From the NCBI GenBank assembly GCA_024399035.1, contig JAKSID010000003.1, forward strand, positions 1-64,000: a DNA stretch of 64,000 bases, written 5' to 3'. Position numbers and translations under genes: made by a program. Source of the DNA: Fibrobacter sp. GTDB taxonomy: Bacteria; Fibrobacterota; Fibrobacteria; Fibrobacterales; Fibrobacteraceae. The notes under the pieces were generated by a model. It worked only from the letters and a program-made list of their open reading frames with translations, was not told where the DNA came from and made no database searches. Shown here one piece after another: positions 1 to 64,000 of this stretch; the first letter of the stretch is position 1; each line of letters begins with the position of its first letter.

Positions 1-124
1 CGTTAGGAGGCGGAATGACGACAGAGAACGGTTCGCCCTTACCGCTAGGTGCAAAACTATTTTTGTCAGCCCAGGTCTGGTGCCAGCGGGCTTCAACTTC
101 TGAAGAATTATAACGTGTTTCCAT
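1..124 (-). CDS. valS: Valine--tRNA ligase, N-terminal fragment (cut by window edge)
   Basis: The minus strand from an ATG at 122-124 reads METRYNSSEVEARWHQTWAD and then ends at the window edge with a VIPPPN motif. That run is typical of the start of class Ia valyl-tRNA synthetases, just before the HIGH-type ATP-binding site. Only about 41 codons are present, so the rest of the enzyme lies to the left of the window. A purine-rich stretch (GGAAGTAAG) just upstream can serve as ribosome binding site. Valyl-tRNA synthetase charges tRNA-Val in the cytoplasm. The identification rests on the N-terminal signature alone. Confidence 0.8.
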   Translation of the reverse strand, partial: METRYNSSEVEARWHQTWADKNSFAPSGKGEPFSVVIPPPN

Positions 125-209
125 AGTATCTTACTTCCACAAATAATTTCTTAATGTGGGCAAATTTAGAAAAAAGGTTCAACCCTTCGTTGTTCAGACG
201 ATTAAAAAT

Positions 210-590
210 CTACCAGAACAGGTTGTCGATGGATGTTCCTAACGCATCGGCAAGCTTCTTTGCCATCTTCCTGCCAATAGGATCCTTGCCACGCTCCATG
301 GCGGAAACCTGCTGTTTTGAAATTCCTGCGCGATCAGCAAGTTCCTGTTGGGTAAGACCGAAATTTTGACGAAGACTTCGAAGATTTTCCGCAGGTGTCA
401 TTTGCTGGCGAATTTCTTTGAACCAGTCTGATTCTAGAGCGTCCTCTGTTGGATCATCCTCGCGGATTAAAGTTTTTGGATATGCGACTTTAATCATGTC
501 GATAAGCCAGGAGGGAACGCTTTCTCCTTTGATGATGAACTTGACGGCTTCAGTGTTTTGCGTACGGGGCGCTTCCACGGCTACCAACAT
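210..590 (-). CDS. HTH-type antitoxin of TA module 1 (XRE family, HigA-like)
   Basis: 126 residues. The C-terminal half (about 67-125) is an XRE/Cro-type helix-turn-helix: LTQQELADRAGISKQQVSAMERG followed by an ALGTSIDNLF end, the standard layout of HigA-like antitoxins. The first 60 residues probably form the toxin-binding part. The gene lies downstream of, and overlaps by 41 nt, the toxin-like gene ending at 550, so the order is toxin first, as in higBA. Antitoxins of this class bind the toxin and repress their own promoter. The type assignment is confident; the exact subfamily is not. Confidence 0.75.
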   Translation of the reverse strand: MLVAVEAPRTQNTEAVKFIIKGESVPSWLIDMIKVAYPKTLIREDDPTEDALESDWFKEIRQQMTPAENLRSLRQNFGLTQQELADRAGISKQQVSAMERGKDPIGRKMAKKLADALGTSIDNLFW

Positions 591-828
591 ATGTTACCTC
601 CACTTCTATTCCTGCTTGAGTCTCAATCCAACATGCAACCCATCTGAATGATAAGTGACAGTGGTGCGTTTGTGTCCCGGCAAGGATTCCGTAATTACTC
701 CAGTTTTCCAGTACGGGACCTTTGTTTGCTAAATCCTGCAATAACATGGCGAAACGCTTTTGCTCGTGCATCGGCATTGACTTTGCAGATTTTAGGATGG
801 ATTTCTTTGTTATTACTTTCCAAGGCAT
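550..828 (-). CDS. RelE/HigB-like toxin of TA module 1
   Basis: 92 residues, basic at the N-terminus (MPWKVITKKSILKSAKSMP), then a helical stretch (HEQKRFAMLLQDLANKGP) and a beta-rich C-terminus (CHLSFRWVACWIE...VEVTYVGSRGSAPYAKH). This alpha/beta layout fits RelE/HigB cytotoxic translational repressors, and the strongest support is the overlapping HTH antitoxin gene downstream. The start at 828 has a plausible Shine-Dalgarno (AAGG, about 6 nt away). A TTGACA-N17-TACTTT box ends directly at the start codon, so the real promoter or start is uncertain. Toxins of this family cleave mRNA on the ribosome; activity here is inferred. Confidence 0.6.
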   Translation of the reverse strand: MPWKVITKKSILKSAKSMPMHEQKRFAMLLQDLANKGPVLENWSNYGILAGTQTHHCHLSFRWVACWIETQAGIEVEVTYVGSRGSAPYAKH

Positions 829-857
829 AAAGTACCTTATTTCCTTTACCTTGTCAA
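829..857 (-). promoter_or_regulatory. Sigma70-like box upstream of TA module 1
   Basis: On the minus strand TTGACA (852-857) and TACTTT (829-834) are separated by exactly 17 nt. The -10-like hexamer abuts the ATG of the toxin gene, so if used it would start transcription inside the reading frame. An imperfect inverted repeat, TTTAC-N8-GTAAA (845-862), overlaps the -35 box and could bind the antitoxin. The match in spacing to the box of module 2 is the main reason to list it. Confidence 0.35.
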
Positions 858-898
858 GTAAATTTCTTTACTATTTTGTGTATACATCATTCCTCAAT

Positions 899-930
899 CG
901 CTACATGCGTAAAAAGCGACGGTTTTGTGC
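899..930. repeat. 32-nt direct repeat, copy 1 (upstream of TA module 1)
   Basis: These 32 nt are identical to 1690-1721. The copy lies about 70 nt upstream of the module 1 toxin start and between the two TA modules. It contains a short inverted repeat (TCGCT ... AGCGA). On the toxin side the similarity continues imperfectly for about 40 nt, to the TTGACA box. Confidence 0.85.
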
Positions 931-978
931 TTCGGTTTTATTTATCAAAAAATGGTTTAAGTTCGGCGAAACATTTGC

Positions 979-1323
979 CTAAGCTTTGTAAGCGGCTTTC
1001 CTTTCGGCCACGGCAAGTTTGCGGGTGACCTTTCTCTTTGTACGAACTTTAGGAACCGCGATCATTTGAACATTTAGTGCGTTCAATACGCGTAAAATGG
1101 TGTCAAAACGGGGGTGGGCGTCTTCATCCAGCGCCTTGTAAAGACTTTCTCTGCCGAGGCCTGTTGCTTTTGCAATTTGAGCGATGCCGCGAGCTTTGGC
1201 TACGTATCCAATGGTCCTCAACAAAACGGTGCTGTCGTTTGACTGCAATGCGTCGCTGATGACTCCTGCGATAACCTCCTCGTTATCCAAAAGCTCTGAT
1301 AAATCCAGCTTACTTGTTTTCAT
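979..1323 (-). CDS. HTH-type antitoxin of TA module 2 (addiction-module antidote)
   Basis: The start is taken at the ATG at 1323 (MKTSKLDLSELLDNEEVIA), giving 114 residues; the longer frame to 1392 runs deep into the toxin gene. The protein matches the antidote family paired with Gp49-like killer proteins: an N-terminal LDNEEVIAGVISDAL helix, an HTH (about 45-80: GIAQIAKATGLGRESLYKAL), and the typical HPRFDTILRVLNAL segment, then a basic tail rich in Lys and Arg (KVRTKRKVTRK). It overlaps the toxin gene upstream by 14 nt. The expected role is to neutralise that toxin and repress the operon. Confidence 0.8.
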   Translation of the reverse strand: MKTSKLDLSELLDNEEVIAGVISDALQSNDSTVLLRTIGYVAKARGIAQIAKATGLGRESLYKALDEDAHPRFDTILRVLNALNVQMIAVPKVRTKRKVTRKLAVAERKAAYKA

Positions 1324-1615
1324 TTTGAATCGCCCTCCACATTTCCTTTGCCTTTTCAATGTCTCGCCGTTGTGTTGATTTGTCTCCACCACATAGGAGA
1401 ATGATTACAACTTGTCCTCGTATGGCGTAGTAGAGCCTATATCCAGGTCCAACATCAAATCGCATTTCGGATATCCCGTCACCAATGTTTTTGACATCAC
1501 CAAGATTTCCTAGTTCAACTCTCAATAATCGAGAGAATATTCTCTGCTTTGCCTGATTGTCCTTAAGGTTCGCGTACCATTTTGAGAAGGTTTCAGTTTT
1601 CTCTATTGAAAACAT
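1310..1615 (-). CDS. RelE/ParE-superfamily toxin of TA module 2 (addiction-module killer protein)
   Basis: 101 residues with the characteristic layout of the Gp49/HigB-type killer family: an N-terminal TETFSKWYANLKD helix, then ARI-like helix AKQRIFSRLLRVELGNLGDVKNIGDGISEMRFD, the strand GPGYRLYYAIRG and VVIILLCGGDKSTQRRDIEKAKEMW. These proteins usually interfere with translation or mRNA. The start at 1615 follows a strong AGGAGG ribosome binding site. The gene is first in a two-gene operon with the antitoxin at 979-1323, the toxin-first order. Confidence 0.85.
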   Translation of the reverse strand: MFSIEKTETFSKWYANLKDNQAKQRIFSRLLRVELGNLGDVKNIGDGISEMRFDVGPGYRLYYAIRGQVVIILLCGGDKSTQRRDIEKAKEMWRAIQNENK

Positions 1616-1627
1616 CTTAACCTCCTA

Positions 1628-1656
1628 AATGTATCTAATCGGATACAAAATGTCAA
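1628..1656 (-). promoter_or_regulatory. Promoter of TA module 2
   Basis: On the minus strand TTGACA (1651-1656) and TACATT (1628-1633) are separated by 17 nt, close to the sigma70 consensus. The -10 ends only 12 nt before the toxin ATG at 1615, so the leader would be very short. Confidence 0.6.
1630..1647. promoter_or_regulatory. Inverted repeat between -35 and -10 of TA module 2 (candidate operator)
   Basis: A perfect inverted repeat TGTATC-N6-GATACA sits inside the promoter spacer and overlaps the -10 box. This is where an autoregulating HTH antitoxin would be expected to bind. Confidence 0.55.
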
Positions 1657-1689
1657 GTACATTACTTGTGTACTCATCGTTCCTCCTGT

Positions 1690-1721
1690 CGCTACATGCG
1701 TAAAAAGCGACGGTTTTGTGC
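1690..1721. repeat. 32-nt direct repeat, copy 2 (upstream of TA module 2)
   Basis: Identical to 899-930 over 32 nt, and placed about 75 nt upstream of the module 2 toxin start, nearly the same distance as copy 1 from its toxin. The two copies are 791 nt apart and flank module 2. Confidence 0.85.
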
Positions 1722-1871
1722 ACCAGTTTTGCTTAACTAAAAATCAGAAATCGGTTTGAAATCTGCGCGAATTTTGCTGCAATCAAATGTACATACAAAC
1801 TTTTGTCACAAAGTGTCAAAATAGCGCTGAAAACTACAAGTTTGTTCCGAAAATTACCGAAAAAGTTCCAA

Positions 1872-1895
1872 ATTTTTGCCGTTTTCGGCAAAAAT
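1872..1895. terminator. Perfect 10-bp hairpin with A/T-rich arms
   Basis: ATTTTTGCCG - TTTT - CGGCAAAAAT is a perfect 10-bp stem with a 4-nt loop. It resembles a bidirectional terminator, but no gene clearly ends here: the TA operon starts to the left and runs away, and the FISUMP gene starts to the right. It may insulate the FISUMP gene. Confidence 0.4.
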
Positions 1896-1915
1896 ACTTG
1901 ACTTTGTTTTTTTTT

Positions 1916-1937
1916 GTTTACATTTGGTGATGTAAAC
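1916..1937. promoter_or_regulatory. 8-bp inverted repeat upstream of FISUMP lipoprotein (candidate operator)
   Basis: GTTTACAT - N6 - ATGTAAAC is a perfect inverted repeat ending 41 nt before the start at 1979. A TTGACT hexamer about 15 nt to its left could be a -35 box. The placement suits a dimeric regulator, but none is identified. The rest of the 1616-1978 gap holds the TA promoter, repeat copy 2, the hairpin at 1872-1895 and an imperfect inverted repeat at 1801-1821. Confidence 0.4.
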
Positions 1938-1978
1938 AATGATGCCGTGTGGGTGGTTTTTGAACTCAAAGGAATCTT

Positions 1979-4225
1979 ATGAATAAGAAAATAATCACGG
2001 CGCTATCTTTAAGCGCATTTTTGTTCGCTGCATGTGGTAGCGATGATTCCAGTAGCGCAAATGATAATGAAAAGAGCAGTAGTTCCGTTGCAGTAGAAGA
2101 ATGCGACGAAGATGACTGCGATGAAGAACTTGATGAAAAAAGTTCTTCTAGTAAAAAGGGCGGTAGCGAATCCTCCGACTCAAAGGATGAAAAATCCTCT
2201 AGTTCCAGCGCTGAAGGTCCTTCAGTAGTCTCTAAAGGTGAAATCAAGGACTCCCGTGACGGTAAGGTTTACAAGACTGTAAAAATTGGTGCCCAGACCT
2301 GGATGGCAGAAAACTTGGCCTACAAGACCGCCGATAGCAAATGTTCCAGCGACGATTCTGATTGTAAAAATGGTCGTCTCTATCACTGGGCCGATGTCAT
2401 GGATCTAGGGGTTGCCGCAAATACAAGCTCTGCCGCTCTGGTTATCAAGTCCAGGCACCAGGGCATATGCCCCGACGGTTTCCATGTGCCAAACAAGAAA
2501 GATTATGAAAAATTGTTTACCCAGCCTTGGGTAGACAATGTGTTCCGAAACTACTTTATTCGTGAAAACGGCAGGTACGAATACATTGACCATCCGACTG
2601 ATGCGGAAAGTCTCGTATTCGGTAGTGATGAAGAATGCAAGATGATTCTTTCCGCAAATTCATCCTACAAAGAAAGTGACCTTAAGAGCTGCAACTTGTA
2701 CAAGTTCAACGGTTCTTTGCATAAAAACGAAAAAAGCAACGTGGATTATTGGACCGCGTTGGAAAGTGGCGATGACAAGGCCCTTGGTGCAAGTCTGCTT
2801 AATGCAAAGTATGTGTTTGGCGAAAAGGCGTTTAGCAGTAAGTCCGACATGAATTACCTGCGCTGTGTATCTGATGAAGAACTGTGCGGTGGCAAGGAAT
2901 TGCAAGACAATCAATACTGCTATAACGATAAGGTCTATGAAAAGGCAAAACCTAGCGATGGTGTCTGCGATGAATTCGCTGCCGATGATGCCCAGCTTGA
3001 GAATCGCTGCTATGGCCCTAAGGATAGCGAAGGGCTTGTCGCATATAGTCCTGTTAAATTCTTTGAAGATGGGGGTAGATTCTATCCGCTTTGTGGTGGA
3101 GAAAAAATTCCTGATGGCAAATTCTGTGCTGCAAATAAGCTTTATGAAAAGTGTGGTGGGAAAAGATATGATGTTGTATTTGAAACTTGTCTAAATAGTG
3201 AGATTGTTGATGCTTGTGGAGGTTCAGTTCTCTTAGAAACGCAATTCTGCTTTGAAAATAAAGTTTATGAAAAGTGTGGAGGTAAAGATTTTAATCCGGT
3301 AGAAAAAGGTTGCGTAAATGACAATATTATGGAAAAATGTGGAGACTCAGTTCTCCTGGATACACAATTTTGCCATGAAGGCAATATTTATGAAAAATGC
3401 GGTGGTGAAGATTACAATCCGGTAGAAGAGGGTTGTGTTGATAATGTGATAGTCCCTAAATGTGGCGGAAAAACTTATATTCCGAAAGACGGAATCGGAT
3501 GTCAAGATGGCAAAATTGTTGTCATAAAGTATGGAGAACTTGTTGATGATCGAGATGGACAAATTTATAAGACTGTAAAGATTGGTGACCAAAATTGGAT
3601 GGCAGAAAATCTGAACTTTGCAGATTCTTCAATGACTCCTAGCTTGAAGGGCAAGTCTTGGTGCTACGACAATAAGGTGGAAAATTGCGACAAGTATGGT
3701 CGCCTGTACACTTGGAGTGCTTCGATTGACTCCGTTGCGTTGGCAAAAGATGTTGATAATCCTCGGACTTGTGGTTTTGGTGCTGAGTGTGCGTTTCCGA
3801 CGGTTGTACAGGGAATATGTCCTAAAGGATGGCATTTGCCTGATTCGGCAGAATGGCGAACTTTGTTGACTGTAGTTGGCGGCGAGCCAACGGTAGAATA
3901 CGGACATGATACGTGGCACGAGGCTGGAAGAATGTTGAAATCTACTGATGGCTGGCAATATGGTGGTAACGGAACTGGCAAATCTGGCAATGGGTTGGAT
4001 GCCTACGGTTTTTCAGGTCTCCCTGCTGGCTACAGGACCCAAGATGGTGGATTTTTCGAAGTCGGCATTGAAACTCACTTTTGGTCAGCTACGCAGCGGA
4101 TTATAGAAGCCTATCATCAAACTTCTTACGTTGTGCGTTTGTACTCCGTCACGATGGCAGCTGAACTTCTCACTCGCTACATGAATAGGGGATATTCTGT
4201 TCGTTGTCTCCAGGACTCTAACTAA
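1979..4225 (+). CDS. Lipoprotein with two FISUMP domains
   Basis: 748 residues. Residues 1-19 are a lipoprotein signal (AFLFAAC, lipobox Cys19). A Ser/Asp/Glu-rich linker with several SSSS runs follows to about 85. A first FISUMP domain (about 86-298) shows VYKTVKIGAQTWMAENL, GRLYHWA and GICPDGFHVP. A central part (about 298-520) has tandem Cys-rich units (YEKCGG...CV...). A second FISUMP domain (about 521-745) shows IYKTVKIGDQNWMAENL, GICPKGWHLP, GFSGLPAGYR, HFWSAT and the terminal YSVRCL. FISUMP is abundant in Fibrobacter; its molecular role is not established. The protein is expected to be anchored in the cell envelope and exposed to the outside. It has its own upstream region and appears monocistronic. 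Confidence 0.9.
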   Translation: MNKKIITALSLSAFLFAACGSDDSSSANDNEKSSSSVAVEECDEDDCDEELDEKSSSSKKGGSESSDSKDEKSSSSSAEGPSVVSKGEIKDSRDGKVYKTVKIGAQTWMAENLAYKTADSKCSSDDSDCKNGRLYHWADVMDLGVAANTSSAALVIKSRHQGICPDGFHVPNKKDYEKLFTQPWVDNVFRNYFIRENGRYEYIDHPTDAESLVFGSDEECKMILSANSSYKESDLKSCNLYKFNGSLHKNEKSNVDYWTALESGDDKALGASLLNAKYVFGEKAFSSKSDMNYLRCVSDEELCGGKELQDNQYCYNDKVYEKAKPSDGVCDEFAADDAQLENRCYGPKDSEGLVAYSPVKFFEDGGRFYPLCGGEKIPDGKFCAANKLYEKCGGKRYDVVFETCLNSEIVDACGGSVLLETQFCFENKVYEKCGGKDFNPVEKGCVNDNIMEKCGDSVLLDTQFCHEGNIYEKCGGEDYNPVEEGCVDNVIVPKCGGKTYIPKDGIGCQDGKIVVIKYGELVDDRDGQIYKTVKIGDQNWMAENLNFADSSMTPSLKGKSWCYDNKVENCDKYGRLYTWSASIDSVALAKDVDNPRTCGFGAECAFPTVVQGICPKGWHLPDSAEWRTLLTVVGGEPTVEYGHDTWHEAGRMLKSTDGWQYGGNGTGKSGNGLDAYGFSGLPAGYRTQDGGFFEVGIETHFWSATQRIIEAYHQTSYVVRLYSVTMAAELLTRYMNRGYSVRCLQDSN

Positions 4226-4257
4226 AATGGCGTAAGTTGAACCAACGTCGGGGCGGC

Positions 4258-4581
4258 ATGGCTGCCTCGACTACTTTTTTGGATTTTTTATGTATGGTGA
4301 ATGAAGAAAATGATTCTGTTCCTGAAAATAAGGGACTTAAGGTTGTTAGAGAACTGGACTTTAATAAGCAAAAGGACATTCTCAAAAAAATGAGCATAGA
4401 AAATTTTGGTGATGTTCAATCTTTTTTTGAAAAGATTAATCCGGATTACGACAAATTTTTAAAAGAAGAAAAACGATTTCATTTAATTGAAAGAAATATA
4501 AACGAAACGCCGGTTGGTTTAAAACCAATCGGCGTTTTTACGAAGTTTGCAAAACATTTGAATTCGAATTGCTTGTCCTAA
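4258..4581 (+). CDS. Doubtful small ORF downstream of FISUMP gene
   Basis: From an ATG at 4258 (or 4291) this frame encodes about 97-107 residues, rich in Lys, Glu and Phe in the middle (FFEKINPDYDKFLKEEKRFHLIERN). No family is recognised and no signal peptide is seen. A strong terminator-like hairpin (4505-4540) lies inside the last 25 codons, which is unusual for an intact gene, and the frame runs into the convergent gene end at 4578. It could be a decayed gene whose original stop was lost, or chance. The FISUMP gene ends 32 nt upstream. Confidence 0.3.
   Translation: MAASTTFLDFLCMVNEENDSVPENKGLKVVRELDFNKQKDILKKMSIENFGDVQSFFEKINPDYDKFLKEEKRFHLIERNINETPVGLKPIGVFTKFAKHLNSNCLS
4505..4540. terminator. 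Bidirectional terminator between convergent genes
   Basis: A long stem (AAACGCCGGTTGGTT pairing with AACCAATCGGCGTTT, one G-U) followed by T residues on the plus strand. It probably ends the FISUMP transcript and, in reverse, the DUF4832-type gene. Confidence 0.7.
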
Positions 4582-6290
4582 TGCACCACAATCTGCATGG
4601 TTTCTTTCAAGCTTGCGCTGCGGTAATGGACGATGTAATGTCCACGGGGCAGACGGTTTGTGTTGAAGGAGGCTAGGCCGTTTTTCTGAACAAGAACTTT
4701 GCCCTGCATGTCTGTGATGACGATGGCGTGGCCTGCAGTTTGTGCGAAGTTTAAAACACTTCCGTCCTTATGGATTGCCGAAACGTTGCCTGCAATGGTG
4801 ACTCCGCGTTCAATAACTGTGGGGGTGTTGCTGCTGCTTGATTCCGGCTCCGATACACTGCTGGAACTTTCGGCAACATTGCTGCTGGAGGAGGCCACGA
4901 CGGAACTACTTGAATTCTTGATTTCGGAACTGCTGGAGCTTTCGACAGGTGCGCTTGCCTCAAGTTTTGCCTGATAGGGAATGGTCTTGCCTTCCAGCAG
5001 CTTGTCGCTGGTGATGGTGGGTTCCGGATTTTCAGAAGCATCGATGTTCAGACCCTCAATCTTGCAGACGATTTCTTCGCCGGGAATCAAACCCTTCAGA
5101 GATGTTTCGCTGCGCTTGCCTTTGATGGTAACGTAGGCGTTGTGGTACAGCGGGGCGATGCCGATGTTCTTTACTGTTACGGAGGCAGAATTTTCGCTTA
5201 CGGTGTATGCGGTAATTTCGAACTTGTAGCCCGCGAAGGAACTGGCTTCGTAGAGACGTTCCTTGGTGGCGTAGCTCCCGCGGGGAGAATCATTACCGAT
5301 AACGTAAGTCATGTGGTACTTGCTGGCGGCCTGTTCCCAGGTGAATCCATAAAGTCCGTCGGGATTCAAGAATTCCTGCTGGTCCTTTTCAGTGTAGTAG
5401 CTGACTTCGCCGCCACCGGGTGCTGTTTTCCAGCGGTCCAGACCCATGGCCTTCCAGTCTCCTTCGTTGTTGCCGCCGCCTTGAGAAATTTCATGCTTGG
5501 CGTGCATAAAGGAATCGTCAAACAGTCCGAAATTCAAGGCCAGCAAATCGTCCCTTTCTACAACGGGAGAATACTGCTTGTCGGCCGCGTCAATGGAAAC
5601 GCTCCAGGGCGTTTCTGTAAATTGTGCGGCCACGTGCTTCAGGAATTCAGCCTGGTAATCCTTTGTGGCGAAGTTGACGCCAAACTGCTTGGTGGTGCCG
5701 TAGATGTGGTACTCGCCCCAGTGTCCAAAACCCACTTGCACAAACGCGATTCGCGGGTCCTTGTCGTAGGCGGCTGCAAAGTCTGTATAGAACTGCTTGT
5801 AGAACCACATCAGCTCCGTACTGCTCCAGTCGGCGTAAAAAGTGGGGCCGTCGCCACCCGGGTTTTCGCTGAAGGTTTCCTTGTAGCCGTCCATTGCCTT
5901 TATGTATAAGGGAACTGCGGTGGCTCCCTTCACATTCTGGGTGCAGCCTGATGCGTTTCTAATGGTTTCGCTGGGATACTCGATGCGGAATCGCACAATG
6001 GCCTGGTGCCCGCGGCTAGCCACATCGTTCAGCATCTTTTCAAAGGAACTCCAGTCGTAATTCAGCTTGTCGCCTGTTTTTCCTGTGACCACGGCGCAGG
6101 GGAGGCAGTAGGAAAATTCCAGGGAAATCGCCCCCAGGTAATCCTTGCTGCTCTTGGCCTGATCAGGCCAGAACACGATGCCCTTCATTGGCTCCAGTGT
6201 TTCGATTGTCTTGTTCAGCGCAATGCCGCGATCCGCAGCGAAAGAAGATGCCACCAAGGCGGCACTCAAAAGAGAAAGTGTCTTTTTCAT
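4578..6290 (-). CDS. Secreted DUF4832-type protein with C-terminal sorting-like domain
   Basis: 570 residues. A signal peptide (MKKTLSLLSAALVASSFA) is followed by a region of about 410 residues that resembles the DUF4874/DUF4832 pair, a TIM-barrel-like arrangement: GIVFWPDQ, VRFRIEYPS, PRIAFVQVGFGHWGEYH, a late APLYHNAYV beta-sandwich part. A polyserine linker (about 450-490) leads to a 70-residue C-terminus (ITDMQGKVLV...LPRGHYIVHYRS...QIVVH) that looks like a type IX secretion sorting domain. Function is probably surface or extracellular carbohydrate binding or cleavage, but no catalytic assignment can be made. It is monocistronic and has a good promoter at 6328-6356. Confidence 0.75.
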   Translation of the reverse strand: MKKTLSLLSAALVASSFAADRGIALNKTIETLEPMKGIVFWPDQAKSSKDYLGAISLEFSYCLPCAVVTGKTGDKLNYDWSSFEKMLNDVASRGHQAIVRFRIEYPSETIRNASGCTQNVKGATAVPLYIKAMDGYKETFSENPGGDGPTFYADWSSTELMWFYKQFYTDFAAAYDKDPRIAFVQVGFGHWGEYHIYGTTKQFGVNFATKDYQAEFLKHVAAQFTETPWSVSIDAADKQYSPVVERDDLLALNFGLFDDSFMHAKHEISQGGGNNEGDWKAMGLDRWKTAPGGGEVSYYTEKDQQEFLNPDGLYGFTWEQAASKYHMTYVIGNDSPRGSYATKERLYEASSFAGYKFEITAYTVSENSASVTVKNIGIAPLYHNAYVTIKGKRSETSLKGLIPGEEIVCKIEGLNIDASENPEPTITSDKLLEGKTIPYQAKLEASAPVESSSSSEIKNSSSSVVASSSSNVAESSSSVSEPESSSSNTPTVIERGVTIAGNVSAIHKDGSVLNFAQTAGHAIVITDMQGKVLVQKNGLASFNTNRLPRGHYIVHYRSASLKETMQIVVH

Positions 6291-6327
6291 AATCCCATCA
6301 CATCCAAGGCAAAATTGCCTATAACGT

Positions 6328-6356
6328 AATATATCCTATAATAAGGTTCTGGTCAA
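6328..6356 (-). promoter_or_regulatory. Promoter of the DUF4832-type gene
   Basis: On the minus strand TTGACC (6351-6356), a 17-nt spacer and TATATT (6328-6333), about 38 nt upstream of the ATG at 6290. Confidence 0.6.
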
Positions 6357-6430
6357 GTAAACTGTTGAAGACATTTTCTTTTGTCAAAATATTTTAGCCG
6401 AAAAAAGCGAATTTTTCTACATATGGCTGC

Positions 6431-6853
6431 ATGAAAACAATAGAAGTGGTTGCTGGCGTTATTGTTGATGAATGTCCCGATGGTCCAAAGAAGTTCCTGG
6501 CGACCCAACGTGGTTACGGGGAATGGAAGGGTGGCTGGGAATTTCCCGGCGGTAAAACTGAACCTGGCGAAAGCCCGGAACAGGCCTTGGTCCGTGAATT
6601 AAAGGAAGAACTGACTGTAGACGTGGAAGTGGGGGAGTTCATTACCACGGTGGAACACGACTATTCAGAAAGGCATATCATCATGCACTGCTACTATTGC
6701 AAGGTTGTTTCCGGGGAGTTGACCCTGTTGGAACACGAGTCTTCCCGTTGGCTCTATGCCTCGGAACTTCGTTCTGTTGATTGGCTCCCCGCAGATATTG
6801 CGGTCGTGGAATGTATTGAACGAGATGCCGGCTTAATGGCTGCACATCATTAG
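6431..6853 (+). CDS. mutT: Nudix hydrolase, MutT-like (8-oxo-dGTP diphosphatase / CTP pyrophosphohydrolase type)
   Basis: 140 residues, normal for MutT-like proteins. The Nudix box lies at about residues 41-63: G-KTEPG-E-SPEQALV-RE-L-K-EE-L-T-V; the usual Gly of the last part is Thr. GGWEFPGGK before it and the WLPAD near the end are typical of MutT/NudG. The enzyme would hydrolyse oxidised or unusual nucleoside triphosphates to monophosphates in the cytoplasm. Its 3' end overlaps, tail to tail, the 50-residue miniprotein gene by 21 nt. Substrate (8-oxo-dGTP or modified CTP) cannot be settled from sequence. Confidence 0.85.
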   Translation: MKTIEVVAGVIVDECPDGPKKFLATQRGYGEWKGGWEFPGGKTEPGESPEQALVRELKEELTVDVEVGEFITTVEHDYSERHIIMHCYYCKVVSGELTLLEHESSRWLYASELRSVDWLPADIAVVECIERDAGLMAAHH

Positions 6854-6985
6854 CGACAAGATTCCTGCCAGAATCAGCAAAATTGGCAGGATTTTTAGCA
6901 GAATCACAATGAGACAGGCGTCGCCTGCACCGCCAACGCCAAACAATGCCAGAATCCCAAGAACTATAAGAAATGTGGATAACAT
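6833..6985 (-). CDS. Small hydrophobic membrane protein (50 residues)
   Basis: From ATG at 6985 the minus strand encodes MLSTFLIVLGILALFGVGGA and continues with GDACLIVILLKILPILLILAGILSLMMCSH. It is almost entirely hydrophobic, with two potential membrane segments separated by a short GVGGAGDAC turn. The start is preceded by a strong ribosome binding site (AAGGAG, 6 nt from the ATG). This start signal, the uninterrupted hydrophobic pattern and the position in an otherwise empty gap support a real gene. No family is recognised; similar mini-proteins of the YqaE/DUF type exist, but no specific match is claimed. Confidence 0.6.
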   Translation of the reverse strand: MLSTFLIVLGILALFGVGGAGDACLIVILLKILPILLILAGILSLMMCSH

Positions 6986-7137
6986 GGTATTCTCCTTGTC
7001 ATAGCTTAAAAATAGATTTTATTAGTGACAGAATATGACATTTTGAGGGGAGGGTGGTGTTTTTCAACAGAAAAACGCCTGTGTTGAAGTGGAGAAATGT
7101 GTGAATAATATCGGCATTTTCTATATTTAGATTCATA

Positions 7138-8574
7138 ATGAAATTACCTATTGTATGTATCATTGGACGCCCCAACGTGGGCAAGTCCTCCCTTTTCAAC
7201 CGCATCCTCGGCCGTCGTGCTGCCGTGGTGAGCGACCGCGATGGCGTCACCCGCGACCGTCACTACCAGGTTGCGAATTTCAAGGGACATGAATTTACCG
7301 TGGTGGACACTGGCGGATTTTTGCCGGATGATTCCATCGATGTTCTGGCCGACAGCGTTCGTACCCAGATTTTTAACGCCGTGGAAGAATCCGACCTGGT
7401 TCTGTTCATGGTGGATGTTCGCGTAGGTATTACCAAGCTGGACCAGCAGTTCGCACGCCTTGTCCGCAAACTGGACAAGAAAGTTATCCTTGTGGCAAAC
7501 AAGAGCGAAAACGGCCAGGACCGTCAGGAAAGCTATGAGTTCCTGAAGCTTGGCTTTGGCCAGCCCCGCACAATCAGTGCTTTGACTGGTTACGCTTGCC
7601 TTTCCTTGCTGGATGAAGTGATCGAAGTGTTGCCCACTCCGGTTCGTGGTGAACGTAAGGAAGAACGTCCCATCAAGTTTGCAATTCTTGGCCGCCCCAA
7701 CGCTGGCAAGAGCACCTTGCTCAACCGCCTCTTGAACGAGGACCGCGCTGTGGTTAGCGACATCCCGGGTACTACCCGCGATTCCATCGACTGCGATTTC
7801 GTTGTGGATGGCAAGAAGTTCGTCGTTACCGATACTGCAGGCCTCCGTAAGAAAGCCCGCGTAGAAGACGAAGTCGAAATCTTCAGTAACATGCGTACCT
7901 TGGAAAGTATCCGCCGTTCCGACGTTTCTGTTTTGATGGTGGACTGCACCCGCGGTCTCGAAGTCCAGGACTTCCGCATTATTACTGATATCCGTAAGGC
8001 CGGCAAGGGCTTGGTTCTTGTGTTGAACAAGTGGGACATTCTCCCCAACAAGACTGAAAAGTCCTTCGACCACATGGTGAAGGAAATGCTGGAACGCGAA
8101 CCTATGTTGGAATACGTTCCTATCCTCTCCATCAGTGCCAAGGAAGGCCAGCGCGTTACCCGCGTTGTCCAGGCAATCCAGACCGTTTATGCAAACTGCC
8201 GTCGCGTTCTCGGACGTGACAACGTGGCAGAAGCCTTCGCTAGATTCATCGAAGAAAATCCGGTGCCTAGCCAGAATGCTCGCGTGGTCCAGCTGACCCG
8301 CGCCTGCCAGATCATGGTGGAACCGCCTGTAATCGCTATCGAAACCCGCACTCCGGATCTCGTTGCCGAATCTTACAAGCGTTACCTCCTCAAGAAATTC
8401 TATGAAGAATTCCAGCTCCAGGGAGCACCCCTCCGCTTGAACTTCGATATGAAATTAACCCTCAGAAAGGATGAAGAACTTGAACAGTTTACTGAGTCTT
8501 CCAATAGCGTACGTGTTGGGGGCGATCCCCAGCGCAATCTGGATCGCAAAACTCGCGAAAGGAAAAGAGTTTGA
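7138..8574 (+). CDS. der: Ribosome-associated double GTPase Der (EngA)
   Basis: 478 residues with two GTPase domains in tandem, the hallmark of Der. Domain 1 starts at residue 10 (GRPNVGKSS, then DTGGF); domain 2 near residue 183 (GRPNAGKST, DTAGL, NKWD). A KH-like C-terminal domain follows (VIAIETRTPDL...YLLKKF...GAPLRLNF). Der is needed for 50S ribosome assembly. The C-terminus has a charged extension (about 30 residues) beyond the usual end, and this extension overlaps the first 104 nt of plsY in another frame. A TATATT motif near 7120 may be its -10 box. Confidence 0.95.
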   Translation: MKLPIVCIIGRPNVGKSSLFNRILGRRAAVVSDRDGVTRDRHYQVANFKGHEFTVVDTGGFLPDDSIDVLADSVRTQIFNAVEESDLVLFMVDVRVGITKLDQQFARLVRKLDKKVILVANKSENGQDRQESYEFLKLGFGQPRTISALTGYACLSLLDEVIEVLPTPVRGERKEERPIKFAILGRPNAGKSTLLNRLLNEDRAVVSDIPGTTRDSIDCDFVVDGKKFVVTDTAGLRKKARVEDEVEIFSNMRTLESIRRSDVSVLMVDCTRGLEVQDFRIITDIRKAGKGLVLVLNKWDILPNKTEKSFDHMVKEMLEREPMLEYVPILSISAKEGQRVTRVVQAIQTVYANCRRVLGRDNVAEAFARFIEENPVPSQNARVVQLTRACQIMVEPPVIAIETRTPDLVAESYKRYLLKKFYEEFQLQGAPLRLNFDMKLTLRKDEELEQFTESSNSVRVGGDPQRNLDRKTRERKRV

Positions 8575-9151
8575 TATTCGTGACTACGGTTCCAAGAACG
8601 CAGGTCTGACAAATACATTCCGCGTCTTGGGCTGGAAGCCTGCTCTTCCTGTGGTCTTCATGGACCTGTTGAAGGGCTTCTTCGGTCCCTTCATCGCTCT
8701 CAAGATGTGTGAAGCGCAGATGGCCGCCGGCGGTGCTGACTATACCACTTGGGTTCCCCTGGTTGCCGGCCTTCTAGTAATTCTGGGTCATAGCTACACT
8801 TGCTTCGCTGGCTTCCGCGGCGGCAAGGGCGTTCTCGCAGCTCTCGGCGTGTTCCTTTGCCTGTGCCCGGTAACCGCTCTTACTGCGTTTGGCGTGTGGA
8901 TCATCTTCACTGTGGCTACTAAGTATGTTTCTGTGGGTAGTATCGCTGCCTGTACTGTCCTTGCGATTCTTCCCGTGATGAAGTATTGCGGTTTGCCCTA
9001 TCCGGTGTACGATAACATCACCTTACCGCTGATGATTACCTGCATTGTTACGGGTGCGTTCATCATCATCAAACATAGGGCGAACATCAAGCGCCTGATG
9101 AACGGCACCGAAAACGGTTTCGGCAGCAAGCGTAAAACGCCCAAGGCATAA
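8471..9151 (+). CDS. plsY: Acyl-phosphate:glycerol-3-phosphate acyltransferase PlsY
   Basis: 226 residues, an integral membrane protein of about five or six segments. The family signatures are present: AYVLGAIPSAIWIAKL, then DYGSKNAGLTNTFRVLG (the GS-N-G motif), FRGGKGVLAALG and the C-terminal IIIKHRANIKRL. PlsY makes lysophosphatidic acid from acyl phosphate and glycerol-3-phosphate, using the substrate precursor pathway that GpsA supplies. The N-terminal helix must begin near 8480, so the 104-nt overlap with der is real. The ATG at 8471 has its AGAAAGG directly adjacent; a TTG at 8480 has better spacing and could be the true start. Confidence 0.93.
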   Translation: MKNLNSLLSLPIAYVLGAIPSAIWIAKLAKGKEFDIRDYGSKNAGLTNTFRVLGWKPALPVVFMDLLKGFFGPFIALKMCEAQMAAGGADYTTWVPLVAGLLVILGHSYTCFAGFRGGKGVLAALGVFLCLCPVTALTAFGVWIIFTVATKYVSVGSIAACTVLAILPVMKYCGLPYPVYDNITLPLMITCIVTGAFIIIKHRANIKRLMNGTENGFGSKRKTPKA

Positions 9152-9215
9152 AAAGCGCAAAAAAGTACTTTGCCGCAGTTATTTTATATAGATTGTCTAT
9201 AAAAGAGGTTTAATT

Positions 9216-10229
9216 ATGAAAGTTACAGTTTTAGGTACCGGTGGCTGGGGTCTTACCCTGGGTCAGGTGATTTACGAAAATAAGAACGACATTACTTTTT
9301 GGACCAACTCCCAGGCCGAAGTAGATCTTCTTTCTACCGAACATCAGTACAAGGACAAGCTCCCCGGCGTGATTTTCCCGGCTGATTTCAAGTACACTAC
9401 CGACATGAATGCTGCTCTTGAAGGTGCAGAAATGGTCATGATCGTGGTGCCGTCCCAATTTATGGGTGGCGTTGCAGAAAACTTGGGTAAGTGGACTCCC
9501 GAAAAGGGTAAGGAACCGGTTGTGGTTTGCGCTACTAAGGGTATTCTCGAAGGCACCAACCAGCTCATGAGCGAAGTTCTCTTGGAAAAGGTTCCTTGGC
9601 TCACCGACGACAAGATGGTTGCCTTTAGCGGTCCGTCTCATGCTGAAGAAGTTAGCCGTCACGTGCTTACCGCCATTGTTGCCGCTTCTACCAACGAAGA
9701 TTCTGCAAAGCTGGTCCAGAAGGCTATGAGCTGCTCCTACCTCCGCGTTTATACTTCTACCGATATCATCGGTGTGGAACTTTGCGGTTCCGTGAAGAAC
9801 GTGATTGCAATTGCTTCCGGCGTGCTTTATGGCATTGGCGCCGGCGACAATACTCGCGCTGCTCTCCTTACTCGTGGCCAGGCAGAAATGTGCCGCTTGG
9901 GTAAGGCCATGGGCGCTCAGCCCGAAACCTTCGCTGGCCTTGCCGGCATGGGTGACTTGATCGTGACTTGCCTTTCTCAGCACAGCCGTAACCGCTATGT
10001 AGGCGAACACATCGGTAAGGGCGAAACCATCGATCAGGTCCTTGGTGGCATGAAGATGATTGCAGAAGGCGTTCCCACCTGCCGTAGCACTAAGGCTTTG
10101 GCCGACAAGCTTGGCGTTGAAATGCCTATCGTCAATGCTGTCTACGACCTTCTTTTCGGTGGCAAGACCGTGAAGGAAGTTTTCGACGAAATTTGGGGCC
10201 GTGACCTGAAGGCCGAAAACTGGAATTAA
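9216..10229 (+). CDS. gpsA: Glycerol-3-phosphate dehydrogenase (NAD(P)+)
   Basis: 337 residues. N-terminal Rossmann motif VLGTGGWGLTLG, then FSGPSHAEEV, a conserved substrate/catalytic stretch ELCGSVKNVIAIASG (Lys) and GLAGMGDLIVTCLS. The enzyme reduces dihydroxyacetone phosphate to sn-glycerol-3-phosphate for phospholipid synthesis. It follows plsY by 64 nt in the same direction, so the der-plsY-gpsA group supplies both steps towards phosphatidic acid. A TATATA stretch near 9187 suggests an additional promoter. It ends at a strong terminator. Confidence 0.96.
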   Translation: MKVTVLGTGGWGLTLGQVIYENKNDITFWTNSQAEVDLLSTEHQYKDKLPGVIFPADFKYTTDMNAALEGAEMVMIVVPSQFMGGVAENLGKWTPEKGKEPVVVCATKGILEGTNQLMSEVLLEKVPWLTDDKMVAFSGPSHAEEVSRHVLTAIVAASTNEDSAKLVQKAMSCSYLRVYTSTDIIGVELCGSVKNVIAIASGVLYGIGAGDNTRAALLTRGQAEMCRLGKAMGAQPETFAGLAGMGDLIVTCLSQHSRNRYVGEHIGKGETIDQVLGGMKMIAEGVPTCRSTKALADKLGVEMPIVNAVYDLLFGGKTVKEVFDEIWGRDLKAENWN

Positions 10230-10253
10230 TCTTTTTCAAAAAGATTTAAAAAG

Positions 10254-10283
10254 AAGGATGCGTTTCGACGCATCCTTTTTTTT
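10254..10283. terminator. Terminator between gpsA and the convergent YbhN-like gene
   Basis: AAGGATGCGT - TTCG - ACGCATCCTT, a perfect 10-bp stem followed by a run of T. A second simple hairpin (AATCTTTTT-C-AAAAAGATT) lies just before, at 10228-10246. Confidence 0.85.
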
Positions 10284-10288
10284 GTGGC

Positions 10289-11242
10289 TTATTTTTCAAA
10301 GGAATCCTTGCCCTTAAGCATGGCGAAGGCAATGGCGCCTTGTGCAGCCTGGAACAACAGCGGCAAGTAGCTAAACAGGGTAGAGGCCAGAACCACTTCG
10401 GCGGGGATTCCCAGGAGTCCTGTGTACAAACTAACCTGAACGTTTTCGCGAACACCGATGCCGTTGATGGAAATGGGCAACATGGTAAAGGTCACCATGA
10501 TTGTGGTGAAAACGGTGATGATGGCGATGTCCACATCAACGCCCATGGCTTTGAGATAAGCCCAATGGATAATGATGGTCACGATCTGCAGCCAAACGGA
10601 ATCTAGTCCAGAAAGGAGAAATTCCTTTTTGTGTCCACGATAGACGCAGAAAGCGTCTTGCAGCTTCAGCAGAAAAGGAATCTTGGCGGTAAGTTTTGCG
10701 GGCAACTTGACTTTGTCAGAGAAAAGGCCTGCGAAAATGACCAGCACTGCAATCAGGGCCACTGCGCTTACCGTTGCCACATAGCCTGCGGGAATATCGT
10801 ACTTGGCGGCAACGAATGGCAATGCGATAAAGAAACTGAGGAACATGGCCAAAAGGCCCATGACTCTTGAAATTACGATGGCCGCTACAGAATTGGCGGT
10901 GTTTCCAAATCGCTTGCCAAAAGCAATGGTCTTAACAGCATCGCCTCCGAAACCGCTGGGCAAAAGGTTGTTAAAAAAATAACCCAGGGCGATGTAGGAA
11001 TAGAAGGTCTTGAAAGGAACTTTTTTGCCTTCGTCCAATAGCAGGCCTCGCCAACGGTTGGCCTGGATTGCCATAAGCACTACGGTCAATGCGAAAATCA
11101 GCAAAAGCCATGGAAGGGCTGCTGGGGTCCACTGGGCCAAGGCTTCGGTCAGGGGGACCTTGCTAAATACGTAACCAAGGCCACCCAAGGTAATCAAAAC
11201 CTTGAGCGCAGTCTTCAAAAACTTCTTTTTTCCTTGATTCAT
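10289..11242 (-). CDS. YbhN/AglD-type flippase-like integral membrane protein
   Basis: 317 residues and about eight membrane segments. Family features of the lysylphosphatidylglycerol synthase transmembrane region (UPF0104/YbhN) are visible: LALxxL-type N-terminus (LGGLGYVFSKVPLTEAL), QANRWRGLLLDEG, the GYFFNNLLPSGFGGDAVKT motif, and a late LPISINGIGVRE motif. Members are thought to act in lipid or glycolipid transfer or flipping, but the reaction here is unknown. The gene is monocistronic and converges on gpsA, with a shared terminator between. Confidence 0.85.
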   Translation of the reverse strand: MNQGKKKFLKTALKVLITLGGLGYVFSKVPLTEALAQWTPAALPWLLLIFALTVVLMAIQANRWRGLLLDEGKKVPFKTFYSYIALGYFFNNLLPSGFGGDAVKTIAFGKRFGNTANSVAAIVISRVMGLLAMFLSFFIALPFVAAKYDIPAGYVATVSAVALIAVLVIFAGLFSDKVKLPAKLTAKIPFLLKLQDAFCVYRGHKKEFLLSGLDSVWLQIVTIIIHWAYLKAMGVDVDIAIITVFTTIMVTFTMLPISINGIGVRENVQVSLYTGLLGIPAEVVLASTLFSYLPLLFQAAQGAIAFAMLKGKDSFEK

Positions 11243-11341
11243 GGCTTTAATTTAGCATTTTGCGTTTGTAAAGAGTTCTCGGATTTGCTTTTGATTGTGC
11301 GTAATTATATATTTATACGTACAAATTTAGAAGGTTAGGTT

Positions 11342-13300
11342 ATGAATTTCAATTTAAAAAATCAGGGTGCCAGAAAGTGCCTAGCTGTTGGCTTGGCTGC
11401 CTTTGGTTTGATGGCTTGTTCCGACGGTGGCTTTGACAGCCTTGAAGAAACCTTCCGCGGAGAAGGCTATGTTCCGCCCTTTGCCAGCGTAACATTGGAC
11501 GAAATGCCCCTGTATGCTCGTACGGTAGTTTCTACTTGGAAGATGGCCGAAGATGAGGAAACCTTTTCTGAACCTGTAAAATCTGTTTTCGTTGAAAACA
11601 ATTTTGCTGTTGAAGCAGACGCTTACCTCGAAGACGAAAACGATAATATGACATTGGTTTCTGCCGGTGTTGACGGCGATCAGGATGCCTGGGCTCTTCG
11701 TGTAGAAGATGGCAAGGCCGTTTTTGCCTGGCGTGAAGGCTCTACAGAAGATCAATGGTACAAGATTGTTGCAGAAGATGCCCTGGATGCTAAGGATACT
11801 ATTACGGTTCGTGCCGAACGCTACGGTAGCCTTACGGTTCTTTATGTGAATGGCTCTATTAAAGCCGCTGCTGAATCATCTGCTGCCATCAAGAACATGA
11901 ATGGTAGCTTTACCATCGGCTTTGACCCTTCAGAAGAATCCGAAAATATGTCTGGCCGTGTGCATTGTGTTCGCTTCGATATGGTTCGTGATATCAAGAA
12001 TGATTTCGACGAAATAACTTTGGACCCCGAAGACGTTGAAACTGATGCGCCCCTGGCCATTGATCCGGTGGAAAAACCGGGTAAGGATATCGTGATCCCG
12101 TCTATGGCAAGGTGGATTGCCACCTGGGAATTTAACGATGCGTCCAACGTAGGCAAGGATTTTATGGGCAATGGCCACACTGCAAAAGCTGGCGAAGGCC
12201 ACGTGAATGCTGATGATGGTGTCGCTTATTTTGATGGTCAGTCTGGTTTCGAGGTCGCTTTGACATCGGATTTGAAAATCAATTCCTTTGTTGTTGAAAC
12301 CCGCGTTAAGCCTACGGCTAATGGAACTATGAAGAACATCTTGGTGGCAGAGCCTCCCGGACGTTATGGCGATGGCTGGATGGTCCGTGCCGACAATGGT
12401 TACTTGACGGTTCACTTCAGAGACGAAGACGCTAGCTATACGGATTGGACTGTATTCACCGGCGAAAAACTTAGCCTTAATGAATGGAATGTGATCCGTG
12501 TAGAACGCTTGAACGGCGCTGTCAAAGTTTTCCAGAATGGAAAGTTGACCATCGATGAATCTTACTCGGGCGATGTAAGCCAGCTGACTTACAACTGGGG
12601 TATTGGCTATGATGCCATGGAACAGGCTTATCATGATCGATATTTCGAAGGCTATGTTGATTACATCCGCTTTGGAACTTTGGACAAGATGACCGAAGGT
12701 TCTTTGGTTGCGCAATCTCCTTATGTTCTTTTGGCTGACTGGGAATTCGACGCACCGGACTTTATTGGCCTGGATAAGATTGCCAATAACACCACGCACG
12801 ATGTGTATGGTACAGAAATCGTAGATAACGCTCTTGTTCTTGATGGCAAGTCTGGAATCGCCTTGCCGCTGACCAAGACTTTCCTGCGTAATGAATTCGT
12901 GGTGGATGTTCGCTTGAAACCTGCATCCTTTGGCAAAATTCAGAATGTGCTGGTTGCAGAGCCTCCTGGACGTTTCGGCGATGGCTGGATGATTCGTGTG
13001 GACGATGGAAAGCTTCGGATTCACCTTCGCGATAGCCGCACTCATGGAATCGAATGGCAGGTCTTTACAGGCAAGGAACTGCAGCTTGACGAATGGACTG
13101 AAATTCGTGTTATTCGTACAGCCAATGCAATTCAAGTTTACCAAGATGGCGAGCTGACAATCGATGAAAACTGCGAAGGCGATGTGTCCCAGCTGGAATA
13201 TGGCTTGTCTATCGGCTTTGACGGTATGGACCAGGAAAACAACCAACGCTTCTTTGATGGTCAAATTGACTACATCCGCTACTACGGAATGCGTCAATAG
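11342..13300 (+). CDS. Lipoprotein with three LamG/concanavalin-A-like domains
   Basis: 652 residues. The signal ends in a lipobox (AAFGLMAC), followed by three beta-sandwich regions of about 170-190 residues each (roughly 45-220, 260-440 and 465-650). The second and third are near duplicates: both contain a NILVAEPPGRYGDGWM-type segment, then LTVHFRDEDA / LRIHLRDSR, EWxxIRVxR and DYIRxG. This pattern fits LamG or laminin-G-like concanavalin-A lectin folds, often carbohydrate binding. The protein is probably lipid-anchored at the cell surface. No catalytic residues were recognised, and the ligand is unknown. A terminator follows at 13323. Confidence 0.85.
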   Translation: MNFNLKNQGARKCLAVGLAAFGLMACSDGGFDSLEETFRGEGYVPPFASVTLDEMPLYARTVVSTWKMAEDEETFSEPVKSVFVENNFAVEADAYLEDENDNMTLVSAGVDGDQDAWALRVEDGKAVFAWREGSTEDQWYKIVAEDALDAKDTITVRAERYGSLTVLYVNGSIKAAAESSAAIKNMNGSFTIGFDPSEESENMSGRVHCVRFDMVRDIKNDFDEITLDPEDVETDAPLAIDPVEKPGKDIVIPSMARWIATWEFNDASNVGKDFMGNGHTAKAGEGHVNADDGVAYFDGQSGFEVALTSDLKINSFVVETRVKPTANGTMKNILVAEPPGRYGDGWMVRADNGYLTVHFRDEDASYTDWTVFTGEKLSLNEWNVIRVERLNGAVKVFQNGKLTIDESYSGDVSQLTYNWGIGYDAMEQAYHDRYFEGYVDYIRFGTLDKMTEGSLVAQSPYVLLADWEFDAPDFIGLDKIANNTTHDVYGTEIVDNALVLDGKSGIALPLTKTFLRNEFVVDVRLKPASFGKIQNVLVAEPPGRFGDGWMIRVDDGKLRIHLRDSRTHGIEWQVFTGKELQLDEWTEIRVIRTANAIQVYQDGELTIDENCEGDVSQLEYGLSIGFDGMDQENNQRFFDGQIDYIRYYGMRQ

Positions 13301-13322
13301 ACCTTTGCAAAATTGTATATTT

Positions 13323-13351
13323 AAGCGGAGCCTACGGGCTTCGCTTTTTTT
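13323..13351 (+). terminator. Terminator after the LamG lipoprotein gene
   Basis: AAGCGGAGCC - TACG - GGCTTCGCTT (one G-U pair) followed by a run of T. Confidence 0.85.
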
Positions 13352-13378
13352 GCTTTAGGCTTTGCAGAAGGTTACAAG

Positions 13379-14347
13379 ATGAATATTGATGTTGGAATTA
13401 TTAACTATAACGGTGGCGATGAATTGACCAAGTGCGTTCGCAGTCTGGTGATGCAGACTGTGCCTGTTCGCGTATTGGTTTTGGATAACGCATCCTCCGA
13501 TAATTCCATTGCAATGCTTAAAAGTTCTGGCCTTCGCGTAAAGATTATTCAGAGCGACAAGAACTTGGGTTATGCTGGCGCCTGCAATCAGCTTCTGGCC
13601 AGCATGAATTCCGACATTCAGGTTCTTTGCAATATGGACCTGGAGTTTGAAGCTAGCTGGGCTGAACAATTGCTGGCCTGCTTTGCAAGGCATCCGGAGG
13701 CTGGCTCTGTGGCTAGCTTGGTGATGGAAAAGAGCGGCGTGGTGAATGCGGTTGGCGTTCAGTTTGGCCCGGATCTTTTCGCTAAAAATGAGGCCAGCGG
13801 CTTGGATATTTCCGAGGCGGACGTTCGTGAAAAGGAAGTGTTTGGATGTTATGGCGCTGTGATGAGTTTCCGCAAGGAAGCCGCAGAGGCTGCCGGCCCT
13901 ATGGATGCAAGTTTCTTCTTGTTCTTTGAAGAAACGGAATGGTATTTCCGCCATAACCTTGCTGGCTTCAAGACGATTTTCTGCCCCAACGCCAAGGTGT
14001 TCCACGAACGCTCCATGACCACGGTGCGTTACTCGCCTCGCAAGTTGTACTACTCCGAACGCAACCGTTTACGTTCTGCATTCCGCTTGCTTCCGGCGGT
14101 TGAAATCCTTAAGCTTCCGGTTTATGCAGTCAAGCGTTACTTGTCGATGGCAAAGGGTGTTCCCGGCCAGTCTGGCGATGGCAAAAAACTTTCCAAGGCT
14201 TCTATTTGCGGAGCTTTGGCAAAGGCTTGGGGCGAAGCTATCTTTATGCTACCCAAAGAATTAGCTACACGTAGCCGCTACGAAAAACAGTTTGGCGGCG
14301 TTAGTTCCAAGGTCAAAAAAATTACAGAAACATATTTTTTGAAATAG
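13379..14347 (+). CDS. Glycosyltransferase family 2 protein
   Basis: 322 residues. The N-terminal GT-A fold shows DVGIINYNGGDELTKCVRSL, VLVLDNASSDNS, NLGYAGACNQ and NMDLEF (the DxD position), then EETEWYFR about residue 185, all typical of GT2 rhamnosyl- or related transferases. It would transfer a sugar from a nucleotide donor to a glycan acceptor at the cytoplasmic membrane. It is isolated from the glycan cluster at 35-44 kb, between two terminators. The sugar is unknown. Confidence 0.9.
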   Translation: MNIDVGIINYNGGDELTKCVRSLVMQTVPVRVLVLDNASSDNSIAMLKSSGLRVKIIQSDKNLGYAGACNQLLASMNSDIQVLCNMDLEFEASWAEQLLACFARHPEAGSVASLVMEKSGVVNAVGVQFGPDLFAKNEASGLDISEADVREKEVFGCYGAVMSFRKEAAEAAGPMDASFFLFFEETEWYFRHNLAGFKTIFCPNAKVFHERSMTTVRYSPRKLYYSERNRLRSAFRLLPAVEILKLPVYAVKRYLSMAKGVPGQSGDGKKLSKASICGALAKAWGEAIFMLPKELATRSRYEKQFGGVSSKVKKITETYFLK

Positions 14348-14370
14348 TTTTTGACAAACTGAAAACAAGA

Positions 14371-14403
14371 GATGATTACCTTTTGCAGGTAATCATTTTT
14401 TTT
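14371..14403 (+). terminator. Terminator after the GT2 gene
   Basis: ATGATTACC - 7 nt - GGTAATCAT followed by about nine T. Confidence 0.85.
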
Positions 14404-14423
14404 GGAATTTTTAAATTTAGACT

Positions 14424-17400
14424 ATGGCTTTTGTTCACCTCCAGACTCATTCTGAATTCTCTGTTTTGCAATCGTCTGCCCGCTTGGACGATATTCTTGC
14501 AGCTGCCGCCGATGATAACGCTCCTGCAGTGGCCCTTACGGACCACGGCGCCATGTTTGGTATTCTTGAAATACAGACCCGCGGCCAGGGCTTGAACAAG
14601 AAACGTAAGGAAAAGGGCCTTCCTCCCGTAAAGACAATTTACGGATGTCACATTTACGTGGATACTCCCAGCGCAACGCCTAAGGATACCACCACCTACG
14701 AACGTTTGACCCTTCTTGTGGAAAACGAAAAGGGCTACTATAACCTGCTCCGTATTGTGAGCTTCCGTTACGAAGACGGAGACCGTTGGGCTGAAATTCC
14801 CTCTGTTCCTCTGGAAACTGTGGAACAGTTCAAGGAAGGCGTCATTGCCATTGCCGGTGACTTTTTCAGTAAGTATGGCACGAGCGTTGCCTCGGGTAGA
14901 AATTCCGCCGCCCGCGAATACATGGAACGCTTGGACAAGATTTTCGATCACGACCATCTTTACTTTAGCGTCTGTGATAACGGGGTTCCGCAGCAAAAGC
15001 TGGTGAACGATTATACGGTCCAGTTGGCAAACGAACTTGGCCGCGAAATTGTTGCGGTAGGCGACATCCATTATATTAAAAAAGAGGATTCCCAGGCACA
15101 TCGAATCCTGCGCTGTATCTCTACCAAGACCACATTAAACGATACTCCCGATAAGCGATTCCCCACAGAAGGTTTCTATTACAGAACCGAAGCCGAAATG
15201 CGCGATTTGTTCGGTAATATTCCGGGCGCTATCGAAAATACCGTAAAGATTGCAGATCGCTGTAACTATACCGTTAAGACGGGTATCGGCGATGAATTCT
15301 GGCCCCGATTCAAGATTCCTGATGATTTCTTGGCTGGTGAAGAATACCAGAAGATTAAGGCCATCATGAAGGCCGAATACGATGCGGAATATCCTGTGAT
15401 TCTTGAACGCGAAACCAAGGGTTACGCCAAGGATAAACGCAAAAAGGTTCAGGCCACCTATTGTGCCGATAAGGGTATTGAACCCGACGCCTTGACCGAC
15501 GAAGATAAGGCCGAAATCGAACGACTTTCTGCTCCGGAACTGTATACCGAAGACGACCAGAAGGCTATTGCCAAAGCCGTCCATCGTTGGTGCAAGCCCG
15601 GTTCTGATTCCGATATCTACATCATCCATCTTTGTAATGGATTCTTGAAGTGGCGTTTCCCCGATGAGGACTTTAAGTTCCCGGAACACGAGACCGATGT
15701 GGGCAAGCGCATGTACAAGGAACTGAACTGTATCCGAAACATGAATGTTGCGGGTTACTTGCTCATTGTGTGGGACTTCATTAACTGGGCCCGTAACAAT
15801 GGTATTCCCGTGGGCCCGGGCCGTGGTTCTGCAGCAGGCTCCCTGGTTACTTACATCATCGGTATCACGGACATTGACCCCCTCAAGTTCGACTTGCTTT
15901 TCGAACGATTCCTGAATCCGGAACGTGTGTCCATGCCTGATATCGATACGGACTTTGCAGACCGTGACCGTGGCCGCGTGATTGATTACGTGACTCAAAA
16001 GTACGGCAAGGAATGCGTGGGCCAGATTATTACTTATGGCATGCTTAAGTCCAAGGCTGTGATTACCGACGTGGCTCGCGTTCTTGGTTTTGCCCCCGGC
16101 GAAGCAAAGGTGATTACCAAACTGTTTCCCCAGCGTACTTTGAACTTTAGTTTGAAGCAGGCTTGGACCGGTAAGGATAAGAAGGGCAACGTGCTGGAAC
16201 CGGAATACAGCCCGGAACCGTTGCAGGCTATGATCAATAGCCGAGCTTCTTATCAGAACCTTTGGAATATCGCCCTGTCGCTAGAAGACTTGCCCCGCCA
16301 AACGGGTGTGCATGCTTGCGGTGTGGTGATTACGCCGACTCCTATTTACAACTTGGCTCCCTTGTATCGTGCTGCCGCCGAAGATACACCGGTGGTGATG
16401 TACGATAAGCACTACGCAGAAGATATCGGCCTTCTGAAGATGGACTTCCTTGGTCTCATCAACTTGTCCATCATTCAGGACACCGTGAACATGGTGAAAA
16501 AGAATCGCCAGATCGAAGTGGACATGAGCCACATTCCTTTGGACGATAAGGAGACCTTTGACCTTCTCAGTAAGGGTATGACTACTACGGTGTTCCAGTT
16601 CGAATCTCCGGGTATGCAAAAGTATCTGCGCGAACTGAAGCCCAACCGTATTGCAGACTTGATCGCTATGAACGCCCTGTACCGTCCGGGTCCTATCGAT
16701 CAGATTCCCCACTTTATTGCCCGTAAGCAGGGCCGTGAAGAGATTGACTGTTATCATCCGGATTTGGAAGAGGTGCTGGGTGAAACCTACGGCGTTATTG
16801 TGTACCAGGAACAGGTGATGAAACTGGCCCAGATTCTGGGTGGTTACTCTCTGGGTGGTGCTGACAATATCCGCCGTATTATGGCTAAGAAGATGCCGGA
16901 AAAGATGGATAAGCTTACTCCGGAATTCTTTGCCAAGTGCGAAGCTCGCGGTTATGACCATGCCATGATTCAAAAGGTGTGGGACGCAGTGCTTCCGTTC
17001 TGCGGCTACGCATTTAACAAGAGCCATGCTGCTGCTTATGCTTATGTGGCTTACCAGACCGCTTATCTAAAGACCCATTATGGTCCTGAATACATGGCTG
17101 CTTCCATGACTTCCAAGATGGGTAAGACCGAAGATATCGTGACCATCATTCTGGAATGTAAGCGCCTGGATATTGAGGTGGTTTCCCCCAATATCAATGC
17201 CTCCATGGGTGTGTTTACTGCCAATAAGGAACATCAGATTTTGTTCGGCTTGGCTGGTATTCGTGGTGTGGGTATTGGCGTTGTGGAAGATATTGTGGCT
17301 GAACGTGAACGCCGCGGCAAGTTCAAGGACTTGTTCGACTTTACAAAGCGTGTGGCTGAATATCAGGGCGAGCAAAAAGAAAAGCGCGCTCCCATGAATA

Positions 17401-18287
17401 AGCGTTTTGTAGAAAGCTTGATTATGGCTGGTGCCTTGGATGAATTCCCGGGTAGCCGCGCCGTATTGATGGCTTCTGTGGACCGCGCCTTGGAAGTGGC
17501 CGCCCGTTGTCAGGAAGATCGCGACCGCGGTCAGATTTCTTTGTTCGACTTGGGCGGAGGCGCTCCTGCAATGGATAGTTCTGCCGAAGTTCTTGAAGAA
17601 GCCGAAGAATGGACCGCCATGGAAATGCTGAATAAGGAACGTGATGTTCTTGGCTTGTTCCTGTCGGGCCATCCTTTGGATGAATTCCGCCCAGAACTGC
17701 AGGGCTTTACCAGCTGCTCTTTGGCAGATGATGAACTTTCCAAGCACCTTGGCGATACCGTTATCGTAGGTGGTGTGGTGACTTCCTTGAAGTCTTTTGA
17801 AACCAAGCGTGGCGATACTTTGGGCTCCGGAAACATTCAGGACTTCCATGGTGATGTGGGTATTTTCTTTAAGAAGGATACCTGGGAACAGCTGCGCGAT
17901 TCTGTTGCGCTTGATGACCGCGTTCTGGTGAAGGGCGTTCTAGAACAGCAACGAGATCGTGATGAAAAACAGGTTATCGTCGAAGAGGTCGTGCAGTTGG
18001 ATCGCGTTCGTTCTAGCATGGTTTCTCACATTCACATGAATATCTATTCAGGACAGGTAACGGAAGAATTCGTAGAAAAATTGTCCGAAGTGATGGAACG
18101 TTATGCACCCTTTGACGAAACGGAACATGCCTGTGAACTGATTTGCCACGTGGAAACGGAAGCTGGCTTCGTCCATATTTTGAACCTGAAGAAGAATAAG
18201 GTGGTTTATACTCCGGAATTGTTCCAATACCTTCGTAAGGAAATGGGCGCTTCAAAGGTCTGGGTGTCGAACCGTGCAAAGCGGTAA
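14424..18287 (+). CDS. dnaE: DNA polymerase III alpha subunit
   Basis: 1287 residues, slightly longer than usual DnaE. The order is PHP domain (VHLQTHSEFS, VALTDHG, ...DIHYI), palm with the catalytic PDIDTDFAD at about residue 510, thumb and fingers (VGPGRGSAAGSL, ALYRPGPID, YQEQVM), a helix-hairpin-helix region, and an OB domain near 1080-1180. Several PHP metal ligands are changed (HLQ for HLH; GCHIYV where GxE is usual), so proofreading by the PHP domain looks unlikely. It is the replicative polymerase subunit. Its end overlaps lpxB by 14 nt, suggesting translational coupling. Confidence 0.96.
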   Translation: MAFVHLQTHSEFSVLQSSARLDDILAAAADDNAPAVALTDHGAMFGILEIQTRGQGLNKKRKEKGLPPVKTIYGCHIYVDTPSATPKDTTTYERLTLLVENEKGYYNLLRIVSFRYEDGDRWAEIPSVPLETVEQFKEGVIAIAGDFFSKYGTSVASGRNSAAREYMERLDKIFDHDHLYFSVCDNGVPQQKLVNDYTVQLANELGREIVAVGDIHYIKKEDSQAHRILRCISTKTTLNDTPDKRFPTEGFYYRTEAEMRDLFGNIPGAIENTVKIADRCNYTVKTGIGDEFWPRFKIPDDFLAGEEYQKIKAIMKAEYDAEYPVILERETKGYAKDKRKKVQATYCADKGIEPDALTDEDKAEIERLSAPELYTEDDQKAIAKAVHRWCKPGSDSDIYIIHLCNGFLKWRFPDEDFKFPEHETDVGKRMYKELNCIRNMNVAGYLLIVWDFINWARNNGIPVGPGRGSAAGSLVTYIIGITDIDPLKFDLLFERFLNPERVSMPDIDTDFADRDRGRVIDYVTQKYGKECVGQIITYGMLKSKAVITDVARVLGFAPGEAKVITKLFPQRTLNFSLKQAWTGKDKKGNVLEPEYSPEPLQAMINSRASYQNLWNIALSLEDLPRQTGVHACGVVITPTPIYNLAPLYRAAAEDTPVVMYDKHYAEDIGLLKMDFLGLINLSIIQDTVNMVKKNRQIEVDMSHIPLDDKETFDLLSKGMTTTVFQFESPGMQKYLRELKPNRIADLIAMNALYRPGPIDQIPHFIARKQGREEIDCYHPDLEEVLGETYGVIVYQEQVMKLAQILGGYSLGGADNIRRIMAKKMPEKMDKLTPEFFAKCEARGYDHAMIQKVWDAVLPFCGYAFNKSHAAAYAYVAYQTAYLKTHYGPEYMAASMTSKMGKTEDIVTIILECKRLDIEVVSPNINASMGVFTANKEHQILFGLAGIRGVGIGVVEDIVAERERRGKFKDLFDFTKRVAEYQGEQKEKRAPMNKRFVESLIMAGALDEFPGSRAVLMASVDRALEVAARCQEDRDRGQISLFDLGGGAPAMDSSAEVLEEAEEWTAMEMLNKERDVLGLFLSGHPLDEFRPELQGFTSCSLADDELSKHLGDTVIVGGVVTSLKSFETKRGDTLGSGNIQDFHGDVGIFFKKDTWEQLRDSVALDDRVLVKGVLEQQRDRDEKQVIVEEVVQLDRVRSSMVSHIHMNIYSGQVTEEFVEKLSEVMERYAPFDETEHACELICHVETEAGFVHILNLKKNKVVYTPELFQYLRKEMGASKVWVSNRAKR

Positions 18288-19398
18288 GCCATACATTCTT
18301 TTCTGTGCAGGTGAAGATTCTGGAGACTGCATCGGGGAAGGCCTGGTAACGCAGGCCATTGCCGCTTGTGACCACCTCCAAACATCCTTTGAAATTCTTG
18401 GGGCCGGCGGCATCCGTATGCAAAATGCTGGCCTTCGCCCGTTGGTAAATTTTGAGACGCTTCCGGTTTCTGGCTTCGGCGATGTATTGCCAAAGTATTT
18501 TGCTCTTCGCAAATCCTACAAGATTCTGGAAGATGCGTTAAAGTCGGAACTGTGCGTGGGCCTTGTGGCTATTGACTATCCCGGCTTCAATATGAAGCTG
18601 GTTGCACTGGCGAAAAAGTTAAACAAGCCGGTTTTGTATGTGGCCCCGCCTCAAATCTGGGCTTGGAAATCTCATCGCGCTAAACTGTTTGCCAACAGTT
18701 CTAAAATCCAATTGGCAACGTTTTTCGACTTTGAAGTAGATGCCTACCGACAAGCAAGTTGCAATGTGGTGAAAACCATTCATCCCTTTGCTCAACTGGT
18801 TTCGGAAAGTTCCGATGTTCACCGTTCAAAAAAGATTTTGCTTTTGCCGGGCAGTCGAAAAAGTCAGGCTTTGAGAAATATTCCGGTATTCTTGAAATCC
18901 GTGCAGAAGGTTTTACAAGATCCCCAGTTTGCAGATTTTGAAATTGTCTTGTTAGCTGCCCGGGATTCCTTGGTTTCGGCTTTTGAAAAAATAACGAGAT
19001 TGCCTGTAATGGTTTCTCCAAAATCTGCGGCAGAACGAAGAGAACTGTTTAGGAATGCCGCTTTTGCAATTGCAGCGCCGGGGACGGCTACGTTGGAGTT
19101 GGCCTTATCGGATTGCCCCACGGTGGTCTGTACCAAGCCAGATTTTTTGACGATGCAATTGGCTAAGCGCTCGGTAAAAACAGAATATTTCGCCTTGCCG
19201 AATTTGCTTCTTAAAAAACAAATTTTCCCAGAATTTATCTTTCGGAAATTTGACTCTGCGATAATCTGTGCTGTTTCGGATGCCATAAAAAAAATGACAG
19301 CGTTGCCGCCATCATTTTCAAAAGAAATTTTAGAAGAACTAAAGTCAGATTACAACTCCGAAAAGTTAATGTCTGAATTTCTTGCTCAACTCATCTAA
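18274..19398 (+). CDS. lpxB: Lipid-A-disaccharide synthase
   Basis: 374 residues, a usual length. Signatures: ILFCAGEDSGDCIGEGL at the N-terminus, then the lipid-A synthase motif APPQIWAWKSHRAKLF, a C-terminal GSRKSQ and APGTATLELAL segment. LpxB joins UDP-2,3-diacylglucosamine and lipid X to form the disaccharide backbone of lipid A, so the organism has a Gram-negative outer membrane. The start at 18274 sits inside the end of dnaE (14-nt overlap). Its last 33 nt overlap the end of the convergent mutL gene. Confidence 0.93.
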   Translation: MQSGKPYILFCAGEDSGDCIGEGLVTQAIAACDHLQTSFEILGAGGIRMQNAGLRPLVNFETLPVSGFGDVLPKYFALRKSYKILEDALKSELCVGLVAIDYPGFNMKLVALAKKLNKPVLYVAPPQIWAWKSHRAKLFANSSKIQLATFFDFEVDAYRQASCNVVKTIHPFAQLVSESSDVHRSKKILLLPGSRKSQALRNIPVFLKSVQKVLQDPQFADFEIVLLAARDSLVSAFEKITRLPVMVSPKSAAERRELFRNAAFAIAAPGTATLELALSDCPTVVCTKPDFLTMQLAKRSVKTEYFALPNLLLKKQIFPEFIFRKFDSAIICAVSDAIKKMTALPPSFSKEILEELKSDYNSEKLMSEFLAQLI

Positions 19399-21243
19399 GG
19401 AGATTCGCATCAGGGTGGGGGTACCGTAGGGCGACTTGAGCGGTTCTTCAGTTGCCATTAACTGCCCAACCAGAGTTGCCATTTCTTCGTTCTTCAACTT
19501 ATCGCCGGCCTGGTAAGCATTGGACTTTGCCCATGCCTTTGCAATAACGTCTTGAACCTTCACCATATCGCCGCTTCCGTCGTTACGTTCGCCGATGCTG
19601 TCCAAAAAGTCCTTGACAGCCTTGATGGCGCGGGAAAGCGGTAGTGCCTTAGGAATAGCGCGAATCTGGTAGGAGTCGCCACCAAAGGGTTCGATGTAAA
19701 ATCCCAAATGCTTGAACTGGTCTTCGACGGTCTTTAAAACTTCAATCTCAATTTTTGAAAGTTCCAAGAATTCCGGGAAAATCAATTCCTGACTATCCAA
19801 GTCTAAACCGTTGCGCAACGTGTCCAGGGCTTGTTCGTAAAGGATTCTGGAATGTGCTGCGTGCTGGTCGATGACTAACAATCCGTTCACGTCTTCGCCA
19901 GCGATATAGGTGTTTGCAATTTGGAAGAATGCTGGCGGAACCCATACCGTTTCCTTGACGGGTTCCTGCTTGAATTCGTTCTCCAGAGAAATGATTTTGC
20001 CGGCTTCGGGCTGGCTGAACAAATCCTGCGCTACATCGCTTACGGGCTTGCTGGACTTAACGGGCGTAAAGGCCGGCTGAGTAAAAGCAGGGGGCACAAA
20101 GGTCGGCGCATTCCCAGCTGGCGCATTCCCAGCCGGTGCGGTAAAACCGGTTTCGTAGTTTTGTGCGGGCTTTACGTCGCTCATCCAAGAGGGAACAACT
20201 TCGTCTTGTTCTCTACCCAGTTCTTCTTCAAGATTGATAAAGGGTGATTTTGCTTCAAGATCGTTCTTGAAAGTTTCGCGAATCGCGTGAGAAACCACAA
20301 GGAAAACCAAGTTGCCGTTTGCAAAGCGAACTTCTCTTTTTGCAGGATGGACGTTGACGTCGAATTCCATATCCGGCATGTCCAGGAACAGCACAGAAAC
20401 CGGTTTGCATTGGGCTCCATAGGGCTCGTAAGCCTGGGTTACTGCCTTGCTCACCATCTTGCTTTCGATGGGGCGGTTGCGGATAAAAAGGAACTGATGG
20501 TTTCTTTTGCCGTTGGTTTCGGTGGTGGGGGAGACAAAACCCCAAACGTGAATGCCAGCTTCTGTATAATCAACAGGCAAAAGAGCTTTGGCGATTTTTG
20601 AACCAATGGCTTCTGCAATGCGGCTGCGCAGTTCGCCGGGTACGCCTGTAAAAACGGTCTTGTCGGCAACCTTGTAGTCAAAGCGGATTTCGGGGTGGGC
20701 GATGGCGGTCTTAAGAACCACTTCAAAAATTCGGGTTCCTTCGGCAGTTTCGCTACTCAAGAAAGTTCTACGTACCGGCGTATTAAAGAAAAGATCTTCC
20801 ACCAGGAACGTGGTGCCTCGGCTGGCCTGAACATCCTGTTTTTCTACCACATTTCCGCCGCTCAAAATAATGCGACCGCTGTCGCCTTCGTCGGTGGCGC
20901 TAGTGATGGTCAATTTGGAAACTGCGGCAATAGAGGCCACGGCTTCGCCACGGAAACCGTTGGTCTGCAAGTGGAAAAGGTCGTCTGCGTCAAAAAGTTT
21001 GGAGGTGGTATGCCTCAGGTAGCAAAGATCCAGGTCTGCGGCGTTCATGCCCTTACCATTGTCTGTGACTTGAATCTTTTTTTTGCCGCCTTGTTCAATA
21101 GATACCTGAATTCGGGTAGCACCAGCATCAATGGCGTTTTCAATAAGTTCCTTTACAGCGGATGCAGGACGCTCAATAACTTCGCCTGCAGCGATTTTAT
21201 TGATGATTTCGTCGGATAATAAATGGATTTTTGCCGAATTCAT
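19366..21243 (-). CDS. mutL: DNA mismatch repair protein MutL (endonuclease motifs lost)
   Basis: 625 residues. The GHKL ATPase half is intact: ELIENAIDAGAT, DNGKGM, TNGFRGEAVASIAAVS. A Pro/Ala-rich linker (about 355-400) holds tandem APAGN units encoded by short repeats. The C-terminal dimerisation half is recognisable, but the metal-binding endonuclease motifs are changed: DQHAAHSR (Glu to Ser), KSNAYQAGDKL where an ACxxAIKAGDKL pattern is usual, and SPYGTPT instead of CPHGRPT. It therefore resembles the non-cutting MutL of Escherichia coli. It couples MutS mismatch recognition to strand removal. It converges on lpxB. Confidence 0.93.
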   Translation of the reverse strand: MNSAKIHLLSDEIINKIAAGEVIERPASAVKELIENAIDAGATRIQVSIEQGGKKKIQVTDNGKGMNAADLDLCYLRHTTSKLFDADDLFHLQTNGFRGEAVASIAAVSKLTITSATDEGDSGRIILSGGNVVEKQDVQASRGTTFLVEDLFFNTPVRRTFLSSETAEGTRIFEVVLKTAIAHPEIRFDYKVADKTVFTGVPGELRSRIAEAIGSKIAKALLPVDYTEAGIHVWGFVSPTTETNGKRNHQFLFIRNRPIESKMVSKAVTQAYEPYGAQCKPVSVLFLDMPDMEFDVNVHPAKREVRFANGNLVFLVVSHAIRETFKNDLEAKSPFINLEEELGREQDEVVPSWMSDVKPAQNYETGFTAPAGNAPAGNAPTFVPPAFTQPAFTPVKSSKPVSDVAQDLFSQPEAGKIISLENEFKQEPVKETVWVPPAFFQIANTYIAGEDVNGLLVIDQHAAHSRILYEQALDTLRNGLDLDSQELIFPEFLELSKIEIEVLKTVEDQFKHLGFYIEPFGGDSYQIRAIPKALPLSRAIKAVKDFLDSIGERNDGSGDMVKVQDVIAKAWAKSNAYQAGDKLKNEEMATLVGQLMATEEPLKSPYGTPTLMRISLDELSKKFRH

Positions 21244-21355
21244 ATGTAAAATATAGACAAATACAATAACGTTTAGTTTTTTTTTGCTAAATTACGCATA
21301 TAGTGTGGTTGGTATCTTATAAAAAGTAATTTGACCACAAAATGTGAGGTAAAAA

Positions 21356-22654
21356 GTGCTTTCTAATCTGTTTCTTCAATTAACTCATATTGAGCTATTG
21401 ATATCGTACCCGGTCAAGGATATTCTGTCCTTGGTTAAGCGCGATCCTAGAATCGACGTGAAAATGCTTAACGATATTTATTTTGAAGATTCTTTCGTTG
21501 ATGAGAGTTCTCATCGTCTGATGATGAATAGCGTCGTATCTTGGTTGTACGACCGCGGCGAAAATCCGGATGCTTTTGTCCAGCACATCATTGATCGCTG
21601 TGCAACCTTCGAAGCAATTCCTGCTCGTAGTGTCTTGCGTTCTTATCTGCCTTACATTTCTCAGTTCTACGCTACCGAAGACGTCCGTCAGCTCTGCCTG
21701 GACATTATTCCTAAGCGCTATACTTTGCTCAAGTCTCCCAAGTTCCTCCGTCGTGACTTGGTTGATGGATACCGTAAGGAATTTTTCTCTTTCCGTTTCG
21801 ACACTCCGGGTGCTCTGGTTACCAACCCCATGCGCTGGTTCAACGGCCTTGTTCAGATTGGCCCCATCCTTTTGAATACCCATCCTTACGAATGCATGGA
21901 ATTCAAGGCATCCCAGACCTCCTTTGTTGAAGCTCTTGAAAATCGTGCCACCGCAGAAAAACGCGATGACGAATGCGTTTACGTCAATGGTCGTAAGGTT
22001 GCCGTTTATGCAACATTTGGTGATTGCATTGCTGATAACGGACTTGAATGGGACGTCGAAGCTGAAAAGAAGATGTCTTGCGTTAAGGCTCTTGAAGACG
22101 TAATTGACGAAAAGACTGGCTCCGTATTGGTCCACAAGGACTGCTACTATGGCGCACCGGCAAGCATCGTCTATTTTGACTACAAGGCAAATGTGGTTGC
22201 TCCGGAACCGTTCAACAAGTTGATGAGCGCCGTGGTTAAGCAGGAATTTGATTCTTGGGCTCCCATCCAGAAGGCTCAGGAACAGTTGCTCGAAGCAATG
22301 AACGACTCTGTCACTATCGTTTACTACAAGAGCGATGATTCCATTTCTGTGAACAACAAGCACTTGATGCGCAATGTTCCGGCTCGAATTCTTCGTAATT
22401 TGCTCCGCGAATATACTGCAACTGGCCGTGAAGAATACGAAAACCGCGAATTTAAGCGCGACCCGGCAATTTGTATGGATCCGCTCCGTCCCAACTTCGA
22501 AAGCCGTTTGAACCGCGTGATTGCTCATATCAATGGTTCTGACGATCCTTCTCGCCCCACCGAAGGCGTCAAGAAGTTCTTCGAAATTGAACGTCATCGT
22601 CGTGGTGGCTTCCGCTTCGTTCCGAAGTGCAAGATTATCTTCCACGAAGAGTAA
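21356..22654 (+). CDS. Conserved-looking hypothetical protein (432 residues)
   Basis: Starts at a GTG (21356) preceded by GAGGT, about 6 nt away. The protein has no signal peptide or membrane segment. The N-terminal third looks helical (SLVKRDPRIDVKMLND...SHRLMMNSVVSWLYD...), and the middle and end mix strands and helices, with a basic C-terminus (ERHRRGGFRFVPKCKI). Codon use matches that of its highly expressed neighbours, so it is a real gene. No domain family could be assigned. It is monocistronic, diverges from mutL and ends at a clear terminator. Confidence 0.8.
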   Translation: MLSNLFLQLTHIELLISYPVKDILSLVKRDPRIDVKMLNDIYFEDSFVDESSHRLMMNSVVSWLYDRGENPDAFVQHIIDRCATFEAIPARSVLRSYLPYISQFYATEDVRQLCLDIIPKRYTLLKSPKFLRRDLVDGYRKEFFSFRFDTPGALVTNPMRWFNGLVQIGPILLNTHPYECMEFKASQTSFVEALENRATAEKRDDECVYVNGRKVAVYATFGDCIADNGLEWDVEAEKKMSCVKALEDVIDEKTGSVLVHKDCYYGAPASIVYFDYKANVVAPEPFNKLMSAVVKQEFDSWAPIQKAQEQLLEAMNDSVTIVYYKSDDSISVNNKHLMRNVPARILRNLLREYTATGREEYENREFKRDPAICMDPLRPNFESRLNRVIAHINGSDDPSRPTEGVKKFFEIERHRRGGFRFVPKCKIIFHEE

Positions 22655-22661
22655 AAATTAA

Positions 22662-22693
22662 GAGCCGGGCAGCGATGTCCGGCTCATTTTTTT
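22662..22693 (+). terminator. Terminator after the 432-residue hypothetical gene
   Basis: GAGCCGGGCA - GCGA - TGTCCGGCTC (one G-U) followed by eight T. Confidence 0.85.
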
Positions 22694-22770
22694 TCTTGGA
22701 ACTAATTTGAAGTACAAAATGTAAGCAAAAAGGTAGTTCCTCGTCGAAAAACAAATCGTATATTATAGAA

Positions 22771-22902
22771 AGTGATCGGTGGAAGGGTAAATCCTAAAAC
22801 AACTTTATCATTGCTCCCCTCCTGATAGGTTCAAGGTTCCGTAAACCGCTCATATTTTCTCCTTCTTAGGAAAGGGTCCTCTTCGGAGGGCCCTTTCTTT
22901 AT
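22771..22902 (+). ncRNA. Candidate structured small RNA with its own promoter and terminator
   Basis: A non-coding stretch of about 130 nt starts after a TATATTAT element (22759-22766) and ends in a strong terminator hairpin (22871-22896) with T residues. Several helices can be drawn: GATCGGT (22774-22780) with ACCGCTC (22845-22851, one mismatch), GGAA (22781-22784) with TTCC (22837-22840), and TATCA (22806-22810) with TGATA (22823-22827) around a pyrimidine-rich 12-nt loop. No reading frame of note covers it, and it does not lead into the next gene. It does not match SRP, tmRNA, RNase P or 6S RNA as I know them. Confidence 0.45.
22871..22900 (+). terminator. Terminator of the candidate small RNA
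   Basis: AAAGGG-t-CCTC - TTCG - GAGG-g-CCCTTT, an 11-bp stem with an extra-stable TTCG loop, followed by CTTTATT. Confidence 0.85.
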
Positions 22903-22931
22903 TATCTGGGCTCGAGGCCCAGATAATAAAG
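22897..22931. repeat. 15-bp perfect inverted repeat
   Basis: CTTTATTATCTGGGC - TCGAG - GCCCAGATAATAAAG. The left arm starts inside the tail of the preceding terminator. The core (ATCTGGGCTCGAGGCCCAGAT) resembles the paired GGGCTTGGACCC repeats at 42502-42550. Nothing else is seen in the rest of the gap to 23013. Confidence 0.8.
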
Positions 22932-23013
22932 CTAGCTCTAGACCTCGGTTATGCCCGAAAAATATCAAGAAAAATGTCGGAATTTGTCATTGGAATTTTA
23001 GTATCATTTGGGT

Positions 23014-23583
23014 ATGAGGTTTTTGCTTGGATTCGTATTCGGTGTTGTTACTACAGTTGGGGCGTTATATCTTATCAGCCCCAATTGGCATAGCGACGTC
23101 GATATTGCGCCCGCAGCAGAAAAGTTGAAGTCCCTAATGGGTGAGTCCGCAGAGCAGGTTAAGCGTTTCGTCGTCCTGAATGGCGCACGCCTTACGGAGT
23201 ACGATATGATCAACACAACGGAACTTCACAAAGATGCCTTGTCCCAAGTAAAACTGAAGGACAATAGCGTTAATGTCAAACGCCTCAAGCCTCAGATGGA
23301 TTCCGCTCTGGTTACTGTGGTCGGAGTCTACTGGGAAGTTCTTGGGAACGATTATGTTCCTGTGGTAACCAGCGGTAATGACTATGCTGGTCATAAATAC
23401 AATTCAAAGCATTACAAGAATTCTGCACTGGATTTCAGAACCAAGGATCCTAAGATCCCCATGGAAAAACGTAAGCTGATTGCAGACAAAGTAAGGCGAA
23501 AACTTGACAAACGCTATGTAGTGTTGTTCGAGTCCCCAGGCCAGGGAACGGAACATCTTCATGTGCAGTATAACGGCAAGTAA
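23014..23583 (+). CDS. Membrane-anchored M15-like peptidase-fold protein
   Basis: 189 residues from the ATG at 23014 (a TTG two codons earlier is also open). A single N-terminal membrane anchor (FLLGFVFGVVTTVGALYLI) is followed by an exported domain. SKHYKNSALDFRT and EHLHVQY near the end match the two zinc-ligand motifs (H-x6-D and H-x-H) of M15/LAS-type peptidoglycan peptidases, although the Gly usual in SxHxxGxAxD is Asn. A role in cell-wall peptide trimming is inferred. It is monocistronic, with a weak ribosome binding site. Confidence 0.7.
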   Translation: MRFLLGFVFGVVTTVGALYLISPNWHSDVDIAPAAEKLKSLMGESAEQVKRFVVLNGARLTEYDMINTTELHKDALSQVKLKDNSVNVKRLKPQMDSALVTVVGVYWEVLGNDYVPVVTSGNDYAGHKYNSKHYKNSALDFRTKDPKIPMEKRKLIADKVRRKLDKRYVVLFESPGQGTEHLHVQYNGK

Positions 23584-23610
23584 TTGCGACGCTTTTGGCA
23601 AATAAGAAAA

Positions 23611-23638
23611 AGCCTCGGTTTGACCCGAGGCTCTTTTA
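23611..23638. terminator. Terminator between the M15-like gene and thrC
   Basis: AGCCTCGG - 6 nt - CCGAGGCT followed by TCTTTT; placed between convergent genes. Confidence 0.85.
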
Positions 23639-23677
23639 ATTTTTGTGGCACGGTTCTTGCCCGCGACCCGGCGCAGC

Positions 23678-25018
23678 TTAGCGCTTACGAGCAGCCATCT
23701 CTTTCTTCAGGATATCCATGACAGGGCCGATTTCGGCGGGAGCCTTGAAGATGGGGTTTGCGTACTTGCTGCAGATGCCTTCCAGCTTCTGTTCGTGGTA
23801 GCCCACCTTGAATTCGGTGAACTTGAGGCCATGAGCGGTGCTGATGACAACCACTTCTTCGTCCTTGTCGATCTTGCCTGCAGCGCAGAGTTTTTCCAGG
23901 GCGCCGAGAGCCACGCCAGTGTGGGGGCAGCAGTACAGGCCGATGCGGTCGCCGCGGTGTGCTGCGTTTGCCAGTTCTTCTTCAGAGACGCTGACCACCA
24001 TACCGTTGGTCTTCTGGATGGCGCGTACTGCCTTGGGGTAGCTGACCGGGTTGCCGATCTGGATGGCGGAAGCGAGAGTCTTCTTGGCCTGCATGGGAAC
24101 CAGCTGGTCGAAACCGCGTTCGTAAGCCTGGTAGAAGGGATTTGCGTTTTCGGCCTGAGCCACGATAATGCGAGGAATGCGGTCGATGAGGCCCATTGCC
24201 TTGCAGTCTTCGAAGCCCTTGGCCAGAGCGGAAACGTTACCCAGGTTGCCGCCCGGAATGATTACGGTGTCGGGAACCTTCCAACCCATTTCCTGGCAGA
24301 TTTCCGGAGAGATGGTCTTCTGACCTTCCACGCGGAGGCTGTTCATGGAGTTGGCAAGATAAATGCGGTTGTCCTTGGTGACTTCCTGAACGATCTTCAT
24401 GCAACCGTCGAAGTCGGTGTCCAAAGCGAGAACGATGCTGCCGTTAGAGATGGGCTGGATCAGCTGGGCAACGCTGGTCTTGCCGGCGGGCAGGAACACG
24501 ATAGAAGGAATGCCGGCCTTGGCGCAGTAAGCGGAAAGTGCGGCAGAAGTATCACCGGTAGAAGCGCAAGCAACGGCGTCGATCGGGTGAATGTTCTTCT
24601 TGATAATGTGGTTCACCTGGCTCACCAGAACGGTCATGCCCAGGTCCTTGAAAGAACCGGTGTGGGAGTTGCCGCAAAGTTTGACCTTGAGGCTCTTGAT
24701 GCCCAGTTCCTTGGCGATGGGAGCTGCGTCAAACAGGGGGCTCCAGCCTTCGCGCATGGTAACGATGTCTTCCACCGGCATGTCGGGGAGAACCATTTCG
24801 CGCTTGCTCCAGATACCACTCTGGTCGGCGGGTTCAAAGCTCATGCGGCGTTCGGCAAACAGCTTCTTCCATTCTTCCGGGCTACGTTCTGCCAGAGCCT
24901 TGCGGTCGTGTTCCACTTCCAGCAGGCTGTTGTCGACTTTGGAACGGTAAATAACGTCGGTTACCGGGTAGGTATCGTCGCCGTTGATGTTTCTAAAATG
25001 AGCATTGAACTGAGTCAT
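23678..25018 (-). CDS. thrC: Threonine synthase
   Basis: 446 residues. PLP-binding lysine motif NSHTGSFKDLGMTV, then ACASTGDTSAALSAYCAKAG, and PGGNLGNVSALAKGF for phosphate binding, in the order found in threonine synthases. The N-terminal part (YPVTDVIYRSKVDNSLLEVEHDRKAL) is also typical. The enzyme converts O-phosphohomoserine to threonine. It appears monocistronic. The 244 nt upstream (25019-25262) hold only A/T-rich DNA and the promoter of the next gene. Confidence 0.93.
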   Translation of the reverse strand: MTQFNAHFRNINGDDTYPVTDVIYRSKVDNSLLEVEHDRKALAERSPEEWKKLFAERRMSFEPADQSGIWSKREMVLPDMPVEDIVTMREGWSPLFDAAPIAKELGIKSLKVKLCGNSHTGSFKDLGMTVLVSQVNHIIKKNIHPIDAVACASTGDTSAALSAYCAKAGIPSIVFLPAGKTSVAQLIQPISNGSIVLALDTDFDGCMKIVQEVTKDNRIYLANSMNSLRVEGQKTISPEICQEMGWKVPDTVIIPGGNLGNVSALAKGFEDCKAMGLIDRIPRIIVAQAENANPFYQAYERGFDQLVPMQAKKTLASAIQIGNPVSYPKAVRAIQKTNGMVVSVSEEELANAAHRGDRIGLYCCPHTGVALGALEKLCAAGKIDKDEEVVVISTAHGLKFTEFKVGYHEQKLEGICSKYANPIFKAPAEIGPVMDILKKEMAARKR

Positions 25019-25217
25019 ATTATCCTCTAAAATTTTACGGGCTGAAATTTAGAAAAAAAGTGAGCGGGCATAAACCCTTTTACACATTCCGTAGGGCTAG
25101 ATTCAGTTTATTACGTTTTATAGGTATGATTTATCCCGTTTGTTAGATAAGTCTAATTTGTTTTGCAAAAAAGCCAAATTCAGCCGATTAGGGCTATTTT
25201 TACGAAATCAAACTTTC

Positions 25218-25223
25218 TATATT
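25218..25223 (+). promoter_or_regulatory. Possible -10 box of the 25.3-30.8 kb operon
   Basis: TATATT, 39 nt before the GTG start; no convincing -35 hexamer at 17 nt. The gene start itself has a clear AGGAG ribosome binding site. Confidence 0.3.
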
Positions 25224-25262
25224 TTGTGTCGTAAACTATATGGTAGAACCTAGGAGTTCTTA

Positions 25263-26666
25263 GTGAAGAAATTTGGTCTTTTATTTGCTTTTGCAGCATT
25301 GCTGACGTCCTGCATCTTTGATTCCGATGATGCTGGTGTTAGCAGCTGGTTGTCCGATCACGGAATGCCCGATAGCTACAAGGTGCATGTGTTTGATATT
25401 GAAAATATCAAGCCGTCCTCTGTCGAAGTGGGTTATGATACTGCACCTCGTTTGATCGACAGTGCGGAATTCTATTTGGGCAAGTCTGCTGGTGTCACCT
25501 ACGACATGTACATGGACATTGCGTTCTCTGCTGACACCACGTTCATCAAGAATCTTAAGGCATCTGACTCTTCAAGAACCATGATGAACTTTTTTTGGTA
25601 CAAGAAACTTTATGCCAACAAGAATTTCCCCAAGGGTTCTTTCCCTCTCGAAGAAAACATGAGCGTCCAAGTTAGTTGGAAACTTGATTTCAGCGAAAAG
25701 AAAAAGTTCCTGGATAGTCTGTCTAAGGTGTCTGATTCTGTATGGCTGGAATCCCTGAGCGATTGGGAACCGGATGGCTCTGGCGAAGCTGTGTTTGAAA
25801 TCTCCAAAGGCAAGAATGATTCCGTGGCCTTTATGAACTTGCCTGCTGAACTGACCGAAAAGCTTAAGGATCTTACTTATGCTGCTCATTTGCAATTGAA
25901 ACTTTCTGCACCGAGTGCGGAACGTCTGTATTGCTTCTTTGGCAATGAATCTAGTACCTACACGCCTCGTTTTGGTTATGTGGTATATGCCGATTCCATT
26001 GATTATTTGAATCCTGCGCCTCCTCCGTATCGTGCAGCAAATGTGCTGGTGTACGACGAAGCCGAATGTGAAACCTGCCTTCACGGTGGTACCAGGGATT
26101 CCTTGGTGATTTCCATTCCTTCCGAACAGATTCTTCCGGCAATTCAAAAATTTTATGAAGAATATCCGCTGGACAACAAGGGCAACGGCTATGACGTTCG
26201 TCAGACTGTTGTGCTTGCCCAGCTGACTATGGCTCGTGATGATGCAGCCTCTAACAATGTAAGTGAGTTTGGACTGCCCATCCAGGTGGTTGTCGGTTCC
26301 TATGTAGATAGCGCCGATACCGAAGTCCGCAGAATGGAATCTTACCGTTTGAACAAGGAACGTATCCTTGAAGATGGTCATCAGAATTTGATTTTCCACG
26401 AAGGTGATTCTCTGTCTCTTCAGGTAACCGGCGGTCTTCGCGAACTGGTCAACTTGGAAAAGGATTCCTTGAAGATTGTTGTTAAGATGGGTTATCCCTT
26501 CCTGCAAGAAAAGGATTCTACCTACGCAGACTACATTTCCAACGGAGATACGAACTACGTGTTTATGGGCCAATTCGATCACGGCCGCTATGATTTTGCC
26601 AAGTCGTTGGAAAATCCCATGACCTTGAAGCTTTGGATGTCTTCTAAGCGTAAGGAGGAAAACTAA
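25263..26666 (+). CDS. Lipoprotein of unknown function, operon with FadL-like protein
   Basis: 467 residues. GTG start with AGGAG 6 nt away. The signal ends in a lipobox (FAALLTSC, Cys near residue 17) followed by acidic residues. The mature part is beta-rich, with repeated DSxx turns and a late extended KEDSTYADYISNGDTNYVFMGQF section. No family recognised. The next gene starts on the last base of its stop (TAATG), so the two are translationally coupled; they may work together in the outer membrane. Confidence 0.8.
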   Translation: MKKFGLLFAFAALLTSCIFDSDDAGVSSWLSDHGMPDSYKVHVFDIENIKPSSVEVGYDTAPRLIDSAEFYLGKSAGVTYDMYMDIAFSADTTFIKNLKASDSSRTMMNFFWYKKLYANKNFPKGSFPLEENMSVQVSWKLDFSEKKKFLDSLSKVSDSVWLESLSDWEPDGSGEAVFEISKGKNDSVAFMNLPAELTEKLKDLTYAAHLQLKLSAPSAERLYCFFGNESSTYTPRFGYVVYADSIDYLNPAPPPYRAANVLVYDEAECETCLHGGTRDSLVISIPSEQILPAIQKFYEEYPLDNKGNGYDVRQTVVLAQLTMARDDAASNNVSEFGLPIQVVVGSYVDSADTEVRRMESYRLNKERILEDGHQNLIFHEGDSLSLQVTGGLRELVNLEKDSLKIVVKMGYPFLQEKDSTYADYISNGDTNYVFMGQFDHGRYDFAKSLENPMTLKLWMSSKRKEEN

Positions 26667-27898
26667 TGAAAAAGTTTGCAGCCTTACTTGGTGTTTTTAC
26701 GAGCCTTTCCTTTGGTTCTATGATTGGTATTGATGCGCTTGGCGAAGAACAGGTGATGGGCGGAACTGCTTCCGCTGCAGCCCGTGGATTTGCTGGTAAT
26801 GCCAAGACCGGCGATTCCGAAGGCCTTTCTGTGGTCAACCCGGCTCGTCTTGCTTTTGACAAGAACGTTGTTTTCAACTTGAACTTTGCGCTGGAAATGG
26901 ACGCCGCCTCTAAGAGTGGCCACCACATGTTGACTAATGGTTTGTCTATTCCGTCGTTCAATATTTCTTTCCCCATGGGTGATTTTGGTGCGATGGGTGT
27001 TTCCCTTTGGCAGCACTTCTCTACCAACATAAGCGAGGAAACCACTGGCGACAACGTAGCAAAGATTGAATACCAGGGTAGTGTGTACGAAATTGTACCT
27101 ACCTATGCCATTCGTATTCCGTACCTTCGTTCTTTCTCCCTGGGTGCAGCAGCTCATATGGTATTAGGTAGCGTTAGCCGTAGCCTGACTTTGGGTCCGG
27201 ATAACAGCGCTGTTTCCGAAGATGACGAATGGGGTACCCGTAATACCAAGGTTTCTGATTTCGTTGATGGTACTTGGGAAATCAAGAATCATCCGGCTTA
27301 CTACGCCGCTGCTTTGCAGTATCGTGGTCGTCAGGTGTCTTATTTCTTCTCCTATACCACAGGCTATACACTTAAGAACTCTTTGGATTACGACTTTAGA
27401 TTCAGCGAAATCGATACTTTGGCTCCTACTTCCTATGCTCGCGAAATCAAGGTGCCTGCTATGTTTGCTACTGGTATCAGTTATCGCTTGCTCAAGCGTC
27501 ATAACATCATGCTCGACCTGCAGTGGCGTGCCTGGGACGAAGACATTGAGAATATTGCTGGCAGTTGGACCATGCCCGAAGTTACCGAAACCCAGAGCGA
27601 TTTCATGGCTTCTGTTGGCTACCAGTTTGATGGCGTACCGCTGTTCTATGAAGATTATTGGAAACGTATCAACTACCGCGCAGGCGCTTGGTACAAAAAT
27701 TGGTACGTAAAGGACGTGTTTGAAATTGGCGGATCTATTGGTGCAGGTTTCCCCATGGGTCGTAAGGGAACTACGGTTGATCTTGCTCTCCAGGGTGGTA
27801 AGCGTTTCTCCGATGCTAAAACTGAATGGGAAGAAACATTCTTCGCTATTCGCATTGGCTTGACTGGTATCGGAACCTGGGGCCAGAGCCGTCGATAA
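26666..27898 (+). CDS. FadL/OmpP1-like outer-membrane beta-barrel protein
   Basis: 410 residues. Signal peptide MKKFAALLGVFTSLSFGS, then ALGEEQVMGGTASAAARGFAGNAKTGDSEGLSVVNPARLAF, which resembles the N-terminal hatch of FadL/OmpP1 or PorV-type barrels (AxAxxGDxxxxxxNPA). The remainder alternates short strands rich in Tyr and Trp and ends near LTGIGTWGQSRR. A role in passage of hydrophobic molecules, or in type IX secretion as a PorV-like protein, is possible; sequence alone does not decide. It is coupled to the lipoprotein gene upstream and precedes the DUF4912 gene by 23 nt. Confidence 0.75.
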   Translation: MKKFAALLGVFTSLSFGSMIGIDALGEEQVMGGTASAAARGFAGNAKTGDSEGLSVVNPARLAFDKNVVFNLNFALEMDAASKSGHHMLTNGLSIPSFNISFPMGDFGAMGVSLWQHFSTNISEETTGDNVAKIEYQGSVYEIVPTYAIRIPYLRSFSLGAAAHMVLGSVSRSLTLGPDNSAVSEDDEWGTRNTKVSDFVDGTWEIKNHPAYYAAALQYRGRQVSYFFSYTTGYTLKNSLDYDFRFSEIDTLAPTSYAREIKVPAMFATGISYRLLKRHNIMLDLQWRAWDEDIENIAGSWTMPEVTETQSDFMASVGYQFDGVPLFYEDYWKRINYRAGAWYKNWYVKDVFEIGGSIGAGFPMGRKGTTVDLALQGGKRFSDAKTEWEETFFAIRIGLTGIGTWGQSRR

Positions 27899-27921
27899 GA
27901 TTTTTTGAAGGAGGTCTGAAA

Positions 27922-29217
27922 ATGGCTACAAAAAAAGTAACAGAAGCAACTTCTAAGATTAAGGCTGCCGCAAAGAGTGTTGCCGAAAAGACTGCGGATA
28001 CAGTCAAGAAGGCAAAGACTGCTACTAAGGCTACCGCAAAGACTGTAGAAGCCGAAGTCAAGGCTGCAAAGGCTAAGGTGTCTGACGCAGTCGCAACAAA
28101 GAAGACTGCTGTTAAAAAGTCCGCAAAGGCTACCGTCAGTTCTTTGAAGGAAGCTGAGGAAAAGGCAGAAAAGGTTGTGGCTAAGGTAAAGGCCGCGAAG
28201 TCTGCAACAAAGACTGCTGCTAAGGCCGCCACAAAGACTGCTGTAAAGAAGGTTGCCACCAAGGCTACCGCAGCAAAGACTGCTGCTAAGACTGCCGTTG
28301 CAAAGGCTGCTACCAAGGCTACTGCCAAGGTTGCAAAAGTTGCCGAAGCTGTTGATGAAAAGGTTGCTGCCAAGGTTGCAGTAAAGGCATCCAAGAAGGA
28401 TGAAAACATTGCTTCTCTGGCACAGTCCTTTGACGCAGAATACTTGGTTATTATGCAGAAGGATCCTAACTGGATGCATGCCTTCTGGGAAGTTTCCGAA
28501 GACCGCATTCAGAAGGCAAAGAAGGGCAAGGGGAAGTTGGTCCTTCGTTTGTTCGATATTTCTTCTGACTTGACTGTTCAGCGCAGCAAGAAGCGTAAGT
28601 TCCGTGACGTAGAAGTTCCGGCAAATGCTCGTAGCTGGTATGTAGAAAACACCGCAGGCAAGGCTGTGGTTGCAGTTCTCGGCTCCGTACAGGGCAAGAA
28701 CTTTATGCCTATCGTAGAATCCGCTCCGGTGGAAGTCTTCGACAAGACTGCAGCTGCTCCCGCTTCTGACGACGCTTTCGCAAAGGCTTCTCTGGGTGGT
28801 AACACTCTGGGCAATTTCATGAGCTCTGGCTTCTCCAGCCAGACTGCTGAATCTTGGCTCAAGTCTCTGGGCGAAAATGCCGGCTTTGGTAGCTCTTCCG
28901 AATCCATGTTCTCTGGCGCCCTTTCTAGCGCAGCTCTCCAGAGCAATGCAACTCTCGCTGCCGCTTCCAAGGATTCCGTGAACTACGGTAAGGATTTCTT
29001 CCTGTGGGTTAAGACTCGTCTCATCGTTTACGGTGGCACCCGTCCCGATGCACATCTCCAGGTTCGTGGCGAAGACTTCCCGCTGAACCCCGATGGCACC
29101 TTCAGCTTCGAAGAAGACCTTCCGGATTGCACCAAGGTTATTCCTGTGTTCGCAACCGATAAGGATGGCGATTTCCCGACCACCATCGTTCCTATCGTTG
29201 TAAAGCGCACCGAGTAA
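27922..29217 (+). CDS. DUF4912 protein with histone-H1-like Lys/Ala-rich tail
   Basis: 431 residues from the ATG at 27922, which has a strong GGAGG ribosome binding site; the frame is open further upstream but without one. Residues 1-160 are almost only Lys, Ala, Thr and Val in KTAAK-type repeats, like bacterial H1/HC1-type proteins. Then comes a DUF4912-type domain (YLVIMQKDPNWMHAFWEVS...KLVLRLFDIS, RSWYVE), a Ser/Gly-rich region, and a C-terminal WVKTRLIVYGGTRPDAHLQVRGEDFPLNPDGTFS part. It lies 9 nt before a GH57 branching enzyme, a pairing that suggests a link to glycogen. Confidence 0.8.
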   Translation: MATKKVTEATSKIKAAAKSVAEKTADTVKKAKTATKATAKTVEAEVKAAKAKVSDAVATKKTAVKKSAKATVSSLKEAEEKAEKVVAKVKAAKSATKTAAKAATKTAVKKVATKATAAKTAAKTAVAKAATKATAKVAKVAEAVDEKVAAKVAVKASKKDENIASLAQSFDAEYLVIMQKDPNWMHAFWEVSEDRIQKAKKGKGKLVLRLFDISSDLTVQRSKKRKFRDVEVPANARSWYVENTAGKAVVAVLGSVQGKNFMPIVESAPVEVFDKTAAAPASDDAFAKASLGGNTLGNFMSSGFSSQTAESWLKSLGENAGFGSSSESMFSGALSSAALQSNATLAAASKDSVNYGKDFFLWVKTRLIVYGGTRPDAHLQVRGEDFPLNPDGTFSFEEDLPDCTKVIPVFATDKDGDFPTTIVPIVVKRTE

Positions 29218-29226
29218 TCTCGCTAG

Positions 29227-30825
29227 ATGGCAAATCCTGGCAAAATTGTTTTCCTGATGCACGCACATTTACCTTTTGTGCGTCATCCGGAACACGAACG
29301 CTTTTTCGAAGAGAATTGGCTGTTTGAAGCTATTGCTGAAACATACCTGCCTTTGGTGCAGGCTATGCAGCGTCTCCTCGAAAAGGGCGTGCCGGGAACT
29401 TTGAACCTTAGCGTTTCTGCTCCTCTTATTGAAATGCTTTCGGATGAACTTTTGCTTCAAAAGTTCTCCACCCATTTGACTCGCCAGCTGGAACTGATTG
29501 AAAAGGAAGTCCAGCGCAATGCGGGTACTCCTTTGGAATCCCTTTCTAAGTTCTATCTGGAACGCCAGCGTACCTTGATTGATACCTGGGAGAACAGAAT
29601 CCATCGAAACTTGCTGGCAGAATTCCAACGCCTTGAAAATGCTGGCAAATTGAATTTGCTGACTTGCGTCGGAACTCACCCTTTTTTGCCTGCATACCAG
29701 AGCGATCCGGAATCTATCCGAATGCAGTTGGATGTAACGGTTCGTTGCTTTGAAAGAACTTTCGGCCGTAAGCCTAAGGGCGTGTGGCTGCCGGAATGCG
29801 GTTTCTTCCCGGGCTTGGACAAGTATTTGGCTGAATTCGGGATCCATTATTTCTTCTTGGAAACTCACGGTGCTCTGCTGGCTTCTCCGCCGCCTAAATA
29901 CGGCGTGTTTACGCCTTTGCGTACTAAGAACGGCTTGTTCTTTATGGGCCGCGAACAGAAGAGCTCTATGGAAGTTTGGAGCCGTCGCACAGGCTATCCG
30001 GGCCATCCTGAATATCGCGAATTCTTCAAGGACATTTCTTCTGAACGTCCCCGCGATTACCTGGGCGAATACTTCTTCTCTGGCGAAACGCCCATTGATT
30101 CTGGCTTCAAGTACAATCGTATTACGGGAACAGAACGGAAAGAGCTTTATCGCCCTTGGAACGCCATGCGCTTGGCTGGCGATCACGCACGCTTGTTTGT
30201 TGTAAATCGCGAAACCACCATTTCCGAATTGCTAGTCAATATGGACGGCAACAAGGCTGCTTTGCTTTGCCCCTACGATGCAGAACTTTTTGGACACTGG
30301 TGGTTCGAAGGTCCGCTGTTCCTGGAATCCATGCTGGAGTACGCAGCCTCTTCTTCTGTCATTGAATTTGCTGGCGCTGACCAGGTCATGGTGGAATCCG
30401 CTGATCCCGAAGTTCATGAACCCCCGTTCTCCAGCTGGGGCGAAGGCGGTTTCGGTTCTGTATGGATTAACGGCGAAACGGATAAGTACTATCCTCAGTC
30501 TTATCGACTTCGAGCCATGATTCAACACCTTAAGACGATTTTGGACCGTATGGATTCCAAGGCTAAGGCTTGCAAATTGATTACCCGTTATATCAAGCAG
30601 ATGGAACGTGAATTGATGTTGTTCCAGGCTTCGGACTGGGCGTTTATGATTCATAATCATTCTGCGGATGGTTATGCTCGCCGCCGCTTAGATGACCATT
30701 ACAACAATGGCCACACTCTTTTTGCAGAAGCTTGCAAGGCTGTGCTTAAGAATTCAGATAAGCCTGCGGCAAATTCTGTTTTGCCGAAGTTGGAACAATC
30801 CCATAATATCTTTAGCTGGTTGTAG
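29227..30825 (+). CDS. GH57 1,4-alpha-glucan branching enzyme (glycogen branching)
   Basis: 532 residues, typical for GH57 branching enzymes. FLMHAHLPFVRHPEHERFFEENWLFEAI is the GH57 motif 1; the likely nucleophile Glu is in WLPECGFFPGLD, and the likely acid Asp in CPYDAELFGHWWFEG; the C-terminal helical part ends QASDWAFMIHNHSADGYA. The enzyme would form alpha-1,6 branches in glycogen. It closes a four-gene operon whose other members are an envelope lipoprotein, a FadL-like barrel and the DUF4912 protein. Confidence 0.88.
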   Translation: MANPGKIVFLMHAHLPFVRHPEHERFFEENWLFEAIAETYLPLVQAMQRLLEKGVPGTLNLSVSAPLIEMLSDELLLQKFSTHLTRQLELIEKEVQRNAGTPLESLSKFYLERQRTLIDTWENRIHRNLLAEFQRLENAGKLNLLTCVGTHPFLPAYQSDPESIRMQLDVTVRCFERTFGRKPKGVWLPECGFFPGLDKYLAEFGIHYFFLETHGALLASPPPKYGVFTPLRTKNGLFFMGREQKSSMEVWSRRTGYPGHPEYREFFKDISSERPRDYLGEYFFSGETPIDSGFKYNRITGTERKELYRPWNAMRLAGDHARLFVVNRETTISELLVNMDGNKAALLCPYDAELFGHWWFEGPLFLESMLEYAASSSVIEFAGADQVMVESADPEVHEPPFSSWGEGGFGSVWINGETDKYYPQSYRLRAMIQHLKTILDRMDSKAKACKLITRYIKQMERELMLFQASDWAFMIHNHSADGYARRRLDDHYNNGHTLFAEACKAVLKNSDKPAANSVLPKLEQSHNIFSWL

Positions 30826-30846
30826 CTCGCGGCGACCTGCGCGGGG

Positions 30847-32523
30847 CTAGTAAATAATCAAGAAATCCTTAGTCTTTCCGGAACTTCCGGCTCTGAATCT
30901 ATAGACGCCAGGAACCATCAGATTTCTGACGGTGGTTTCGTCAAGGCAAAGCGTTCTGCCGGAATATTTTTCGCGGGTCACCAGGTCGCCGCGACGGTTT
31001 CTGATTTCGACAAAGTTCTTGTTTTCTGGAAGGGGTGTAAAGCAAAGGCTGCCTTCACGCCATGGCATGGGGTAGGCATGCATGGGAATTGTCTTTGTGT
31101 CCAGCGGATATAAAACGTTGCTGTCGAATCGGCTGAATACCCAACCCAAGGAGTCAATGGTGGAATCGGCGTAAGCCTCTGCGTACATCGTTTCTGCGCT
31201 GTAAACCGAAGGCATATAAGAAACCTTCGCAGAACCACCCTTGAACAGAACAACGCTCACATTGCCTTTGTATTCGTTTAAATCAGGCTTGCCGTTCATA
31301 ACATAGGTGTAAGCCATTGTATCAAGGACAGGATTAAATGTGTCGTCAGTGTTGTTTCGCTTGTACTTGAATTCTGGCCAAAAATATTGGTCCCCGGTAA
31401 TCCATTGTGTGGTGTCCAGGAATGATGTTTTTTTTCCGGAGAATGCTAAACGAGTTGCGAAGTCGTGGAACGTAGAGTCTGCGGACAGTTTCTTGCTTTT
31501 TGCAAAAGAAATAAAATGATTGATAAACGGATTGCTAGGCTTTTTAGAGAAACTTTCCCAGATGTATTTGTCTGCTTTCTTATCTACATGATTGTACAGG
31601 TACATTAGAAAAATGCCGGTTCCGTATGTAAGGTTTGTATATAAATATGGACTTTCGACAAGATCTGCCTTGTTTAGCGGGGTTCCCATCATTTGGAACA
31701 TTGAAGGCAAATAGGAATAGTAATCGTCAATGTCGGGTGCTGCAATTTCTTCTATGCCGGTGGCGGATGCTTCGAACCAGAAGTTTGAATGCCTGTACAA
31801 GTCTAGATAACGAACTTGAATGGCGTGGTAAAGTTCGTGAATGGTTGTAACACGTAAGGCCTTGTCCCATTGGGTTGCATAGGAGTAATCGTGAAGCTCA
31901 TTTGTAAGTTCTTCGGTAGCGACGTTGTACTTGCAAACTTTGTCATTGAAATTAACGGAATCCTTTTTTGGAACTTCTTCGTCGGGAGTGTAACGGAAAT
32001 CGTTGTCGATTAAAAGCACACTTGCGTCAGTTTGCGTTCTATGGGGTATTGCGACGCCATAGCAACCATGGCATACTGCTTTCAAATAAAACCAGGTGTC
32101 GCGCATGTGGTCGATATCGATGACTTCAATGGGGTAAAGACCGTCTTTGACTTTTTGCAGATAATGCAAAGTTGTCGCTTGGCCTAGAGGCGCAAGCATG
32201 CCCATATTCTTGGTGTGGAACTTGTATGCGCTTTCGGCATAGACTTCCAGAGAGTCAATAAACTCTTCGGTAGTTTTGTGCGGCCCCTTTAGGGTGTAGA
32301 ATATTTGAAAGTGGTCTGTTGTTCTTGAATAGACTGTGTCGTAATAGTCTTCTGGGGTGCAAGTGCCGGCATCAGAAATTACTGTTCTTGCAGACAGGGT
32401 TGGGTCTGCCTGAAGGGCTCTGTTGTTCTGGATTAACATGTCGGTACCGCAACGTCCATTGCGGGCGAAACTTACTGCAACGCAGAAAAACAAAGCGAAT
32501 GCGACGAATATAAGTTTTCTCAT
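30847..32523 (-). CDS. Secreted zinc-metalloprotease-like protein (MXAN_6640-type)
   Basis: 558 residues. Signal peptide (MRKLIFVAFALFFCVAVSFA). A central TTIHELYHAIQVRYLDLYRHSNFWFEASATGIEE carries HExxH and, about 24 residues later, a Glu in EASA: the gluzincin pattern seen in MXAN_6640-type putative metalloproteases. The C-terminus (LMVPGVYRFRAGSSGKTKDFLIIY) is a short beta domain like type IX sorting tails. The gene overlaps the end of ubiD by 1 nt (TAATG), so it is the last gene of a minus-strand unit with an unrelated role. Proteolysis is inferred from the motif. Confidence 0.75.
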   Translation of the reverse strand: MRKLIFVAFALFFCVAVSFARNGRCGTDMLIQNNRALQADPTLSARTVISDAGTCTPEDYYDTVYSRTTDHFQIFYTLKGPHKTTEEFIDSLEVYAESAYKFHTKNMGMLAPLGQATTLHYLQKVKDGLYPIEVIDIDHMRDTWFYLKAVCHGCYGVAIPHRTQTDASVLLIDNDFRYTPDEEVPKKDSVNFNDKVCKYNVATEELTNELHDYSYATQWDKALRVTTIHELYHAIQVRYLDLYRHSNFWFEASATGIEEIAAPDIDDYYSYLPSMFQMMGTPLNKADLVESPYLYTNLTYGTGIFLMYLYNHVDKKADKYIWESFSKKPSNPFINHFISFAKSKKLSADSTFHDFATRLAFSGKKTSFLDTTQWITGDQYFWPEFKYKRNNTDDTFNPVLDTMAYTYVMNGKPDLNEYKGNVSVVLFKGGSAKVSYMPSVYSAETMYAEAYADSTIDSLGWVFSRFDSNVLYPLDTKTIPMHAYPMPWREGSLCFTPLPENKNFVEIRNRRGDLVTREKYSGRTLCLDETTVRNLMVPGVYRFRAGSSGKTKDFLIIY

Positions 32524-34427
32524 TATTCGTCTCTCAGAATGTTTTCGCTGATTAAAATTTCGCGGGCGCGCTTTTTGATGTCTGCGGAAACTTCAAGCGC
32601 ACTTTGGTGGTGGGGCTTTTTACGTGCATCCACGATGATGGGCGCTTCGCAACCCCAGTGCTTGTTGACTGTTTGGGCGTGGAAACCATAAAGGTCTTGT
32701 GCGGGGGCGGAACGAGTGAATGTAAGCCACAGAAAATCCGCCAGCTTGGAACCATCCAGCTCCTTGTCGAAGTCGATGAGGCTGATCCAAGGATAGTTTT
32801 CGCGGAAAGCCCAATGCTCGAGACTTGCCTCCAGTTCCTTGACCAAGGCGTCGGCGCGGTTACATACGTCGCGGTTACATACGTCGCGGTTAGTTTCTGC
32901 GCCGGCACCGTTATATTCGGGTGCCTGAATTACGAGTACGCCCGGCATAGGAATGCGAACTGCCTTCTTGTCAAAGCCTGCCGGCAATTCCAGCGAATCA
33001 ATATCCTGCAGGTTGCTGCGAAGCTCGCGGCGCTTAATGCCTGCCGCAGCCATAATCAGCTTGGATCCGTGATTCAAGCTAGAACCGGTGTAGTCCAACG
33101 TGTCGATGGTGGTTGCTGTCTGGAAATGCAAGTCTCGCTGGAAGTTGATGCGTTCCAAAATATGCCCAAAGAATTCCGACACGTTGTTCACGTCAATCGG
33201 GGATCCCTTTTCTGTTTCATCTTCCTTAGCAGCAATGAACAAGTACTTGCTGAGGCTTGCCTGATTGAATCCTAGGAGCGCATTTGCTGTTTTCAGCAAT
33301 TCCATGGGTTCACGGTCCTCGGGCTTTGCGTAGGGGAGAAATCGTTCGCTTGCAACAGCGAGGCAAAGCGGGTGAACGCCGGCGGCGTCTACGGCGTGAA
33401 TGGAATGGAGGCCTGGCACCGACGCAGGAACCATGGGCTTGGTAACCTGATGGATGAAACTGCCAAAAAGCGTGTCTTCTTGAGGCGGGCGGCCTACAAC
33501 CGTAAACGGATAAATGGCGTTCTTTTTGCAGAGAACTTTTTCCACCTTAAGGTAGGGGAAGTTATGCTTGTCGGAATAGTAACCGATGTGGTCACCGAAC
33601 GGACCTTCGGGTTTCAATTCCGGTTGGACTTCGCCCAGAATGCAAAAGTCTGCGTCGCTAGAAATTAAGTATCCATCGTGAATAAAGTAACGGAAACGTT
33701 TTCCGCCAAGCATTCCTGCAAAAACTAGTTCCGAAAGATTCTCGGGCATGGGCATCACTGCGGCGACTGTATGTGCAGGAGGCCCACCAATGAACACGCT
33801 CACCTTCAGGGGTCGCCCTTCTTCGATGGCTTTGCGATGATGCCTTGCGATGTCGCGCTTGATTTGATAATGCAAGCCACACTCTTCGCCCAGCTTGTAT
33901 TCGTTGCCGGAAATCTGCACGCGGTACATGCCCACGTTGGTAGTCAAGATGTTTGCTTTTTCGCTAGGCCTTGTGGCTACTTGGGGCAGTGTGATAAAGG
34001 CTCCGCCATCCTTGGGCCAGCTAACCAGCTGGGGCAGATCCTGCAACGAGCACTCCAGGAAGTCGCTAATGCTACCGGACTTTTTGGGCAGTGCACAAAC
34101 ACCTGCACTAGCGGCTTTTAGCCACTGAATGGGCTGTATTTTCTTGAAAAATGCCACCGGATTGGATTTGAACTGCACCGCGGTTTGTGTTGCAGAAAGG
34201 CTTTTACGGAACAAAAACTGAAGGCGTTCCTCTGTTCCGAAGATATTGCAAGCGGCGCGGAAAGGGCTGCCTTTTACGTGCTCAAACAAGAGCGCTGGTC
34301 CACCTGCTTCAAAAACCTGGCGGGCTATTTCCGCCATCTCGAGATTAGGGTCCACCTCGTGCTTGACACGCTTAAGCATGCCTGCCTTTTCTAAATCCAG
34401 CAGAGCTTGTTCAAGGTTTTTGTACAT
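32523..34427 (-). CDS. UbiD-family decarboxylase
   Basis: 634 residues. UbiD signatures: LEKAGMLKRVKHEVDPNLEMAEIARQV at the N-terminus, VFIGGPPAHTVAAVMPMPE, ELKPEGPFGDHIGYYSDKHNFP (the prenyl-FMN/metal-binding Glu-rich stretch) and DTLFGSFIHQV. Members are prenylated-FMN-dependent aryl or menaquinone-pathway decarboxylases; a role in quinone biosynthesis is likely but not proven. Near the C-terminus a 15-nt tandem repeat encodes NRDVCNRDVCNR (32856-32892). The gene runs with an SRPBCC gene upstream (22 nt gap) and the metalloprotease gene downstream. It is longer than E. coli UbiD (about 490). Confidence 0.85.
   Translation of the reverse strand: MYKNLEQALLDLEKAGMLKRVKHEVDPNLEMAEIARQVFEAGGPALLFEHVKGSPFRAACNIFGTEERLQFLFRKSLSATQTAVQFKSNPVAFFKKIQPIQWLKAASAGVCALPKKSGSISDFLECSLQDLPQLVSWPKDGGAFITLPQVATRPSEKANILTTNVGMYRVQISGNEYKLGEECGLHYQIKRDIARHHRKAIEEGRPLKVSVFIGGPPAHTVAAVMPMPENLSELVFAGMLGGKRFRYFIHDGYLISSDADFCILGEVQPELKPEGPFGDHIGYYSDKHNFPYLKVEKVLCKKNAIYPFTVVGRPPQEDTLFGSFIHQVTKPMVPASVPGLHSIHAVDAAGVHPLCLAVASERFLPYAKPEDREPMELLKTANALLGFNQASLSKYLFIAAKEDETEKGSPIDVNNVSEFFGHILERINFQRDLHFQTATTIDTLDYTGSSLNHGSKLIMAAAGIKRRELRSNLQDIDSLELPAGFDKKAVRIPMPGVLVIQAPEYNGAGAETNRDVCNRDVCNRADALVKELEASLEHWAFRENYPWISLIDFDKELDGSKLADFLWLTFTRSAPAQDLYGFHAQTVNKHWGCEAPIIVDARKKPHHQSALEVSADIKKRAREILISENILRDE
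32856..32892. repeat. 15-nt tandem repeat inside the UbiD-family gene
   Basis: Unit GCGGTTACATACGTC occurs at 32856-32870 and 32871-32885, with a partial third copy (GCGGTTA). It keeps the frame and adds five residues per unit. Confidence 0.9.
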
Positions 34428-34449
34428 AGGTCCAGTACCCCTGGAAAGG

Positions 34450-34944
34450 TTAGCCGGCGGTTGCGCTCTGGTCCAAAGCTTCGAAGGCTTGGGTCTTCTT
34501 TTGGCTTTCCAAAGCCATGATGATGTTGCGTGCGTCCTTGCGGGCGTTCATGGCATAAATAACGCTTGTCTTGCTGATGATCGCTGCAAAGGTTTCTTCG
34601 GGGATTGTTGTAAAACCCTGGAAGGAGAATTCGTCGTAGCAAGCGGTCATGGAATCTTCGGATACAAATTGATGAGATGCGGTGAATCCGCGGAACGGAC
34701 CATTACCAAGACGAACGGTGATCTTGTTTTCGTTCACCGAACTGATGATGCCAGTCCACTTGATGGATTTGAACCCGCACTGGATGTAGTAGTTCACGCT
34801 GGAACCAGCCACCAATTCCTTAGGAAGGGTGTAGTGCAAGAGCGGGGTCTTTCCGATCTGAATATTCATCGGGGCATACTGCAAGGTTTCCATCACATTG
34901 GGAAGGGAATATTCTTGCCACGATGTTTGACTCAATTGTACCAT
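34450..34944 (-). CDS. SRPBCC-fold (polyketide cyclase/coenzyme-Q-binding-like) protein
   Basis: 164 residues, no signal peptide. The pattern of alternating strands (YSLPNVMETLQYAPMNIQIG, SSVNYYIQCGFKSIKWTGIISSV, KITVRLGNGPFRGFTASHQFV, CYDEFSFQG) and a long C-terminal helix fits the START/SRPBCC hydrophobic-ligand fold. It is 22 nt upstream of the UbiD gene and likely in the same operon, which could link it to a hydrophobic quinone. Family level only; the ligand is unknown. Confidence 0.65.
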   Translation of the reverse strand: MVQLSQTSWQEYSLPNVMETLQYAPMNIQIGKTPLLHYTLPKELVAGSSVNYYIQCGFKSIKWTGIISSVNENKITVRLGNGPFRGFTASHQFVSEDSMTACYDEFSFQGFTTIPEETFAAIISKTSVIYAMNARKDARNIIMALESQKKTQAFEALDQSATAG

Positions 34945-34983
34945 ACTGATATAAAGTTAGTAAAAAAACTATTTTTGGTTGTA

Positions 34984-36420
34984 ATGAATAAGCTTGAAGC
35001 CGACAGTAAATATCTGAAAAAAAGTGTAGTGGTAAATATCATTGGGACCATCCTAAAAGTCTGTGGTCCCATGTTGACCATCTTGCTTGCACGAATTTTT
35101 GGACCTGCTGAGTTTGGTGTGTTTGTTTCAACCCAGACTCTGCTGTTGACTATCTCCCGTTCTGCCACCTTGGGTTTAGATAAGGGCCTGTATTGGTACC
35201 TGCCACAGAACAAGTTGCAAGGCCGACCCGCCTATGAAGGCATTATGGGGTCCTTCTGGATTTCCATCGCTGTAGCGCTTCTTTGCACCTTGGTAATCTT
35301 CGTCGGATCCTTTACTCCCTTGATATCCAAGGAGTTACCATGGTATGCCTTGTCCTTGGTTTTCTACGCTGCCTGCTATGTTTTGAGTAATACGTCCGAA
35401 AGTAATCGTAAGCCTCAGAACGCAATCTTCATTAACTCTTTCCTGGTGGCAGTCCTTGCTCCGGCATCTTCCATTGCCATGCACTTTATGGGAATCCCCC
35501 ATGCATTGCCTTTGGGCCTTTTGGTTGGCCAACTGGGTGGCTTTGCTGTGCACTTTACATTGGTTCGCCGTCAGTTCCCCGAGATGCCTTTGAACCCTAT
35601 CTTTAGGGTTTCCAAGGAATTGTTGATTTACTCTTTGCCGCTTGGTTTTAACGAGTTTGTTTCCTCTTTCTTGATTCGTTCTGGTCTCTGGATGGTCATG
35701 ATGTTTCTTGGCCCCGAAATGGCTGGCGCTTACGGAATCATGGTGACGGTTTCCAATGCATTGCAGACCATTCGCGTTGGGTTCACTCCCATTCTAACCC
35801 CCGTCATTGCTGGGATGGAACGCGAACGCCTTAAAACAGACTTGAAACCAGTTTATTCCTATTGCGTTTCCATGGTCACCTACATTCAGTTGATTATTGG
35901 CTTCTTTATCATCCTGTTCCCCGGTGAAATTCTTAGCATCGCTGGTAAGGATTTTATTGTTCAGCCTGAGACCTTGGGAATCCTTTTGCTGGTGCATTTG
36001 TTGGCCGGTTTCTGGGGTATGGCTATTGTGATTATGAACGGTATCGGTAAGAGCCTGTATACACTGAAAATGAATATTTTCTCCTTGGCCGTGGCTCTTA
36101 TCTCGGGTTATTTCCTGGTACCGTCCCTGGGCCTTGTTGGTGCCGCTCTTTCCATGCTTTTGTACAACGTAATAGCTATGATTTGGAACAACGCCTACTT
36201 GGCAAAAATGGGCCTATGGCCCTATTCCTCCAAGCTTATATCCCAGATTGTCTGGATGCTGATTTTAATTGGCTTCTACGTGGTTCTGAATGTTGGAATG
36301 TTGAGCCTCACATTGCCTCAAAAAATAGGTTCTTACGTAATTGTTCTTGCAGCCCTGGGAATCCAGTTTCTTCTGCAGAAAAAGCGCTTGGAACAGGATA
36401 AGAATTCCGTAAAACGATAG
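34984..36420 (+). CDS. Polysaccharide flippase (Wzx/MATE-like, oligosaccharide transporter)
   Basis: 478 residues from the ATG at 34984 (the longer open frame is antisense to ubiD and is ignored). Twelve or so membrane segments with the PST/MOP flippase pattern: SVVVNIIGTILKVCGPMLTILLARIFGPAEFGVF at the N-terminus and VGPxxxG-like helices. It would move lipid-linked glycan units across the inner membrane. It is first of a tight plus-strand cluster with a cytidylyltransferase, LicD and glycosyltransferases, and diverges from the SRPBCC gene. Confidence 0.85.
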   Translation: MNKLEADSKYLKKSVVVNIIGTILKVCGPMLTILLARIFGPAEFGVFVSTQTLLLTISRSATLGLDKGLYWYLPQNKLQGRPAYEGIMGSFWISIAVALLCTLVIFVGSFTPLISKELPWYALSLVFYAACYVLSNTSESNRKPQNAIFINSFLVAVLAPASSIAMHFMGIPHALPLGLLVGQLGGFAVHFTLVRRQFPEMPLNPIFRVSKELLIYSLPLGFNEFVSSFLIRSGLWMVMMFLGPEMAGAYGIMVTVSNALQTIRVGFTPILTPVIAGMERERLKTDLKPVYSYCVSMVTYIQLIIGFFIILFPGEILSIAGKDFIVQPETLGILLLVHLLAGFWGMAIVIMNGIGKSLYTLKMNIFSLAVALISGYFLVPSLGLVGAALSMLLYNVIAMIWNNAYLAKMGLWPYSSKLISQIVWMLILIGFYVVLNVGMLSLTLPQKIGSYVIVLAALGIQFLLQKKRLEQDKNSVKR

Positions 36421-36464
36421 TCTTTGTAAACGGCCTTTGCTATCTTTTTTGGTAGAGGTTTTTT

Positions 36465-36866
36465 ATGAAAAAGATCCTGACTGTAGGCGTTTTTGATTTG
36501 CTGCATTTTGGCCATATTGAACTGTTCCGTAAGGCAAAGGCCTTAGGTGATTTTTTGACTGTCGCCGTGCAAGACGACGAGAATGTGGTCAAGTTCAAAC
36601 CAGGAACAAAGCTTACCTATAACACCGACCAGCGTTGCTATATGGTTGCTTCCATTCGCCACGTAGACGACGTGGTTGTTTATTCCAGTGCAGAGAACGC
36701 AGTCAAGGAAAATGATTTTGACGTGTTCGCCAAGGGCCCTGACCAGAATAACGAAAGTTTCCAGGCTGCCATCAAGTGGTGCGAAGAAAACGGAAAGGAA
36801 GTTGTGATTCTTCCTCGAACCGAAGGTATTTCGACCTCCCTTATCAAACAAATCTTGAAGGGCTAA
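36465..36866 (+). CDS. Cytidylyltransferase-family protein (glycerol-3-phosphate cytidylyltransferase-like)
   Basis: 133 residues, the usual size of TagD-like enzymes. VGVFDLLHFGHIELFRKAK carries the HxGH nucleotide-binding motif; KGPDQN and ISTSLIKQIL are the other family signatures. Such enzymes activate an alcohol phosphate with CTP (or ATP). The neighbouring LicD gene, 2 nt downstream, suggests that the CDP-linked product feeds a phospho-substituent onto a surface glycan. The substrate (glycerol-, choline- or ethanolamine-phosphate, or another) cannot be told. Confidence 0.85.
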   Translation: MKKILTVGVFDLLHFGHIELFRKAKALGDFLTVAVQDDENVVKFKPGTKLTYNTDQRCYMVASIRHVDDVVVYSSAENAVKENDFDVFAKGPDQNNESFQAAIKWCEENGKEVVILPRTEGISTSLIKQILKG

Positions 36867-36868
36867 AG

Positions 36869-37675
36869 ATGAAGAATATTACTGTTGAGGAAGTCCGTGA
36901 AATCCAGATGAACATTCTGGACGAGATTATCCGCATTTGTAAAGAGAATAATTTGAAGTATTATCTCGCTTACGGTTCCTTGATCGGGGCCGTTCGCCAT
37001 AAGGGATATATTCCTTGGGACGATGACATGGATATTTTCATGGTCCGTGAAGACTATGATAAGCTGTTCGCAATTCTCAAGGATGAATCGTCCAATAAGG
37101 CAGAATGGGCTTCCGTTATTGACGATACGGATCCTGATTACTTCTATCCGTTCTCCAAGGTGGTGGACAATAGAACAGAAATCAAGATGGACCGTCACAA
37201 GGGCTCCCATGGTATTTGGGTGGATGTGTTCCCGGTAGATGGTCTTCCCAAGTCTGACTTTGGTGCAAAGGCCTTTGTCATGTTCTGTAGTTTCCTCCGC
37301 GTGGTCGGTTTGGCTATGGATACGGATTTCTCTTCTAAGACACTTAGCGCTTGGACATTGCTCTATAAGAGATTCTTCTATGCTCTTTCTACTTTGATCG
37401 GCAAGAAGAGAGTATGTCGTTTTGTGGAATGGGTTTTCCATCGTTATCCTGTAACGAATTCTGACAAGGTCGCCATTCTTTTCTCTGGTCATAAACTGGA
37501 TGCCATCTTCAAGAAGGATGTGCTGCTGACTCAGGGCGTATATCAGTTTGAAAATCGCGAGTATACCGGTTGTGCCAATTATGACCAGTACTTGACCCAA
37601 CTCTATGGCGACTACATGAAGCTGCCGCCCGAAGAAAAACGTATTACCCATAACTTTGAAGCGTGGTGGAAGTAG
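36869..37675 (+). CDS. LicD family phosphotransferase
   Basis: 268 residues from the ATG at 36869. The diagnostic LicD pattern is present: LKYYLAYGSLIGAVRHKGYIPWDDDMDIFM. LicD proteins (and eukaryotic fukutin-related relatives) transfer a phospho-alcohol, classically phosphocholine, from a CDP donor to sugars. The adjacent cytidylyltransferase-like gene fits a donor-making step. It would decorate the glycan built by the neighbouring glycosyltransferases. Confident on family, not on substrate. Confidence 0.9.
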   Translation: MKNITVEEVREIQMNILDEIIRICKENNLKYYLAYGSLIGAVRHKGYIPWDDDMDIFMVREDYDKLFAILKDESSNKAEWASVIDDTDPDYFYPFSKVVDNRTEIKMDRHKGSHGIWVDVFPVDGLPKSDFGAKAFVMFCSFLRVVGLAMDTDFSSKTLSAWTLLYKRFFYALSTLIGKKRVCRFVEWVFHRYPVTNSDKVAILFSGHKLDAIFKKDVLLTQGVYQFENREYTGCANYDQYLTQLYGDYMKLPPEEKRITHNFEAWWK

Positions 37676-37683
37676 GTGCGTTT

Positions 37684-38694
37684 ATGACCAAGTATTTATT
37701 TGTTCTTACAAGTTCTCCCAAGGATTTTTTCTGCGAACAGACTTTGGTGGCGATTGCTTCCTTGCGTGTTCACAATCCGGGTGCGTTCGTAACAGTATTG
37801 ACCGATGACAGAACCGCAGCGACTCTTATCGAAGGCAATCGTGCTGCCCTGAAGGATGCCGTTGACGAACTGAAGGTGCTTGAACTGGACGAAAAGCTTT
37901 CTCCCATGCTCCGTTCCCGTTATCTCAAGACTGTGATGCGAAATGTCATCGATGGCGACTTTCTGTACATGGATTCCGATATTGCCATTGTGGGCGACCT
38001 TAGCATTCCTAAGGAATGGAATGGCATCTATGCTGTGCTGGATTTCCACACCAATCTTTCTAAGGCTATTAACCGCAAAAAGATTTTGAACAACGCCAAA
38101 ATGCTGGGCTTCTCTCCCATCTTGAACGACGAAATTTTCAATGGTGGCGTGATGTTCGCCAGCGACACTCCCGAGGTCCGCGCTTTCTTTGAGAAGTGGC
38201 ATGAACTGTGGCTCTATTGCGTTTCCAAGAATTTCCCTTACGATATGGCATCCTTGGCCGAAGCCAACTTCAAGTTCAATTACATCACCCAGAAAATGCC
38301 TGGTGAATGGAACTGCCAGATGGCCTATGCTAGGGAATTTATTCCCAATGGCAAGGTGTTCCACTTCTTCGGTTCCCGTATTATCAATACCTGCGGCCGC
38401 GAAGTGCCCGAAAGCATGAATGTGTTCTTACCCAAGATTCTGCGCAAGGACTTCTACACCGACCTTAAGAACATTCCGGTGAAGGTCAATGCCGACAAGA
38501 GCATTACCATCAACGAATACTATGACGATGTGATTGCCCACGCTAAGGAAGCCTTCCTGTATCAGACAGAACATGCGGGTAAGTTTGGCGCCGACATTAT
38601 TCGTTCTTATGCCTTTGCTAAGTCCTTGGGTTTCGTTTACAAGAAACTTCCCTTTGTGTTGCCTTTGCTGTCCTTGATTGGTAAGATCCTATGA
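37684..38694 (+). CDS. Glycosyltransferase (GT-A, DxD type)
   Basis: 336 residues from ATG at 37684. MTKYLFVLTSSPKDFFCEQTLVAIASLRVHNPGAFVTVLTD opens a GT-A fold, and the metal-binding DxD is in GDFLYMDSDIAIVGDL, as in GT8- or GT77-type enzymes. A later FNGGVMF motif also fits. It follows licD by 8 nt and overlaps the next glycosyltransferase gene (ATGA). Acceptor and sugar are unknown. Confidence 0.85.
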   Translation: MTKYLFVLTSSPKDFFCEQTLVAIASLRVHNPGAFVTVLTDDRTAATLIEGNRAALKDAVDELKVLELDEKLSPMLRSRYLKTVMRNVIDGDFLYMDSDIAIVGDLSIPKEWNGIYAVLDFHTNLSKAINRKKILNNAKMLGFSPILNDEIFNGGVMFASDTPEVRAFFEKWHELWLYCVSKNFPYDMASLAEANFKFNYITQKMPGEWNCQMAYAREFIPNGKVFHFFGSRIINTCGREVPESMNVFLPKILRKDFYTDLKNIPVKVNADKSITINEYYDDVIAHAKEAFLYQTEHAGKFGADIIRSYAFAKSLGFVYKKLPFVLPLLSLIGKIL

Positions 38695-39848
38695 TGCTTT
38701 TTAACCTGGTGGCTGTTCAGCCCATTCATAGCGCAAAGTTCCATGGGGGAGGCTCCTATGGCGAGGTTATCTTTTGGGCTATGGTGGAACGCAAGGTTAA
38801 GTTCAGTTGCGTCTATGACAGCCGAAAGTTCCTGCATCCCAAGATTCTAGAAGCTTGCAAGGAAAACGGAATAGCTCTTTACGATATTAGCGAAAAGTCG
38901 CCCCAGCAGATTATTGACGAGAACAATATTGACTCGTTCTATACGCCGCTTTATTCCCTGGAAAAAAAGTGGCAGATTAATGTAAAGCGTTTTGTGTTTA
39001 CTTGGCATGGCGTTCGAGCTCTTGAAATGCCTTACGACAGCGTTGGTATTTCCTTTGCGAAAAAGTTTGGTCAGAAGGTAGAAGCAATTTTCCGTTATCG
39101 CGAATGCTGGAAAAAATATTTCTATAAGCCTAAGTACGAAGACCTGGCTAACCGAATTGCAGATGGTCTTGCAGAAACAATTACTGTAAGTGAACACAGC
39201 CGAGCCTCTATCAAGTCCTTCTTTCCGAAATTGATGGACAAAAAGATTGAAGTGTTCTACAGCCCTATGGCAGAAGTTGAACCTGCGGGTGAACTTCCTG
39301 TTGACGTAGAACCGCAGAAGTACTTCTTGCTTACTAGCGGCGCTCGCTGGGAAAAGAATAATCTCCGCGCAGTCATGGCTTTTGATGAACTGGTTTCCCA
39401 GTACAAGTCCAATGGCCAGCCCTTTGATTATAAGATGGTTGTTACTGGTGTCACCAATCCCAAGGTTTACTTGAGCAAAATTCGTAACAAGGACAGTTTT
39501 GTTCTGTTGAACTATGTGGAAACGGAAGAACTGGAATTGTTGCACCAAAAGGCTTATGCTTTTATCTTCCCGTCATTGAACGAGGGCTTTGGCTATCCTC
39601 CTATGCAGTCCATGCGCTATGGGGTGCCTGTTGCCGCCAGCGGCTCCACGTCTATTCCCGAAGTCTGCGAGAATGCGGCTATGTATTTTGATCCGTATTC
39701 AGTCAGCGAAATGAAGAATCGAATGATCCAACTTCTGGATCCGTCTATCTATAAGATTTATGCGGATCGCACTAGGCCTCGATACGAAGAAGTTAGCCGT
39801 CGTCAGAAAGATGACCTTGTCAAAACGATTGATTTTATTGTAGGTTGA
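38691..39848 (+). CDS. Glycosyltransferase family 4 protein
   Basis: 385 residues. GT-B fold with a C-terminal nucleotide-sugar binding half: ETITVSEHSRASIKSFFP, LTSGARWEKNNLRAVMAF, VTGVTNPKVYL, and AYAFIFPSLNEGFGYPPMQSMRYGVPVAASGSTSIPEVCENAAMYFDP, the classic GT4 C-terminal motif (EGFGYPPxEAM-type). It starts inside the stop of the previous gene (4-nt overlap) and precedes the RND gene by 4 nt, so it is part of the same operon. Confidence 0.92.
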   Translation: MMLFNLVAVQPIHSAKFHGGGSYGEVIFWAMVERKVKFSCVYDSRKFLHPKILEACKENGIALYDISEKSPQQIIDENNIDSFYTPLYSLEKKWQINVKRFVFTWHGVRALEMPYDSVGISFAKKFGQKVEAIFRYRECWKKYFYKPKYEDLANRIADGLAETITVSEHSRASIKSFFPKLMDKKIEVFYSPMAEVEPAGELPVDVEPQKYFLLTSGARWEKNNLRAVMAFDELVSQYKSNGQPFDYKMVVTGVTNPKVYLSKIRNKDSFVLLNYVETEELELLHQKAYAFIFPSLNEGFGYPPMQSMRYGVPVAASGSTSIPEVCENAAMYFDPYSVSEMKNRMIQLLDPSIYKIYADRTRPRYEEVSRRQKDDLVKTIDFIVG

Positions 39849-39852
39849 AATC

Positions 39853-42441
39853 ATGTCTAAACAATCTCTCCAAGAAAGATTTTCCAAGTGGTATATTCCT
39901 CTGATTTGTAGGAACAAGTATAAGGCTCTGGCCTTCTACCTGATTCTTGCTGCTCTTTGTGCTTTCCCTATTTTTGTGAAGCCCGGTCTGAAACTGGATG
40001 CGGATCTTTCCCATTTGCTTCCCGAGAATACACCTAGCGTCATTGCTCTTCAGGAGTCTTACACTCGCTTTGGTAGCGCAGACCGCTTTACCATCGCAAT
40101 CCAGAGTGAATCTGCTGAAGTGGTTGCCGAAATGCAGGACTCTATCAGTGCCTACATTCGCAATAACTGGCAGGGCGAATTTGTCACAATCCAGATTGAT
40201 GACAACAATCAGTTCTTTAAGGACAATGCGTTGTTGTATCTTCCGGTAACCCATCTGGAACGAATCCGCGATAACCTTGAAGACCTTCAGTTGGAAATTG
40301 GTCGAAAGAATGGTCCCTTGGTTGTGGACCTTCTGGGTGATGGCGCTGCCGAAGTAGAAGAAAAAAAGGAACGTATTTGGTTCGATGCCAACCTTCCTCA
40401 GGAATTGGGCTTGCCCGACGAAGCCATCGGTGCTTTCGCCTCTTTCCTTAAGAAGTCCAAGGATACAACGAAAGCAGAAAAGGCTACCGATGAATGGCAT
40501 CCCAAGGATCCTGTTCCTGCACACTTAAGAACTCGTTTGATGGGTTGTCCCAAGCCTGATAGCACTGGCAAGATTCTTTTCAACGGTGTTGTGAATGCTA
40601 AGCTGATCAAGCCTTCTACCGACTACGAATTCGTAACTCGCATTCTTGCTCGTACTGATACCTTGCTTACTCATTTCAACGGAAAGAAGTTTGATGTTCC
40701 TACCCGCTTTACCGTGGAAGGCACTTACGAAGGCTTGAAGGAAGTGGACGAAGTTGCTAATGACAGTATCTTCTCCTTTGGCATTAGCTTGATTCTGATT
40801 TTCTTCTTGACAACTTTCTTCTTCCGCAGTTTCAAGGGCCCCATTCTGGTGACCTGCTCTGTACTTTACGCTTGCGTGCCTACATTTGCTTTCACCGCAA
40901 TCTTCTACGGTAAGTTGAGTCCTTTCACCGTGTTTGTGGCGTCTATTATTTTGGGTATTGGTATTGACTACTCCATCCATATTCTGGGTACCGCACAGAA
41001 GATGCTCCATAAGTTTGCAACTTTGGAAGAAGTTCTGGAAGAAGCCCAGAAGAAAATGCTGAAGCCTTTTATTCTGGCTAGCTTTACCACTATCGCCGCT
41101 TTCTTGACTTTGCTTGCAGCTCACTTCAAGGGCTTCTACGAATTTGGTGTGGTTGCTTCTGTGGGTGTGCAGTTCAGTATGATGACTTCCGTGTTGTTCC
41201 TGCCGGTGCTTATCAAGTGCATGGGTGGTATTCCTGCTGCGCCTCAGAATAGTCTTTTGCCCAAGTCTTGGAGCGAAGCTCAAATTGCCAAGTTCTTCAA
41301 GGGTGCTGCCGTTGTTGGTTTGATCTTTGGCCTTGGAGCTCTTTACTATGCGCCGAATGTGGACTTTGAACACAACCTGAAGAATCTGCGCCGAGTTTCT
41401 ACGGTGGAAACCACCAAGAAGAACAAGATTTCTACCAAGGTTACCAGAAACAGCTATAAGGCTGTGACTTCGACTCCGGCGGCAGTGATGGGTTCCAAGC
41501 AGGAACAGCTGGATAAATTGCACGATACTTTGATGTATCGCCTTAACGTGGACAAAGATACGGTACTGGGCAGCTTCCTTACCTTGAGAAGCTTTGTTCC
41601 GCCTGAGGATTCCCAGAAGATTCGCTTGGAAGTTATCGAAGAAATTCGTGACCTGGTGGAAGCACGCGTCTTTGATCGCGCCGAAGGTGAAGATTCTACA
41701 AACATTGCAAATCTCCGCCAGATGGCCGCTGTGGAAAATACTTTCTCTGCCGAAGACATTCCTAGCTGGACTTTGGACATTCTTCGCGAAAAGGATGGCT
41801 CCTATGGTAAGATCGGCTTTATCTACGGTAACTTCCCCAGCTGGGATGCCAACGCCTTGCATGATTTCCAGGAACGTTATGGTCATTGGAACTTCGATGG
41901 CGAAAATCTTCGCACCTTCTCCTCTCAATTCATTCTTTCTGATGTGATTGAATCTGTGAAGCAGGACAGCTTTAGATTGGCCCTCGCCATTATTCTCGTA
42001 ATCTTTGCAACCTTGGCCATTTCTTTCCGCAAGCCCAAGCTTTTTGTTAGCGGTTGCATTGCCTTTGGTATGGGCACCTTGCTCACTCTTGGTTTGCTGG
42101 GATTCCTGACTCATTTCTTTGAGTACGGTAAAATCAGTATCTACAACGTGATTGTGATTCCGATGACGCTGGGCATAGGCATTGACGCAACAATCCACTT
42201 CATTACTTCCTGGTCCTCCAGCAAGGATATGACTTTGCGTCAGTTGATGGATACAACTGGACGTAACGTGATTGCAAGCTCCTTGACTACGGTGGCGGGC
42301 TTCGTAGGATTCCTCTTTACGAGCCATCGCGGCTTGAAGGGTATTGGTGACTTGGCTTGCATCGGTATTTCCGTATTCCTTGTGGCTAGCGTTATTTTCT
42401 CCATGTTCCTTTGCAGCACTTGGTTGAAAAAGAACAAGTAA
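39853..42441 (+). CDS. RND superfamily (MMPL-type) exporter
   Basis: 862 residues with two repeats, each a large periplasmic loop followed by a bundle of membrane segments. Both repeats carry the MMPL/SSD motif: ILGIGIDYSIHILG near residue 370 and LGIGIDATIHFITSW near residue 775. No outer-membrane or periplasmic partner is nearby, so this resembles the standalone lipid-type transporters (HpnN or patched-like). It ends the glycan operon and a terminator follows. The substrate may be a glycolipid, by context. Confidence 0.85.
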   Translation: MSKQSLQERFSKWYIPLICRNKYKALAFYLILAALCAFPIFVKPGLKLDADLSHLLPENTPSVIALQESYTRFGSADRFTIAIQSESAEVVAEMQDSISAYIRNNWQGEFVTIQIDDNNQFFKDNALLYLPVTHLERIRDNLEDLQLEIGRKNGPLVVDLLGDGAAEVEEKKERIWFDANLPQELGLPDEAIGAFASFLKKSKDTTKAEKATDEWHPKDPVPAHLRTRLMGCPKPDSTGKILFNGVVNAKLIKPSTDYEFVTRILARTDTLLTHFNGKKFDVPTRFTVEGTYEGLKEVDEVANDSIFSFGISLILIFFLTTFFFRSFKGPILVTCSVLYACVPTFAFTAIFYGKLSPFTVFVASIILGIGIDYSIHILGTAQKMLHKFATLEEVLEEAQKKMLKPFILASFTTIAAFLTLLAAHFKGFYEFGVVASVGVQFSMMTSVLFLPVLIKCMGGIPAAPQNSLLPKSWSEAQIAKFFKGAAVVGLIFGLGALYYAPNVDFEHNLKNLRRVSTVETTKKNKISTKVTRNSYKAVTSTPAAVMGSKQEQLDKLHDTLMYRLNVDKDTVLGSFLTLRSFVPPEDSQKIRLEVIEEIRDLVEARVFDRAEGEDSTNIANLRQMAAVENTFSAEDIPSWTLDILREKDGSYGKIGFIYGNFPSWDANALHDFQERYGHWNFDGENLRTFSSQFILSDVIESVKQDSFRLALAIILVIFATLAISFRKPKLFVSGCIAFGMGTLLTLGLLGFLTHFFEYGKISIYNVIVIPMTLGIGIDATIHFITSWSSSKDMTLRQLMDTTGRNVIASSLTTVAGFVGFLFTSHRGLKGIGDLACIGISVFLVASVIFSMFLCSTWLKKNK

Positions 42442-42466
42442 GAGTAGTCGCGAAAAACATTAAAAA

Positions 42467-42499
42467 AGGCTCCCCATCAAAATGATGAGGGAGCTTTTT
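42467..42499 (+). terminator. Terminator after the RND gene
   Basis: GCTCCC-c-ATCA - 3 nt - TGAT-ga-GGGAGC then TTTTT. Confidence 0.8.
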
Positions 42500-42501
42500 G
42501 T

Positions 42502-42550
42502 TATCCGGGCTTGGACCCAAGATTTTTTGTCATCCTGGGCTTGGACCCGG
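42502..42550. repeat. Pair of REP-like palindromic repeats
   Basis: Two near copies of the unit ATCCxGGGCTTGGACCC at about 42503-42517 and 42532-42548, the second extending to CCCGGAAT. Each can fold as a short hairpin. The inverted repeat at 22897-22931 has a related core. Confidence 0.6.
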
Positions 42551-42558
42551 AATCTCCA

Positions 42559-42876
42559 TTAGTATTCGAAATCTACGGCGCGACGTTCTACCACAACCTT
42601 CTTCACGAAGCCTACGATGGCCTGGTGATCCGGATGTCCCTGGTAGAAGTCCAGTGCTTCCTTGGTGCGGAAGGTGGTGTCCAAAGCGATATCATATTCG
42701 ATATCGCCGTTGCCCAGTTCAGACTTGTTGAAGTTCAAGCCGGATTCGATGCTCACGAGGCCAGGAATTTTGCCTTCCAGGGCATGGAATGCTGCTACCA
42801 GCTTTTCGCCATTTTCCTTAGCAGTTGCACCTTCGGCTTCTGCCTTCAATTTCCACCAAACGATATGTCTGATCAT
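42559..42876 (-). CDS. Dabb-family (stress-responsive A/B barrel) protein
   Basis: 105 residues, the normal size. MIRHIVWWKLK at the start, KIPGLVSIESGLNFNKSE and EALDFYQGHPDHQAIVGFVKKVVVERRAVDFEY are the typical Dabb beta-alpha-beta barrel pattern (ferredoxin-like, often a dimer). Function is poorly known. It lies 2 nt after a glycosyltransferase gene and is probably cotranscribed. Confidence 0.88.
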   Translation of the reverse strand: MIRHIVWWKLKAEAEGATAKENGEKLVAAFHALEGKIPGLVSIESGLNFNKSELGNGDIEYDIALDTTFRTKEALDFYQGHPDHQAIVGFVKKVVVERRAVDFEY

Positions 42877-42878
42877 GA

Positions 42879-44063
42879 TTATTTCCTTTTTTGTTGTGAA
42901 ATTTCTTTGTACAGATTCAGCTGACGCTTAAAGCAATCGTTCCAGCTGAACTTTTCCGCGTAATTGCGGGCGTTGACTTTCTTTTGAGATAAGTCGGAAT
43001 GATAAAGGTCGATAATGGCGTCGGCCAAGGCCTGAGGCGTACGAGTCTTGAGGACTGTACCGGCGCCTGATTCCAGAACGTGCTCTGCGGCAGCCCCAGT
43101 GCTGGCGCCAATCTGGGCGTTTCCGCAAGCCATGCTTTCAAGAATGGACAAGCCGAAGGTTTCCCAGCCGGAAAGGGCCAAGCCTAAATCCACGCTGGCG
43201 TAGTGCCTAGCCATTTCATCAATGGACTTGATGAAGCCTGCATATTGAATGCGGGGGTACTTCTTGACGGCTTCCTGAACCTGAGGCAGGTACGGGCCGG
43301 TACCTGCAAGAATCAGGGCTGGTTCACTTTTCAGTTTTTCTACAAGAATATCGTATGCGCCCAGCAGCAGTTCAATGCCTTTTTCTTCGCAGAAACGATG
43401 AGGGAAGAATATGGTCAAACGTTCCGGATCGCCATCCTTCAAACTCTTTACCAGTTCTTCGTCTCTTTTTTCAGGAGAGAACATGTGGATGTCGCATCCT
43501 AGCGGAATCCAGTGGGATTTGGGAAGTCCATTGGCGTCGCAACGGTCTAGGACTTCCTTGCAAGAAACCTGGACCCCGTCGTACTTTCGAAATTCCTGAC
43601 GGGCATACCAGAATGCCGCTTTTTTGCAGAAGCGACCAACAGCTGCTCCCAGCTTGTTTGCTACAGGACGTTCCACATAGGTAATGGGGAAGTCTGCATG
43701 CCAGAAACTGAACAAGGCTGCGTTAGGACAAATCTTCTTGGCTGCGCAACGTACTACAGAAGGAAGAATGTAAGGGGATCCGACTTCAATTACATCGGGC
43801 ATGTACTTGCGCAGTATGGGGCGAATCTGGGACTGCTTCCAAATAAAGCGGTATTCCCAGTTTCCGGGAAAGCGGAAAGCCTCCACATGCTCAATAATCA
43901 AGCCGTCGCTTTTTTTTTCGGTATAAGTCTTGGAGTCTGGCATTACGAATACAGAAAGCACTTCGCTCTGCTGTTCGTAAAACGCCATCTTCTGTAAATG
44001 GTAACGGCGAACACCGCCCCCAGAAGGGCTCCAGAAATTATTGAAATCAACAATGGTAAACAT
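42879..44063 (-). CDS. Glycosyltransferase family 4 protein (mannosyltransferase-like)
   Basis: 394 residues. N-terminal NFWSPSGGGVRRYHLQKMAF with the GT-B glycine-rich loop, and a C-terminal LILAGTGPYLPQV, SVDLGLALSGWETFGLSILESMACGNAQIGASTGAAAEHV, the E-x7-E GT4 motif. It is likely to take part in glycan assembly with the plus-strand cluster that faces it. It follows the primase-like gene by 20 nt and precedes the Dabb gene. Confidence 0.9.
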   Translation of the reverse strand: MFTIVDFNNFWSPSGGGVRRYHLQKMAFYEQQSEVLSVFVMPDSKTYTEKKSDGLIIEHVEAFRFPGNWEYRFIWKQSQIRPILRKYMPDVIEVGSPYILPSVVRCAAKKICPNAALFSFWHADFPITYVERPVANKLGAAVGRFCKKAAFWYARQEFRKYDGVQVSCKEVLDRCDANGLPKSHWIPLGCDIHMFSPEKRDEELVKSLKDGDPERLTIFFPHRFCEEKGIELLLGAYDILVEKLKSEPALILAGTGPYLPQVQEAVKKYPRIQYAGFIKSIDEMARHYASVDLGLALSGWETFGLSILESMACGNAQIGASTGAAAEHVLESGAGTVLKTRTPQALADAIIDLYHSDLSQKKVNARNYAEKFSWNDCFKRQLNLYKEISQQKRK

Positions 44064-44083
44064 TCTATGCTAACTAAAAGGCC

Positions 44084-45970
44084 TTAGCCTTCTTCCTGCA
44101 TTCTGTTGGAAAGCGGATCGATGGTCAAGTTACCTTGGTAGACCTGGCCGCTGCCCAAGCGCTTGGAGTCAACATTCAGGAACAGGTTCCCGCCCTTAGA
44201 TTCCAACCAGTAGACTGCGTCAGAATCGCGGAGATAAGCGCGGGGGCCAACAAGCCCGTTTTCAGAATCCACCAGTTCACCGCCCAAGAACAGCGGAATA
44301 TCCACGGCTTTGTACAAATCGAGAATAATGGAGGATCTACGTTCGTGAATGTCGGTTAGATCAAAGTAATCTGTAATCTTTAGGTGGTCAATGCCATCGA
44401 TGAATACAACCAGGTTGGGATGATCCTTGGCTTCTTCCTTCAGGGTTGCAATAAACTCCATGTTGTCAAAGTCAGGCTGGTCATCCCAGATTTCAAGTCG
44501 GTTGCTGCGAACGAATCCCATCAGCTCACGAGTGGCTTCCAGAATCTTCTGGTTCACAGCTTCGTCTTCGCTTTGCTTGCGAACGGTTAGCACTGATTCG
44601 CCAATAAGCATTGCAACCAGTCGGTCGAAAATCTGACGACGGGGAGTTTCGAGGGCAATGTAGATCAGCTTCAGGTTGGGATTGCTCTGGATCAAATCTA
44701 AGGCCATGCTGGACATCAACGTAGTCTTCAAGCCGAAGGGCTTGGAGGATACATAGAAGCAACCGGACTGGATGCCGTCAATAGTCTTTGTCAGCTTGGG
44801 GAAGGTACTCAAGGAATAGCCCACGCGAACGTCCGGCGGGCAGCCCATGGCGGTATCGAAGTTTTCCTTGATATCCTGCAAGAGCATAGAACGGCGGTGG
44901 GTATGGACGGTGTCTTCTTCAGTCTGACAAATCAAATTGAGCAACTGGTCGGCACCGTTCTTGCGAACCACCTTGTCTACAGTTTCTTCCTTAGGAAGTA
45001 CGATGGACTTAAACTTCAGATTCAGTTCTTCCGCCATCTTCAAGTATTTTTGAATGCGAAATTCTTGTTCGCGACGGTCCTGTTCACGACGGAGAATGAC
45101 GGTAACGGAATCTGCACCGCAAGCCTTCAGCTTGTACAAGTGGCTCAGGGAAAGTTCCTGGTACATGGTGGAAACCACGCCGGGAATGCCTGCCAGGTCG
45201 GCGGTCAATGCGTCAAAGAAACCTTCTACGATAATAGGCTTGCTGTTCTCTGCCTGAATGTTGAAAGGAATGTCGCTAGGACCGGAAGCGTAGGATACAT
45301 AGGTGTGGTTGCTGTCTGCGTCGTCCAGAACGCGGCCGTACACAGAATGAATCAAACCCTTGGAGTTGCGGGCGGGAATGGTGATTCTCGGCTCGCGGTA
45401 GGCTTCTAGGTTGTCCAAGTAGAAATTGATCTGGTGGCGTTCGATGCCGGAGAGCATGCAGTAGCTTGCAAAGGGTTCCGGGTCGCCGCTATAATAGCCG
45501 ATACCGTACAGTTGAGCCTGCCCAATGCTCCAGCCGCGGGACTGCAAAAATTCTGCAGAAGAAGGACTCTTGCAAGCAGCCCAATGGCAGTAACGCACAA
45601 AGTTTTCAAGGACCTTGGACTTTTCGCCGCCGATTTCCTTGATCCAGGGATGTTCATCCTGGCTCGGATCATGCTCGGGTTCCAATGTGCCTAGAAAATC
45701 CAATGCTTCGGCGCGAGCCTGCGGCTCTTCCATGCCGTTGAAACGGCTACGCATTACGAATTCGATCAAGTCGCCTTCACTTCCGCACTGCAGACAGCGA
45801 TAACGCCAGTAACCCAAGGCGTCGTAGAAGAACAGGGATGTTTCTTCGGGAGAGTGGAAGGGGCAGCAAGCGATAAGGTTACGACCCCAACGGCTCAGAG
45901 GGATTCCCAGCTGGCGCGGATGGGTCTTGGCTCGCATGATAATACCGGCATGTTCTTGATCTATAAGCAT
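44084..45970 (-). CDS. Degenerate primase-helicase fusion (CHC2 + Toprim-like + DnaB-like)
   Basis: 628 residues in the order of phage T7 gp4 or Twinkle. Residues about 30-85 hold an intact CHC2 zinc finger (CPFH ... CLQC). A Toprim-like region keeps the first Glu (IIVEGFFDAL), but the DxD expected in YDGDRAG-type segments reads ILRREQDR, and the DPD site reads ETVD. The C-terminal RecA-like domain has KPFGLKTT where a P-loop would be PxxGKT, and VVFIDGIDHL as Walker B. It faces ruvC and is followed by a GT4 gene. A role in DNA metabolism is inferred; catalytic competence is doubtful. It is not a normal DnaG. Confidence 0.75.
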   Translation of the reverse strand: MLIDQEHAGIIMRAKTHPRQLGIPLSRWGRNLIACCPFHSPEETSLFFYDALGYWRYRCLQCGSEGDLIEFVMRSRFNGMEEPQARAEALDFLGTLEPEHDPSQDEHPWIKEIGGEKSKVLENFVRYCHWAACKSPSSAEFLQSRGWSIGQAQLYGIGYYSGDPEPFASYCMLSGIERHQINFYLDNLEAYREPRITIPARNSKGLIHSVYGRVLDDADSNHTYVSYASGPSDIPFNIQAENSKPIIVEGFFDALTADLAGIPGVVSTMYQELSLSHLYKLKACGADSVTVILRREQDRREQEFRIQKYLKMAEELNLKFKSIVLPKEETVDKVVRKNGADQLLNLICQTEEDTVHTHRRSMLLQDIKENFDTAMGCPPDVRVGYSLSTFPKLTKTIDGIQSGCFYVSSKPFGLKTTLMSSMALDLIQSNPNLKLIYIALETPRRQIFDRLVAMLIGESVLTVRKQSEDEAVNQKILEATRELMGFVRSNRLEIWDDQPDFDNMEFIATLKEEAKDHPNLVVFIDGIDHLKITDYFDLTDIHERRSSIILDLYKAVDIPLFLGGELVDSENGLVGPRAYLRDSDAVYWLESKGGNLFLNVDSKRLGSGQVYQGNLTIDPLSNRMQEEG

Positions 45971-46024
45971 AACGGATTCCTTTTCTTACTTCTAGAAATC
46001 TACATATTTTTTATTTTTCAAGGT

Positions 46025-46627
46025 ATGATTATTCTTGGGATTGACCCTGGTTCTATCACAACGGGGTATGCTTTTTTAGATACGGACGGGAAAAACCCGA
46101 AAGTCTTGGAATATGGCGTTCTTCATGCCGCCGAAACCAAGCCTTTGGAGGATCGTCTGCTGCATATCCTGACGGAACTGGAAAAACTGCTAGACAAGTA
46201 CAAACCTCAGGCTTTGAGCATGGAGGGTGTTTTCTTCTACAAGAATCCTAAGAGTGCCTTGGTACTCGGCCATATCCGTGGTGCAGTCCTTGTGGCTTGC
46301 CGCCGCCGAGGAATGACATACAATGAGTATCCGCCAACGGTTGTCAAACAATCCATTACCGGAAAGGGCAGTGCTTCCAAGGATCAGGTGGCCAATATGG
46401 TTTTTGCCCGTCTTGGGATTGATAGAGGCGACTTGCCCTTGGATGCATCCGATGCTTTGGCTATTGCCTTGACCCACGCGAATCCCGCTCCCTTGGCGGG
46501 AGCCGTGGCTGCTTCCGGTTCAACAGGTTCTTCAAAGAAAAAAACGGGGCTCCTAACCCGAAAGAAAAAGGCAACCACAAAACAGTGGATGGACTTGATT
46601 GAAAAAATGGGAGGAACTATTCAATGA
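46025..46627 (+). CDS. ruvC: Crossover junction endodeoxyribonuclease RuvC
   Basis: 200 residues from the ATG at 46025; about 30 extra C-terminal residues are rich in Lys. The catalytic acids are present: GIDPGS (Asp), SMEGVFF (Glu) and LDASDALAIAL (two Asp). RuvC resolves Holliday junctions. It is first in an operon with two cell-wall peptidase genes (4-nt overlap with the next), an unusual partner set. The ribosome binding site is weak (AAGG very close to the ATG). ruvA and ruvB are not in the window. Confidence 0.93.
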   Translation: MIILGIDPGSITTGYAFLDTDGKNPKVLEYGVLHAAETKPLEDRLLHILTELEKLLDKYKPQALSMEGVFFYKNPKSALVLGHIRGAVLVACRRRGMTYNEYPPTVVKQSITGKGSASKDQVANMVFARLGIDRGDLPLDASDALAIALTHANPAPLAGAVAASGSTGSSKKKTGLLTRKKKATTKQWMDLIEKMGGTIQ

Positions 46628-47292
46628 TAGATTGCTATGGTTTCCGCAATGCAGAATCCCCTGATTTTGAGAATATCGAGGGTTACTTTGTTGACAAAGA
46701 GGTTCTTCCTTTTTATAACAAACTAAAAGAGCGCTTGGCAGGGGAAGGCTACGCCCTTCGTTTGGAATCTGCCTACAGGCCCTTTGAACGTCAGCTTAGC
46801 ATTTGGAACCGTAAGGCCTCCGGAGAATTGAAACTCTTGGATGCTAGCGGCAATCCTATGGAACGCCCGGCTGACGAAGAACAACTGATGTACGCCATTC
46901 TGACCTGGTCCGCTCTCCCGGGAGCAAGCCGCCATCACTTAGGTTCTGACTTGGACGTGGTGGATGGCAACGCCTGCCCCGAAGGTTATGAAGTGCAGCT
47001 GACGCCTGCAGAATGCAATGGCATGTTTGCTCCCTTCCACAAGAAACTGACTGAACTGATGGATGCTGACGAAACTTTCGGCTTTAGCCGTGTGTTTGTT
47101 CCCGGTCGTGGAAAAATCCAACCTGAAATGTGGCATATCGCTCATTTGCCGACTTCCAGAAAGCGTCTGGAAAACTTTTCCTTGGCAGAGCTTCGCTCCA
47201 TTTACGAACGTACGGACATTGCCTGCAAATCCGCCTTGCTAGATAATTTGGAACGCCTTGCAGACGATTACATCTATCCCTATTTCATTTAG
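46624..47292 (+). CDS. M15-family D-Ala-D-Ala peptidase (VanY/VanX-like)
   Basis: 222 residues without a signal peptide. Zinc motifs ASRHHLGSDLDV (HxxxxxxD) and EMWHIAHL (ExxHxxH), with RLESAYRPFERQ upstream, match M15 D,D-carboxypeptidases or dipeptidases. Without a signal it may act in the cytoplasm on recycled muropeptides, and the MpaA-like gene 7 nt downstream supports this. Confidence 0.85.
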   Translation: MIDCYGFRNAESPDFENIEGYFVDKEVLPFYNKLKERLAGEGYALRLESAYRPFERQLSIWNRKASGELKLLDASGNPMERPADEEQLMYAILTWSALPGASRHHLGSDLDVVDGNACPEGYEVQLTPAECNGMFAPFHKKLTELMDADETFGFSRVFVPGRGKIQPEMWHIAHLPTSRKRLENFSLAELRSIYERTDIACKSALLDNLERLADDYIYPYFI

Positions 47293-47299
47293 GTTAACG

Positions 47300-48016
47300 A
47301 TGGAATTTGCAGAAGAAACTCGTGGTCGTTTTCGCTTGCCCCTTGAAGTTTATGGGCGCTCCGTTCTTGGGGCTCCCTTGCATTATGTGCCTTGCTCTGG
47401 TCCTTGCCGCATATTGGTAATGGCCGGGATTCACGGTGAGGAACCGGAAACAACGTTCCTTTTGAGCCGCGCCCTTCGTGCTTTCGAAACGTCCCTGAAG
47501 GATGTGGCTTTTGTGCTGTGTGCCAACCCTGATGGTATGACCTTAGGGACCCGCGGAAATGCCAATGGGGTGGACCTCAACCGCAATTTCCCTACTTCAA
47601 ATTGGAGTCCGGATCCTGTTTCCTCCCGTTCCGTTTTAGAAGCCCCTAGGGATACGCTTTTGTCGGCTGGTTCCGCCGCCGGTAGCGAGCCGGAAACCTG
47701 CGCCCTCCTCAATCTGATTCAGCAACTGCGACCGACCTCCATAGTATCTATGCATGCCCCAATCGCCTGCGTAGACGCCCCTGCAAGGACTGAACTGGTG
47801 AACTCCTTGTGCGAATGCTTCAACTTGCCTTGGCAGGCAGATATAGGCTATCCTACGCCTGGAAGCTTGGGCACCTGGTGCAAGGAACGCTGCGCCGCAG
47901 CAAATGCCCCAGACGGCCCCCTAGAGTGCGTTACCCTGGAACTGCCTAGAATGTCTCCGGAAGCTCTCTTTGACCGCTTTGGCGCGGCCTTTGCAGACCT
48001 CCTTGCTTGCCTATAG
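47300..48016 (+). CDS. MpaA-like murein peptide amidase (M14 metallocarboxypeptidase)
   Basis: 238 residues from the ATG at 47300. M14 motifs: GIHGEEPE (HxxE zinc ligands), GVDLNRNFP (substrate carboxylate), VSMHAP (third zinc ligand) and LECVTLELPR (catalytic Glu), as in MpaA, which cuts D-Glu-mDap in released murein peptides. Cytoplasmic, no signal peptide. Together with the M15 gene it suggests a cell-wall recycling pair. The end is followed by a terminator. Confidence 0.85.
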   Translation: MEFAEETRGRFRLPLEVYGRSVLGAPLHYVPCSGPCRILVMAGIHGEEPETTFLLSRALRAFETSLKDVAFVLCANPDGMTLGTRGNANGVDLNRNFPTSNWSPDPVSSRSVLEAPRDTLLSAGSAAGSEPETCALLNLIQQLRPTSIVSMHAPIACVDAPARTELVNSLCECFNLPWQADIGYPTPGSLGTWCKERCAAANAPDGPLECVTLELPRMSPEALFDRFGAAFADLLACL

Positions 48017-48046
48017 AATGCGGAGTCGAATCGTCGCACATAAAAG

Positions 48047-48074
48047 AAAGGCCCCCGTTTCCGGGAGCCTTTTC
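48047..48074. terminator. Terminator between the MpaA-like gene and pssA
   Basis: AAAGGC-c-CCCG - TTTC - CGGG-a-GCCTTT then TTC; placed between convergent genes. Confidence 0.8.
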
Positions 48075-48090
48075 TAAAATCCAATAAGAC

Positions 48091-48894
48091 TTATTTCTTG
48101 GCTGCTTCAGCTTCTGCTTCGGCAATAATCTGCTTGCGGTTGGCGATGCCCAAACCGAAACCGATGACGATGTAGCAGGCCATGAGCAACAGCAGGAATT
48201 CGGTAACGAAAGGAATCTTTTCGGAAACGAAAGTGAAGCCGCTGATGTAGGTAATGATGATCATGACGATCTGGAAGATGTTGAGAGCCTGGCTCTTGCG
48301 GGGCTGGAGCTTGGGCAAGAACAGAGGGCTGACCATCATAATGCCGGTGACCAACAGTACAAAAATGGGAATGAAAATAACGGTGCTGTTCGGGTCTGCG
48401 AAGATTCCCTTGGACTTGAGGAAAACGACCAGCACTGCGTTGATGCCGCCTGCAAAGGTAGAGGGCAGGCCAGAGAAGTGGTGGTGGTAGGAATCTGCGT
48501 CGCAGGCATTATACTTGGCCAGACGCATTGCTGCACAAAGTACGTAAATAGCGAATGCAACAATCATCAAAACGAAGTTGTTCTGGAACCATTCCGGAGA
48601 CATGGTCTTGTAGGTGAAGAATACGGTAAATGCCGGTGCTACACCGAATGCGATCAAGTCGGCAAGGCTGTCGAACTGAGCTCCGAATTCGGAACTGGCA
48701 TTGACCAATCGAGCTGCAAAGCCATCTAACTTATCGAGAAGAGCACAAAGAACAATAAAGTATGCGCCCATACGAATCGGGTCGGCGGTTGTGAAAGAAC
48801 TGAATGCTCCGGTAACCCAGCAAATCGCAAAAACACCCAGCAAAAAGTTCATGCTAGTAAATGCGTTCGGCAGAATAAAACGAGACTTTCCCAT
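48091..48894 (-). CDS. pssA: CDP-diacylglycerol--serine O-phosphatidyltransferase
   Basis: 267 residues with about eight membrane segments. The CDP-alcohol phosphotransferase motif is clear: LDKLDGFAARLVNASSEFGAQFDSLADLIAFG (DGxxAR...GxxxDxxxD). The C-terminus is helical and charged (EAEAEAAKK). It makes phosphatidylserine for the membrane. Single gene, converging on the MpaA-like gene. Confidence 0.93.
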   Translation of the reverse strand: MGKSRFILPNAFTSMNFLLGVFAICWVTGAFSSFTTADPIRMGAYFIVLCALLDKLDGFAARLVNASSEFGAQFDSLADLIAFGVAPAFTVFFTYKTMSPEWFQNNFVLMIVAFAIYVLCAAMRLAKYNACDADSYHHHFSGLPSTFAGGINAVLVVFLKSKGIFADPNSTVIFIPIFVLLVTGIMMVSPLFLPKLQPRKSQALNIFQIVMIIITYISGFTFVSEKIPFVTEFLLLLMACYIVIGFGLGIANRKQIIAEAEAEAAKK

Positions 48895-48954
48895 TCAAAA
48901 CCTCTACTAAAATATTACAGAGAAAAAGATAGATTTTTTGAAACCCAAAAACCA

Positions 48955-48984
48955 AAAAAAAACGCCCCATAAGGACGTTTTTTC
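48955..48984 (-). terminator. Terminator after the substrate-binding protein gene
   Basis: On the minus strand AAACGtCC - 4 nt - GGgGCGTTT followed by a run of T. The remaining gap to pssA (48895-48954) holds the A/T-rich pssA upstream region. Confidence 0.7.
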
Positions 48985-49009
48985 TCTGAATAATAATCCG
49001 GAAATTCGA

Positions 49010-50776
49010 TTATTTAGCGGGCTTAATTCCCCAGAGAGCCTTAACACCTGCTGCCACGATAAGAATCTGGGGCGGAGCATAGGGGTTTTCTTCGGTGGGG
49101 TAGTTGGTCCAGTGCTTGGTGGAGAACTGATAGTACTGAGTCGGACGGTACATGACCGGCAGTACAGGAATGGTTTCCATGAAAATCTTGTTCAGCTGGC
49201 GATAAGCTTCTGCAAGTTCCTTTTCATCGGTGATGCTAGGAATCTGGAGAATCAGCTTGTCGGCTTCTGCATTCTGGTAGCGGCCCTGGTTAGAGAAGGC
49301 GTCTTCGCCTACAGGCTTGTAGGAGTCGGTGCTCATAATCTGTTCAAAGCGGTTCCAGGGTGTTGCTGCAGAAAGTTCAGCAGTCTGAGTCTTCATGACA
49401 AGGTCGAAGGTGCCAAGGCGGAGATCCTTGTCCCAGACACTGTAGTCCACAAACTTTTCTTCGGTGGAAAGACCGATGTCCTTGAAGGATTCGATGACAA
49501 CCTTGATTGCGTCTTCCCAGTCGGTCCAACCCTGCGGGCATTCGATGGTGAGGGGGCGGATAGCCTTGCCCTTCTTATCAAGGAGCTTACCATTTGCATC
49601 CCAGCTGTAGCCTGCTTCGGTAAGGATCGCCTTTGCCTTTTCGGTGTCATAGCTGTAACCGTAGGCGTCGGCGTCTTCCTTGACAAAGTACTTGGATTCG
49701 GTGCCGAAGGGCAGAATGAAACCGGGCTGAATAGCTGTGGTGTAGTTGGAAACTGCGCGAGACTTGATCTTCTCGAAGTTGATGGCGTGGATCATGGCGC
49801 GGCGGATGGCCACGTCATTGAACGGCTCCTTCTGGTGCTGGATGAAAAGCGTAGTAATGGAACCCGGCTGGTGGTAGGGCTCATTTCGGCTCCAGGCACG
49901 GATGCTGTCTTTGGCCTTGTCCCAGATGCGGGGCAGGAACACAGAAGACATGTCCAGGTTGCCCTTGGTCATTGCACTATTAAAGTGGTTGTTTCCAGTG
50001 TAGAGGGAGTGAATGATATACTTGGGAGCAGGCTTCTGACCGTTGTACTTGGCGTTGCCCCAGTAGTTATCATTGCGTTCCAGAACGATCTGGTCGGGAG
50101 AGAATGTCTTAAGATTGTACGGACCAGAGACGACCGGAAGAGAGTCGTTCTTGAATTCCGTAATCTTTTCCATGCTGTAACCCTTGCCGGACTTGGCTGC
50201 CTGGATCAGTGGCTCGAATACAGCCTTGGGCAAGATAGATGTTTCAGCAATGGCGTTCAAGATGATGAGCGGATTCTTGATCGAACCAAAGTTGAAATAA
50301 ATATTGTTGTTTCCGTCGGATGTTACAGAACTCAGGAACTTCCAGTTTCCATGACGGGAGGTCGGCAGCAGGGAGTCAATCTTAAAGGTGTAGACAACGT
50401 CATCCACGGTGACCGGTGTGCCATCGTTCCACTTAGCCCTGGTGTCTAGATGCACGGTGATGTTGGAATCGGTAATCTTATAGCTATCGCCAAGCATGGG
50501 TTCCAGTTCGCCGGAATGCTGGTTGTAAGCATAAAGTGCTTCGTAGCTTAAGCGGACGTTGCCGTCAACCGGGAAATTGGGATCGTAATCCAACGGATTA
50601 AAGGTTGACGGGGGAGCCCAGTCGAAGCCTCCGATGTACAGAGTCTCGTTGCGAGGATACTCCTGAGATTCGGTTTCGGCAACTTCTTTTTTCTCCTCGT
50701 TGCAGCCAACGAGGACTAGGGTGCCGAGAGCAATCGAGGCAATCGATAATGTGTTAAAGATCTTGTTAAAGCTCAT
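49010..50776 (-). CDS. ABC transporter substrate-binding lipoprotein (OppA/DppA family 5)
   Basis: 588 residues. Lipoprotein signal with lipobox LVLVGC (Cys near residue 25) and an acidic start to the mature part. Family 5 motifs are visible: WAPPSTFNPLDYDP, VHLDTRAKWNDGTPVTVDDVVYTFK, SGPYNLKTFSPDQIVLERND and RRAMIHAINFEKI. It binds oligopeptides or a related ligand in the periplasm. No permease or ATPase genes lie nearby, so it must pair with a distant transporter, or serve as a sensor-type binding protein. Confidence 0.9.
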   Translation of the reverse strand: MSFNKIFNTLSIASIALGTLVLVGCNEEKKEVAETESQEYPRNETLYIGGFDWAPPSTFNPLDYDPNFPVDGNVRLSYEALYAYNQHSGELEPMLGDSYKITDSNITVHLDTRAKWNDGTPVTVDDVVYTFKIDSLLPTSRHGNWKFLSSVTSDGNNNIYFNFGSIKNPLIILNAIAETSILPKAVFEPLIQAAKSGKGYSMEKITEFKNDSLPVVSGPYNLKTFSPDQIVLERNDNYWGNAKYNGQKPAPKYIIHSLYTGNNHFNSAMTKGNLDMSSVFLPRIWDKAKDSIRAWSRNEPYHQPGSITTLFIQHQKEPFNDVAIRRAMIHAINFEKIKSRAVSNYTTAIQPGFILPFGTESKYFVKEDADAYGYSYDTEKAKAILTEAGYSWDANGKLLDKKGKAIRPLTIECPQGWTDWEDAIKVVIESFKDIGLSTEEKFVDYSVWDKDLRLGTFDLVMKTQTAELSAATPWNRFEQIMSTDSYKPVGEDAFSNQGRYQNAEADKLILQIPSITDEKELAEAYRQLNKIFMETIPVLPVMYRPTQYYQFSTKHWTNYPTEENPYAPPQILIVAAGVKALWGIKPAK

Positions 50777-50854
50777 CGTTCTTCCATGAATATATTCAAT
50801 AGAAATTTAGTGAGATTTACTAGAAAAAACCACCAATTTTTGTTTACACTACCT

Positions 50855-50878
50855 GAAAAAAGCACCAAAAAAGGTGCG
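50855..50878 (-). terminator. Terminator of the 60.6-50.9 kb minus-strand gene run
   Basis: On the minus strand GCACC - TTTTTT - GGTGC followed by six T. It lies just after the stop at 50890. Confidence 0.7.
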
Positions 50879-50889
50879 TTTTCATAATA

Positions 50890-53415
50890 TTACAGAGAAA
50901 ATCCGTATAAAAGGCGCTTGGGAGAGGCGCTGAACAGGGTTTTGCCCGTTATGAAGGGGGTGCCTGCACCGCCTGGGGTGTTAAATTTGCGAACGATTTT
51001 TCCATCGGAAAGTGAAATTGCGATCACTTCGTTCTTCTGGTCAATCCATGCTTCTCCGTCCTTTACGTACGGTTTTGTAAAGATGGAATTCTTTCCTTGG
51101 AACTTCCAAAGCGGTGCGCCCGATGTGGAGTAAAGCAAAATGGATTGGTCCGCTAGACCGATAATGAATTTCTGTTCGTTCTTGTCGTTGATTAAGGACA
51201 TGGATGTCACAGAGGATTCAAGAAGAATTTGTGTGGAGTTCTTGTCGTTGTGCTTCAGGTTGTACAAGTGAAGCTTGTTTGAACTTGTGGCGACTGCAAG
51301 GATAGAATCGGAGGACACGATGTGTGTGACGGAACCGAGAACTTTTCGAGAGGAGCCTTCCTTGACTTGTCCGGATTCGTCATCTAAATCTACAAGTTCG
51401 CCATCAAGATTGCTCAGGTGAATTTGGTTCCCGCTTTTTGCCGTCAGGAAAGGAACAGAGAAAATCTTTCTGGACCAAGCCAACTTATTATCGTTGCTGG
51501 AAACCTTCAGGAGGAATCCGTTCCAAGTGGAAACGTAGATTGCATTGTCCGTGGTCTGCACTTCGAAAGCCTTGCCCGGTAATTGAATTGTTGCCGGAGC
51601 AGTTTCGCGGGACAAATCGAAGATAGACAGCGCGTATCCAGAAGCAATTGCTAACGTGTTTTCGTTATTTGCGATGGAGGGACTTTCATCTAGTTTGCCA
51701 ACGTTGCGAGACCAGCGGAGTTCGCCATTGTCAATACTGATGCACAGCAATCTGTTTGCGGCGGGGTCAATGGTAAAGAGATTTTTCTTGTTACTAAAGA
51801 ATTGCGGGTAAATCGTTTTCGGAGATATAGGGAGCAAACTTACGAACTTTGCGCCAATGGCTTTGCCGTAACGATTGAGAATGTACTGGGTTGTTTGAGG
51901 ATTACTTGCAGACAAACGAACTGCTTCCGCCCATGCTTTTTGCTTTTCGCGATCGGTTTTATTTTTCTTTTCAAGATAAAGAGCCTTGAAGAACCAACCT
52001 TCGGCATTGCCCGGTTCTGCAGTCAGCAAGGAATCTAGCTGGACTGGCAAATCTTCCCATTGTTCGTCTTCAATTAACTGGGCAGCCTGCTTTACAAGTG
52101 CGTTTGACAAGAGCTCTTTCTTTCCGTAATAATCCGGGGCAATGGCACGTAGCTTGTTGTCACCGAAATAGAGATAGATGTTGCCGTTGGTGTGAATGGG
52201 CGGGATCGTAATAGGTTTGGTAAAATTGAAATTCCAAATCGGGCGCAGCAATGTGTCTACGGTAGTGATGGAACCTTCGTTAGTGAATAGACCCAAGGTG
52301 CCTTGCGCTAAAGGATAAATGGAGGCTGCGTCGCTACGGATGGCAGCCTTTGTAAAACCGGTATATTTGTCGATCAGTTGCACCTTGCCGGATGCTTCGA
52401 GAATTGCAATGCTGCTACCGAAAGAAAGAATGTTTTCCACATTGCTAACAGGAATTTTCCAAACGGGGGCGCTGCTGTGCTTAGGCAAGTAGCTGTACAA
52501 AAAGTTGACGGAAGTTAGAAAAATCTGATGCTTGTCAATTAGAATTTTTTGAATGATATCGAATTGCGCAATGGCCTTGCTTTCGGTCCCGTCTTCAGAA
52601 GACAGAAAGTGCAGCGCGTTGTCGGAACAGTTTAGAACGTATTCATTTGTTTGCTTGAAAAATCCAGAAATTTGACAGTGATTGTACTTTTCAGGAATCT
52701 GAATGGATTCGTTTTTCTTGTTGAAAATGTGAAGGCTGTTCTCTGTAATTGCTATGGCCTCTTCGCCGTTTTCACGGAACTCTACAATAGACGAAATTGC
52801 ATAGCTGCGTAGAATTTTTCCTGAATAAAGAGACTGGAACATTAGGGAGTCTCTGGCCTCGGATTGATACCAGACCCCCTTATTGTTAACGTTAAGAACG
52901 TTTATGTTGTTCGGCAAATCAATGGGCAGGTTGACCAGTTTGTCGTCTTCAATCTTTTGAATGCTTCCGTCTCGAAACTTAAGGAAGGCCGGGTTGGATC
53001 CGTAGGTGTTGATCAAAACCTTCTTTAAGGGGATGAAGGGCTTTTGCAAGTTTTCCGGCTGGAAACTAGTAGCGGCTTCGCGTTCGGAAAGCCAATAGGC
53101 TTTTGCAACCTCAGTTGTCCTTGAAAGACTTTGCTTGTAGTAGAAGTTAGAGGATGTCTTGTTCCCGGCTAGTTCCTGAATTTTGCCTAGGTAGAAATAA
53201 GCTTGCTCCTTGTCTTCTGTATCGCCATCCTGGGCGACCTTTTCCAAGATTCGGACTGCCTCTGCGTTTTCTCCTTTCATTTCGAACAGGTAGACGGCTT
53301 CTTGAATGGAGGCTTCCATTGAATTGGCGAAGACATCTGCCGTGGAGAATGCGCAGAATAGGACCATTGAGAAAATGGCCTTGGTAATCCAGAAATGTCT
53401 CTTGGAATTACACAT
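50890..53415 (-). CDS. Exported TPR / PQQ-like beta-propeller protein
   Basis: 841 residues from the ATG at 53415 (MCNSKRHFWITKAIFSM, signal-like); the frame is open further upstream. Residues about 30-110 contain TPR-like helices (EAVRILEKVAQDGDTEDKEQAYFYLGKIQELAG). Two propeller-like halves of WD/PQQ-type blades flank a second TPR-like stretch (about 490-530: EDEQWEDLPVQLDSLLTAEPGNAEGWFFKALYLEKK). Its start overlaps the response-regulator gene by 8 nt, so it is cotranscribed with the sensor kinase. It may be an extracytoplasmic partner of the kinase, whose sensor also has TPR-like helices. Confidence 0.8.
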   Translation of the reverse strand: MCNSKRHFWITKAIFSMVLFCAFSTADVFANSMEASIQEAVYLFEMKGENAEAVRILEKVAQDGDTEDKEQAYFYLGKIQELAGNKTSSNFYYKQSLSRTTEVAKAYWLSEREAATSFQPENLQKPFIPLKKVLINTYGSNPAFLKFRDGSIQKIEDDKLVNLPIDLPNNINVLNVNNKGVWYQSEARDSLMFQSLYSGKILRSYAISSIVEFRENGEEAIAITENSLHIFNKKNESIQIPEKYNHCQISGFFKQTNEYVLNCSDNALHFLSSEDGTESKAIAQFDIIQKILIDKHQIFLTSVNFLYSYLPKHSSAPVWKIPVSNVENILSFGSSIAILEASGKVQLIDKYTGFTKAAIRSDAASIYPLAQGTLGLFTNEGSITTVDTLLRPIWNFNFTKPITIPPIHTNGNIYLYFGDNKLRAIAPDYYGKKELLSNALVKQAAQLIEDEQWEDLPVQLDSLLTAEPGNAEGWFFKALYLEKKNKTDREKQKAWAEAVRLSASNPQTTQYILNRYGKAIGAKFVSLLPISPKTIYPQFFSNKKNLFTIDPAANRLLCISIDNGELRWSRNVGKLDESPSIANNENTLAIASGYALSIFDLSRETAPATIQLPGKAFEVQTTDNAIYVSTWNGFLLKVSSNDNKLAWSRKIFSVPFLTAKSGNQIHLSNLDGELVDLDDESGQVKEGSSRKVLGSVTHIVSSDSILAVATSSNKLHLYNLKHNDKNSTQILLESSVTSMSLINDKNEQKFIIGLADQSILLYSTSGAPLWKFQGKNSIFTKPYVKDGEAWIDQKNEVIAISLSDGKIVRKFNTPGGAGTPFITGKTLFSASPKRLLYGFSL

Positions 53416-54121
53416 CGAACTTGTAGCCTGCTCCTCGTACAGAAATAATGATTCTGGGGTTGGTCTGGTCGTCTTCAATCTTTTTGCGGAGTGCGACGAT
53501 ATGGTTGTCGATGGTTCTTGTGGAGGGCATGTTTTCGTCGGTGTAGCCCCAGATTTCCTTCAAGAGGTCTTCGCGCAAGACAACTTCGCCCTTATGATTC
53601 CAGAAGTACTTGATAATCTGGAATTCGCGGGTGGTCAGTTCCAGAGGTGCGCCGCCCTTTGTGGCTTCGAACTTCTTGATGTCCACGTGAATGTCGAAGA
53701 AATCCAGACAATCGGGGGTGGCGGCCACTTCTGCGGTAGCCTGCTGCGTGGAGCGACGACGCAGGAACGCCTTGACGCGGGCCAAAAGTTCCAAAATGGA
53801 GAAGGGCTTGGTCACATAGTCGTCTGCGCCCATCTCAAGACCGGCGACCTTGCTGGTTTCTTCTGTCTTGGCGGTCAGCATAATGATGATGCATTCCGGA
53901 TGCTTCTTTCTAATGTAACGGCAAACTTCGAAACCGCTCTTCTTGGGAATCATCAAATCCAAAAGAATCAAGTGGGGCAGGAAAGAATCGGCCTTTTCGA
54001 TAGCCTCTTCGCCGTCGACCGCTGTTTCGACGATGTAATTTTCCATCTCGAAATTGTCTTGCAGACCGAAACGAATAATTTCTTCGTCCTCAACAATCAG
54101 AATTTTATAGTTCTCTGCCAT
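53408..54121 (-). CDS. OmpR-family response regulator
   Basis: 237 residues. Receiver domain with phospho-acceptor pattern IVEDEE, LILLDLMIPKKSGFEV (Asp), MLTAKTEE and KPFSILEL; then an OmpR-type winged helix (LELTTREFQIIKYFWNHKGEVVLREDLLKEIWGY, TRTIDNHIVALRKKIEDD, VRGAGYKFDV). The kinase gene is 1 nt upstream. It likely controls genes outside this operon, and possibly the operon itself. Confidence 0.95.
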   Translation of the reverse strand: MAENYKILIVEDEEIIRFGLQDNFEMENYIVETAVDGEEAIEKADSFLPHLILLDLMIPKKSGFEVCRYIRKKHPECIIIMLTAKTEETSKVAGLEMGADDYVTKPFSILELLARVKAFLRRRSTQQATAEVAATPDCLDFFDIHVDIKKFEATKGGAPLELTTREFQIIKYFWNHKGEVVLREDLLKEIWGYTDENMPSTRTIDNHIVALRKKIEDDQTNPRIIISVRGAGYKFDV

Positions 54122-54122
54122 G

Positions 54123-56180
54123 CTATTCTGCCTTTTTGAATTTTACAGTAAAGGTGGAACCCTTGCCTGGTTTGCTGATTAAAGATATGGTGGCTCGGTG
54201 TGTCTTGGCGACTCGCTTAACAATTGCCAATCCAAGTCCGGAGCCCTTTGTACTACGAGTCATTTCGTCACCGACTCTATAAAAATCATTAAATATATTT
54301 TTTTGCTCGGCGGGAGGAATGCCAACGCCAGTATCCATTACGGAAAATACCACGTGATTTTCTTCCACCTGAACGTCAACGGTGATTTCGCCCGGAGCGT
54401 TGGTGTACTTGATTGCGTTTTCAATGAGATTCTGTGCCAAGCTGTAAAGTGCGGTGTAGTCGCCCATGACATATGCGGCTGGTTCGAAATGAACTCGGAA
54501 CTCCAGGCCTTTTTCAATGCCGATATCTTCTACGGCGTCAAACACCTTTTGTGCGCAAACGGAAAAATCCAGCTTTTCCCACTTGAAAGCCCCTGTGCCA
54601 TGTTCCATTCGGGTGTAATTCAAAATTGCACCGATCAGGTTTTCCAAACGGGTGGCTTCCTTGCCAATGAGGTTTGAATATTCTTGAACCTTTTCCACTT
54701 TCTGGACGCGGCCGCGGGCCATCATTTCTGCAAACATCTTGATAGACGTCAGCGGAGTTTTAAGTTCGTGCGACACGCTAGAAAGGAAGTTTGCTTTCAT
54801 AGACAAAAGCTTGCGTTCCTGAGTGATGAACCGGAACATAAAGAAAGATCCGAAAATCACCGCGAAGAGAGAGAACAACATCAATCCGTACATCAGGAAC
54901 ATGCGTTTGCGAGATTCTCGCTTGATGTCACGCATGTCCTTTTCGTAAAGGGAAAATTCCCAATTCATTGCATCAGATAAGATTGTCTGGCTAACGATTG
55001 TTGAACTGTCGGGGATGTGCCCCAAAACGATGTTGTCCTTTTGGTCAACAACGGAGTAGGGAATGTTTTTCCAGCTTTGGGCAACGACCTTCATTTTGCT
55101 TACAAGACGATCTCTGTAGGCTTTGTTGTCAATCTTTGCGATTACAACCTGATCTCCGGACAAGTAGGGATAAGACATTCTCAGAAGGGTTATGTCGTCT
55201 TCTTGCTTATAGAGAATGCCTTCCTTGGAGGAATTGTCGTCTTCAAGAATTTCGTTGAACAAGTCCTTGTGCTTGAACAAAATGTCCATGTAGCCAAGCT
55301 GTCGGTTGAAGTTCTCGCGAAGATTCCAGAAAGCTTCGCGCTTGTCTTGCGGAAGTTTCTCGAAGGAGAGAATTTGTGTGAATGCTGATTCAAAGAAAAA
55401 TCTTGAGGAGGCGAGATCCTTGATGTGCTTGTCTTCAAGGAACTGATTCAAAATGGAAAGGCAGTAGTCCTGCGCTTCTTGGTGCTTCTTTTGTGCCACA
55501 AGAATTTCAAAGTGAAGCAAGTTGGCGGACCTGGTCAAGTCTGTGTGCAGATAGCCTTGCTGGTGCGGTTGCTTTTCAAGGATTTCCAGAAGTTCAAGTG
55601 CGGTTTCGTATTTCTTGTTTTGGAAATTGTAACGGATCATTCCCAAAAGATTTTGGACTTGCTCCTCGGGAGAGTCAAAGAAAAACGAGGAAGGATGAAC
55701 GCTTCTTGCAACTCGACTCTGGTAGATTTTTTCTCTGTTGTCCGGGTTCTCCTGTTCGTCTCTGAAAATGTTCTTTTCGCGATTGGACGGAACGCTTGTG
55801 GAAAATCCCTGGCCATTAGAAAAATGACGAGAGGAAATGTCGGGGTAAACGAGGCTACCGTTGTTGAACAAGAATATGGCTTCGATGCCATCAACGGATT
55901 TGAATTCGGTTGCATTGCCGAAATCCAGTAAGCCACGGGGTTGTTCATATAAGAACAGGGAGGCGCCTTTTGCCTCCTGATGGATTTTCTTCTGTTCCTT
56001 GGAAACTGCTTCTTCAATTTCCGACTGGAAAGAAATGCTATTCTCGTCGAAGCTTTTCTGTGCGAGATAAACTTCGTTCTGAATATTTCTGAAACTTAAA
56101 AACGCAAGAATTGCGGTTGGCAAAATAATGCCGCCCGCAAACAAAAGGATAAACAGCAGATTGTTGCGTGAAACCTGCAT
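54123..56180 (-). CDS. Sensor histidine kinase with large extracytoplasmic TPR-like sensor
   Basis: 685 residues. Membrane segment 1 at about 8-30; extracytoplasmic region to about 430; segment 2 (MFLMYGLMLFSLFAVIFGSFFMFRF). The kinase core has SSVSHELKTPLTSIKMFAEMMARG, NLIENAIKYTNAPGEI, DTGVGIP and GSGLGLAIVKRV, all intact. No HAMP was seen. The sensor part contains helical pairs resembling TPRs (YETALELLEILEKQPHQQ...HQEAQDYCLSILNQFLED), a rare layout. The following gene encodes another TPR/propeller protein, suggesting the two interact. Confidence 0.9.
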   Translation of the reverse strand: MQVSRNNLLFILLFAGGIILPTAILAFLSFRNIQNEVYLAQKSFDENSISFQSEIEEAVSKEQKKIHQEAKGASLFLYEQPRGLLDFGNATEFKSVDGIEAIFLFNNGSLVYPDISSRHFSNGQGFSTSVPSNREKNIFRDEQENPDNREKIYQSRVARSVHPSSFFFDSPEEQVQNLLGMIRYNFQNKKYETALELLEILEKQPHQQGYLHTDLTRSANLLHFEILVAQKKHQEAQDYCLSILNQFLEDKHIKDLASSRFFFESAFTQILSFEKLPQDKREAFWNLRENFNRQLGYMDILFKHKDLFNEILEDDNSSKEGILYKQEDDITLLRMSYPYLSGDQVVIAKIDNKAYRDRLVSKMKVVAQSWKNIPYSVVDQKDNIVLGHIPDSSTIVSQTILSDAMNWEFSLYEKDMRDIKRESRKRMFLMYGLMLFSLFAVIFGSFFMFRFITQERKLLSMKANFLSSVSHELKTPLTSIKMFAEMMARGRVQKVEKVQEYSNLIGKEATRLENLIGAILNYTRMEHGTGAFKWEKLDFSVCAQKVFDAVEDIGIEKGLEFRVHFEPAAYVMGDYTALYSLAQNLIENAIKYTNAPGEITVDVQVEENHVVFSVMDTGVGIPPAEQKNIFNDFYRVGDEMTRSTKGSGLGLAIVKRVAKTHRATISLISKPGKGSTFTVKFKKAE

Positions 56181-56225
56181 TGCTTATCCGTTATAGCGGA
56201 AGGTCTATAGACAGCTGAGGTCTAA

Positions 56226-57386
56226 TCACTTTGCAATATTTGCACGGTGGGTCACAGAAACCTTGTGACCGACTTCGATGCGACGATTGTTGGAGTAGAT
56301 CTCGCGAATGAGAATTGCTGCTTCGTTTTCGGCAGCTCTTGCGATCACGCCGCGGCCAAGGAGGTGCGGAGGAATAGTTGCATCAGAGGTGTCTTCTTCC
56401 CACACGGCGATTGCATCGCCAGTGTTGTAGCCCTGCTGTGCGCCCTTGTCAATCAAGACGTAGGAGTAGGCTCCGATAACCAGAGCGGGATCCATGGCGT
56501 AACGAATCATGGCGAGGGAGTCCATCATCACTGCCTTTTCTGCAGAGTAGCCAGTGACGTTAATGGTGTTCAAAGGCATCTTGACGCGAGCCTTAGCCTG
56601 AGCCATCTTGATTTCGCGGAAGCTCTGGACAATCTGTGCACGAGAAAGAGTATCGCCGATAGCGGTAATCTTTGCGATGCCAGAGAGGCGGAGCAATGCG
56701 TAGTTATCAAAGGTACGGCCCTTACCCGGAACGTCGATAGCCTTTGCATCGTAAATTTCAATCAGGTCGCCCTTCTTGAGATTTTCGTGGGTCTTTTTGC
56801 CGAGGCCAACGAGAACTTCGTGTTCGGGCATATGAACGAGGGGCTGCTTCTTTTCGGCGGAGCGAATAGAAATGAAGCTAGAATCGTTTTTCAAAGAATC
56901 CAAGACATAGACCACCGGAGCGAGAGCCTGGTAGTAACCGTTGAACGTCTTGGGAGCCGGGCGCTGAGAGTAGCTGTACTTGTCTTCTTCGCGCTTCTTC
57001 TTCTTGTTCTTGGTGTCCTTGTCGCGCAGATCGCCCAACATGGATTCAAAGTTTTCGTCACGGCCGTCGGAGTCGCAACCTGCGGAGGTAATGCCCTTGG
57101 GGAGGTCTGCGTCGGAAACTGCGGCGTCACAGGGGAACTTCTTGCTTGCCTTCTGTTCTGCAGCCTTCTCGTTAACACCATCGCCAAAGTAGATGGAGTC
57201 ACCCGGATAAATCCAGTGCGGGTCCTTAATGTGGCGGTTGTTTTCCCAAAGATCCGGCCATGCGAACGGATCCTGAAGGAATTCGTCACTCAGGTCCCAA
57301 AGGGTGTCGCCCTGCTTGACAACGTAGGCTGAGGCCAACAGTGCGGTCAAACCGAGGCAGATAGAAGCACATTTGAAAAATCGCAT
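56226..57386 (-). CDS. LysM-domain exported protein
   Basis: 386 residues. Signal peptide ([15 protein letters not shown]), then a LysM domain at about 20-70 ([45 protein letters not shown]). The rest is beta-rich with a possible SH3- or BON-like section in the last third ([20 protein letters not shown]...[23 protein letters not shown]). LysM binds peptidoglycan, so the protein is probably periplasmic. It sits 45 nt upstream of the sensor kinase... genes downstream in the run, and may provide a cell-wall link for the signal. Confidence 0.85.
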
Positions 57387-57417
57387 AATATTCCTTACTG
57401 GCTAATTTGTTTGAAAT

Positions 57418-58785
57418 TTAGCCTTTTCTTTGTTTAAATGTTGGCACTTCCGTTGCAAAATGGGGCTGTTCAGGGCGATTTGAGCGAGAAACTCGTTCTT
57501 GAGGACGCTGAACATTACGGGATTTTGCCGCCATAGCGGGGTTTTGTCCCAAAATTCCGGCTCTGTCAGGTACAAAAATGAACAAAATGTCAAATTTGCC
57601 GCTGCCCGGTTCCAAGTACAGGGGGATGCTTTTGCGGAGCATATAGCTTTCGCGACGGAATCTCTTGATTTCCTTGACAGCAACTTCCAAATCGGAGGTC
57701 TGGAGCAAAATTCTTTCGGGACGAGCCTGTGCTGCGGCCTGTTCTACGCCAGGAGGCAGAGTTTCTTCGTTAGGAAGGTTAAAGTAGAAGGTCCAACGGC
57801 CTTCGTTTTCCTTTTTGTTGAAGAACTTCGGGAAAAACTCGGCTTCCACATGTCCACGGTGGAAATGCATGTTTTCGTCGATGACTCCGCGAGCGTTCTT
57901 TCTGGAAGAAAGCATGGCGTATTCGCGACAGTCCATGGAATCCACTCTCTTGAACTGGCTTGCAAGCATGGAACTTACAAAGCTGCTACCGGAGTAGAAT
58001 TCAAAGAAGCAATCTTCGGGATTGGGATGGATGGCGCCTGCAATGCGGGAGGGGAGTCCGTTCCATGCGTCACGAATTCTCGGAGCCCAGTCCAGAACGT
58101 GCATGTAGGAACCCGTTTCGCCAATTTGTACGAAATCGTTTCCGAAGGCAGCCTTAGCTTCAACCTTCATGGCCTGTGTTCCTGCGGGGTCGAACAGATG
58201 ATCCGGCAGGCACTGGATGTGGTGGCAGCTAATGATTTCTGGGCAGTTGCGCTCCAGGAAGTCGACGAAAGTCTTGTATCCGTGGGCGGAGTTACGGCCC
58301 TTCAGGTTCACCTGGACCAGCAAAGCAAAGTTCCCGTTACCTGCGGCACGGAACCACACCTGACGGAGAGCCTTGCTGAAAATGCGGAGGTGATCCTTCT
58401 TCAGCTGTTCAAAAACCTTGGATACGATTTCAGGTGCTTCCATTTCAAAGCTGGGAGCTTCGATGGTAAGCTTTTCGTGCTCACCCTGGTAGACTTTGGT
58501 GATTCGCCAGTCTGCGTTTTCTGCGTTTGCTTCTGCGGTGAACCAAGCCTGAATTTTTCCAGGAATTTTCTCTGTTGTAGCCCATGTGGACAACTGCTGT
58601 TTAAGATCTTCGAATGTCAGCTTAGGGCGGACTGCCGGCTTAGGTTGGACTGCTGTATCTCGTTGACCCTCAACGGGTTTTGCATAATCATTTCGCACAG
58701 GACGACGACCGTTGGAACGGGCGTTGTTCAGTCGCTCCTCCCTTACAGGTCGTGTGGAATAATTTCTTTTAGGCTGCTTGTACAT
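57418..58785 (-). CDS. TrmA/RlmD-like methyltransferase-fold protein, catalytic Cys missing
   Basis: 455 residues. A basic, unstructured start (about 1-50) is followed by a region resembling class I m5U RNA methyltransferases: LLVQVNLKGRNSAHGYKTFVDFL, FVQIGETG, and the SAM-motif section FFEFYSGSSFVSSMLASQFKRVDSMDCREYAMLSSRKNA. The usual DPPR and SCNP motifs with the catalytic Cys are replaced by LPNEETLPP and LLQTSD, and the final HxE by KFD. A second basic tail (QRKG) ends it. It may bind RNA without methylating it. It lies 41 nt after the primase-like gene. Confidence 0.65.
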   Translation of the reverse strand: MYKQPKRNYSTRPVREERLNNARSNGRRPVRNDYAKPVEGQRDTAVQPKPAVRPKLTFEDLKQQLSTWATTEKIPGKIQAWFTAEANAENADWRITKVYQGEHEKLTIEAPSFEMEAPEIVSKVFEQLKKDHLRIFSKALRQVWFRAAGNGNFALLVQVNLKGRNSAHGYKTFVDFLERNCPEIISCHHIQCLPDHLFDPAGTQAMKVEAKAAFGNDFVQIGETGSYMHVLDWAPRIRDAWNGLPSRIAGAIHPNPEDCFFEFYSGSSFVSSMLASQFKRVDSMDCREYAMLSSRKNARGVIDENMHFHRGHVEAEFFPKFFNKKENEGRWTFYFNLPNEETLPPGVEQAAAQARPERILLQTSDLEVAVKEIKRFRRESYMLRKSIPLYLEPGSGKFDILFIFVPDRAGILGQNPAMAAKSRNVQRPQERVSRSNRPEQPHFATEVPTFKQRKG

Positions 58786-58826
58786 ATAGAGCTTTTATTT
58801 GATTCCGAGGGATTTCCGCTAGAAAA

Positions 58827-60572
58827 TTACACCAGGAATCGGGGGTAAATCCAAGAGCATTCGCGGGCCAGCATCTTGGGGAATTCGCGGAAGGAACCGT
58901 TAATCTGGTACTGGTTCAGGCTGCCTTCAACAGGTGTCAATTTCATAACACTGTCGGCGCGGGCTTCCAGGTACGGGTATTCGTCCAGGTTGCAAGAAGA
59001 CACCACGGCGCATCCGGTAAGGGCGATGATGGTGTCGATCATCTGCATCAAGATCTGGTGGGGTGCACCGTTCAGTCGGGTAGACTTGGGGTTATGGAGC
59101 ACTGCAGAAATGGGGTCGATGACCACAACGCGGTAATCATGGTTTTCCAGGCGCTTTGCACCCTGAATACGCTTTGCGATAAGCTGAGCGGTTTCAATGG
59201 GGGAGAGTGCTGTACCACGGAGGTTCAAGAAACCGAACTTAGGAGTGCTTGCGTTAAGATTTCTCTTGGCGCCCAGCATGTAAAGGCGGTTCAAGAACAC
59301 GGACTTGGTCAATTCAAAGTTCACGAACAGAACGTCGTTAGAAGTGGTTGCGTTGCCGAACCAATCTTCGCCGTAACAGATGGACAAGCCTAAGTCCATA
59401 AGAGCCAAGGACTTGCCGCTCTTGGGAGGTGCGGTGAACAGGAAGAATTCACCTGTGCGTAGCATGTTGTCTACGATAGACGGGTCTTTCTTCGGAGCTT
59501 CTTCACTGTCGCTAGCAAGTTCAATCAGGGGTTTTCCGTCCAAAGAGTATTCAACCCATTCTTGCCATTCCTTAAATGTCTTTGCGCCTTGTTCCAGACC
59601 GATAAGGTACTGCTGCTTACCACCGCGGAGCACACCAGGCATGCGGACCATCATATGCGGATTGCGGTTGGATGCGTCAACCTTGAAGCCCTGGGAGTCC
59701 AAGGTCTTGAAAAGGAAGTCTACGCGTTCGTTATATTCTTCTTCGTCAGAAGCAAGGATCTTGACCCAAGCCTGCACAGAGTTTGCGCCGGTGTTCACCA
59801 AGGCGGCACAGGGAAGGTTCAAAGCCTTGTAGTAAGCCAACTGCTTGGCCAGGGACATCTTGGGATTGTCCACCACCACGTAACGGTAATGCCAGCTTTC
59901 GTCGGTAGCTTCTTCACCGCCCTTGGTGGCGTTGATGCAAAGCAGGGCGCCTTCGGGGCTGTCAAGGCTCTTCATGATCTTCTTGATAGAATCGTCCTGA
60001 CCAACGATGTTGGAAACAATTTCTTCGGTACTGGAAGGAGTGTTGGAAACCTTGAATTCGATGGTTTCATCGGGAGCGAAGGTCGCTTCCAGGAGCTTGG
60101 CGAAGTCCTTTCGCCAGTCTGCGGCAGGCCATGGAATAGAAAGTGCTTCCGGGTCAATCTTAAAGTTCTGCAACAATTCTAGGGACTGGGTGTCCAGACC
60201 GAGAGCAAGCATCTGCTCCATGGAAATCATGCCGGCGGATAGCGGAGTAATCATCGGCATTGCAATTGGTGCTGCTTCGGGAGCGGGTTGCTGTGCTGCG
60301 GGCTGCTGCTGCTGCTGAACTGGAGCCGGTGCAGGTTCCTGTCTTTCAGAAGTACGCTTTTCTTCGGAGAATGCGCGACGGAGAGTCTGTTCGACTTCGT
60401 CACCATCCATACCTTCGTCGCGAGCCTTGCCGCCCAGCTGGAAACTGGCGTCCATGAAGGTCCAACCTTCTTCCATTGCGGCAACACCGGCCTTGTAGAG
60501 CTCGGTCTTGACTTCTCTGCCGGAGAAGCTATTCTTCAGAAACTGGTTGATAATTTTTCTTGAACTTTCCAT
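58827..60572 (-). CDS. Degenerate AEP primase-like / RecA-like ATPase fusion (RepA-type)
   Basis: 581 residues. Residues about 1-80 are charged and helical, then a Gln/Pro/Ala-rich linker (VQQQQQPAAQQPAPEA). About 200-340 matches the archaeo-eukaryotic primase family of phage and plasmid proteins (LNLPCAALVNTGANSVQAWVKI, RMPGVLRGGKQQYLIGL), but NSVQAW replaces KSxHAW, NPHMMVRMPG replaces NPSRLSRMPG, and the usual ExD reads VVD. The C-terminal ATPase is intact: APPKSGKSLALMDLGL (P-loop), RVVVIDPISAVL (Walker B), CAVVSSCN. Likely a DNA-binding ATPase whose primase part has decayed. Confidence 0.7.
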   Translation of the reverse strand: MESSRKIINQFLKNSFSGREVKTELYKAGVAAMEEGWTFMDASFQLGGKARDEGMDGDEVEQTLRRAFSEEKRTSERQEPAPAPVQQQQQPAAQQPAPEAAPIAMPMITPLSAGMISMEQMLALGLDTQSLELLQNFKIDPEALSIPWPAADWRKDFAKLLEATFAPDETIEFKVSNTPSSTEEIVSNIVGQDDSIKKIMKSLDSPEGALLCINATKGGEEATDESWHYRYVVVDNPKMSLAKQLAYYKALNLPCAALVNTGANSVQAWVKILASDEEEYNERVDFLFKTLDSQGFKVDASNRNPHMMVRMPGVLRGGKQQYLIGLEQGAKTFKEWQEWVEYSLDGKPLIELASDSEEAPKKDPSIVDNMLRTGEFFLFTAPPKSGKSLALMDLGLSICYGEDWFGNATTSNDVLFVNFELTKSVFLNRLYMLGAKRNLNASTPKFGFLNLRGTALSPIETAQLIAKRIQGAKRLENHDYRVVVIDPISAVLHNPKSTRLNGAPHQILMQMIDTIIALTGCAVVSSCNLDEYPYLEARADSVMKLTPVEGSLNQYQINGSFREFPKMLARECSWIYPRFLV

Positions 60573-60834
60573 GGAACGATTCCTTCCTAGATAATTTCTC
60601 GTAATGTAGTTTATTTCAACGAGTTAGATGTGTTAAAAAAGATTAATGGCGGTTATTATGGCCGTTTTTACGGCTAAACGCCTGTTGTTAATTTATATGT
60701 AATAGGGGCGGAGCCTGTATTTTGTTCTTCTGACACTAAAAAAGGGACTCAAAACGTGGCTTTTTTTTAGAAAAGAATGAATTTTTCTACATTTTTCACG
60801 TAAAATTATGGCAAAACCCTAAAAGGTTAAAAAA

Positions 60835-62502
60835 ATGGATATTCCTGAATCTTCGAATTTTATTCAAGACATTATTGTCAATGATTTGCAGACCGGCAAG
60901 CGCAACAAGGTGCTGACCCGCTTTCCTCCTGAACCGAACGGTTACATCCACATCGGCCACGCTAAGTCCATCTGCCTGAACTTCGGTACCGCCCAGAAGT
61001 TTGGCGGTTTCACCAACCTCCGTTTCGATGACACCAATCCTACCAAGGAAGACGTGGAATACGTGGATTCCATCCGCGAAGACGTGAAGTGGCTCGGTTT
61101 CCAGTGGAAGGAAGAATTCTTTGCTTCTGACTACTACGACCAGATTTACGCCTTTGCAGAAAAGATGATCGAAATGGGCAAGGCTTACGTTGAAGACCTG
61201 ACCCGCGACGAAATGCAGGAATACCGTGGTAACGATGCTGGTAAGCCCTCCAAGCCTAGTCCCTACCGTGACCGTAGCGTCGAAGAAAATATGAAGCTGT
61301 TCCGCGAAATGCGCGACGGCAAGTATGCTGATGGCGAAAAGTGCCTCCGCGCCAAGGTTGATTTGGCTAGCCCCAACATGAACATGCGCGATCCGGTAAT
61401 CTACCGTACCAAGCACTGCACTCACCACCGTACTGGTGACAAGTGGTGCATCTATCCGATGTACGACTTTGCTCATCCTATTAGTGACTGGATCGAAGGC
61501 ATTACCCACTCCATCTGTACCTTGGAATTTGAAGCCCATCGTCCGCTGTACGATTGGTTCCTCATTGAACTTGGCCTGGAGAACCGCCCCCAGCAGATTG
61601 AATTCTCTCGCTTGAACTTGACCTACACCATGATGAGTAAGCGTAAGCTCTTGGAACTGGTGGAAACCAAGGCTGTTCTTGGTTGGAACGACCCCCGTAT
61701 GCCCACGGTCTGTGGCTTCCGTCGTCGTGGTTTCACTCCCAGTTCCATCCGCGAATTCTGCAGCCGTATCGGTGTGTCCAAGGCTGAGTCCATGGTGGAC
61801 GTGAACCTGCTTTACTTCTGCATCCGCGAAGAACTGAACCAGAGCGCCAAGCGTGCCATGGCAGTCATCGATCCGGTGAAGGTTGTCATTGACAACTGGG
61901 AAGACGGCAAGGTGGAAATGGTTGAAGTTGAAAATAACCCCAACGACCCGAACGCCGGCACCCGTATGGTTCCGTTTGGCAAGGAACTTTACATCGAAGC
62001 TGAAGACTTCATGGAAGAACCTCCCAAGAAGTATTTCCGCTTGAAGCCGGAAGGCGAAGTTCGCTTGAAGGGCGCCTACTTCGTAACTTGCAAGAGCGTC
62101 GAAAAGGACGCAGACGGCAAGGTGACCGTCATTCACTGCGAATACGATCCTGCCTCCAAGGGTGGCGAATCTCCTGACGGTCGTAAGGTGAAGGGCACCA
62201 TCCACTGGGTGAGCGCCGCTCATGCTGTAGATGCAGAAGTCCGTCTCATCGACAACCTGTTCACTCTTGAAGATCCGTCTGATGTTCCCGAAGGCGAAGA
62301 TTGGCACAACTACCTGAATCCTGAATCCATGGTCATTAAGCAGGCTAAGCTGGAACCCAGCCTGGCCGACGCCAAGATGGAAGACCGCTTCCAGTTCCTG
62401 CGTCTCGGTTACTTCTGCTTGGATTCCGACGATTCCAAGCCGGGCAAGCTGGTGTTCAACCGCACCGTTGGTTTGAAGGACAGTTTCAACCCTGCGAAGT
62501 AA
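60835..62502 (+). CDS. glnS: Glutamine--tRNA ligase
   Basis: 555 residues, the same size as E. coli Gln[24 protein letters not shown] carries [29 protein letters not shown] carries the KMSKS-type signal; [17 protein letters not shown] and the C-terminal beta-barrel are typical. It charges tRNA-Gln. Single gene; the 262-nt gap upstream (60573-60834) holds a small hairpin (GCCGT-TTTT-ACGGC near 60661) and A/T-rich promoter DNA including TACATT near 60789. Confidence 0.96.
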
Positions 62503-62530
62503 TTTTTAATTCTCGTAGCAATTATTAAAT

Positions 62531-62570
62531 CATAAAGTCCCCCGGCTTTCGCCGAGGGGCCTTATGTTTT
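62531..62570. terminator. Terminator between glnS and the CotH-type gene
   Basis: CCCC-CGGC - TTTC - GCCG-a-GGGG flanked by CATAA/TTATG, then TTTTAT; between convergent genes. Confidence 0.8.
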
Positions 62571-62591
62571 ATGAGAGAATTATGAAATTGT

Positions 62592-64000
62592 TTAGTAGTT
62601 CGACTTGGAGAGCATCTTGCCGTTGAGGGTTACGATCCAATGCTTGTTCTGAGCCTTGGCCGGGACCTTCATGTTGGTCGTTCCAATCTTAACTCTGGTC
62701 TTGAACAAGGTCTTTCCCGTCAAGTCGATGATTGCGAAAGTTCCGCCGATGTCGGTTTGGATCAGCATATTGGAACCGTTCACAACAAAGTAGTTGGTGG
62801 GGGAAAGCATGGAGTAATCCAATCTCTGAATGATAGGCGGATTGACAATGGAATCGCCCTTCTGTTCGGTTGCAGGAACTGTATCCGTCTTCTCTTCGAT
62901 GGTAGGAATATGGATAATCGGTTCCGTTACGATGGGGTTGGCGGGTTCCGTGAAACCAAGTTGTTGGTCCATCCAGGCCATACGCTCTTTCATCTTCTTG
63001 CGAAGATGTTCTACTTCGCCGTCCCAAGTTGTTGCGTTGTAACCGCCCATGGCCATACCCATGCCTCCGCCACCGGACTGATTACAATATTTCATCGGTT
63101 GCGGGTCAGCTTCATTCTGGCCACTAGCCTTGCCCAGATTGGGCCAGCGTTTAAAGTTTCTATCGGCAGCGTTCTTCAAGTAAACCTTCATGGAATCCAA
63201 GTATACGTCCAAGGTCTTTGTGTGCCATACGCCGCTGCGCAATTCTGCCCAACGTTTTTTTAGCTCGGATTGGTACTTTTGATCTTTCCACATGCTGGTA
63301 AGCCAGCGGGGAGCCTTCAGGGAGCTTCCGCCGAAGCCAAATCCGCCCCAACCGCCGCCATTTCCGTCAGCAATCTGCTTGCTGCTGTTTTCAATTTGCC
63401 AGCCGGTGGTTCCAGAACTTCCGAAACCGCCGCCCATGCCGCCAAATCCGCCGCCCCAGCCGCCATTATTGTTGTTTTGTCCTTCGGGTTGGCTGCCGTT
63501 ACTCATGGCGAGATTAAAGTCCCAGGGAGGACCTAAGGTTACCTTACCGCCCTTGCTATCCTTGGGCTTGTGCAAGAAGAAACTGCACCAGTAGGAATCT
63601 GCATTGTTGGTAACTTCCTGGTGAAGCACATAATCTACTGCGGAACCTACATCCACATAGTTTTCGTATCCGTTCCCGTTACCGCCGTTCTTGAACAATC
63701 CTTCAAGATCGTTCAAGTACTTCTTCAGGTATTCTTCCTGCTGGGGTTTGATATTTTCTTTTTTCGGGTAATGGAGAATGACGTTCAAGCCATCGGAGGT
63801 ACCGAAGCCTTCAGCGTTGACGCTGCCGCTGCCAGCTCCACCTGTGTTTGTGCCGGTCTTGTCGAACGCCCAGATGTAGCCACCAGTTACGTCATCGCCG
63901 CTAATGTCTTCGTCTTTTAACTTGGATACATCGACGCGGTATTTACCACGTTTGATTTTTTCGATAAGAACATAAACTCCACGGTATACGCCATTGATAT
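62592..64000 (-). CDS. CotH-kinase-family secreted protein (5' end beyond window)
   Basis: The frame stays open to the window edge; the first visible residues read NGVYRGVYVLIEKIKRGKYR and then a GGYIW motif, diagnostic of CotH-type protein kinases, which are often secreted. About 469 residues are visible. A Gly/Trp/Asn-rich insert (about 63340-63490) interrupts the fold, and the C-terminus has a proline-rich linker and a short beta domain (GGTFAIIDLTGKTLFKTRVKI...KMLSKSNY) like type IX sorting tails. The N-terminus and signal peptide lie to the right of the window. Confidence 0.85.
   Translation of the reverse strand, partial: INGVYRGVYVLIEKIKRGKYRVDVSKLKDEDISGDDVTGGYIWAFDKTGTNTGGAGSGSVNAEGFGTSDGLNVILHYPKKENIKPQQEEYLKKYLNDLEGLFKNGGNGNGYENYVDVGSAVDYVLHQEVTNNADSYWCSFFLHKPKDSKGGKVTLGPPWDFNLAMSNGSQPEGQNNNNGGWGGGFGGMGGGFGSSGTTGWQIENSSKQIADGNGGGWGGFGFGGSSLKAPRWLTSMWKDQKYQSELKKRWAELRSGVWHTKTLDVYLDSMKVYLKNAADRNFKRWPNLGKASGQNEADPQPMKYCNQSGGGGMGMAMGGYNATTWDGEVEHLRKKMKERMAWMDQQLGFTEPANPIVTEPIIHIPTIEEKTDTVPATEQKGDSIVNPPIIQRLDYSMLSPTNYFVVNGSNMLIQTDIGGTFAIIDLTGKTLFKTRVKIGTTNMKVPAKAQNKHWIVTLNGKMLSKSNY

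Follow-up and report, generated by a model that had tools for sequence, protein, structure and literature searches.

A phage-type primase-helicase relative, very probably domesticated and catalytically disabled, conserved across the Fibrobacteraceae

Bacterial replication is primed by DnaG, and proteins of the AEP type are found in bacteria mostly on phages and plasmids. The phage primase-helicases of family phrog_2597, such as gp25 of Enterococcus phage EFC-1 and RepA of Streptococcus phage Javan31, carry an AEP-like domain followed by an AAA_25 ATPase, and the hexameric helicase RepA of RSF1010 (1g8y) has a RecA-like core with Walker A, Glu and Walker B elements. In the RepA-type phage helicase GP46, the catalytic set consists of Lys, Glu, Asp and His together with an arginine finger on strand 5b (PMC8965321). 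AEPs of the PolpTN2-like and RepB'-like types have Gln in motif II; PolpTN2 is active, and its activity is abolished when both motif I acids are mutated (PMC5862659). Noncatalytic primase parts have also been described: the N-terminal domain of human Twinkle has lost primase activity and still binds DNA (PMC9860392), and in Sulfolobus PriX serves as a primase subunit without catalytic activity (PMC5700102, PMC12019639).

Here we analyze a relative of these proteins, gene A, encoded in a window of 64,000 nucleotides (the whole stretch of DNA analyzed) from Fibrobacter sp. contig JAKSID010000003.1. Gene A is an AEP-type protein that is now a nearly universal chromosomal gene of one bacterial family, strongly conserved in sequence and with its catalysis apparently dismantled, and beside it lies a second, independently derived disabled primase-helicase, gene B (Table 1). 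We found no paper on gene A in the literature. Its open reading frame coincides exactly with the interval drawn for it in an earlier note on this sequence, starts with ATG and is preceded by a AGGAAGGA-like ribosome site.

The sole Pfam match of gene A is AAA_25 (residues 353-524, E 2.2e-20), PHROGs assigns residues 181-524 to phrog_2597, 'DNA primase' (E 3.1e-72), and RSF1010 RepA comes up in a profile search (E 1e-7). An AlphaFold model from 63 sequences (mean pLDDT 74.7, pTM 0.45) contains a helical N-terminal domain, a disordered linker, an AEP-like domain and a RecA-like domain. Its matches among PDB structures are RecA-like rings and filaments, with a core like that of DnaB, KaiC and RadA, and a Foldseek search of viral structures returns whole-length phage primase-helicases (prim-pol; best E 9.3e-35). 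Together with a weak PF01896 match on a phage relative, the phrog_2597 and Foldseek matches place the first domain with the AEPs, an assignment that leans mainly on homology to the 'DNA primase' family and on this moderate-confidence model. The fusion described in the earlier note, a primase-type domain with a RecA-like ATPase behind it, is thus borne out by Pfam, PHROGs and the structural model, and, judged from these sequence matches, gene A is a derived relative of the phage PriCT-2/AEP/AAA_25 primase-helicases.

Gene A has the domain order of the phrog_2597 phage proteins and is 29-34% identical to them over roughly residues 139-524. It differs from them in lacking PriCT-2, the second acid of motif I, the motif II His, the motif-3 His with its RASGSGVFARDPD loop and the C-terminal extension, and also in its N-terminal helical domain, in which hhalign detected no relation to phage PriCT-2 (probability ~0). 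The Pro/Gln-rich linker is its fastest-evolving part. An intact relative of gene A lies with helicase and resolvase-like genes in a phage replication module (L069) on contig C64 of a Fibrobacter MAG (G027); the viral contigs L093 and L094 are 91% and 87% identical to this module.

Table 1. Genes A and B, their parts and the gene adjoining A, in coordinates of the window
Feature	Coordinates	Strand	Remarks
Gene A, pseudo-primase (AEP-like) fused to RecA/RepA-like ATPase	58827..60572	-	581 aa
A, N-terminal helical domain, residues 1-74	60351..60572	-	common to orthologues of Fibrobacteraceae (f1) and sister family (f2)
A, disordered Pro/Gln-rich linker, residues 75-144	60141..60350	-	pLDDT mostly <50
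A, AEP-like domain, residues 145-349	59526..60140	-	phrog_2597 alignment and model
A, motif I D235-N236-P237 (phage E-S-D)	59862..59870	-	second metal-binding acid lost
A, motif II S265-V266-Q267 (phage S-x-H)	59772..59780	-	Gln invariant in f1 and f2
A, motif III acid D299	59676..59678	-	kept across most of genus
A, RecA/RepA-like ATPase domain, residues 360-581	58830..59495	-	Pfam AAA_25; RSF1010 RepA 1g8y profile match
A, Walker A A-P-P-K-S-G-K-S, residues 381-388	59409..59432	-	kept
A, Walker B strand ending in D486	59115..59129	-	kept
A, region 527-540	58953..58994	-	phage motif-3 His and KKSMDRASGSGVFARDPD loop lost; 14-column deletion
Methyltransferase-like gene, next in operon-like block	57418..58785	-	41 bp downstream of gene A
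Gene B, DnaG-type zinc finger, TOPRIM and DnaB-like domain	44084..45970	-	628 aa; candidate partner
B, zinc finger, residues 36-62	45785..45865	-	intact
B, P-loop remnant SKPFGLKT	44723..44746	-	GK to LK

We compared the primase centre with that of 43 viral relatives (IMG/VR) and five phage or phage-like proteins, using 20 sequences of the genus (alignment A3). Gene A departs from the AEP motif I pattern hhhDhD/E: all 43 viral relatives read E-x-D at this motif and all 20 genus sequences D-x-P, and the motif is D-N/S-P in 64/64 genus and near-genus loci. The first acid is retained (E to D, within VVDNP), and the position of the second is Pro in 20/20 genus sequences; more deeply branching relatives have P, N or K/R there. 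At motif II, phage S-x-H, whose His is present in 43/43 viral relatives, corresponds to S-x-Q in all Fibrobacteraceae orthologues, with Gln also in the sister family. The motif III acid, Asp in 43/43 viral relatives, is retained in 19 of the 20 genus sequences, is lost in three genomes of other genera (G063, G095 and G078) and is Glu in the sister family. Directly after it, NPHMMVRMPG corresponds to phage NPSRLSRMPG, with the first Arg lost and the last (R310) retained.

It had been proposed that VVD, NSVQAW and NPHMMVRMPG replace the usual catalytic motifs and that the primase-like domain has disabled catalysis. The wider claim is supported by the lost motif I acid, which in these alignments is strong evidence for a disabled primase, and all three sequences are present and differ from those of intact relatives, although VVD still holds the first acid. 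NSVQAW, however, is no loss by itself: because active AEPs (PolpTN2) carry Gln at motif II, this residue alone is not inactivating. This argument is therefore weak in light of Kazlauskas et al., and the conclusion of catalytic loss stands on motif I. In PolpTN2-like and RepB'-like AEPs the metal-binding acids of both motif I and motif III persist (PMC5862659), which is not the case in gene A. Nor is NPHMMVRMPG a replaced catalytic motif, as the acid preceding it is largely kept and the loss there is that of an Arg.

In the ATPase domain, the Walker A Lys (K387), the catalytic Glu (E420) and the Walker B Asp (D486) are all retained, with Glu at position 420 in 18/20 genus sequences and Asp in 2/20. 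A candidate arginine finger on strand 5b, R562, is present in 19/20 genus sequences (Lys in one) and absent from the sister family. The Walker A, Glu and Walker B elements and the RecA-like core are common to gene A and RSF1010 RepA; unlike the latter, gene A has neither the motif 3 His nor the loop that follows it, and is fused to a disabled primase domain. The viral sequences read HHH at motif 3 in 43/43 cases and the genus C/T-N-x, and phage HHHSKG...RASGSGVFARDPD has become CN.DE... in gene A, with the 14 columns of the loop between motif 3 and strand 5 deleted. In motors of the DnaB/T7 gp4 type this loop contacts DNA, and by analogy with DnaB and T7 gp4 the segment lost from gene A was probably a DNA-contact loop. 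The earlier view of an intact ATPase with clean motifs therefore holds for the nucleotide site but not for the sensor (motif-3) His and the 14-residue loop, both of which are gone.

A first search found gene A in 37/37 genus genomes. Within a survey of 151 genomes of the phylum, 94 of them Fibrobacteraceae, it occurs in 81 of the 94, in single copy apart from one MAG with two copies. Both genomes of the sister family have orthologues (~33% identical), and among the other classes of the phylum in this survey no orthologue was found, save an ATPase-only match in one genome (G056). A search of genus g20 with a deep profile likewise found no hidden gene A. Orthologues from Fibrobacteraceae and the sister family group apart from phages (support 100/97), with a long branch for the latter family, and share Q267, the missing loop, a short C-terminus and the N-terminal domain. 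The best explanation is that gene A was fixed before most present Fibrobacteraceae genera diverged, and its fixation probably predates the split from the sister family; we assume transfer from phage to host, the tree being unrooted.

Gene A is under strong purifying selection despite its lost catalytic parts, with a dN/dS of ~0.043 for the whole gene, 0.033 for the AEP domain and 0.020 for the ATPase. Values of ~0.04 rule out pseudogene decay, and the description of genes A and B as decayed does not stand, gene B having a dN/dS of 0.048 (0.028 in its slowest part, the zinc finger). Canonical DnaG and DnaB genes are present elsewhere in the genome, which rules out gene A as a substitute for either; DciA is found in 29/30 genomes tested, with and without gene A, which rules out a helicase-loader replacement.

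Gene B has a match to the DnaG zinc finger and weak ones to TOPRIM and DnaB_C. As the earlier note had stated, its zinc finger (CPFH...CxxC) is intact and its P-loop damaged, and its TOPRIM DxD is altered as well. A candidate K-x-R arginine finger is lost in genera g17 and g15. This disabled DnaG-TOPRIM-DnaB-like fusion is kept over the Fibrobacteraceae except g20 and lies divergent to ruvC. Against the known defence proteins of PADLOC, it gives weak matches of the zinc finger only.

That gene A has been both domesticated and catalytically disabled is, in our judgment, very likely. With the motif I acid gone and the motif III acid not kept throughout, the usual two-metal site could no longer form in the primase centre, and the RecA-like ring domain retains the residues of its ATP site, and R562 as candidate arginine finger, while lacking the sensor His and the presumed DNA-contact loop. 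Because the metal site and this loop are gone, motif II and the P-loop are conserved and selection is strong, we read gene A as a pseudoenzyme, which would be an ATP-binding and probably oligomeric scaffold or regulator. Its conserved motif II pocket may bind nucleotide or DNA, and it would act at replication forks, perhaps bound to DNA or the replisome, or in repair, beside host DnaG, DnaB and DciA. We infer this placement from the origin of the gene, and a role in the cell envelope or signalling is a main rival. The statement as a whole, that gene A is a domesticated phage-type pseudo-primase-helicase serving as scaffold or regulator in replication or repair, we regard as evenly poised between right and wrong. 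Were gene A to work at forks, bacteria would have in it an equivalent of PriX or of the N-terminal domain of Twinkle. Like gene A, Twinkle joins an inactive primase domain, selectively kept, to a RecA-type ring, but it is an active helicase, TOPRIM-based and closer in type to gene B, whereas gene A is AEP-based and probably no translocase. PriX is likewise a noncatalytic primase part kept for a structural role, but is a partner of PriS/PriL and has no ATPase domain. Gene A is kept in gut and rumen Fibrobacter and relatives, probably for a new job beside the normal replication machinery, and in the cultured relative Fibrobacter succinogenes this could be put to the test.

The neighbours of gene A point to neither replication nor repair and count against such a role. 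Its block runs A-methyltransferase-like (MT)-LysM-histidine kinase (HK)-response regulator (RR)-beta-propeller-solute-binding protein (SBP)-PssA ... B-GT, conserved with small losses in the examined family members that have A, and the adjacency to the methyltransferase-like gene is kept in every such locus. This synteny, and the covariation of LysM rates with those of gene A, would fit a protein that serves the process of its operon, with the nucleotide site as an ATP-dependent switch. We consider such a role rather doubtful, since the domains of gene A originate in DNA replication and the sister family has the gene beside others, a ClpC-like ATPase gene downstream and small lipoprotein-like genes upstream. 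A primase-polymerase that is still active through an unusual chemistry (D-x-P, Q, D) would be helped by the compatibility of a motif II Gln with activity in PolpTN2-like enzymes and by the persistence of D235 and D299 in this window, and residual activity is conceivable given that the E-to-D change of motif I retains one acid. The second motif I acid is nevertheless lost in all members and the motif III acid in some, and the double motif I mutant of PolpTN2 is dead (PMC5862659), which makes an active enzyme the most improbable of these readings. Scarcely more plausible is a decoy role in anti-phage defence, in which gene A, as a defunct version of a phage replication protein, would poison the rings of infecting phages. 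Phages with the intact version, carried by G027:C64, L093 and L094, probably do meet the host, but gene A and the phage protein are ~33% identical, a level at which the two would probably not co-assemble, and, unlike most defence genes, gene A is vertically inherited under strong purifying selection. It also has no PADLOC match, which sets it apart from known defence proteins.

Gene A may also have gene B as a partner in a two-part system, an idea raised in the earlier note. In one such complex, a pseudo-primosome, gene A would supply ATP sites and gene B the zinc finger and DNA-contact elements: A has lost the DNA loop and kept its P-loop, while B has lost its P-loop and kept an R-D element. 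Co-occurrence is nearly strict within the Fibrobacteraceae (both genes in 81 of the 94 genomes, neither in 12, B alone in one, A alone in none), and the genes lie ~13-16 kb apart within the conserved block. In the single genome with B alone (G127, completeness 83%), the gene adjoining A is missing too, so an assembly gap is likely. However, 10 of the 12 genomes with neither gene belong to g20 (completeness of the remaining two, 71-73%), and g20 is sister to the remaining family on an rpoB tree (support 82/67 for the rest), so the joint absence amounts to roughly one event. The sister family, moreover, has A without B in 2/2 genomes, the independent occurrence that the earlier note had named as refuting its two-part idea. 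The residual rates of A and B correlate at 0.74, rank 3 of 66 gene pairs, but the pair drops to rank 7 once the two deepest genomes (G119 and G130) are left out and to rank 11/66 within the genus, and the LysM gene (56226-57386) shows the same covariation (0.72 with A, 0.73 with B). With the positive control HK-RR at ranks 2-6 and pair distances non-independent, this modest signal is only suggestive. A motor with its P-loop from A and its arginine finger from B is weakened by the loss of the B finger in g17 and g15, which also counts against the complex in general. Overall, we think a single complex of A and B unlikely. Its more specific form, a host pseudo-primosome at the fork in which independently derived disabled fusions (AEP/RepA and DnaG/DnaB) complement each other's lost elements, seems to us slightly less likely still.

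The product of the methyltransferase-like gene has no Pfam match and is only remotely like TrmA/RumA-type m5U methyltransferases. A weakly matching 390-aa homologue (L206) has DLYCGYG, DPPRKG and FCGTD; in the product itself NLPN and LLQTSD stand where DPPR and the catalytic Cys would be expected, both of which appear lost, and it may, from these motifs, be a second pseudoenzyme. Two deep Fibrobacteraceae genomes also encode extra standalone AAA_25 ATPases of ~360-373 aa (L253 7657-8739 and L254 2745-3866), which, unlike gene A, retain the arginine loop GQLARDADSL.
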